IMG/VR virus record: IMGVR_UViG_3300047550_005039
Location: 1 to 31,275 of that record
DNA from: a virus
Strand: one strand, 5' to 3'
Length of the DNA stretch: 31,275 nucleotides
Made by a program: the position numbers and the translations under genes. Every line of letters starts with the position of its first letter. The first letter of the stretch is position 1. Below, one piece after another: positions 1-31,275 of the stretch. The notes beneath the pieces are model-generated. The model had not been told where the DNA came from. It ran no database searches and was given only the letters and a program-made list of their open reading frames with translations.

Positions 1-538
1 CTTTCCAATCATAAAAAAATTTGTTAAGTGTTTCAATATACCAGTCACTTGAAATTTTATAAAAACAAGGATTAGCTAACATATCTCTTCCTAAACGAAT
101 TCCAATACCTATAGTAGGTTTAGTAAAAAATATATTATATTTGGCTTTTATTTTTTCGACATATGATTCATTAAATTCTAATAATTGATAGACCTTATCT
201 TTACAATTATCAAATGTGAGCTCGCTTTGACAATTACCTGTAATATCTATAATATCATCATTGTGGTTATAAAAAAATTGTTTCACGAAATTAGAATCGT
301 AGTCATCTGTCGGTAAAGTGAATTCAAGACTACCAACTATATCAGAAATTTCTGGAGGATTTTTCAAATATTTCCAAAGATAATAATCAGGTACTAATAG
401 TTTTCTTTGATACTTTTCGGCTAAACCGATAGCGAAAGAGTAGAAAAAAAGTTTATTACCTAATCTAACTACGTTGGAAGATATATTTTTACATGTAAAA
501 TATTTAGGACTATTTAATACCTGTTGAGCCAAACCCAT
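1..538 (-). CDS. GT11-like (alpha-1,2-fucosyltransferase-like) glycosyltransferase, partial, C-terminus beyond window
   Basis: An open frame of 179 codons runs off the left edge. It starts at ATG 536-538 inside the dUTPase gene (29-nt overlap), with AGGTGAG just upstream. The N-terminal stretch VVRLGNKLFFYSFAIGLAEK matches the GT11 pattern (LGNQ-F-YAFALALA) that opens the Rossmann-like fold. Near residues 145-175 the frame reads IGIGIRLGRD, then CFYKISSDWYIETLNKFF, which resembles the H-x-R-R-G-D GDP-fucose-binding motif followed by the Y-Y/W-Y helix of GT11 enzymes. The canonical R-R-G-D is degenerate here (R-L-G-R-D). Family members transfer fucose from GDP-fucose onto galactosides; the acceptor here is unknown. 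It is the last visible gene of a minus-strand run with two nucleotide-metabolism genes and another glycosyltransferase. The reading frame is certain; the family call is by motif only. Confidence 0.62.
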   Translation of the reverse strand, partial: MGLAQQVLNSPKYFTCKNISSNVVRLGNKLFFYSFAIGLAEKYQRKLLVPDYYLWKYLKNPPEISDIVGSLEFTLPTDDYDSNFVKQFFYNHNDDIIDITGNCQSELTFDNCKDKVYQLLEFNESYVEKIKAKYNIFFTKPTIGIGIRLGRDMLANPCFYKISSDWYIETLNKFFYDWK

Positions 539-1070
539 TCTCACCTCTGTCTTTTTCATCTACTGAATCTACTTTGATAAGTTCGACCCATTTACCGTTT
601 ATTACAGGACATAGAACCGCCTGTGCTATTTTTGTACCCTTAGATATATTAACCACTTCTTGAGTAGTATTGAAGACAATTACTTTTATCTCACCATTGT
701 ATCCTGAATCTATTGTACCAGGTGTATTTAAGACCGTTAAACCTTGTTTTAACGCTAATCCACTCTTAGGTCTTACTTGTATCTCAGTACCGTCAGGAAT
801 GTCAAATCTGAGACCTGTAGGTACTAATGCACGACCCATTGGTTGTAGTGATACATCTTCAGTTGAATGAAGGTCAAATCCTGAATCAGAACCATAGTTA
901 TACATGGGTTCTACGGCATCATCAGATATGACTTCATATTTTAATGGTTTACGGGGTTGATAGTTTTGGAAATCTCGCTCTAATTCATCCACATCAACAC
1001 CCATATCCAAAAGTAATTTTTTTAATTGTTCTTCTTCTTCAGGAAAGTACTCGTCAAAATGTTCTTGCAT
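510..1070 (-). CDS. dut: dUTP diphosphatase (trimeric dUTPase)
   Basis: This gene encodes a 186-residue protein. It hydrolyses dUTP to dUMP and pyrophosphate, keeping uracil out of phage DNA and supplying dTMP synthesis. All five trimeric dUTPase motifs are visible in order: SGFDL near residues 63-67, the PKSGLA stretch (motif 2, normally RSG), GTIDSGYNGEI (motif 3, with the catalytic Asp and Tyr), KIAQAVL (motif 4) and the C-terminal P-loop-like RGENGFGSTG (motif 5). An acidic N-terminal extension of about 42 residues precedes the usual domain; typical family members are about 150 residues. The ATG sits 1 nt beyond the stop of the upstream exonuclease, so the two are probably co-transcribed. 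Confidence 0.95.
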   Translation of the reverse strand: MQEHFDEYFPEEEEQLKKLLLDMGVDVDELERDFQNYQPRKPLKYEVISDDAVEPMYNYGSDSGFDLHSTEDVSLQPMGRALVPTGLRFDIPDGTEIQVRPKSGLALKQGLTVLNTPGTIDSGYNGEIKVIVFNTTQEVVNISKGTKIAQAVLCPVINGKWVELIKVDSVDEKDRGENGFGSTGIK

Positions 1071-1071
1071 T

Positions 1072-1782
1072 TTATTTTAAATCTTTGAATTTTATTATCA
1101 CATCAATTAGAACTCTTACGTCTCGTTCACAATATTCTGCGATTTCTTTTAGTTTATTTTGATACCAATATGCCGAGTGAACCTTTTCACCAGTCACTTC
1201 ACCATCTTTAGGTGATGGAACATCCATACAGGTACACATCAAATCTAATGAACCGATGGCGGTATAAGCGCCAAATTGCCAAACTTCTTTTGTGTCTATC
1301 GCCTTAATTTCCCAAGGCTTGGTATCATAAGATGGTAGTATTGACGGTGGCATTAGACCATTAATTACCATTCTTTTTGATATCATTGGAATATCAAAGT
1401 TTTTAAGATTATGACCACAAAGATGGAAATCCAATTTACCACATCTTTCAAGTAAGTTTCTAACCTCAGTTAACAAAGTATACTCATTGTCATTGGAAAA
1501 AGTTTGTTGTCTGATGTCTCCATTTTCTAAAACGAATGCCATACTAACACAAACAATCTTTGCAAACTCAGGAACCAAAGCGGTTCTTGTTTGGAATACT
1601 ATATTTTTTTGATTTTCTTTTATTAACGCATCCTCAGGAAAACGTTTCAAAAACCAATCATAGTATTTGTCAAATTGTTCTGCAATTTTCGGTTGATTCT
1701 TTTTACAAGAATCATAATCCTTTTCACAACCTACTGTTTCGATGTCCAAAAAAAGAATTTTGGTAATTGGTACTTTTATCAT
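1072..1782 (-). CDS. PolB-type 3'-5' exonuclease (DEDDy, DNA_pol_B_exo2-like)
   Basis: A stand-alone 236-residue exonuclease. Exo I is FLDIET with D13 and E15, Exo II is NLKNFD (N125 to D130), and Exo III is YCERD (Y217, D221), which is the DEDDy arrangement. The spacing and length fit the predicted exonucleases related to the PolB proofreading domain (PF10108-type). The predicted activity is metal-dependent removal of nucleotides from DNA 3' ends, in replication or repair. The phage polymerase at 14266 keeps its own exonuclease motifs, so this enzyme is an addition rather than a split-off proofreading domain. It lies between a glycosyltransferase and the dUTPase, with a 6-nt gap and a 1-nt gap respectively. 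Confidence 0.85.
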   Translation of the reverse strand: MIKVPITKILFLDIETVGCEKDYDSCKKNQPKIAEQFDKYYDWFLKRFPEDALIKENQKNIVFQTRTALVPEFAKIVCVSMAFVLENGDIRQQTFSNDNEYTLLTEVRNLLERCGKLDFHLCGHNLKNFDIPMISKRMVINGLMPPSILPSYDTKPWEIKAIDTKEVWQFGAYTAIGSLDLMCTCMDVPSPKDGEVTGEKVHSAYWYQNKLKEIAEYCERDVRVLIDVIIKFKDLK

Positions 1783-1788
1783 ATAAAA

Positions 1789-2928
1789 TTATTTTATTAG
1801 TGACTTATACCATTCAGCCCTTGTTTTAGTTACGATTCTCAAATCGTAGGTATCCTTGACTGTTTCGTATAATCTTTCACCCAAATCTACGACAAAATTT
1901 CGATTATTGCTCAATTTTTTTATAAATTTACCCCAATCACTATGATTTCTATTTTCATCAACCAATAAAGCGTTTCCATCAGTAAATTCACCATTCTTCA
2001 AAGCATGTTTTAAATCTAAAGTATAAGGACCGATATTCGATGCAATCAATGCTTTCTTATAAAAACCCGCTTCGATAACCTTAAGTTGTGATTTCATTCG
2101 ATTGAACATGTGGTTCTTAATCGGTGCAATAGATACGTCAAACTTAGAATAGTTTTTCGCATACATCTGAACTGGTCTTGTCCATACCCTTACATATGGT
2201 TGGTCATACATATTTGGATAATCTTCTTCTTTGAATTTTTGAAGATGTTTAATATAATCTTCAGACATTCCTTGATAGTTAGATGTAATAATTTTTTCAT
2301 ATGTACTCCAAACCGTTTCTTCAGGTTTAATTGGTCTTTGACTTTGTTCACCTGTTTCTTGATTTATTTGAGTAACCATACCTCTTGTATCAAAACCGCA
2401 AAGATAGAACTGTAAATTCTTTCTATCGTCATCATTTAATTTGCTTAATGAACTTTCAATTAACATTAAATCATGAAGATGTGAAGAACCACCTAACCAA
2501 CCAACTCTCAATCTATCACTTGGTAATGTAGGTTCACTAAATTGTGGTTCAGTAGGGTCAATTGCATTAGGTATTACAACTACATTTTTATTAAACTTAG
2601 ATATTTCATCGGCAAATAACTTTGTTGTGGTTATAACATACTCAGCCGATTTAAGGTTGTTAACTATCTTTTCATTTATCTTATGTGTCTTGATAAGATG
2701 ATGAATAGGGTGCTCTGTACCAGGCATCCAATAGTCGTCTATATCAACAATAGTGACAATACCTTGACCTCTTAACCATTTAAGAATGTCAGGTGTTTGT
2801 TCATATGTTTGACCAATATTTCTATGGATATGAACAATTTGATATTTTTTCCAATAATCTGGGTTTTGGAATTTTGGTTCGTAATCGATTTCAACGTGGA
2901 AGTCCTCAGGATAAAGTTTTTGTAACAT
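1789..2928 (-). CDS. GT4-like glycosyltransferase, main (3') part of an interrupted gene
   Basis: Read from ATG 2926-2928 this gives 379 residues. Features of GT-B glycosyltransferases (group 1/GT4-like) include IVHIHRN, VDIDDYW, a central VVVIPNAID linker, LRVGWLGGSS at the start of the second Rossmann domain, and a C-terminal part with LKVIEAGFYKKALIASNIGP, the E-A-G donor-binding region. Hence it should transfer a sugar from a nucleotide-sugar. This ATG is probably not the natural start. Same-frame coding continues upstream as KYRSVDPHV and, beyond a 45-nt stop-containing block, as an opening NVLVLPSDKTGVG that supplies the missing first beta strand and glycine loop. The natural gene would begin at 3084 and encode about 416 residues if the block is skipped. 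Without recoding, the product lacks the N-terminal strand. Confidence 0.85.
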   Translation of the reverse strand: MLQKLYPEDFHVEIDYEPKFQNPDYWKKYQIVHIHRNIGQTYEQTPDILKWLRGQGIVTIVDIDDYWMPGTEHPIHHLIKTHKINEKIVNNLKSAEYVITTTKLFADEISKFNKNVVVIPNAIDPTEPQFSEPTLPSDRLRVGWLGGSSHLHDLMLIESSLSKLNDDDRKNLQFYLCGFDTRGMVTQINQETGEQSQRPIKPEETVWSTYEKIITSNYQGMSEDYIKHLQKFKEEDYPNMYDQPYVRVWTRPVQMYAKNYSKFDVSIAPIKNHMFNRMKSQLKVIEAGFYKKALIASNIGPYTLDLKHALKNGEFTDGNALLVDENRNHSDWGKFIKKLSNNRNFVVDLGERLYETVKDTYDLRIVTKTRAEWYKSLIK

Positions 2929-2955
2929 TACGTGAGGGTCTACTGACCTATATTT

Positions 2956-3009
2956 ACCTTTTAATTTTCCCCCACCCTCTTACGAAAGTGGGGGTTCCGC
3001 ACCAACCCC
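2956..3009 (-). promoter_or_regulatory. Hairpin block with the stop codon in a GNRA loop, between two GGT codons; bypass or recoding candidate
   Basis: In the mRNA sense, arms 2984-2994 and 2969-2979 pair over 11 bp (nine Watson-Crick pairs, two G-U) and close on a GUAA tetraloop at 2980-2983. The in-frame UAA stop is the last three bases of that loop. A GGT codon lies 6 nt before the stem (3001-3003), and another GGT lies 10 nt after it (2956-2958), preceded by A-rich sequence. Skipping from the first GGT to the second removes 45 nt including the landing codon and joins TGVG to KYRS. A competing 6-bp hairpin, GGGGTT/AACCCC, pairs 3004-3009 with 2991-2996. The layout recalls T4 gene 60 bypassing (matched Gly codons, stop and hairpin between). 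The function is inferred. Confidence 0.5.
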
Positions 3010-3084
3010 TGTCTTATCTGATGGGAGAACCAACACATTGATTTTCTCACCAGACTTAGGAGTCGGATTAATCTGATTTGACAT
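2980..3084 (-). CDS. 5' fragment of the GT4-like glycosyltransferase gene, ending at an in-frame TAA
   Basis: A 34-codon frame from ATG 3082-3084 to TAA 2980-2982, in the same frame as the main glycosyltransferase ORF. Its residues 17-28 (NVLVLPSDKTGVG) look like the first beta strand and glycine-rich loop of a GT-B enzyme. The open frame resumes after the stop and runs into KYRSVDPHV and the 379-residue body. Residues 29-34 (AEPPLS) and the codons just after the stop come from the hairpin block and look foreign to the fold. It is therefore the true 5' end of the gene rather than a separate peptide. It could also be read as a broken gene. Confidence 0.6.
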   Translation of the reverse strand: MSNQINPTPKSGEKINVLVLPSDKTGVGAEPPLS

Positions 3085-3195
3085 ATTTTATTATATTTAA
3101 TTTATTATTTTGATGTAATTAGATGTGTTTTCAAATTACTTTCAAAGTATAACCCAAAGTTTTAATTAAATCAATTTCAATCTAAAATTTTTTAA

Positions 3196-3221
3196 ATAAA
3201 AAACCCCTCATAGAAGAGGGG
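3196..3221 (-). terminator. Rho-independent terminator of the 6037-3249 operon
   Basis: On the minus strand CCCCTC and GAGGGG (3216-3221 with 3204-3209) form a 6-bp stem with a 6-nt loop, followed at once by a run of T residues. It lies 28 nt past the stop of the last gene of the operon, and separates that operon from the glycosyltransferase-dUTPase run. Confidence 0.8.
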
Positions 3222-3248
3222 AAGGGGATAATAGGATATATAATTATG

Positions 3249-3818
3249 TTATTTAACCTTTTTAACTTTAGATATTTTACCTTCGAATATATGTTGACCC
3301 ACTTTTATCACAACAGTTTCATTTGTCTTACTTGTTGATTCAAGAATCAAACCATTTTCCTTCAATACTTCTTCAACAACTTCTCTCATCATTTGTTTTA
3401 ACTCTGATGGGTTGTTTTTAACTGTGGATTTTTCTTCTTTCAATTGTTGTGGTTGATTCTTATTACCCATTAGTTTTGTTGCTTTCTCAATTAATTCATC
3501 AGAAAGAACAGGACCTCCACCCATAAGAGGGTTTGTAGGAGTTATTGGGTTTTCAATCATTAGACGTTTTATTTCGTCAGGTAATCTTGAATTTAATATT
3601 TTATCTTTAGATAAAGGTTGTGTTGGATTTACCGTTTGTTGAGAACTTTCTTGAATGAACTCTTGTGGTAAATTATATGTTGGATTCGGACTTTCAAAAG
3701 TTTGAACTTCAGGTATATTAACATTATAATTTCCTGCACCTTGTTGTCCTCTTGGCATTCCGTTGTGTCTATCCATCAAAGCTTTTGACACCGCCAATTT
3801 TTGCATTAAATCACTCAT
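3249..3818 (-). CDS. Hypothetical protein, last gene of the late-type minus operon
   Basis: This 189-residue protein was not recognised. The N-terminus (MSDLMQKLAVSKALMDRHNG) is helical. Residues about 25-75 are Pro/Gln/Asn-rich and probably unstructured. A helical acidic segment (MMREVVEEVLKENG) follows, and the end is a short basic beta-like tail (VVIKVGQHIFEGKISKVKKVK region). There is no signal peptide or membrane segment. It follows the WYL-like gene with a 1-nt gap and is followed by a strong terminator, so it is co-transcribed with the four genes upstream. Because the operon begins at a TATTTAT element, a virion or assembly role is possible, but the sequence does not show it. Confidence 0.7.
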   Translation of the reverse strand: MSDLMQKLAVSKALMDRHNGMPRGQQGAGNYNVNIPEVQTFESPNPTYNLPQEFIQESSQQTVNPTQPLSKDKILNSRLPDEIKRLMIENPITPTNPLMGGGPVLSDELIEKATKLMGNKNQPQQLKEEKSTVKNNPSELKQMMREVVEEVLKENGLILESTSKTNETVVIKVGQHIFEGKISKVKKVK

Positions 3819-3819
3819 A

Positions 3820-4482
3820 TTATTGATTCGTTTTTTCTTGTTTTATTCTGTCTTGGTTTTGACCGATTAGTTTTGCTGATTCGATTTTAAGAGTATTTTT
3901 TTCATCACCAGTTAATGGTCGTTTCAAAACATCTTGTATTTTCTTGTATATCCTACCATATATTTCCGCAGCTTTGGTAAAGTCAGCACTTTGTAATGCT
4001 TGAACCCCTCTTCTATTGAAGATGTCATTAACAAGTTCAGTAAGTGCCGTATTAACAATTTGAGGTAATTGTGTTTTAATAAGGGTATCCAATTGTGTTG
4101 TATCGAATTTAGCGTTTATGATAACACTAACCATAGTCTTATCTCCATCAAAATTATAGTTAGGTCTTGGTTCATTGTAAATTTCACCAGTCGGTTTTGA
4201 CGATAAAATTTTATCTAATCTAAATAATCTCCAACTCGGTAAAGGTTGTTCTCCCTTATATGCGGTATGAGAAGAACCTTCTCTATCCCAAGCTCTTAAA
4301 ACTTTATTGTTGGCTTTACTAACACCCAAACAAACAGGTTCGATTTCTCTCAAACCTCTACCACCTGGTTCATCACCATCATAATAGATTACCAAAACCT
4401 TACGGTTTTTGATGGCATCTACCACATCTTGGTAAGATACTTGTTCATTTAAAAGTCCAACTAATGTTTTAAATAATCTCAT
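3820..4482 (-). CDS. WYL-like domain protein with capsid-targeting-like leader
   Basis: A 220-residue protein. Residues about 17-95 look like a WYL domain: a helix (YQDVVDAIKNRK), VLVIYYDGD, the REIEPVCLGV strand, VLRAWDREG, then WRLFRLDKI, matching the family order I-x-x-A-I, Y, R-x-V-x-P, Y-L-x-A and R-x-F-x-L-D-R-I. WYL domains are ligand or nucleic-acid sensing modules, usually attached to an HTH; no HTH is seen. The C-terminal half is predicted helical and unrecognised. The first 14 residues, MRLFKTLVGLLNEQ, end in L-N-E-Q, like the leader on the LRR and metallopeptidase proteins. The gene overlaps the preceding stop by 1 nt. Confidence 0.65.
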   Translation of the reverse strand: MRLFKTLVGLLNEQVSYQDVVDAIKNRKVLVIYYDGDEPGGRGLREIEPVCLGVSKANNKVLRAWDREGSSHTAYKGEQPLPSWRLFRLDKILSSKPTGEIYNEPRPNYNFDGDKTMVSVIINAKFDTTQLDTLIKTQLPQIVNTALTELVNDIFNRRGVQALQSADFTKAAEIYGRIYKKIQDVLKRPLTGDEKNTLKIESAKLIGQNQDRIKQEKTNQ

Positions 4483-4772
4483 TAGAAATCAGGATAAGTC
4501 TTGTTAGCGTTGAATTTGTTAATTACGATTTCTTTTTTTCTTTCGATATTATCTGTTTTATTTCCCGCCGCATCGTTATAAACATCTAAATCACCACCAG
4601 TACCTTTACCTTGTTCATCACCCGTTGCCAAAGCGTCAGGATTGGTAGATGAATATTGGTTTGATGTGTTATAATCGTTTCTTGGAAATAATTTTTTTCT
4701 TTCAAGATTAGCAACTCTCGTAAGTTCGTTATCTTCGCTTTGAGCTAAATCGATTGGTTCTTGTTGTGCCAT
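4482..4772 (-). CDS. Hypothetical small polar protein
   Basis: This 96-residue protein is unrecognised. It is strongly polar and Asn/Asp/Gly/Lys-rich, with no hydrophobic core segment long enough for a membrane helix, and is probably largely disordered. It fits tightly into the operon: the start is 1 nt from the preceding gene's stop, and the stop overlaps the next start by 1 nt. That packing is the main argument that it is real. Confidence 0.65.
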   Translation of the reverse strand: MAQQEPIDLAQSEDNELTRVANLERKKLFPRNDYNTSNQYSSTNPDALATGDEQGKGTGGDLDVYNDAAGNKTDNIERKKEIVINKFNANKTYPDF

Positions 4773-4773
4773 T

Positions 4774-5187
4774 TTATATTATTTTTGATATTAAGTCGTT
4801 TATTCTTTTTAAACTTTCAGTTATTTTGATATCATCAATGGATTTACCATGTTCTTTACTCGGTCTATTCATTGTTCTCAAATCATCTTTCTCATGAGGT
4901 TTGATATGTGAGTTCGTAACTCCCGCTTCTAATTTTGCATCTTTAGATACATCTAAACCACTTCGGTCAATTTGTAATGTTTGGTTAATCCAATTGTAAA
5001 AAATATCACCACCCAAAACATTTTTTTCATTATGTTCCATTCTGTGTTTCAATTTTTTCAATAAAGAATATGAAATTGTTTTGGTATTCAATAAATTATT
5101 GATAGTCTCATTAGATTTATATTTCACGAGATTATTCAATATTGATTGTGGTATGGGATAATTTTTACCGTATAAATCTTTATTCAC
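4774..5187 (-). CDS. Hypothetical protein
   Basis: This 137-residue protein was not recognised. Residues 10-60 are predicted helical (SILNNLVKYKSN, YSLLKKLKHRME). The middle is polar, and the tail KITESLKRINDLISKII is an amphipathic helix. It overlaps the end of the upstream gene by 8 nt, consistent with translational coupling in the five-gene operon. Confidence 0.68.
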   Translation of the reverse strand: MNKDLYGKNYPIPQSILNNLVKYKSNETINNLLNTKTISYSLLKKLKHRMEHNEKNVLGGDIFYNWINQTLQIDRSGLDVSKDAKLEAGVTNSHIKPHEKDDLRTMNRPSKEHGKSIDDIKITESLKRINDLISKII

Positions 5188-6037
5188 TTTTCAATAATTT
5201 AATTAATTGAGATAATGATAATCCTTCTTTATCTGCCATTTTTTTTAAAGTCTGAATATTTTTTTTCAAAATTTTCGAAACTTTCTCTTCTTTATTTTTA
5301 ACGTCTGAATCACCTGTTTTCTTTTTCAATAGAATATCCTCAACCATTTTAATCATTTCCATTCTTTCCATTTCAGAAAGAGTCATTCTATCTATAAAAC
5401 CTTTTTTGTTTTTAATACTTTTTGGTGCTTTCTTTGTTTTTTTTCCGTAAGGGTCTTTTCCAAATTGTTTTGTTCTATCAACAGCTTCATCAGGATTCAT
5501 TCCCATTTTTTTGATTAGATAATTGTAGGTCTGTTTACCATCCATATCTTTTGTTTCTTCATAACCGAATGCTTCAGAATAGTCCACTTCATTAACCACT
5601 TCTTCAGAACCTTCTTCAGATTCACCATAATACTTTCTATATCCTCTTGTGACAGGGTTATTTGTCATTCTACCCATAACAACAGTTTGGTCAGTTGTCT
5701 TTTTAGGTGTTAATCCCATATCCAGTATTGGTATTTTGGAACTACTCATAGTACCGTCACTATTTACCAACTCACCAATCTCTTCTTTTTCCTTTTTCGC
5801 ACTTGTAAAATATTTTTTAATAGCGTCTTTTGTTTTCAATTTCTTTTGTCTTAAGATTTGAGAAACCCCCTTTTTAACCTTATCAGTTTCTTTTTTCTCA
5901 AAATCAATTTTCTCATCGATTTTTCTTGATTCTGTTAAAGTTTCCGAAATTGCGTAGTATAATGATATCTTATTTTCCTTCTCCGTAAGGTAGAAATAAT
6001 AAGGTTTAGAAAAATATTCTTTATTAAATTCAATCAT
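5180..6037 (-). CDS. Hypothetical Lys/Glu-rich protein, first gene of the minus operon
   Basis: This 285-residue protein was not recognised. It has an aromatic-rich N-terminus (PYYFYLTEKENK), a highly charged helical region (residues about 40-95) and a central part with repeated acidic runs (ESEEGSEEVVNE). A Lys-rich block containing DPYGKKTKKAPKS follows, then two C-terminal helices (ERMEMIKMVEDILLKKK and KKNIQTLKKMADKEGLSLSQLIKLLK). The charge pattern would suit a scaffold, core or DNA-associated protein, but nothing is diagnostic. The ATG is 15 nt downstream of a TATTTAT element that is divergent from the one serving the gene at 6086. Confidence 0.7.
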   Translation of the reverse strand: MIEFNKEYFSKPYYFYLTEKENKISLYYAISETLTESRKIDEKIDFEKKETDKVKKGVSQILRQKKLKTKDAIKKYFTSAKKEKEEIGELVNSDGTMSSSKIPILDMGLTPKKTTDQTVVMGRMTNNPVTRGYRKYYGESEEGSEEVVNEVDYSEAFGYEETKDMDGKQTYNYLIKKMGMNPDEAVDRTKQFGKDPYGKKTKKAPKSIKNKKGFIDRMTLSEMERMEMIKMVEDILLKKKTGDSDVKNKEEKVSKILKKNIQTLKKMADKEGLSLSQLIKLLKSE

Positions 6038-6052
6038 GTCGATTATTTTTAT

Positions 6053-6059
6053 ATAAATA
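6053..6059 (-). promoter_or_regulatory. TATTTAT element (late-promoter candidate) upstream of the 6037 operon
   Basis: The minus strand reads TATTTAT followed by an A/T-rich stretch, 15 nt before ATG 6037. It is back to back with the plus-strand copy at 6073-6079, separated by 13 nt, forming a divergent promoter pair. Confidence 0.55.
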
Positions 6060-6072
6060 CTTAGAAAGTGAG

Positions 6073-6079
6073 TATTTAT
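6073..6079 (+). promoter_or_regulatory. TATTTAT element upstream of the LamG-like virion gene
   Basis: It lies 6 nt before the ATG at 6086. Its position argues for that ATG over the GTG at 6068, since the latter would place the element inside the coding region. If it acts as a -10 box, the message would be nearly leaderless. Confidence 0.55.
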
Positions 6080-6085
6080 CTATGT

Positions 6086-7969
6086 ATGGCTTATCAAAAT
6101 ATTAATCAATACAATTTTCGTAAATGGTATTTGGTAGATAAATCGGAAATTCAAGATTTCTGTTTAACTTCAGATGAACGTGATTATAAAGAAGAAGTTA
6201 TTTTTTCACCTTTATTAATTGCTGAAGAAGATGGGACGAGATTACCATTTAATTTTGATTTAAATAGTTCGGGTAGTAGTGAATTATATGTTTTGAATTA
6301 TGATGATTATAATCCGTACAACAACCTTATTTCAACAAACTATTATAACCCAAATAATTATGATTTAAGTTGTTTTTCATCACAAACAATCTGTGACATT
6401 GGGTTAACAGGAATAGATAATGGATTGGTTTCTCAAATGACGGGAGAAACTATCTCGGTAACTCAAGGATTATTACCTGATTCCCAAAAATTTGATAGGT
6501 TATCTTTCGATAGAAGATTAAAACTTCACCAAGTCACTGGTTATACTCAATCACCAAATACGTTATTTTCGGGATTAAGTGGAAGTGTTTCATACAATGT
6601 TGTATCAAAATTAGACCCTAACGTTGGGGTTTATCATGAATTATATGGTGGATTCTACCAAGGGTTCTATAAATTATTCGGTTATGATTATTCTTTATTT
6701 CCTGAGAGAGTTAATAAAGGTTGGTCGGTTGAGGTTTTAATTAAACCAAGATTTGTTGATGAATATACAGGTGGAACATTATTGAACGATTTCTATCCTA
6801 ATAATAAAAATATTTTCTTTTATTTAGGGACGAGAGCCGAAAATAAATTTTATCACTATGCTAGTGGTAGTCCTGTTAGTGATACAGGATATACCAGGGT
6901 AACTGAAGCGTTGACTTGTTTGAAAACATGTGCATGTGCCAATACCGCAATTACTAACTCAAATTGTATTGATGTTTATCAACCAGAAGATGAAATAGTT
7001 TCACATGGATTGGATTGTAATTGTGGTTGTAGATTAGTTCCTGAAACAACAATAGCCCCCGAAAAAGACCCTTTGTATGACGGTATTTCTAACGCCATTG
7101 CATTTAAACTATGTGGTGATGTGCATAACCCTCAAATTGGTGTAAGAATTTTAAGATTTACGGGGGATTGTGTTACTACGGGAAGTTGCGAAACTACTGG
7201 CGTAACCTATCAAACAGGATATACGGTTGATAATTTATGTACCGATAAAGGAATTTATGATTTTTGTTTGGATATTAATAGCGGTTATACTCAAGAGGAA
7301 CATTGGATTCAATTAGATTTTGTATGGGAAAGATATACATGGTTTGACACCTGTGATTTATGGTATAAAGGAGGTTTAGGATTAATTACCGAAGACCCTT
7401 ATCTATATTCATTGCTTAACGACACAGTTAAATTAATAGAACCACCTGTTACTAGTTCAGGTGCAACACCACCAGAACGAATTGAAATCGTTAGATTAAA
7501 CGAAAGGTGGTTAATTGAAAAAAACTATAGAAGGGGAAGATTAAAAATTTATGTTAACGGTAGGATTTTTCATACTTTTGAAGATATTGAAGAAATTATT
7601 CCAAGGGCGTTGGACACTGAAAAGGAAAGACAAGTAGGTGTTCCGTATAATATTTCTTGGGGTGGAGGTAGCCAAGGTCTACACGATAACTTAACCTTCA
7701 CAGGATGCCCGACTTCATTGACTGGTTTAACTTATCAACAAGACCCTGAATGTTTTCCAAACAATATTTTAAGCGGTACGTCACTATCAGCACTATCTAC
7801 GAATATTTTAATTGAACAAAATTTTGCAGGTTCTTTTGATGGTGGTATATCTCAATTCAGAATGTATACAATTCCTCTTTCTGGTGACGAGGTTAAACAC
7901 AATTTTAATATTTTAAAAGATAAGTTTAACTTATTTAATTACGATTGTCCTAATTGTAGTGTAACCTAA
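6086..7969 (+). CDS. Large LamG/concanavalin-like putative virion protein
   Basis: A 627-residue protein from ATG 6086 (a GTG six codons upstream is less likely). The middle to end looks like a concanavalin A/LamG-type beta sandwich split by insertions: GWSVEVLIKPRF near residue 213, the RGRLKIYVNGRIFHTFEDI strand near residue 490, and a closing FDGGISQFRMYTIPLSGDEV. A Cys-rich insert around residues 275-340 (CLKTCACAN, CNCGCRL) and further Cys pairs suggest metal binding or disulfides. No enzyme motif is seen. The family fold binds carbohydrate or mediates structural contacts, so a fibre, decoration or baseplate-associated role is plausible. The glycosyltransferase cassette starts directly downstream, making this protein a candidate glycosylation target (inference). 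Confidence 0.62.
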   Translation: MAYQNINQYNFRKWYLVDKSEIQDFCLTSDERDYKEEVIFSPLLIAEEDGTRLPFNFDLNSSGSSELYVLNYDDYNPYNNLISTNYYNPNNYDLSCFSSQTICDIGLTGIDNGLVSQMTGETISVTQGLLPDSQKFDRLSFDRRLKLHQVTGYTQSPNTLFSGLSGSVSYNVVSKLDPNVGVYHELYGGFYQGFYKLFGYDYSLFPERVNKGWSVEVLIKPRFVDEYTGGTLLNDFYPNNKNIFFYLGTRAENKFYHYASGSPVSDTGYTRVTEALTCLKTCACANTAITNSNCIDVYQPEDEIVSHGLDCNCGCRLVPETTIAPEKDPLYDGISNAIAFKLCGDVHNPQIGVRILRFTGDCVTTGSCETTGVTYQTGYTVDNLCTDKGIYDFCLDINSGYTQEEHWIQLDFVWERYTWFDTCDLWYKGGLGLITEDPYLYSLLNDTVKLIEPPVTSSGATPPERIEIVRLNERWLIEKNYRRGRLKIYVNGRIFHTFEDIEEIIPRALDTEKERQVGVPYNISWGGGSQGLHDNLTFTGCPTSLTGLTYQQDPECFPNNILSGTSLSALSTNILIEQNFAGSFDGGISQFRMYTIPLSGDEVKHNFNILKDKFNLFNYDCPNCSVT

Positions 7970-8030
7970 AACTTTATTATACGTTTAACTTTATATCGAG
8001 TAGATATTTCTTATTTTTTTCTAAAAAAAT

Positions 8031-9299
8031 ATGAAAATATTCATTCAAATAGCTTCTTATCGAGACCCACAATTAATACCAACAATTGAGGATGCGATTA
8101 ATCAGGCAAAAAATCCAAAAAATTTAGTGTTTGCGATTGCTCGTCAGTTCCATCCTGATGATAAATTTGATGACTTATCTAAATATGAAAACGATAAACG
8201 TTTCAGAATTTTAAATATACCACATGAGGAATCACAAGGTGTTTGTTGGGCTAGACATTTAACACAACAACTTTATGAAAATGAAGAATATACACTTCAA
8301 ATAGATTCTCACATGAGATTTGAAAAAGATTGGGACAAAACTTTAATCGATATGATTAAAGGATTGAAAAAGAAAGGATATAAAAAACCTTTATTAACAG
8401 GTTATGTATCTTCTTTTGACCCCGATAATGACCCATCCGCTAGAGTTAGGACTCCTTGGAGAATGGCCTTTGATAGATTCATTCCTGAAGGCGCCGTTTT
8501 CTTTTTACCTGAATCAATACCTGGTTGGGAAAAATTAACAGAACCCGTTCCTGCAAGATTTTATTCAGCTCACTTTTGTTTTACGTTAGGTTCTTTTGCG
8601 AAAGAAGTTCAACATGACCCTGAATACTATTTTCACGGTGAAGAAATATCGATAGCGGTAAGAGCGTACACACATGGTTATGATTTATTTCATCCGCACA
8701 AAGTCGTAATTTGGCATGAGTACACAAGGAAAGGTAGAACCAAACAATGGGATGATGACAAAACATGGGGTGAGAAGAACAAAAAATCCCATCTAAAAAA
8801 TAGAAAGTTGTTTGGAATGGATGGTGAAATATACAATGAGGAGGAGTTTGGTCAATTCGGTTTTGGTAAAGTAAGAAGTTTACGTGATTATGAAAAATAT
8901 GCGGGTTTATTATTTTCGAAACGAGCCGTTCAACAATACACTTTAGATAAAAAATACCCACCAAATCCCTATGATTACGCAACAGAAGAAGAATGGATAA
9001 ATAGTTTTGCCAAAATTTATAAACATTGTATCGATATAAGTTTCGATAGTGTTCCTCTTGATGATTATGAATTTTGGGTGGTTGCTTTTCACGGACCTAA
9101 TGATGAGACATTATTTAGAAAAGACGCAGATAAAAATGAAATAATGAGATTAAAAACAGACCCAGACAGATTCTGTAGGATTTGGAGAGATTTCTTAACA
9201 TCCGAAACACCATCATATTGGGTTGTTTGGCCTTACTCAGAATCTAAGGGTTGGTGTGATAGAATAACAGGACAATTAAACCACAATCATGTTAGTTAA
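8031..9299 (+). CDS. GT60-like N-acetylglucosaminyltransferase-type glycosyltransferase
   Basis: A 422-residue protein opening with IFIQIASYRDPQLIPTIEDA, the signature start of the GlcNAc-transferase family that includes Skp1 glycosyltransferases (PF11397, GT60). The metal-binding DSH triplet (residues 92-94, in QIDSHMRF) replaces the usual DxD, as is normal in this family. Further matches are HEESQGVCWARH and the late acceptor-side segment FYSAHFCFTLGSF with EEISIAVRAYTHGYDLF. Family members move GlcNAc from UDP-GlcNAc onto hydroxyproline or other hydroxyls. The last ~120 residues are an extension of unclear role. It is the first gene of a five-gene glycan cassette. Confidence 0.85.
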   Translation: MKIFIQIASYRDPQLIPTIEDAINQAKNPKNLVFAIARQFHPDDKFDDLSKYENDKRFRILNIPHEESQGVCWARHLTQQLYENEEYTLQIDSHMRFEKDWDKTLIDMIKGLKKKGYKKPLLTGYVSSFDPDNDPSARVRTPWRMAFDRFIPEGAVFFLPESIPGWEKLTEPVPARFYSAHFCFTLGSFAKEVQHDPEYYFHGEEISIAVRAYTHGYDLFHPHKVVIWHEYTRKGRTKQWDDDKTWGEKNKKSHLKNRKLFGMDGEIYNEEEFGQFGFGKVRSLRDYEKYAGLLFSKRAVQQYTLDKKYPPNPYDYATEEEWINSFAKIYKHCIDISFDSVPLDDYEFWVVAFHGPNDETLFRKDADKNEIMRLKTDPDRFCRIWRDFLTSETPSYWVVWPYSESKGWCDRITGQLNHNHVS

Positions 9300-9301
9300 A
9301 A

Positions 9302-9898
9302 ATGACAAAAATTTCAGGTTCTTTTTTATATAAAGATTTACACACAACCCAACAAGTTCCCAATATTAAATCTTTTTTTGAGAAGTTATTAATTAATGAA
9401 TCATTTAATATTGTTATTGAATTAGGAACCTCTTTGGGGGGTTTAACATATATTATTGATGACATAAAACAAGAGTTTAATTTAAATTATACGATACACA
9501 CATTCGATTATAGTTATAAAGATTATGTAGAAAAACAACTTAACCAAAGAGGCTGTTTTTATTATAATTTAGATGAGAGAGATGAGGAATATAGAAAAAC
9601 TGTTATAAACCTTTTGAAAAACAACGGTAAAGCACTTTTACTTTGTGATGGAGGAAATAAAATAGAAGAATTCAATTTATATTCACAATTTTTGAAAAAT
9701 CATGATTTTATAATGGCACATGATTATTGTTATGATTCAGAAATCTTTCATGAAAATATTGAAAATAAATATTGGAATTGGTTTGAGATAAGTTATAACG
9801 ATATTAAAGAATCAATAGATAAAAATCATTTAATTGAATATAAGTTAGTTGATTTCGAATACGCCGCTTGGGCGTGCTTTAAAAAAGGAATAATATGA
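9302..9898 (+). CDS. Methyltransferase-like protein (class I SAM / CmcI-TylF-like)
   Basis: A 198-residue protein. VIELGTSLGGLTYII near residues 38-52 is a class I SAM-binding motif I. HTFDYSYK would be motif II, and LLLCDGGNKIEEFNLY near residue 115 with FIMAHDY resembles the metal-binding region of the CmcI/TylF type, which includes sugar O-methyltransferases. The likely role is methylation of a sugar made by the flanking glycosyltransferases; the substrate is unknown. It begins 2 nt after the GT60-like gene, and its stop overlaps the next start (ATGA), so the cassette is translationally coupled. Confidence 0.7.
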   Translation: MTKISGSFLYKDLHTTQQVPNIKSFFEKLLINESFNIVIELGTSLGGLTYIIDDIKQEFNLNYTIHTFDYSYKDYVEKQLNQRGCFYYNLDERDEEYRKTVINLLKNNGKALLLCDGGNKIEEFNLYSQFLKNHDFIMAHDYCYDSEIFHENIENKYWNWFEISYNDIKESIDKNHLIEYKLVDFEYAAWACFKKGII

Positions 9899-10611
9899 AT
9901 CTACCATTTGCAATATCAACTTTTTGTTTTGGAGAAAGATATTACAAACAAACAAATAGGCTAATTGAAAGTTTTGAAAATTTAGAGATAAAACCTGAAA
10001 TATTTGTAATTACCGATTCACCTGAATCGATTATTGCTAAGGATTTTGTTAGGGTTAAAAATGTGGATAATTACAACCCAAAATACTTGAATTATTTTCA
10101 AAACTACTATAGTTTTGATTTTTCGGTAAAAAGATTTTCATTATTATATGCATTTGAATCGGGATATAACTATGTAATATTGGCAGATGCCGATGTTGTA
10201 TTGAATGAAAGATTATACAATATAGACTCAATTATGAATACTTTCAGTCCTAATTCTATTTCTGGTCAAGTTACTTATAATTTTAAAAACCAAATAACAA
10301 CAAATAGTATGTTGGGTAGAAGATTATTGAAATATGAAGAATGTTTTCAAGTGATGTTTGATAAAGAAATGTTAAACGAAATGCCCGAAGATTGCATTCA
10401 ATTTATTCATATAGATGATGAAAAAAAATTTAAATTTATAGAAACTTGGAATAAATGTGTTGAAATAAAAGATTCAATGAAACTCTTAAACATACCAGCG
10501 GGAAATATTGATGAAATGTGTTTCGCGGCATTGTATAATGGGTTGGAATGTTTAAACTCGTCAAATAAATCTATAAATCTGTTAATTGCAAAACATGACA
10601 AGTGGTATTAA
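9895..10611 (+). CDS. GT-A-type glycosyltransferase-like protein
   Basis: A 238-residue protein. A hydrophobic first strand (LPFAISTFCFGERYY) and KPEIFVITDSPESI are followed by VILADADVVLNERLYN with a DxD at D98-D100, the usual metal/nucleotide-sugar site of GT-A enzymes. The AGNIDEMCFAALYN segment near residue 205 could supply the catalytic acidic pair. The CAZy family is not clear. It overlaps the upstream gene by 4 nt and the downstream gene by 17 nt. Confidence 0.6.
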   Translation: MNLPFAISTFCFGERYYKQTNRLIESFENLEIKPEIFVITDSPESIIAKDFVRVKNVDNYNPKYLNYFQNYYSFDFSVKRFSLLYAFESGYNYVILADADVVLNERLYNIDSIMNTFSPNSISGQVTYNFKNQITTNSMLGRRLLKYEECFQVMFDKEMLNEMPEDCIQFIHIDDEKKFKFIETWNKCVEIKDSMKLLNIPAGNIDEMCFAALYNGLECLNSSNKSINLLIAKHDKWY

Positions 10612-11464
10612 AAATAAAATCGTAACATCTATCTACGATTTGAATTACATAAATGAAAGAGGTGGTATGATATATAAATCTTTTGATTTATTGACCTTAA
10701 CTTTTCGTAATGTTATTTTTTCAGATTACGACTATATTATTTATACTGACCATCGTACCTATAATAATCATAACTTTTCCGATTTTTTTGAACGGCCTAA
10801 TGTAACTATAAAATTTCTAGAATTAAATGGTGATTTATATAATGAACTTATTAACCCTCTACGTTTAAAAAAAATACAATCAGGTGATATTTGGGATAGA
10901 ATTCATTCTGTTAATAATTACGTTGAGGTTATGTACAACAAGTTTGAAATAATATTGAAAGAATGTGAAAACTTTGATGGTAGTCTTGTTTGGATTGATT
11001 CTGGATTATTCGGTACTAGTTGTTCTGACGGATGGAGAGATTATATGGTTAAAATTGCCCACACTGAATATTTTTTTAAAAAAATTTTTGAGAAAATAGA
11101 ACTATATGATTTAATCTCACTTAAAGGCAATGCCATTACGATTAATTATGAAGATAAAAACAAAATTAACAATCTATTCAATTTAAATTGTGAAATTGTT
11201 CCTGGCGGATTATTTGGCGGCAAATCTTCGGATGTGTTAAATTGTTTTTCGACATACAAAGAAATTATTAAAAAAATGGTTAATTGTGGTTTTTACACAA
11301 GTGACCAAGAAATTTTATATATTTTATTGTCAAATCAAGAACGTAAAATGTTTTTCGAATTTGATGATTGGGTTGATTTTCAAAAAGGAATCTTAAAAAT
11401 TATGGATTTATATGATGAAAATGAATATAGTACCCATGAATGTTATAAAAAAATAATAAGATAA
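10595..11464 (+). CDS. YibB/HtrL-like protein (putative glycan-processing)
   Basis: A 289-residue protein from ATG 10595; a TTG three codons upstream is less likely. The order VTSIYDL, WDRIHSVNNYVEVMYNKFEII, LVWIDSGLFG (W133, D135), PGGLFGGKSS and TSDQEILYILL is shared with the N-terminal half of the next gene (WIDAGL, GGFFGG, GTEESLFTIM). The two are therefore diverged paralogs. This pattern fits the HtrL/YibB family, found in polysaccharide loci and thought to be glycosyltransferase-like, with no firmly known reaction. The start lies within the preceding coding sequence. Confidence 0.55.
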   Translation: MTSGIKNKIVTSIYDLNYINERGGMIYKSFDLLTLTFRNVIFSDYDYIIYTDHRTYNNHNFSDFFERPNVTIKFLELNGDLYNELINPLRLKKIQSGDIWDRIHSVNNYVEVMYNKFEIILKECENFDGSLVWIDSGLFGTSCSDGWRDYMVKIAHTEYFFKKIFEKIELYDLISLKGNAITINYEDKNKINNLFNLNCEIVPGGLFGGKSSDVLNCFSTYKEIIKKMVNCGFYTSDQEILYILLSNQERKMFFEFDDWVDFQKGILKIMDLYDENEYSTHECYKKIIR

Positions 11465-11465
11465 A

Positions 11466-13130
11466 ATGAGATATACTTTAGTAACTGGTTTATGGGATAT
11501 TGGGAGACATTCTTTAAGTGACGGATGGTCAAGAAGCTATGAACACTATTTAAATAAATTTTCTCAATTATTATCTGTCGATTGTAATTTGATTATTTTT
11601 GGTGATGAGTCATTAAAAGAATTTGTGTTTTCTATACGTAAGGAAGAAAATACTCAGTTTATTGTTAGAAATATTGATTGGTTTAAGAATAATGAATATT
11701 TTAACACAATTCAAAAAATAAGAACAAACCCAAATTGGTTATCGTTGGCAGGGTGGTTAAAAGAATCTACCCAAGCAAAATTGGAATTATATAATCCCTT
11801 GGTGATGAGTAAGGTTTTCCTTTTACATGATGCAAAAATTTTAGATAAATTTAATTCTGAAAATTTGTATTGGATTGATGCAGGATTATGTAACACTGTT
11901 CACGTTGGTTATTTCACTCATGATAAAGTTTTAGATAAAATACCATCATTGTTTACCAAATTTAGTTTTATTTGTTTTCCTTACGAGGCCAATACTGAAA
12001 TACATGGATTTGAGATTAACCATATGAATAAAATGGTTGGAAATAAGATTAATAAAGTTGCAAGAGGAGGTTTCTTTGGAGGTCCTAAAGAAACAATTTC
12101 CGAAGTCAATACGATTTATTATAACTTACTTATCGATACTTTGAACGATGGTTATATGGGTACGGAAGAGTCGTTATTTACAATAATGATTTATAAATTT
12201 CCAACTCTTTTTAATTATTTTGATATTGAGGGAAATGGATTAATATCTAAATTTTTTGAAGATTTAAAAACAGAAAAAGTTGAGGTTAAGTCAGAGAAAA
12301 AAATAACATTCTCATCAAATATCAATAAAACATCGTTGTATGTTATTTCATTTAATAGTCCGAAACAATTTGAAACTTTAATCAAGTCGATGGAAGAATA
12401 TGATGAAAATTTCTTGACTCAACCTAAAAAATATTTATTAGATAATTCTACCGATTTAACAACAACTGAAAGATATAAAGAACTGTGTGAACTATATGAA
12501 TTTGAACACATCAAGAAAGATAATTTGGGAATATGCGGTGGACGACAATTCATAGCGGAACATTTTGAGGAAACTGATTCTGATTTTATGTTTTTCTTCG
12601 AAGATGATATGTTCTTTTATTTGAAAAAGGGGGAATTATGTAAAAATGGGTTTCCAAGATACATTGATAACCTATACAATAAATCTTTAAAAATTATGAA
12701 TAATCATGGATTTGATTATTTAAAATTAAATTTTACAGAATTTTTTGGTGATAACTCTACCCAGTGGTCGTGGTATAATGTTCCGCAAAATATAAGACAA
12801 GAGTTTTTCCCTGAAAAACCAAATTTACCGTTCAAAGGATTAGACCCAAGTGCTCCGAAAACTAACTTCAAAAACATACTATCTTATAATGGTGTCTCAT
12901 TTGCAACAGGTGAATGTTACTACTGTAACTGGCCTCAAATTGTTTCTAAACATGGGAATAAAAAAATGTTTTTAGACACAAAATGGGCTTCCCCCCATGA
13001 ACAAACATGGATGTCACATATGTTTCAAATGAGTAAACGAGGTGAATTTAATCCTGCGATATTATTGTTAACACCAACAGAACACAACCGTTTCGAATTT
13101 TATGATGGTAAATTAAGAAAAGAATCATAA
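11466..13130 (+). CDS. Two-domain protein: YibB/HtrL-like N-half fused to GT-A glycosyltransferase C-half
   Basis: A 554-residue protein. Residues 1-265 match the HtrL/YibB pattern: YTLVTGLWDIGRHS at the start, YWIDAGL (W136, D138), ARGGFFGGPKE, and GTEESLF. After a Lys/Glu linker (about 268-282), residues about 285-554 form a GT2-like GT-A domain: TSLYVISFNSPKQFETLI, KYLLDNST, NLGICGGRQFIAEHF and FMFFFEDDMFF with E379-D380-D381 as the metal-binding acidic cluster. The C-terminal part is Trp-rich and ends in EQTWMSHMFQMSK. A two-step glycan enzyme is likely. It sits 1 nt after the smaller YibB-like paralog and closes the cassette. Confidence 0.65.
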   Translation: MRYTLVTGLWDIGRHSLSDGWSRSYEHYLNKFSQLLSVDCNLIIFGDESLKEFVFSIRKEENTQFIVRNIDWFKNNEYFNTIQKIRTNPNWLSLAGWLKESTQAKLELYNPLVMSKVFLLHDAKILDKFNSENLYWIDAGLCNTVHVGYFTHDKVLDKIPSLFTKFSFICFPYEANTEIHGFEINHMNKMVGNKINKVARGGFFGGPKETISEVNTIYYNLLIDTLNDGYMGTEESLFTIMIYKFPTLFNYFDIEGNGLISKFFEDLKTEKVEVKSEKKITFSSNINKTSLYVISFNSPKQFETLIKSMEEYDENFLTQPKKYLLDNSTDLTTTERYKELCELYEFEHIKKDNLGICGGRQFIAEHFEETDSDFMFFFEDDMFFYLKKGELCKNGFPRYIDNLYNKSLKIMNNHGFDYLKLNFTEFFGDNSTQWSWYNVPQNIRQEFFPEKPNLPFKGLDPSAPKTNFKNILSYNGVSFATGECYYCNWPQIVSKHGNKKMFLDTKWASPHEQTWMSHMFQMSKRGEFNPAILLLTPTEHNRFEFYDGKLRKES

Positions 13131-13136
13131 TCGTTG

Positions 13137-13143
13137 TATTTAT
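13137..13143 (+). promoter_or_regulatory. TATTTAT element upstream of the papain-like gene
   Basis: TATTTAT then an A-rich stretch, 12 nt before ATG 13156. The same 12-nt spacing occurs at the polymerase, neck and superoxide dismutase genes. It lies just past the stop of the glycan cassette. Confidence 0.55.
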
Positions 13144-13155
13144 TATAAAAAACGA

Positions 13156-14220
13156 ATGGAATTCTTTATTAAGAAAAATTCTACTTTACCTCTCTTAAAA
13201 ATGCAGGTAGTAAAAGATGGTAGAAGTGACTATCATAATTTCATGGACATGATAGAGGCTTCAACCATTTTATTTTCCATGATAGATACCGAGACAGGGA
13301 TTCCTAAAATTATTTCAGCTCCCGCTAGTTTTGTTTCTAAAACATTCGTTGACCCAAACACCCCTACCGAATATTACATTTATTATCAATTCACTCAAAA
13401 AGATACAAACAAAGTTGGTCGATATGAAGGTCAATTTATGTTGAAAAACTCTGACGGTACTTTAATAGTTCCGATAAGAGAACAATTGTTCATTAATATC
13501 CAAGAAAGTTTTATTAGTGAAAATAATTGTTGTAATGGTAATCTATTAGACCCAAACCAAATATATTCTTTAGGTAGAATTCATTCAGTAGATACTCGTG
13601 ATTTAAATTTCTTAATTAAAGATAAACTACCTCAAGCCGCAACGGTTTCTACAATAACTAACAGATATTGGCAAGACGATATTTGGAGCGGAGACCAAGG
13701 TGACACCCCACAATGTGTTGGTTATGCATGGGCTCACTTCATAGAAGACGGACCGATTATACATACAGGTACACATCCTGTTGTTTCACCTGTTACAATA
13801 TATAACGAGGCTCAAAAATTAGACCCTTGGGCTAATACTCCTCACGATGGTACAACAGTAAGAGCAGGTGCTGCATATCTAAAGAACGCAAGTAAAATTT
13901 CATCTTATTTATGGGCATATGACGTTGCAACTCTTACAAATACCGTTCTCAATGTTGGACCTGTTGTTGTTGGTACAAATTGGTATTATAATATGTTCTT
14001 CCCTGATAAAACAGGTCTTATAAAAGTGTCAGGTTATTTAGTAGGTGGACATGCTTATGTCATAAATGGTGTAGATACAAGAGCACAGAGATTTAGAATA
14101 AAAAATAGTTGGGGAAAATCTTGGGGTCAAAATGGTCATGCATACATTTCATTTAACGATATGACAAGGTTAATTAGAGAAAGAGGAGAGGTTTGTTTAG
14201 CTATAGAAAATAGATTTTAA
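13156..14220 (+). CDS. Papain-like (C1) cysteine peptidase with possible baseplate-type N-terminal domain
   Basis: A 354-residue protein. The C-terminal two thirds has the papain catalytic set: oxyanion Gln and nucleophile in DQGDTPQCVGYAWA (Q181, C187), the His in GGHAYVING (H299) and the Asn in RIKNSWGKSWG (N317). Residues about 1-120 read as a beta sandwich (LFSMIDTETG, YYIYYQFTQKD, GRYEGQFMLKN, LIVPIREQLFINI) resembling N-terminal domains of phage baseplate/receptor-binding proteins (BppU-like). No secretion signal is seen, so it would act on the virion or inside the infected cell. A likely role is cleaving host surface or virion proteins; the target is unknown. It begins 12 nt after a TATTTAT element. 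Confidence 0.8.
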   Translation: MEFFIKKNSTLPLLKMQVVKDGRSDYHNFMDMIEASTILFSMIDTETGIPKIISAPASFVSKTFVDPNTPTEYYIYYQFTQKDTNKVGRYEGQFMLKNSDGTLIVPIREQLFINIQESFISENNCCNGNLLDPNQIYSLGRIHSVDTRDLNFLIKDKLPQAATVSTITNRYWQDDIWSGDQGDTPQCVGYAWAHFIEDGPIIHTGTHPVVSPVTIYNEAQKLDPWANTPHDGTTVRAGAAYLKNASKISSYLWAYDVATLTNTVLNVGPVVVGTNWYYNMFFPDKTGLIKVSGYLVGGHAYVINGVDTRAQRFRIKNSWGKSWGQNGHAYISFNDMTRLIRERGEVCLAIENRF

Positions 14221-14246
14221 TTTGACTTAATATTTGGTTGATATTA

Positions 14247-14253
14247 TATTTAT
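14247..14253 (+). promoter_or_regulatory. TATTTAT element upstream of DNA polymerase
   Basis: TATTTAT followed by GGTATAA, 12 nt before ATG 14266. An AAGG-type ribosome-binding site (ATAAGGTAA) lies between the element and the start, one of the few Shine-Dalgarno-like sites in the window. Confidence 0.5.
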
Positions 14254-14265
14254 GGTATAAGGTAA

Positions 14266-17094
14266 ATGTCGTATTATACGGCAGCAAATACACCACCCAA
14301 ATATTTTATGATTAGTCAAGAAGAAATTAAGTCCTTTTTAGAGGGGAACGACCCCGAACAATTTATCACATCTGTAGAATTTGATTATGGTTCAGATTCA
14401 ATTTATAAAATCAAAGAAATACCAAACCAAGGTAAAGTTATTCAAAAAGACACATTCACCGCTTTCGCATGGGTGGGTGATTTACACGGTTTAAATTTTT
14501 ACGGTAGTTCAAAAGCCGCTCAAAAAGAGGCGATGAGTAAGTACGGTATTGTTATCGAAAAGTTAGAAACAGGAGGTAACGAAAGACTTGAAAAAGGTTT
14601 AAAATTTATGGTTAAATCTTTAAAAGGATATCGTACATTAATACAATTCTTTAGGGATGGTGGTGTAGACCCTTGGGGTGAAAAAACAAAAGATTTAATA
14701 CTTGTTCTTCCACCTGTAGAACAATTTCTTATTTCCAAAGAAAAAAGATTATTTAAAGGTTATGACGAATATAATGACATCACCAGATTTGTATTTGACT
14801 TGGAAACAACGTCATTAGAACCAAAAGATGGTAGAATCTTTATGATAGGTATGAAAACCAATAAAGGTTATAAAAGAGTAATCGAATGTTCTGATGAAGA
14901 ACAAGAAAGGGCGGGTTTAATTGAATTTTTTAGAGTTATCGATGAAATAAAACCATCTATCATTGGTGGTTATAATTCGGCAAACTTCGACTGGTTTTGG
15001 ATATTTGAAAGATGTAAGGCTTTAAAGTTGGATATTAAAAAAACATGTAAAACTTTAAACCCTTCATCATCGATTTCTCAAAGAGAGAATTTACTTAAAT
15101 TAGCAAATGAAGTTGAAAGATATAATCAAACTAATATGTGGGGTTATAATATCATCGATATTATTCACTCTGTACGTAGAGCTCAGGCGATAAATTCGAG
15201 TATTAAATCTGCGGGTTTGAAATATATCACCAAGTTCATTGAAGCCGAAGCGCCTGACCGTGTGTATATTTCTCACGAGGATATTGGTAAAATGTATCGT
15301 GATAAGAATGAATATTGGTTGAACGTTAAGAACGGAAAATATAAAAAGGCTGATAACCCTGAATTTGAAAATTTGGATACAAGATTTCCTGGTACATATA
15401 TAAAAGTTACTGGTGATAATATAGTTGAGAGATATTTGGATGATGACTTGGAAGAAACTCTTTTAGTCGATGATGAATTCAATCAGGGTTCTTTTTTACT
15501 AGCCTCTTTAGTACCTACAACATATGAAAGGATATCTACTATGGGTACGGCAACTTTATGGAAAATGCTTATGTTGGCATGGTCATATAAATTTAAATTA
15601 GCGATTCCCCAAAAACAACAAAAGACCGAATTCGTTGGTGGATTATCAAGATTATTAAAAGTGGGTTATTCAAAGAATGTACTCAAATTAGACTTTAGTT
15701 CACTCTATCCATCCATACAACTTGTTCATGATGTATTCCCTGAATGTGACATTACAGGTGGGATGAAAGCAATGTTGAAATACTTTAGAGATACCCGTAT
15801 TCTATATAAAAACTTGGCAGGACAATTAGAAAAAACCGACCCTAAAAAGTCATTATCTTATGACCGAAAACAATTACCAATTAAGATATTCATCAACAGT
15901 ATGTTCGGTGCTCTTTCAGCACCTCAGGTGTTTCATTGGGGTGATATGTACATGGGTGAACAAATCACATGTACAGGTAGACAATATCTAAGAATGATGA
16001 TTAAATTCTTTATGAAGAGGGGTTATACACCTTTGGTACTTGATACCGATGGTATCAACTTTTCTAAACCTGAAGGTTGGGAAAACCGTACCTATATTGG
16101 TAAAGGTTTAAATTGGAAAGTTAAGGAAGGAAAAGAATATAAAGGAGATGATGCTGACGTTGCGGAATTTAACGATTTATTTATGAGGGGTGAAATGGCT
16201 TTGGATACTGACGGTACTTGGCCATCATGTATTAATTTAGCACGTAAGAACTATGCGGTTATGGATGCCAAAGGTAAGGTAAAATTAACGGGTAACACTA
16301 TTAAATCAAAAAAGTTACCTTTATACATAGAAGATTTCTTGGATAAAGGTGTTAAAATGTTACTCGAAGGTAAAGGTTCAGAATTTGTGGAATGGTACTA
16401 TGAATATTTAGATGTTATATTCAACAAAAGAATACCTCTGATGAAAATTGCTCAAAGGGCTAAAGTTAAGTTGACCATTGATGATTATCTAAAAAGAACC
16501 AAACAAAAAACAAAATCGGGTGGTGATATGAGTAGAATGGCTCACATGGAATTAGCCATTAAACATAAGTTAAATATTAACTTAGGTGATATTATCTATT
16601 ATGTAAATAACGGTGAAAAAGCATCACAAGGTGACGTTCAAAAAATAAAACCAACTAAAAAAGGTTGGTCAGAAAAAGATATTAAAGATTATATCGAACA
16701 TTATAATAGAACACCTGAAGGATTAGAATTTATAATCAAGCTGAATTGTTATTTATTGGATTCTAAAGAAATAGAAAATAACCCTGAAATGACAGGTGAA
16801 TACAATGTTGCAAGAGCAATTTCCGTTTTTAATAAAAGAATAGAACCTTTGTTAGTGGTATTCAAAGATGAAGTAAGAGATAATTTATTAGTTGATAATC
16901 CAAATAATAGAGGTTTATTTACTAAGGAACAATGTGAACTAATAAATGGACAACCTTTTGAAGAGGGTGACCAAGATAAGATTGAAGACGTATTGAATAT
17001 TACCGATGAGGAATTGAATTATTGGGAAAAACGTGGTTTGAGTCCTTATTACATGTATGAATTAGCCGAACCTGGATGGGAAAATTTTATATAG
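14266..17094 (+). CDS. Family B DNA polymerase (T4 gp43-like)
   Basis: A 942-residue protein, close to the T4 gp43 length of about 900. The proofreading domain has Exo I FDLET (D178, E180) and Exo II NSANFD (N237, D242); a likely Exo III is RYLDDD near residue 395. The palm has motif A DFSSLYPS (D476 onward), motif B KIFINSMFG (from K540) and motif C LDTDG (D593, D595). All catalytic residues are present, so both polymerase and 3'-5' exonuclease activities are expected. The N-terminal ~170 residues are less conserved. It should be the replicative polymerase. It is unusual that it sits directly behind a virion-type peptidase and under a TATTTAT element. Its stop abuts the stop of the convergent gene. 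Confidence 0.96.
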   Translation: MSYYTAANTPPKYFMISQEEIKSFLEGNDPEQFITSVEFDYGSDSIYKIKEIPNQGKVIQKDTFTAFAWVGDLHGLNFYGSSKAAQKEAMSKYGIVIEKLETGGNERLEKGLKFMVKSLKGYRTLIQFFRDGGVDPWGEKTKDLILVLPPVEQFLISKEKRLFKGYDEYNDITRFVFDLETTSLEPKDGRIFMIGMKTNKGYKRVIECSDEEQERAGLIEFFRVIDEIKPSIIGGYNSANFDWFWIFERCKALKLDIKKTCKTLNPSSSISQRENLLKLANEVERYNQTNMWGYNIIDIIHSVRRAQAINSSIKSAGLKYITKFIEAEAPDRVYISHEDIGKMYRDKNEYWLNVKNGKYKKADNPEFENLDTRFPGTYIKVTGDNIVERYLDDDLEETLLVDDEFNQGSFLLASLVPTTYERISTMGTATLWKMLMLAWSYKFKLAIPQKQQKTEFVGGLSRLLKVGYSKNVLKLDFSSLYPSIQLVHDVFPECDITGGMKAMLKYFRDTRILYKNLAGQLEKTDPKKSLSYDRKQLPIKIFINSMFGALSAPQVFHWGDMYMGEQITCTGRQYLRMMIKFFMKRGYTPLVLDTDGINFSKPEGWENRTYIGKGLNWKVKEGKEYKGDDADVAEFNDLFMRGEMALDTDGTWPSCINLARKNYAVMDAKGKVKLTGNTIKSKKLPLYIEDFLDKGVKMLLEGKGSEFVEWYYEYLDVIFNKRIPLMKIAQRAKVKLTIDDYLKRTKQKTKSGGDMSRMAHMELAIKHKLNINLGDIIYYVNNGEKASQGDVQKIKPTKKGWSEKDIKDYIEHYNRTPEGLEFIIKLNCYLLDSKEIENNPEMTGEYNVARAISVFNKRIEPLLVVFKDEVRDNLLVDNPNNRGLFTKEQCELINGQPFEEGDQDKIEDVLNITDEELNYWEKRGLSPYYMYELAEPGWENFI

Positions 17095-17430
17095 TTAGTC
17101 AAGTTTTAATCCATCAGAACTCATAATATACCAATTTCCTGACATGTATGCAAATTCTACACAAGCACCTTTATCGATTAGAATTTCATCCCATTCTTCA
17201 TCAATTCTACCAATACTTGGTATGATTAATACTTTTGTAAGTGCCTTGATTTTTATATGGTCAGTTGATGAACTATCTAAAACTACTTTACAACTATCAA
17301 TGTTTTTAATTACTATAAATTCCTCACCATGAGTTCTAAAATTGGGGTCTGACACAACAGCTCTTTCAGATGCTTTTACTATTTTACCATCGTAAATTCT
17401 ATCTACAGGTATACTTCTTATTACTGACAT
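17095..17430 (-). CDS. Small beta-rich protein, possible virion decoration component
   Basis: A 111-residue protein, not firmly recognised. It alternates short hydrophobic strands: FIVIKNIDSCKVVLDS, HIKIKALTKVLIIPS, DEILIDKGACVEFAYMSGNWYIMSSDG. The last part fits a pattern common in phage fibre and head-decoration proteins, where a beta domain ends in G-x-W-Y-I-x-S-x-x-G. It starts 29 nt downstream of a TATTTAT element located in the tail of the upstream LRR-like gene, and converges directly on the polymerase stop. A structural role is inferred only. Confidence 0.6.
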   Translation of the reverse strand: MSVIRSIPVDRIYDGKIVKASERAVVSDPNFRTHGEEFIVIKNIDSCKVVLDSSSTDHIKIKALTKVLIIPSIGRIDEEWDEILIDKGACVEFAYMSGNWYIMSSDGLKLD

Positions 17431-17453
17431 AATGAAAGTTTAAATTTAATTTT

Positions 17454-18059
17454 TTAAAAATAAATACTCCCTTTTACATGAACCATTTTTCTTATTTCAC
17501 TACTGGGATGTTTATACCCTAAAGGTGTTTCTCTTAAATTCAAATCTTCACCAACAAAATATAACTTACCTAACGATTCGATATGTGTTCTTGATAAAAT
17601 AAGAGTTCCACCTACATAGGATAAATTTTCTAGTGATTTAATTGGTGTTGCCAATAAACTCAAATCTCCTCCAACATAAGTTAAATTACCCAAAGATTTT
17701 ATTGGTGTATTTGTCAATTCTAAACTTCCCCCAACAGTGGTCAGGTTACCTAAGGATTTTATTTTTGTGTCTAATAAATGAATAAAATTACCAACAGAAG
17801 TTAAACTTCCTAAAGATTCAATTGATGATTTAGTTAAATTCAAATATCCTCCAACAGATATTAAGTTACCCAAAGATTCAATTGTTTTTCCACGTAAATT
17901 CAAATTTCCTTCAATAGAGTATTTGGGATTACCTTTTTTCTTTAACCACCATTGCAAATTTTCCCAACTACCAAAATGTTCAATGGACGGTAATCGAAGT
18001 ATTTCTTCCTCTTGTTCTAATAATCTTTTATATTGTTGTTCCGTTAAAATTAGTTTCAT
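17454..18059 (-). CDS. LRR-like repeat protein with shared leader (third, most diverged paralog)
   Basis: A 201-residue protein. The leader MKLILTEQQYKRLLEQ is followed by a conserved segment (EEEILRLPSIEHFGSWENLQ) and six diverged ~20-residue repeats of the type S-L-G-N-L-x-x-V-G-G-x-L-x-L-x-x-T-x-I, which form leucine-rich or beta-solenoid folds used for protein binding. The C-terminal cap ends KGSIYF. It is the third of three tandem paralogs, and its ATG overlaps the preceding stop (TAATG). It has drifted far more than the other two while its leader stays nearly identical. The function is unknown; the leader suggests packaging into the head (inference). Confidence 0.8.
   Translation of the reverse strand: MKLILTEQQYKRLLEQEEEILRLPSIEHFGSWENLQWWLKKKGNPKYSIEGNLNLRGKTIESLGNLISVGGYLNLTKSSIESLGSLTSVGNFIHLLDTKIKSLGNLTTVGGSLELTNTPIKSLGNLTYVGGDLSLLATPIKSLENLSYVGGTLILSRTHIESLGKLYFVGEDLNLRETPLGYKHPSSEIRKMVHVKGSIYF
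17460..17466 (-). promoter_or_regulatory. TATTTAT element inside the end of the LRR-like gene, upstream of the 17430 gene
   Basis: It spans the codons for the terminal Ile-Tyr of KGSIYF and lies 29 nt before ATG 17430, so coding and regulatory sequence share these bases. Confidence 0.45.
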
Positions 18060-18664
18060 TACAAATAAATATCACCTTTAACATCAACCATTTGTCTTAT
18101 CTCTTTTTCGGTATATTTTTTTGATAGTGGTGTTCCACCTAAAAACAAATCTCCACCAACCGAAGTTAAGTTACCCAAAGACTTAATTTGTGTTCCATAT
18201 AAATCCAAACTTCCCCCAACTGAAGTTAAGTTACCCAAGGACTCAATTGGTGTTCCATATAAACCCAAATATCCACCAACCGAAGTTAAATTACCCAAGG
18301 ATTCGATTGGTGTGTCACGTAAATACAAATATCCACCAACCGAAGTTAAATTACCCAAGGACTCAATTGGTGTTCCACGTAAATTCAAACTTCCACCAAC
18401 GGAAGTTAAATTACCCAAGGATTCGATTGGTGTGTCACGTAAACTCAAACTTCCACCAACGGAAGTTAAATTACCCAAGGACTTAATTGGTGTATTATAT
18501 AAATTCAAATCTCCATCAATAGAATATTTTGGGTTACCTTTTTTATTCAACCAGCATTGCAAATTTTCCCAACTACCAAAATGTTCAATGGACGGTAATC
18601 GAAGTATTTCTTCCTCTTGTTCTAATAATCTTTTATATTGTTGTTCGGATATTACTAATTTCAT
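18059..18664 (-). CDS. LRR-like repeat protein with shared leader (second paralog, six near-identical repeats)
   Basis: A 201-residue protein. The leader MKLVISEQQYKRLLEQ is followed by EEEILRLPSIEHFGSWENLQ, a short linker (NPKYSIDGDL), and six 20-residue repeats that differ at only a few positions (SLGNLTSVGG plus LxLxxTPIE). The cap reads YTEKEIRQMVDVKGDIYL. The repeats are nearly identical in DNA, indicating recent expansion or gene conversion. The ATG and TAA overlap those of the neighbouring paralogs by 1 nt. The exposed variable positions of each repeat (Y/R/G and D/G/N) lie on one face, as in binding solenoids. No enzymatic motif is present. Confidence 0.85.
   Translation of the reverse strand: MKLVISEQQYKRLLEQEEEILRLPSIEHFGSWENLQCWLNKKGNPKYSIDGDLNLYNTPIKSLGNLTSVGGSLSLRDTPIESLGNLTSVGGSLNLRGTPIESLGNLTSVGGYLYLRDTPIESLGNLTSVGGYLGLYGTPIESLGNLTSVGGSLDLYGTQIKSLGNLTSVGGDLFLGGTPLSKKYTEKEIRQMVDVKGDIYL
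18065..18071 (-). promoter_or_regulatory. TATTTAT element between LRR-like paralogs 2 and 3
   Basis: It lies 5 nt before ATG 18059 and inside the codons for the IYL ending of the upstream paralog. The same arrangement recurs at 18670-18676. Confidence 0.5.
18140..18499 (-). repeat. Six in-frame 60-bp tandem coding repeats (LRR-like paralog 2)
   Basis: Each unit encodes one 20-residue repeat. The period is exactly 60 bp with only a few substitutions between units, mostly in codons for the variable positions. Six copies here, four in the neighbouring gene. Confidence 0.9.
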
Positions 18665-19149
18665 TACAAATAAATATTGCCTTTTACATCAACAAATTCT
18701 CTTATTTCTTCTTCTGTATATTTTTTTGATATTGGTGTTTCATATAAATTCAAATATCCACCAACCGAAGTTAAGTTACCCAAGGACTCAATTGGTGTTC
18801 CATATAAATCCAAACTTTCCCCAACCGAAGTTAAAGAACCCAAGGACTCAATTGGTGTTCCATATAAATCCAAACCTCCCCCAACCGAAGTTAAGTTACC
18901 CAAGGACTCAATTGGTGTGTCACGTAAAGACAAACCTCCCCCAACCGAAGTTAAAGAACCCAAGGACTCAATTGGTGTTTTTTCTAAATCCAAATCCCCA
19001 TCAATAGAGTATTTTGGGTTACCTTTTTTATTCAACCACCATTGCAAATTACCCCATCCACCAAAATGTTCAATGGACGGTAATCGAAGTATTTCTTCCT
19101 CTTGTTCCAACAATCTTTTATATTGTCCTTCAGTTAAAATAAGTTTCAT
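18664..19149 (-). CDS. LRR-like repeat protein with shared leader (first paralog, four repeats)
   Basis: A 161-residue protein with the same layout as the two following genes: leader MKLILTEGQYKRLLEQ, EEEILRLPSIEHFGGWGNLQ, four 20-residue repeats (SLGNLTSVGG or SLGSLTSVGE with LxLxxTPIE) and the cap YTEEEIREFVDVKGNIYL. It is exactly two repeats (120 bp) shorter than paralog 2, so length variation is by whole repeats. It follows the gp13-like neck gene with a 1-nt overlap; an imperfect form of the TATTTAT element (ATTTATG) lies in the neck gene's last codons. Confidence 0.85.
   Translation of the reverse strand: MKLILTEGQYKRLLEQEEEILRLPSIEHFGGWGNLQWWLNKKGNPKYSIDGDLDLEKTPIESLGSLTSVGGGLSLRDTPIESLGNLTSVGGGLDLYGTPIESLGSLTSVGESLDLYGTPIESLGNLTSVGGYLNLYETPISKKYTEEEIREFVDVKGNIYL
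18670..18676 (-). promoter_or_regulatory. TATTTAT element between LRR-like paralogs 1 and 2
   Basis: It lies 5 nt before ATG 18664 within the IYL codons of paralog 1, in the same configuration as 18065-18071. Confidence 0.5.
18740..18979 (-). repeat. Four in-frame 60-bp tandem coding repeats (LRR-like paralog 1)
   Basis: The same 60-bp unit as in paralog 2, four copies, with alternating GTTAAG-TTACCC and GTTAAA-GAACCC variants that suggest a two-unit duplication. Confidence 0.88.
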
Positions 19150-20270
19150 TATATAACATAAATTTGACGAGGCATTGCCGTGAATTTCTTTTGTTTATTC
19201 AGGTTCTCGGCAATCAACGCTTCTCTTTCCATAACCTTCTCAGGTTTAAGCCTTGTCAATCTACCTTCAGGTCCTATTAATTCTTCTGTTAACTTCATTT
19301 TTTCATCTTTACCTTCAGTTAATAAGCTTTGGTAGTCCATAACAAGTTCAGTATCTGTTGCTTTTAAATTTCCACTATATTTTCCTCTAACTCTTCCTAA
19401 TGTTTCTTTACACATTGCAACAAACCATCTTCTAACCCATTGTTGAGCAGGGTTATTTAAATCCGCCCATGATATTTTATCGAATGGAACATCTGAAGGT
19501 AATTTGATAATGTCTGGATTATCTTTTAAACATTTATCTCTGTCTGCTCCATCAACATCATAATACCAATACCATACTTTACCTTGATAGAAATTCGAAT
19601 TACCAAAATCAAATTTACCACCAGGTGTATTCATCAAGTGAACCAATTTTTTACCATCGGGTGCTGCGGTAATTCTATAAGTTAAATCAGAGGCAATAAT
19701 TCTTCTTTGAATATTTATTTCTTGCATTCTGAGTAACATGTCGAATGCTGGCATTAGAAAATAAGAACCCGAATAACCTATTTGTGAATAACCGCCAGGT
19801 CCCCCTAAACCAGGACCTCCCATAACACCAAAAGACCACGGGTCAAATAAAATATTGGTTAATTCCGCAGGTGTAAACCATAATAACTCATTAATCTCTC
19901 TTCCTGCGGGAACTTCATATACTTGTTGGTTTTTTTCCAATTGTATGAAATCTTTTTTCAAAACCCAATCACCACCAGCTTGCAATCCTACTATTTTAGA
20001 ATATGCATACGTATATCTTTCCTCATAAGATAAACTTCTTGTTGTAAAGGCTCTTGCCAAGGATTGAGTATCTAAGTTAAGGTTATATAACGAAGTCCAT
20101 TGACTTTCAATTAGCCAATCCTGAACGTATTGTGAGTAATCCCCAATAGAGAATTCTAAAAGAGAATCAAGTTGTTCATCTTCCAATTCAACACTTCTTA
20201 TAGGAGCACCTAATAGATGTCTTACCCTTGTATATAATTGGGTTCTTTCTGGTTCTGCTATTACGGCCAT
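19149..20270 (-). CDS. Neck / head-completion protein, T4 gp13-like
   Basis: A 373-residue protein from ATG 20268-20270. An in-frame upstream ATG (20303) is rejected because a TATTTAT element would fall inside the coding region. The opening RVRHLLGAPIRSVELEDEQL followed by LLEFSIGDYSQYVQDW resembles the gp13-type neck protein of T4-like phages (LG-x-P, then E-L-x-D-x-Q-L and an aromatic helix). The middle has a Gly-rich loop (GVMGGPGLGGPGGYSQ). The C-terminus is helical, with VRRWFVAMCKETLGRVRGKY. Such proteins close the filled head and bind the tail. Its position before other neck and tail genes supports the call. It shares a minus-strand run with the LRR-like genes. Confidence 0.65.
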   Translation of the reverse strand: MAVIAEPERTQLYTRVRHLLGAPIRSVELEDEQLDSLLEFSIGDYSQYVQDWLIESQWTSLYNLNLDTQSLARAFTTRSLSYEERYTYAYSKIVGLQAGGDWVLKKDFIQLEKNQQVYEVPAGREINELLWFTPAELTNILFDPWSFGVMGGPGLGGPGGYSQIGYSGSYFLMPAFDMLLRMQEINIQRRIIASDLTYRITAAPDGKKLVHLMNTPGGKFDFGNSNFYQGKVWYWYYDVDGADRDKCLKDNPDIIKLPSDVPFDKISWADLNNPAQQWVRRWFVAMCKETLGRVRGKYSGNLKATDTELVMDYQSLLTEGKDEKMKLTEELIGPEGRLTRLKPEKVMEREALIAENLNKQKKFTAMPRQIYVI

Positions 20271-20282
20271 AGTCTTTTTATC

Positions 20283-20289
20283 ATAAATA
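20283..20289 (-). promoter_or_regulatory. TATTTAT element upstream of the gp13-like gene
   Basis: TAA-TATTTATGATAAAAA on the minus strand: it follows the stop codon of the preceding gene at once and lies 12 nt before ATG 20270. The extended form, TAATATTTATGATAAAA, is identical to the one ahead of the tail sheath gene. Confidence 0.6.
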
Positions 20290-20919
20290 TTAGTTACAAT
20301 CAATTAATTCAATATTGTTTGAACCTCTTAAATTCAAAACTTCATTTTCTTTAGGAATATGATATTCATTATTCATTATTTGAATGTCATTCGTTTTGAA
20401 AATTCTTACTTGTTTTGATTTAGAATTAACAAATGTTAAGAGATTAACTTTATCATATGTTTGTGTACTGGATGAACCTTTGATGATGAACGAACTGGTT
20501 GTTTCAGTTATTGTTTTATAGGGTTTAATCTGAGTAGTTAATGACTTATTATCAATTTTTATCTCCCCATCTATACCCCCTTTCATATCCTTACTTATAC
20601 CTTGACCCGATAATATTTTACATGAATCTTCCCCTAGATTTTCGTTAATCACTTTCATGGCAGTATCTTCATTTCTTTTACCTAAACAACCAGACTTTCT
20701 CAATGTTTTAAGTATGTTTTCTAAAATTTCTGATTTTTCTTGTCTATTGAAAATAATGTCTTTTGAAGATTCTATTATGGAGAAAAATCTTTTGAGTTCT
20801 TTGAGATTGTTTGATGGGTCGTTAGTGAATGAAACAACTTGTTCATTACTTTTTTCAAGTATTTCATTAACGTATTTGTGTATGATACAAAATGAAGTAT
20901 AAGATGAGGTAAGGTTCAT
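20290..20919 (-). CDS. Hypothetical protein, with coding that continues upstream without a start codon
   Basis: From the first ATG (20919) it is 209 residues. It is unrecognised, with an N-terminal helical half, a middle stretch GGIDGEIKIDNKSLTTQIKPY that looks like the D-x-x-x-x-x-x-x-x-x-x-x-x-x-x-Q-x-K core of a nuclease-like or binding beta fold, and a beta-rich end. The same frame is open upstream to 21105 and reads convincingly as protein (RFKKEYLNNWLDILKKSYPE, FYGHESGLYENDNQRS), but it contains no ATG, GTG or TTG. It runs into the end of the superoxide dismutase gene in the -1 frame, at an A9 tract. Either the two are fused by -1 frameshifting, or a homopolymer error broke one fused gene. 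Otherwise translation starts at a non-standard codon. Confidence 0.6.
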   Translation of the reverse strand: MNLTSSYTSFCIIHKYVNEILEKSNEQVVSFTNDPSNNLKELKRFFSIIESSKDIIFNRQEKSEILENILKTLRKSGCLGKRNEDTAMKVINENLGEDSCKILSGQGISKDMKGGIDGEIKIDNKSLTTQIKPYKTITETTSSFIIKGSSSTQTYDKVNLLTFVNSKSKQVRIFKTNDIQIMNNEYHIPKENEVLNLRGSNNIELIDCN

Positions 20920-21056
20920 TAATATTGACCTCTGATTATCATTTTCATATAAACCCGATTCATGACCATAGAATAAAGAATTTTTTTCTTTCCAATGTTC
21001 GGGATATGATTTCTTTAAAATGTCTAACCAATTATTAAGATATTCTTTTTTAAATC

Positions 21057-21920
21057 TTACAAAAGTTTTTTTTTGAATGAATTTGTTGGAGGGAACAAAA
21101 GTTTTTTATAATTTTGTTCTTCTTGGTTTGTACATTTTTTACATTCCAAATTTTCTTTTAGGACTTCTTCTTTTGTATTTGATAATATTTGTTTCAAAAC
21201 TAATTCCTCATCAAGTCTTGTTTCCAATTTCATGTTTAATAATTTATCAACAAATTCCCAATTTACAACATCCCAAAAATTTTTGATATAATCGTCCCTC
21301 TTATTTCTATATTTTAGATAGTAAGCGTGTTCCCATAAATCCAATCCTAATATTGGATATCCACCATTTTCAATATCGTTCATTAATGGGTTATCTTGAT
21401 TTGGAGTTGACATGATTTTTAATGTGTTATTTTTTGTTACAACTAACCACACCCAACCTGAACCAAATCTTTCTTTTGCTACCTCATCAAATTTTTTCTT
21501 AAACTTGGCTAATGATTCAAAATTTTCTTCAATCTTTTTTAAAATTGTACCTTTAGGTTTTTGAGGTTTTGGTGATAACATTTTCCAAAATAAGGCGTGA
21601 TTATATGCACCACCAGCGTTATTTCTAACCGTTTTATTGAATCGAGAAATAGTTTTAACGATTTGTTCCAAATCTAAATCACCGAACTTCTTTTTATCTA
21701 AAGCTAAGTTCAATTTCTCGACATAACCTTTATAATGTTTGTTATAATGATAATCCATTGTCTCAGGGTCAATGAATCTTTTTAAGGCTGTATAGGAATA
21801 CGGTAACTTTTCAATCCCTATTTTTCTCATCTCCGTTATGAAAAATTTCTCACTTTTTTTCTTTTCGATACTTCTTACCTCTTCTTCAATTTTTTCTATT
21901 TTATTTACTAAATTTTTCAT
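21057..21920 (-). CDS. sod: Fe/Mn superoxide dismutase with N- and C-terminal extensions
   Basis: A 287-residue protein. The core (about 36-225) has the Fe/Mn-SOD layout: LPYSYTALKRFIDPETMDYH, then the first metal ligand H62 in NKHYKGYVEKLN, the second His in NHALFWKML, the GSGWVWL stretch, and the DLWEHAYY pair giving the Asp and last His ligands. It converts superoxide to hydrogen peroxide and oxygen. Extras are a charged helical N-terminus (residues 1-35) containing FFITE and a C-terminal tail of about 60 residues ending in Lys-rich sequence; usual SODs are about 200 residues. SOD genes in phages are uncommon. The ATG lies 12 nt after a TATTTAT element, which suggests late expression, possibly as a virion cargo. 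Confidence 0.88.
   Translation of the reverse strand: MKNLVNKIEKIEEEVRSIEKKKSEKFFITEMRKIGIEKLPYSYTALKRFIDPETMDYHYNKHYKGYVEKLNLALDKKKFGDLDLEQIVKTISRFNKTVRNNAGGAYNHALFWKMLSPKPQKPKGTILKKIEENFESLAKFKKKFDEVAKERFGSGWVWLVVTKNNTLKIMSTPNQDNPLMNDIENGGYPILGLDLWEHAYYLKYRNKRDDYIKNFWDVVNWEFVDKLLNMKLETRLDEELVLKQILSNTKEEVLKENLECKKCTNQEEQNYKKLLFPPTNSFKKKLL
21066..21074 (-). promoter_or_regulatory. A9 slippery tract, candidate -1 frameshift site
   Basis: The superoxide dismutase frame reads TTC AAA AAA AAA CTT TTG TAA, so paired tRNA-Lys anticodons can slip back one base with full re-pairing. The -1 frame then continues open for about 260 codons into the gene at 20290. A gain of one A would have the same effect. 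Confidence 0.45.
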
Positions 21921-21932
21921 TTTTTTTTATTT

Positions 21933-21939
21933 ATAAATA
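21933..21939 (-). promoter_or_regulatory. TATTTAT element upstream of superoxide dismutase
   Basis: TATTTAT plus a 12-nt A-rich spacer, then ATG 21920. It lies in a 34-nt gap after the helicase stop. Confidence 0.55.
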
Positions 21940-21954
21940 ATCTAATTTCTTCAT

Positions 21955-23715
21955 TTATTTCTTTGCGTTGATTTGACTTAAGATTTCTTCAACAAAATCA
22001 ACCGAATCTATGTTATCCCCCATAACGGTTCCGATAATAATTTTCTTTTTTGATAGGATATCGTAAATAACGCCCTCAATGGTATTTTCAAATATTGGAT
22101 AATAAACAGAAACATTTTTTTTCTGACCGTATCTGAAGGCTCTATCTTCACCTTGAGCGTGTTCGGCAGGTACGAATGATAGGTCGTTCATTATAACAGC
22201 CTCGGCAGCGGTTAAAGTCAGACCAACACCAGCGGCTTTTAAGTTACCCACAAAAACTTTAATTTTATCATTTTCCTGAAAGTCATCAACGGCCTTTTGT
22301 CTTGCTGGTTTAGATGTGCTACCGTCTAACGAAACACATTGTTTTCCAAAATGTTGAACTAATTTTTTTAGAGTATCTGTGAAATTAGTGAAAATGATTA
22401 CCTTCTTTCCTTGTTCGATAATATTTTCAGCTAACTCTATTGTACTTTCAATTTTTTCTTCGGCAATAATTTGTCTGACCTTTGTTAATTTAGAAAATTG
22501 AAGTGTTAATGATGATGATTCTTCTTGTTTGGTTCTGTACCAGTCATAATAATCCCCCATCAATTCTTCATACAATCTTGACCTTAATCTCAAATAAACA
22601 GGTGTTATTATTTTATCTGGTAAATCTAATACATCTTCTTTGAGTCTTCTTAGTATCTGATGTGAAGTTCTATTTCTTAATTCTTCTAAATTTGATGCTC
22701 CACTTGTATTCCAAATTCTTCTGTTACCCCCTACTTTGAATTGATATCCATTACAATATCTAACCACATATGCCATCCAATTTTGTGCTACAGGTGAATC
22801 AATTAAGTTTAATATGTTATAGTAATTTATCGGACGAGATGTAAGTGGTGTACCCGTCAATAACCATAATATTTTGATTTTTTTTGCAAAACTATTAATG
22901 AGTTTAGTTCTTTTGGCTTGTGGGTTTTGAAGATAATGAGCTTCATCAAGAATTATTAAATCAAAGTTTGATTTATCAATAAGACTATTTCCTTTTTCTT
23001 TGGGGTCGTAAAAGTTTTTAACGATATCGTAATTCATTATAACAAAATCATGTTCTAACGAATAGTTTTTTCCTTCAGCGATAAAGATACTTCTATCTGT
23101 ATAGTTTTGAATTTCTCTTGACCAATTTATCTTAAGTGAAGCTGGACAAATAATAAGAATTTTTTTAGCACCTGTTTCTAATGCTGCGATTATTGTTGAA
23201 GTTGTCTTTCCCAAACCCATGTCATCAGCTAAAATATATCTTGTACTTCCTACCAAATTTTCAATCGCAATTTTTTGATGTTCAAGAGGAGGTCTATGAG
23301 AATATTTTGAATAATCTATTTCAACTTTTTCAACTCTATGTTTTTTTATAATTGCTGTTTTTGGTAACCAAAAATCATGGTTTGTTTCACCGCTCCATAC
23401 TTTACCCCAAATATGATATGATTTGTCTTTCTCTACTAATAATTTTTCAACCCAAATTTGTTCAGGTACACCAACATATAATTTTTCATCGGCAATCTTC
23501 TGAGCAAAGTAGGGGTCGACATCAACCCATTTTTTTGCTACTTTAGATGGTATCTCATGATAAGTTATAATATAATCAGATTGAGCTCGAGTGGGAAAAA
23601 ATTTTCTATTTTTTTCTTTTTGGTATTTTAACTTAAGAATATAATTGTTATTACCGTTGTATGTTTCTAAAATATTAAGAGCCTTTTGTTCTACTGTAGT
23701 TTTTAAATCATCCAT
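21955..23715 (-). CDS. SNF2-family DNA helicase/translocase
   Basis: A 586-residue protein from ATG 23713-23715; a TTG one codon upstream is less likely. Residues about 160-400 form the first RecA-like domain with Walker A DDMGLGKTT (K170), ILIICPASL, the DEAH box (D257-H260) and the LLTGTPL motif III. The second domain has VIIFTNFTDTL, SLDGSTSKPARQKAVDDF, AAGVGLTLTAAEAVI and motif VI QGEDRAFRYGQ. The glycine-rich motifs and D-R-x-x-R-x-G-Q mark the SWI2/SNF2 class (SMARCAL1/UvsW-like). A role in branch migration, fork remodelling or repair during phage replication is expected. The N-terminal ~130 residues are a poorly conserved substrate-binding part. It is not preceded by a TATTTAT element, consistent with earlier expression. 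Confidence 0.92.
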   Translation of the reverse strand: MDDLKTTVEQKALNILETYNGNNNYILKLKYQKEKNRKFFPTRAQSDYIITYHEIPSKVAKKWVDVDPYFAQKIADEKLYVGVPEQIWVEKLLVEKDKSYHIWGKVWSGETNHDFWLPKTAIIKKHRVEKVEIDYSKYSHRPPLEHQKIAIENLVGSTRYILADDMGLGKTTSTIIAALETGAKKILIICPASLKINWSREIQNYTDRSIFIAEGKNYSLEHDFVIMNYDIVKNFYDPKEKGNSLIDKSNFDLIILDEAHYLQNPQAKRTKLINSFAKKIKILWLLTGTPLTSRPINYYNILNLIDSPVAQNWMAYVVRYCNGYQFKVGGNRRIWNTSGASNLEELRNRTSHQILRRLKEDVLDLPDKIITPVYLRLRSRLYEELMGDYYDWYRTKQEESSSLTLQFSKLTKVRQIIAEEKIESTIELAENIIEQGKKVIIFTNFTDTLKKLVQHFGKQCVSLDGSTSKPARQKAVDDFQENDKIKVFVGNLKAAGVGLTLTAAEAVIMNDLSFVPAEHAQGEDRAFRYGQKKNVSVYYPIFENTIEGVIYDILSKKKIIIGTVMGDNIDSVDFVEEILSQINAKK

Positions 23716-23761
23716 CAAAATTTACAAAATCCAATTTCATGAATAATAAGTAAAAAACAAA

Positions 23762-23768
23762 TATTTAT
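23762..23768 (+). promoter_or_regulatory. TATTTAT element upstream of the neck candidate
   Basis: It lies 4 nt before ATG 23773 in the divergent gap with the helicase gene. If this is a -10 box, transcription would start at or near the AUG. Confidence 0.55.
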
Positions 23769-23772
23769 CAAT

Positions 23773-24288
23773 ATGTCTACTAATAAAGTTCCAATTACAA
23801 GGTTAGGTAAATTTTTCGGTGCTGAAGATTTCGCACTCGATATTGAAATGGGAAGAGAATGGTTAGAGGGTGATATGAATTTCACTCTGGTTTTATATAG
23901 GGTTGATAGATACAAAACTAAAACAGATGATGTATATGGTGAAACAGTGTCAGATGGGATAAAGTTTTTTCCACCTGTTGAGTTTAAAGGTTTTGTTTAT
24001 ATTGCTCCCCCTGAAAATAAAAATATGGGTAACTCAAAAGTAGAACAGATGGAACCTGGTAATTTAAGAGTTTCTGTTTATCAATCTCATTTAGATGAAT
24101 TAGGTATTGAAATTTCTTTTGGTGATTATATTGGTTATTACGAAACAGAAACAAGAGTTAGATATTATTCAGTTGCGAATGACGGAAGGGTAGTCTCAGA
24201 TAATAAACATACTTACGGTGGTTATAAACCTTATTATAGGACTATAATCGCCACACCAGTTACAAATAACGAATTCAGAGGGTTATAA
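23773..24288 (+). CDS. Putative neck / head-tail connector protein (T4 gp14-position)
   Basis: A 171-residue protein, probably a mostly-beta virion component. NFTLVLYRVDRYKTKTDDVYGE opens it, then FKGFVYIAPPE, GNLRVSVYQSHLDELGIEIS, GDYIGYYETETRVRYYSV and YYRTIIATPV. The combination of an L-x-x-x-G-I-x-I strand, G-D-Y-I and a following strand ending in Y-x-V is seen in neck proteins of the gp14 type, but no single motif decides this. It lies between the gp13-like gene and the tail-terminator candidate, which matches T4 gene order 13-14-15-18-19. The stop overlaps the next ATG (ATAATGA). Confidence 0.5.
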   Translation: MSTNKVPITRLGKFFGAEDFALDIEMGREWLEGDMNFTLVLYRVDRYKTKTDDVYGETVSDGIKFFPPVEFKGFVYIAPPENKNMGNSKVEQMEPGNLRVSVYQSHLDELGIEISFGDYIGYYETETRVRYYSVANDGRVVSDNKHTYGGYKPYYRTIIATPVTNNEFRGL

Positions 24289-24890
24289 TGAAAATTTTAA
24301 TAAACGAACATCAATTTAATTTGATAAAAGAACAAACTGAAGGTTTAGAATCTTTTGTGGACACTATTATTAATAAGTTTCCCGAAGCTAAAGATTATAA
24401 AGATGTTATTTTAAAATCGATTATAAATTCAGGTTGTAAAAAAATTGAGTTTGCACATTTTAAATTTCCCGCTTCGGGAGTTGCTATGACCAACGGTGTG
24501 ATGATAAATAAAAATATGTTAGGTCAACCACTATATAATCTCCTTTTTGTGATATTTCACGAAATTGCCCATTCTTACCAATATAGAAAGTTTGGCGAGG
24601 AAAAAATGATGGACTTATATACTGACAATGTTTCAATAAAAGACGCGGCAAAATTTATGAAAGAAGTTGAAATTGTAGCGGATGAATTTGCAACTAGAAA
24701 ATGTAGAGAATTCATAAAATTGGGCCTCTTAAAAAATGTTACATTCTCAGGTTTTTATAATCAATTACCATTAGTACATTTTGAAAGTTTCATCAAAAGT
24801 ATTAAAGACAAACTTGAATCAAAAAATTTAAAAACAATTGAAGAAAAAACATCTTTCATGTATAACATGATAAAATCTGAAATTGAATAA
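24288..24890 (+). CDS. HExxH metallopeptidase-like protein with shared capsid-targeting-like leader
   Basis: A 200-residue protein. Zinc-peptidase motif HEIAH (H91, E92, H95) sits on a hydrophobic helix (LLFVIFHEIAHSYQY). About 33 residues on, EVEIVADEFA offers E128 as the third ligand, the gluzincin-like arrangement E-x-x-x-D. No signal peptide or transmembrane helix is present. Residues 1-16, MKILINEHQFNLIKEQ, align without gaps to the leader of the three LRR-like proteins although the rest is unrelated, and give an I-K-E-Q potential prohead-protease site. It is translationally coupled to the neck candidate upstream (1-nt overlap). The target could be host proteins after ejection, or virion proteins during maturation; both are inference. 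Confidence 0.7.
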   Translation: MKILINEHQFNLIKEQTEGLESFVDTIINKFPEAKDYKDVILKSIINSGCKKIEFAHFKFPASGVAMTNGVMINKNMLGQPLYNLLFVIFHEIAHSYQYRKFGEEKMMDLYTDNVSIKDAAKFMKEVEIVADEFATRKCREFIKLGLLKNVTFSGFYNQLPLVHFESFIKSIKDKLESKNLKTIEEKTSFMYNMIKSEIE

Positions 24891-24898
24891 TTATTATT

Positions 24899-25939
24899 AT
24901 GGGGTTTCCAAAACAAATAAAGAAAAATATTTCATTAACACCTTATAGAACACTTTATCCAAGACGTGTTGAATTATTGGATAAAATAAATGAACATGGT
25001 ACATTCCTACCTAAATCAATTTTACATGCCGATTTGGATAGAGGATTTTTAGATTTTGTAAAAAATGATTTAAGGGTGGTAGTTGAAGGTAAAACAATTC
25101 CAAATGTTGATATTATTATCACAACACAAAATTGGTCTCAGTTTACTCAAACTTGGAAGTTCCAAGATTTAGATAAAAATGCTTCCCCACCTTTTATAAC
25201 TGTCGTTAGAGCACCTGAAATAAAATACGGTACAAATCCTTCTTTAAGATATACAATACCTGTAAGAAGACAATTTTATTATGCTTCAGTTCCAAGTTTT
25301 GATGGTGATAGATTAAATGTAGATGTTTATCAAATACCTGAACCGATACCTGTTGATATAAATTATTCGGTAAAAATTATTTGTAATAGAATGAGAGAAT
25401 TGAACGCTCTCAATAAAACTATTTTACAACATTTTTCTTCTCGACAAGCCTATGTTAATATAAAAGGTCATTATATACCTATAATTTGGAATAATGTTTC
25501 TGATGAATCAGTTATGGAACTTGAGAAAAGAAAATATTATGTTCAAAGTTATGAATTTACAATGTTAGGTTTCTTAATGGATGAGGATGAGTTTGTTATT
25601 AAGCCAGGTGTTGAAAGAGTTTTCCAAATTTATGAAACCGCTGATAGGACAAGGAAATCAGGAAAGAGAAAACAATTGTCTGACCCAGCAACTTATAATG
25701 TTTCCGTTGAATTTGCCGATTCTGAAATTTTACAACTTAAACGTATTTACGATACTGTTGATTTAAGTTGGATATCATCTGAAAATGTGGATACGTATGA
25801 TGTCTTTATTAATGGTTTATATTTTGGTTCTAACCTTACGGATATTAATGTAAAAGGTGATGATTTGTTACGTTTTGAAATTGTAAAAACGATACCTAAT
25901 CAAACATCAAACTTGCTTTTTGAAGCAACAATAGTTTAA
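24899..25939 (+). CDS. Putative tail terminator / tail-completion protein (T4 gp15-position)
   Basis: A 346-residue protein. The first ~230 residues read as an alpha/beta structural domain: VDIIITTQNWSQFTQTWKFQ, PFITVVRAPEIKYGTNP, YQIPEPIPVDINYSVKII, NRMRELNALNKTILQHFS and YYVQSYEFTMLGFL. These segments, with hydrophobic strands, a conserved P-I/V-D-I-x-Y and an amphipathic helix, resemble tail-terminator folds that cap the sheath and tube. A C-terminal beta domain (about 265-346) has a fibronectin-like look (VDLSWISSENVDTYDVFING). It lies just ahead of the sheath and after the neck candidate. The stop overlaps that of a convergent gene. Confidence 0.5.
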   Translation: MGFPKQIKKNISLTPYRTLYPRRVELLDKINEHGTFLPKSILHADLDRGFLDFVKNDLRVVVEGKTIPNVDIIITTQNWSQFTQTWKFQDLDKNASPPFITVVRAPEIKYGTNPSLRYTIPVRRQFYYASVPSFDGDRLNVDVYQIPEPIPVDINYSVKIICNRMRELNALNKTILQHFSSRQAYVNIKGHYIPIIWNNVSDESVMELEKRKYYVQSYEFTMLGFLMDEDEFVIKPGVERVFQIYETADRTRKSGKRKQLSDPATYNVSVEFADSEILQLKRIYDTVDLSWISSENVDTYDVFINGLYFGSNLTDINVKGDDLLRFEIVKTIPNQTSNLLFEATIV

Positions 25940-26094
25940 TTTTCACCATAGATATCTTTCTTTTCTTTACAAGTTTCTAAAATTAAATTCTCTAAAAATT
26001 TGTAAATTTTCAATCCTTTTTTTTCACAATGTTTTTTCAACATTTCGTGTGCCTCTATTGATATCTTTAGATTTTTTATTTTCTTGTTTTCCAT
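25936..26094 (-). CDS. Small ribbon-helix-helix-like DNA-binding protein
   Basis: A 52-residue protein from ATG 26092-26094; the longer frame from 26145 would swallow a TATTTAT element and its extra residues look non-coding. KNLKISIEAHEMLKKHCEKKGLKIYKFLENLILETCK fits a short N-terminal beta strand followed by two helices, as in Arc/MetJ/CopG-type repressors (no more than a pattern match). It is the only minus-strand gene within the tail module, between the tail-terminator candidate and the sheath, and its stop overlaps the convergent stop. A 6-bp inverted repeat lies upstream of its promoter. It may autoregulate or control the divergent sheath promoter. Confidence 0.6.
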   Translation of the reverse strand: MENKKIKNLKISIEAHEMLKKHCEKKGLKIYKFLENLILETCKEKKDIYGEN

Positions 26095-26100
26095 ACTAAT

Positions 26101-26107
26101 ATAAATA
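26101..26107 (-). promoter_or_regulatory. TATTTAT element upstream of the RHH-like gene
   Basis: It lies 6 nt before ATG 26094 on the minus strand. It is divergent from the sheath element at 26186-26192, about 80 bp away. Confidence 0.5.
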
Positions 26108-26136
26108 GGCAGAAAAAAGGAAGAAATAAATCTGCC
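26108..26136. promoter_or_regulatory. Inverted repeat, possible operator
   Basis: GGCAGA at 26108-26113 and TCTGCC at 26131-26136 are perfect inverted arms 17 nt apart. They touch the TATTTAT element of the RHH-like gene. Possible binding site for that protein; short arms, so weak. Confidence 0.3.
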
Positions 26137-26185
26137 ACGATACAAATATTATTTGAAAAGTAAAGTTTTTTCATTCGGGAACTAA

Positions 26186-26192
26186 TATTTAT
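26186..26192 (+). promoter_or_regulatory. TATTTAT element upstream of the tail sheath gene
   Basis: The extended form TAATATTTATGATAAAA matches that of the gp13-like gene. It lies 34 nt before ATG 26227. The tail tube gene has nearly the same spacing (35 nt), giving these two abundant proteins real 5' leaders. Confidence 0.6.
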
Positions 26193-26226
26193 GATAAAAT
26201 AAATCTGATTAGAAATTAATTAAATA

Positions 26227-29200
26227 ATGGCAACAAACAGCAAAGTATTCGTGTCACCTGGTGTGTACACATCTGAAAGAGATTTAAGCTTTGTAACTCA
26301 AAGTGTTGGTGTTACGACTTTAGGTATAGTTGGTGAGGCTTTAAAAGGTCCAGCTTTCGAACCTATTTTTATTAGTAATTACAGCGAGTTCGAAACTTAT
26401 TTCGGTGGAACAAACCCTGAAAAATTTATAAACACACAAATTCCAAAATATGAAGCATCATATATAGCGAAGGCGTATTTGCAACAATCCAACCAAATGT
26501 TCATGACAAGAATATTAGGTTTATCGGGTTATGATGCGGGTCCTTCTTGGTCTATTCAAACAATTGCAAATGTGGATTCTACAACAGTGGGATTCCAAAA
26601 AGATTGTACGAGTATACCTGATTACATGTCACAAACATGTACATTAAGTTGTACTGGTAGAACTGTAACAATCAGTGTAGATTTCTCTGGTTGTACAAAT
26701 CAAGATGGTAGTATATCTTACTTAACATCTTTCCCTGCGGAAATTGATTGTTTACTTACAACACCATATACAAAATTTAATGGTGGTACCTCATCTTTAA
26801 AGAGTGATATTAATTCTCAATTGTTATCAGTATTTGCAAACAATAGTTTGTCAGGTACTTCAATCAATTATTGGGGTAGCATTCCAACTGACGATTATAA
26901 CATTTTAAGTACAACATTTACAGGTGAAACTAACGTATTCGGTGTTCCGAATGTTTCGGCTGATTACACTGATTACACATCACCGTATAACGACCCTTGG
27001 TATTATGCGTTGTTTGATAACTTTAGTGGTAACAGTTACTCAGGATATTCATTCTGGACTGTAGTAAGTAACTTAGTATTGTTACCTACAACAGCAACAA
27101 CTACTACTACAACATCAACTTCAACTACTACGACAACAGTTAATCCTTGTTCAACTACAACAACAACTGTACCTTCAACAACAACTACAACTACTGTTAC
27201 AAACTGTTTCTCAGGAACTGTAACAGGTGTTATATACTTGTATTCTGGTGATAGTTATTCTAACTATAATAACTTAGTAGTAGGTACATTGAGGTCAAGA
27301 GGTTTATCAACTTATAGTTCAACAGAACACGGACCTAATTATGAAGTAGACCAACTTAGTGCTGTGACTTTGGATTTCTCTGGTACTTATTCAGCGGTAA
27401 CTAAGAATCCTTTCTCAACATTTGGTGTTAATGTTACTAATAAAAATGGTAAAACATTTGCTTTCAAAACATCACTTCAATCTTCAGATGCTACTTATGC
27501 ACCTAAAGTATTCGGTGTAAGTAACTTCTCAAAACCAAGAACTGAAACACCTTTATTTATGGAAGAAACTTTCCAAAGTATGTTAAACTGGGCATACAAG
27601 AAAGGATATATCAGAGGTTTGAGACAAGAATTAATCGCATTACCAAGTGCAAGAAGTAACGATAGTTCAAGTATCGGTTTCTATTTAGAAAGATACCAAG
27701 CACCAGAAAGTCCTTGGGTTGTTTCTGAATTAAGAGGTACAAGTGTTTACAGACTCTTTAAATTCATATCAATAGCTGATGGTAACAGTGCTAATGACCA
27801 AATAAAAATCTCTATGATTAATATGTCATTCTCTAACCAAACATTTGATGTGTTAGTAAGAGATTTCTATGATACTGATGATTCACCTGTGGTTTTAGAG
27901 AAATTCACAAACTGTTCAATGGACCCAGGTCAGAATAACTTTATCGCTAAGAAAATAGGTTCTTCTAATGGTGAGTTTGCTTTAAACTCGACTTACATAA
28001 TGGTTGAGATGAATGAAGACGCTCCAGTGGATGCGTTACCTTGTGGTTTCGAGGGTTATACTTTCAGAAACTATGATGGTGTTAATTCTCCATTCCCTAT
28101 CTACAAAACTAAGTATGACTATCCAGGTGAAGTTGTATACGACCCACCATTTGGTTATACAACAGGTGCTGATAATCCTACAGTAAGTGCAGGTGATAAT
28201 GTAAGAAGAACTTACTTAGGTATCTCAAGTAGTGTTGGATATGATTTAGATTTCTTCCAATATGTAGGTAAACAAAATACAAACACAACATGTGACCCTG
28301 TTCCTCAAGAATGGTCTTACATGTCTAAAGGTTTCCACATGGACTCAGGTGCGACAGTAGTTACAATTCCTGATGTATATTCTACTTCAGGTAAGACAAT
28401 GTTCGCAGTAGGTGTGGCTGATTTCAGAAATGACCCTGATAGTCAAGAAAACCCTTACTACAGATTATATGCGAGAAAATTCTCGTTGTTAGTTCACGGT
28501 GGTTTCGATGGTTGGGACATTTATAGAGAGTACAGAACAAACTCAGATAGATTCCAAACTGGTTCAAGTGGTTTCTTAGAAGGTGCTTGTGTTTCAGATA
28601 GATATCCAAACGCATCAGGTGCTGGTATGTTCAGAAGAATCACAATAGGAGACAACACTCAAGATTGGTCAAATACTGACTACTACGCTTACTTGTTAGG
28701 TCAACAAACGTTCTCTAACCCTGAAGCTGTGAACATCAACGTGTTTGTAACACCAGGTATTGATTATGTAAATAACAGTAACCTTGTTGAAGACGCAATC
28801 GAAATGATTGAGTATAACAGAGCTGACTCTCTTTACGTATGTACAACTCCTGACTATAACATGTTTGTACCTTCTACAACAAACTCAGCGGATTTAATTT
28901 ATCCACAAGAAGCTGTAGATAATTTGGCAAACACTGGTATAGATTCAAACTATACAGCTACTTACTATCCTTGGGTATTAACAAGAGATACCGTTAACAA
29001 CACTCAATTGTATATTCCAGCAACAGCTGAAGTTACAAGAAACTTGGCGTTGACAGATAATATCGCTTTCCCTTGGTTCGCATCAGCGGGTTACACAAGA
29101 GGTATAGTAAACTCAATAAAAGCTAGAAAGAAACTCACTCAAGAAGACAGAGATACTTTATACGTTGGTAGAATAAACCCTATCGCTACTTTCTCTGACG

Positions 29201-29565
29201 TAGGTACAGTAATTTGGGGTAATAAAACTCTTCAAATTGCAGAGTCTGCTCTTGATAGAATCAATGTAAGAAGATTACTTTTACAAGCTCGTAAATTAAT
29301 ATCTGCGGTGGCTGTAAGGTTATTATTCGAACAGAATGATGCTAAAGTGAGACAAGATTTCTTAGATGCGGTTAACCCTATCTTAGATGCTATAAGAAGA
29401 GACAGAGGTCTTTACGATTTCCGTGTAACAGTTTCTTCTTCAGCTGAAGACTTAGATAAAAACCAATTAGTAGGTAAGATTTACATCAAACCAACTAAAG
29501 CATTAGAATTCATAGATATCGAATTCTTGATTACACCAACAGGTGCATCATTTGAGAATATCTAA
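26227..29565 (+). CDS. Contractile tail sheath protein (T4 gp18-like), enlarged
   Basis: An 1112-residue protein. The N-terminus is typical of sheaths (VFVSPGVYTSERDLSFVTQS, then VGVTTLGIVGEALKGPAFEP and a YFGG segment). The C-terminus has the conserved core: ARKKLTQEDRDTLY, INPIATFSDVGTVIWGNKTL, DRINVRRLLLQARKLISAV, NDAKVRQDFLDAVNPILDAI and a final strand FIDIEFLITPTG. Sheath subunits polymerise round the tube and contract to drive it into the cell. It is much longer than T4 gp18 (659). The extra mass is in the middle and includes a Thr-rich stretch at about 288-325 bounded by Cys near 311 and 327. Such insertions are expected on the outer surface of the sheath. A terminator follows. Confidence 0.93.
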   Translation: MATNSKVFVSPGVYTSERDLSFVTQSVGVTTLGIVGEALKGPAFEPIFISNYSEFETYFGGTNPEKFINTQIPKYEASYIAKAYLQQSNQMFMTRILGLSGYDAGPSWSIQTIANVDSTTVGFQKDCTSIPDYMSQTCTLSCTGRTVTISVDFSGCTNQDGSISYLTSFPAEIDCLLTTPYTKFNGGTSSLKSDINSQLLSVFANNSLSGTSINYWGSIPTDDYNILSTTFTGETNVFGVPNVSADYTDYTSPYNDPWYYALFDNFSGNSYSGYSFWTVVSNLVLLPTTATTTTTTSTSTTTTTVNPCSTTTTTVPSTTTTTTVTNCFSGTVTGVIYLYSGDSYSNYNNLVVGTLRSRGLSTYSSTEHGPNYEVDQLSAVTLDFSGTYSAVTKNPFSTFGVNVTNKNGKTFAFKTSLQSSDATYAPKVFGVSNFSKPRTETPLFMEETFQSMLNWAYKKGYIRGLRQELIALPSARSNDSSSIGFYLERYQAPESPWVVSELRGTSVYRLFKFISIADGNSANDQIKISMINMSFSNQTFDVLVRDFYDTDDSPVVLEKFTNCSMDPGQNNFIAKKIGSSNGEFALNSTYIMVEMNEDAPVDALPCGFEGYTFRNYDGVNSPFPIYKTKYDYPGEVVYDPPFGYTTGADNPTVSAGDNVRRTYLGISSSVGYDLDFFQYVGKQNTNTTCDPVPQEWSYMSKGFHMDSGATVVTIPDVYSTSGKTMFAVGVADFRNDPDSQENPYYRLYARKFSLLVHGGFDGWDIYREYRTNSDRFQTGSSGFLEGACVSDRYPNASGAGMFRRITIGDNTQDWSNTDYYAYLLGQQTFSNPEAVNINVFVTPGIDYVNNSNLVEDAIEMIEYNRADSLYVCTTPDYNMFVPSTTNSADLIYPQEAVDNLANTGIDSNYTATYYPWVLTRDTVNNTQLYIPATAEVTRNLALTDNIAFPWFASAGYTRGIVNSIKARKKLTQEDRDTLYVGRINPIATFSDVGTVIWGNKTLQIAESALDRINVRRLLLQARKLISAVAVRLLFEQNDAKVRQDFLDAVNPILDAIRRDRGLYDFRVTVSSSAEDLDKNQLVGKIYIKPTKALEFIDIEFLITPTGASFENI
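27086..27207 (+). repeat. ACN-rich low-complexity run encoding a poly-Thr segment
   Basis: The run is mostly ACA and ACT codons with occasional Ser, Val and Pro, and Cys codons at intervals. The mixed synonymous Thr codons argue for selection on the protein rather than pure DNA slippage. Confidence 0.85.
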
Positions 29566-29572
29566 TATTTAT
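29566..29572 (+). promoter_or_regulatory. TATTTAT element directly after the sheath stop, ahead of a terminator hairpin
   Basis: TAA-TATTTAT, as at 20283-20289, but the next start (29618) is 45 nt away and a strong hairpin lies between. It may be a promoter with an attenuator, or part of the sheath 3' end. Confidence 0.4.
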
Positions 29573-29579
29573 TAATAAC

Positions 29580-29603
29580 GGTGGGGAGTAATCCCCACCT
29601 TTT
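29580..29603 (+). terminator. Rho-independent terminator after the tail sheath gene
   Basis: Perfect 8-bp arms GGTGGGGA (29580-29587) and TCCCCACC (29592-29599) with the loop GTAA, a GNRA tetraloop, followed by TTTT. It lies 15 nt past the sheath stop. Confidence 0.85.
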
Positions 29604-29617
29604 AGCCAATATAGAAA

Positions 29618-30433
29618 ATGAAATTAATAATAGAAGGAATTACAAAAGAAGGGACACCAGATTTAAAATATTACGCATTCGATTGGGATGACAATATTGT
29701 ATCCATGCCAACAAAAATTATAGTAAAAGATAGTGATGGTGAAGAAGTTGGAATGTCCACTGAAGATTTTGCTAAATACAGAACGATGATTGGTAAAGAA
29801 CCTTTTAAATATAAAGGTAAAACCATCTCAGACTTCGCGTCTAATCCTTTTCGTAATTTCAGAACGGAAGGTGATAAAACCTTTATTATAGACACAATGT
29901 TGGCAAAACCAGGTCCAGCATGGACTGATTTTGTGGAATGTATAAATGGGGGTTCAATATTTGCGATAATAACAGCAAGAGGTCATAATCCTCTTACCAT
30001 TAAAGAAGCGGTGTACAATTACATCATCTCAAATTTTAATGGTATCGACAAAAAAGAATTGACTAAGAACCTTAAAAAATATAGAAAGTTTACAGGGGAA
30101 GAAGAATTAACAGACAAAAACTTGATTAAAAGTTATTTGGACTTATGTAGATTTTATCCTGTGAGTTTTGGTGAAGGTGCTGAAGCAAATCCTGAAGAGG
30201 CAAAGATTCAAGCGTTAGAAGAATTTATAGATTATGTGAGGGGTATGGCATCATTACTTAATAAAAAGGCTTACTTAAAGAACGTAATAAAAAACAACTT
30301 TATACCGACTATAGGGTTTTCAGACGATGACCCTAGAAATATAGAAGCGATGAAAAAGCATCTAGAAAAGAAAGAAGATGATATAGTTAAACTATATTCA
30401 ACACAAGGAGGAACTAAAAAAAGAGTAAAATAA
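29618..30433 (+). CDS. HAD-superfamily hydrolase-like protein between sheath and tube genes
   Basis: A 271-residue protein. Motif I is FDWDDN (D22, D24), motif II the Thr in IITARGHN, and motif IV the acidic IGFSDDDPRN (D236-D238); a Lys for motif III could come from the helical segment between. This is the HAD phosphatase arrangement, though motif I (DWDDN rather than DxDxT/V) suggests an unusual member. An insertion-like helical region occupies residues about 130-215. Substrate unknown. The first residues, MKLIIEG, recall the leader of the LRR-like proteins but the match is too short to count. It lies between sheath and tail tube, where T4 has none. Confidence 0.72.
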   Translation: MKLIIEGITKEGTPDLKYYAFDWDDNIVSMPTKIIVKDSDGEEVGMSTEDFAKYRTMIGKEPFKYKGKTISDFASNPFRNFRTEGDKTFIIDTMLAKPGPAWTDFVECINGGSIFAIITARGHNPLTIKEAVYNYIISNFNGIDKKELTKNLKKYRKFTGEEELTDKNLIKSYLDLCRFYPVSFGEGAEANPEEAKIQALEEFIDYVRGMASLLNKKAYLKNVIKNNFIPTIGFSDDDPRNIEAMKKHLEKKEDDIVKLYSTQGGTKKRVK

Positions 30434-30516
30434 TTAAGTACTGGACCTTATAAATTATAAGTAAAATGTACAAAGTAAAAAAATAAAGTAAATAGAAAAA
30501 TTTTTCAACATTCGAC

Positions 30517-30523
30517 TATTTAT
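30517..30523 (+). promoter_or_regulatory. TATTTAT element upstream of the tail tube gene
   Basis: TATTTATAAGAAATAAATAAC, 35 nt before ATG 30559, with an A-rich untranslated leader. The 125-bp gap between the HAD-like and tube genes holds nothing else that I can identify. Confidence 0.6.
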
Positions 30524-30558
30524 AAGAAATAAATAACAAAACAAAAATTTAAAATAAT

Positions 30559-31047
30559 ATGGCTGATTTATTAATGAAAATGCCAATTCCGTATGAACCG
30601 AAACGTGCCAATAGATTTATATTGAGGTTTCCTTCTACGTTAGGTATAAACGAATGGTTCGTAGAATCAACATCACGACCACATATAGTTATAAAGGATG
30701 TAGAAATTCCATTCTTAAATACTTCAACTTATGTTGCAGGTAGATTCAACTGGCAAACAATTCCTGTTGTATTTAGAGACCCAATCGGACCTTCAGCTAC
30801 TCAAGCATTAATGGAGTGGGTACGTCTTCACGCAGAATCAGTAACAGGTCGTATGGGTTATGCAGCAGGATACAAAAAGAACGTGGACTTAGAAATGTTA
30901 GACCCAACAGGTGTTGTTGTAGAAAAATGGATTTTGGAAGGTACGTTCTTAACAGATGTTAACTTCAATGCGTTAGCGTATAACAACGATAACTTAGCAA
31001 CAATCAATTGTACACTTAGAATGGATAGATGTATTAACATTTATTGA
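30559..31047 (+). CDS. Tail tube protein (T4 gp19-like)
   Basis: A 162-residue protein, essentially the T4 gp19 length (163). The pattern PYEPKRANRFILRFPS, then WFVESTSRPHI with a beta hairpin, WQTIPVVFRDPIGPSATQAL and a WVRLHAE helix, followed by VVEKWILEGTFLTDVNF and a final LATINCTLRMDRC strand, is that of myovirus tube proteins. It forms the inner rigid tube inside the sheath through which DNA passes. Strongly supported by its size and proximity to the sheath gene, with its own TATTTAT element. Confidence 0.94.
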   Translation: MADLLMKMPIPYEPKRANRFILRFPSTLGINEWFVESTSRPHIVIKDVEIPFLNTSTYVAGRFNWQTIPVVFRDPIGPSATQALMEWVRLHAESVTGRMGYAAGYKKNVDLEMLDPTGVVVEKWILEGTFLTDVNFNALAYNNDNLATINCTLRMDRCINIY

Positions 31048-31096
31048 TTTTTTAAATATGTAGATTTATATATCCATCCATTGACAAACTACTTAT

Positions 31097-31129
31097 TTTC
31101 CCATATATTTATAGTATATGGGAAATTTT
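31097..31129 (+). promoter_or_regulatory. 11-bp inverted repeat spanning a TATTTAT element and start codon
   Basis: TTTCCCATATA (31097-31107) and TATATGGGAAA (31115-31125) are perfect arms with a 7-nt loop, then TTTTATTT. The right arm contains the ATG at 31118, and the element at 31106-31112 is in the left arm and loop. It could be a terminator for the tube gene, an operator, or an mRNA hairpin hiding the start. Confidence 0.5.
31106..31112 (+). promoter_or_regulatory. TATTTAT element upstream of the last ORF
   Basis: It lies 5 nt before ATG 31118, the same spacing as the LRR-like paralogs, and within an inverted repeat. Confidence 0.45.
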
Positions 31130-31275
31130 ATTTGTATACATTGTAATAAAAAAATTGAAACCTTAATAGGTTTAAGGTCACATTCGGCATTATCACATAA
31201 TATGACATCTGAAGATGTTTATCTAAAATATGTGTGTAATGGTATTCCCCCCCCTGTGTGAATGTGGTTGTGGTG
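31118..31275 (+). CDS. Zinc-finger ORF (homing-endonuclease-like N-terminus), frameshifted at C8 and cut by the window edge
   Basis: From ATG 31118 the frame gives 47 codons and stops at TGA 31259-31261. Residues 6-27 form a C2H2 finger (C-x2-C-x12-H-x4-H: FICIHCNKK then HSALSH), followed by MTSEDVYLKYVCNGIPP. This layout is common at the N-terminus of phage homing-endonuclease-like or HNH-associated proteins. The stop comes directly after a run of eight C (31247-31254). With seven C the frame would continue PPLCECGCG, adding a second Cys-rich metal site that fits the family. So the gene is frameshifted by a homopolymer change, sequencing error or recoding. The rest lies outside the window. 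Confidence 0.5.

Follow-up and report, generated by a model that had tools for sequence, protein, structure and literature searches.

Candidate stop-hop elements at one junction of a glycosyltransferase gene in environmental phages

Knowledge of translational bypassing in bacteria and phages had rested essentially on gene 60 of phage T4, which has a 50-nt gap with mobA nearby and is the nearest known case to the one described here. Bypassing in gene 60 was described as unique among T4-like phages, and the gene adjoins mobA (PMC3014915); the gap may have served as protection from the homing endonuclease encoded next to it (PMC5009743). Synthetic stop-hops in Escherichia coli have matched codons placed around a stop codon, so that nine bases yield one amino acid, and according to a 2016 review no natural occurrence of in-frame stop-hopping was known (PMC5009743). 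The mitochondria of Magnusiomyces capitatus contain many short, translationally skipped inserts in which take-off and landing codons are often alike (PMC5009743). A literature search that had subscription papers mostly outside its reach returned no report of the family of elements considered below.

The window analyzed here is a 31,275-nt stretch of viral DNA (IMG/VR record IMGVR_UViG_3300047550_005039) in which a glycosyltransferase gene is split by a 45-nt block. We consider it probable that this block is a long, derived member of a translational bypass family that occupies a fixed junction of the gene; for the family itself, the sequence evidence makes bypass very probable. As in T4 gene 60, take-off and landing codons are matched Gly codons (in the window and in the family), the stop codon directly follows take-off (in the family, not in the window), a hairpin encloses take-off and stop (in the class with 6-nt gaps and TGA), the protein has an N-terminal leader peptide, a predicted homing endonuclease gene usually adjoins, and relatives of the phage gene are uninterrupted (PMC5009743, PMC3014915, PMC11194080). 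Unlike in T4, another gene and another type of endonuclease are concerned, the elements are found in many lineages rather than one, the gaps are shorter than the 50 nt of T4, at 5-13 nt or, in the window, 45 nt, and are both in-frame and frame-changing, Ser codons are used as well as Gly codons, and the leader sequence is unrelated to KKYK. Members of the GGY-TRA-GGN class have exactly the layout of the synthetic E. coli stop-hops, from which the family differs in being natural, repeatedly evolved and equipped with extra conserved signals. The M. capitatus elements, similar in being short and numerous, are scattered over many mitochondrial genes, whereas the family is confined to a single junction in one phage gene family and is accompanied by a stop codon, a leader and an endonuclease.

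The interrupted gene in the window

The features of the locus, in window coordinates, are:

1789..3084, minus: glycosyltransferase gene, GT-B (GT4-like), interrupted by the block; the homologue model matches GT-B/GT4 enzymes in the PDB
3001..3084, minus: first reading frame, 28 codons, with leader MSNQINPTPKSGEKINVLVLPSDKTGVG; this extension is missing in the nearest homologues, L002 and L003
3001..3003, minus: proposed take-off codon GGU, at the position that take-off occupies in the family alignment
2956..3000, minus: 45-nt insert (non-coding gap) with the landing codon at its end; missing from homologues
2980..2982, minus: in-frame UAA in the GUAA loop, from the sequence
2969..2994, minus: 11-bp hairpin with GUAA tetraloop, from folding
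2991..3009, minus: alternative hairpin of 6 bp, GGGGUU/AACCCC, whose loop contains the take-off codon, from the sequence
2956..2958, minus: proposed landing codon GGU, from the sequence and the family alignment
1789..2955, minus: resumed frame, 388 codons from KYRSVDPH; under purifying selection relative to L003
3098..3178, minus: likely decayed C-terminal remnant of a homing endonuclease gene, from tblastn and shuffles

An earlier note on this DNA had described an in-frame 45-nt block splitting a GT4-like gene, flanking GGU codons, a GUAA-capped stem and a second, competing hairpin, all of which were confirmed. The block, at 2956-3000 on the minus strand (gene 3084..1789), follows the take-off GGT (3003-3001), contains a single in-frame stop, TAA at 2982-2980, and has as its last codon the second GGT (2958-2956); the coding sequence continues with AAA TAT AGG TCA (K Y R S). 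The segment CCCCCACUUUC (2994-2984) pairs with GAGGGUGGGGG (2979-2969) over 11 bp, including two G-U pairs, and GUAA (2983-2980) caps the stem, so that the only stop lies in the loop; the opposite strand pairs less well. GGGGUU (3009-3004) and AACCCC (2996-2991) could form the competing stem. Folding of the 91-nt region gave a minimum free energy of -27.9 kcal/mol, a value reached by 3 of 200 shuffles (z -2.46), and for the block alone a folding energy as low was reached in 2 of 5000 shuffles. The homologue alignment proposed in the same note also bore out its expectation, since homologues run GVG-KFRS or GVG-KYRS without the block, and the nearest ones, L002 and L003 (74-76%), have neither insert nor leader, their N-termini being MSKIN.. 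and MAKIN... The window leader, 28 residues long, resembles that of L121 (MNQESNPTPDVRKKIRVLCVPSDRTGVG); ahead of the gap the window carries GGGGTTGGT, and GGT is its landing codon.

In other respects the window stands apart. Take-off is followed by GCG, and a stop comes only as the seventh codon, whereas elsewhere the stop directly follows take-off; the stop in a GNRA loop, which the earlier note had emphasised, is present and peculiar to this record. The hairpin is strong but lies within the gap, and the 45-nt block is known from a single record. Neither the exact hairpin, for which the earlier note had proposed a search of related phage genomes, nor a long-gap pattern (20-50 nt) was found in other viral contigs. 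A search of the genome collection gave two matches, L247 and L248, of which L247 lies in an ordinary non-phage gene and was rejected as a family member.

Upstream of the gene, the translation of 3178-3098 (EIDLIKTLGYTLKVI*KH..) aligns with the sequence KIDLIRNFGYNLEVIWES.. of the endonuclease described below. The tblastn score is 23.9 bits (1 of 1000 shuffles scored as high, and none in the C-terminal part), whereas a profile HMM alone gave no significant match; this segment is likely a decayed endonuclease C-terminus. The chief rival reading of the window is that the whole allele has decayed and is non-functional, being either an ancestral short stop-hop into which a hairpin was inserted or a gene on its way to losing function. 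The apparent decay of the endonuclease, the uniqueness of the gap and the displacement of the stop from the take-off codon favour such decay, as would the end of the block (GGT..TAAAAGGT AAA), which resembles an 8-nt element with 37 nt added. On the other hand, the 388 downstream codons are open and have a dN/dS of ~0.09 relative to L003, the leader and the matched GGU codons are retained, and the length of the block is still a multiple of 3. We regard decay as unlikely, albeit well ahead of every other alternative, and lean towards bypass in the window's own 45-nt allele, less firmly than for the family because no other gap is as long and because the stop comes as late as the seventh codon after take-off. 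A gap of this size would be feasible, since T4 ribosomes slide efficiently across gaps of up to ~56 nt (PMC11194080). By its leader, matched codons and apparent remnant, the window looks like a derived, long family member with a decayed endonuclease.

A terminator-like stem (CCCCTC..GAGGGG, followed by a T run) occupies 3195-3226 on the minus strand, between the upstream gene and the glycosyltransferase gene. Elsewhere the window encodes a second glycosyltransferase (Pfam GlcNAc; 8031-9299), an HtrL_YibB-type protein (11466-13130) and a large tail-sheath protein (26227-29565); the phage is contractile-tailed and carries sugar-modifying genes.

Inserts at a single junction in related phages

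Eighty relatives of the gene were collected from viral contigs, and nearly all of them read (S/T)GVG-K(F/Y)RS without an insert. At precisely this junction, two lineages, L009 and L018/L019/L063, read GGT-TGA-GGT or GGC-TGA-GGT. A pattern with a free inserted codon, GGNGTNGGN-NNN-GGNAARTTYMGNTC, matched 25 loci of the glycosyltransferase gene, and the inserted codon was a stop in all 25 and a sense codon in none; three further matches (L096, L100 and L101) are unrelated genes and do not belong to the family. Additional loci were sought with an alignment of the endonuclease and two more patterns. After removal of identical alleles, the set comprised 51 alleles with an insert (23 distinct element sequences) and 77 without, the window being kept separate. 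All these sequences are metagenomic, and the counts given here refer to alleles and not to independent events, except where the tree was used. In GenBank phages, only remote homologues of the glycosyltransferase (<=34% identity among the matches listed) and partial matches to the endonuclease were found.

Counted to the end of the landing codon, the gaps measure 6 nt in 31 alleles, 11 nt in five, 5 and 8 nt in four each, 7, 12 and 13 nt in two each, and 9 nt in one. Short examples are GGT-TA-GGT, AGC-TG-AGC, GGC-TGA-GGT, AGC-TGAA-AGC, AGC-TGACA-AGC and AGC-TGACTA-AGC; longer ones are GGT-TAACTAAA-GGT, GGT-TAACAAAAC-GGT and GGC-TGAATTTAAA-GGA. A stop directly follows the take-off codon in 51 of 51 alleles (TGA in 25, TAA in 24, TAG in 2); one search pattern demanded T-R-N at this position, and the other searches, which did not, gave the same result. 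On the tree, the insert was gained or lost at least 13 times. In four loci (L149, L152, L169 and L178) the resumed frame extends over ~770 codons, twice the usual length.

The homologue model has a GT-B fold near that of GT4 enzymes, among them GlgM, MshA and BshA, and places the junction in the loop after beta strand 1, so that a protein restarted downstream would be without that strand. This bears on the possibility that ribosomes terminate and restart, making a short leader peptide first and the main protein from a start of its own. Some alleles, including that of the window, do have an ATG 9 codons past the junction; however, the first possible start (ATG, GTG or TTG) comes only 213 codons after the junction in L135 and 165 codons after it in L098, and the stretch ahead of it is under the same purifying selection as the rest (dN/dS ~0.1 downstream of the junction, including relatives with 7-, 8- and 9-nt gaps). 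With restart also leaving the codon matching and the exact return of ancestral length and frame unexplained, and with the first half encoding beta strand 1 of the N-terminal domain, we hold it to be improbable.

Still less probable is decoding of the stop itself, by readthrough, a suppressor tRNA or a recoded stop codon. The length of the gap is a multiple of 3 in 34 of the 51 alleles, and in the window, as readthrough would have it, but the gaps of the remaining 17 alter the frame, which excludes readthrough. In the related loci L169, L178 and L149, gaps of 8, 7 and 9 nt give frame offsets that differ between alleles, and the ~770 downstream codons are conserved (dN ~0.15-0.19, dS >1.2). Moreover, all three stop codons (TGA, TAA and TAG) are used at the site and each also ends other long ORFs in the same loci, no tRNA gene was found in the 12 loci scanned, and the matching of codons would have no explanation.

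This matching concerns the first two bases of the take-off and landing codons, which are GG/GG in 42 alleles, AG/AG in 8, AG/GG in 1 and GG/AG in 0 (p 1e-8, a value overstated by a Fisher test that treats related sequences as independent); on the tree, only three independent pairs test the switch from Gly to Ser, with agreement in 2.7 of 3 on average. Among the 23 distinct elements, the first two bases match in 22 and the entire codon in 15. The codons of a pair switch jointly from Gly (GGN) to Ser (AGY), which is what a peptidyl-tRNA hop predicts, although the matching could partly reflect the origin of the insert through copying of the target codon. Two elements deviate: in that of L164 and L214 (AGT-TAA-GGC), re-pairing of AGU with GGC would need a first-position G-U pair, and in that of L198 (AGC-TGATA-AGA) the landing codon AGA differs from the take-off codon AGC. 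These are natural tests of how exact re-pairing must be.

Removal of the gap from the RNA, by splicing, editing or polymerase slippage, is brought to mind by the group I intron origin suggested for the T4 gene 60 gap (PMC5009743). Yet no known intron is as short as 5-13 nt, the matching tracks codon positions, with third bases that are wobble-equivalent, and not longer repeats, and an Rfam search of the window stretch and six loci found nothing meaningful; we give this explanation very little credence. Sequencing or assembly error, which the single record of the window block might suggest, is just as implausible given that identical insert alleles of the family recur in several independent metagenomes (e.g., L018/L019/L063 and L121/L122/L123).

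Leader, hairpin and endonuclease neighbour

The inserts come as parts of a cassette whose other components are a leader peptide and a predicted homing endonuclease gene, a finding that goes beyond the earlier note. An N-terminal leader with the pattern P-x-N-G-R-E-K-I-R... precedes the junction in 50 of 50 readable insert alleles versus 3 of 77 without an insert, and take-off is mostly at codon 28. Whereas the Fisher test for this association treats related sequences as independent, the tree supports it in ~12 of 13 independent pairs (p 0.0005). Among alleles that have the endonuclease and no insert, the leader is missing in 14 of 15; thus, it goes with the insert and not with the endonuclease. 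We infer that the leader may act on the ribosome as a nascent-peptide signal. Two alleles without an insert, L226 and L204, nevertheless possess an N-terminal extension, with GGGGT ahead of the junction, and may be former insert alleles from which the gap was precisely lost.

Among the insert alleles, 40 use GGG as the first Gly codon, compared with 9 of the 77 without an insert, and this usage creates a conserved GGGG two bases ahead of take-off. In alleles of the 6-nt TGA class the GGGG takes part in a stem of as many as 12 bp (GGGGUUGGCUGA paired with UCAGUYGACCCC), which contains the take-off and stop codons and leaves the landing codon in the loop. Its mean z against synonymous shuffles is -5.05 (-0.5 for alleles without an insert); the class comprises 12 distinct sequences, in which most pairs vary little. 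The other gap classes have such a stem weakly or not at all, and conservation of the hairpin is evident in the 6-nt TGA class alone.

An ORF of ~300 aa that is missing from most homologues precedes the gene in L009 and L018. It has a NUMOD3 motif, and the best PDB matches to the predicted fold of its catalytic domain are I-Bth0305I (3r3p; TM 0.75 on target, probability 1.00, Foldseek E-value only 4e-3) and Vsr; a match to Pfam REase_MTES_1575 is below the cut-off. In its predicted catalytic domain and motif the ORF resembles EDxHD homing endonucleases such as I-Bth0305I; unlike the latter, the gene is free-standing and not in an intron, and cleavage by its product is putative. Among loci with enough upstream sequence, 39 of 50 insert alleles and 15 of 75 without an insert have the endonuclease or a fragment of it upstream. 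The way in which loci were sought accounts for part of this association, which does not reach significance on the tree. One locus counted as endonuclease-free, L222, has a 12-residue upstream match to the same C-terminal part of the endonuclease, likely a remnant. Relatives of the endonuclease also occur without this glycosyltransferase gene downstream (L166, L167, L184-L188).

An intact GTN-GGY-AAR junction is present in none of the 15 endonuclease-bearing alleles without an insert, compared with 43 of the 58 others without one (L004 and L007, which have other upstream sequence, were left out). Instead, the endonuclease-bearing alleles have GGA or GGG, K-to-R, V-to-C or TCG changes at the junction. 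Such substitutions, as if conferring resistance, are seen in L142, L145, L147, L154, L158, L159, L168, L174 and others. The distribution fits a junction that is the target of the endonuclease and is protected either by the insert or by substitutions.

Proposed mechanism and its implications

The hop is proposed to take place where GVG meets K/Y-F-R-S, directly following the first beta strand. A ribosome would translate the leader of ~28 codons and stall with peptidyl-tRNA-Gly (or -Ser) on the take-off codon, with the stop codon in the A site and, in one class, within the hairpin. The anticodon would then release, the mRNA would advance by 5-13 nt (45 nt in the window), and the anticodon would re-pair with the matching codon, so that translation would resume at the next codon and the product would be the ancestral protein with no extra residues. 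As to origin, a stand-alone EDxHD-type homing endonuclease gene directly upstream may target the junction, its carriers being protected either by point substitutions or by an insert over which ribosomes can pass. The window appears to have lost the endonuclease, and its gap to have grown to 45 nt. The T4 gene 60-like bypass between matched codons put forward in the earlier note is strongly supported for the family, and it is from the family that we infer it for the window allele.

The family seems to be the first natural stop-hop family, usually beside a homing endonuclease gene. Its 23 distinct elements, with their frame-changing gaps and co-varying codon pairs, are nature's own mutagenesis series, permitting tests of what gap length, stop codon, hairpin, leader and tRNA identity each contribute to hop efficiency, and of whether bypass elements arise as protection against homing endonucleases. 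Genes of this kind are split at the false stop by automatic gene callers. We consider it fairly likely that environmental phages have been invaded by a mobile cassette that combines an EDxHD endonuclease gene with a leader peptide and a stop-hop, its inserts of varied length shielding its own target and being neutralised by hopping of peptidyl-tRNAs for Gly and Ser over gaps of 5 to 45 nt. If this is true, T4 gene 60 would be one instance of a general way to render endonuclease-resistant targets harmless.
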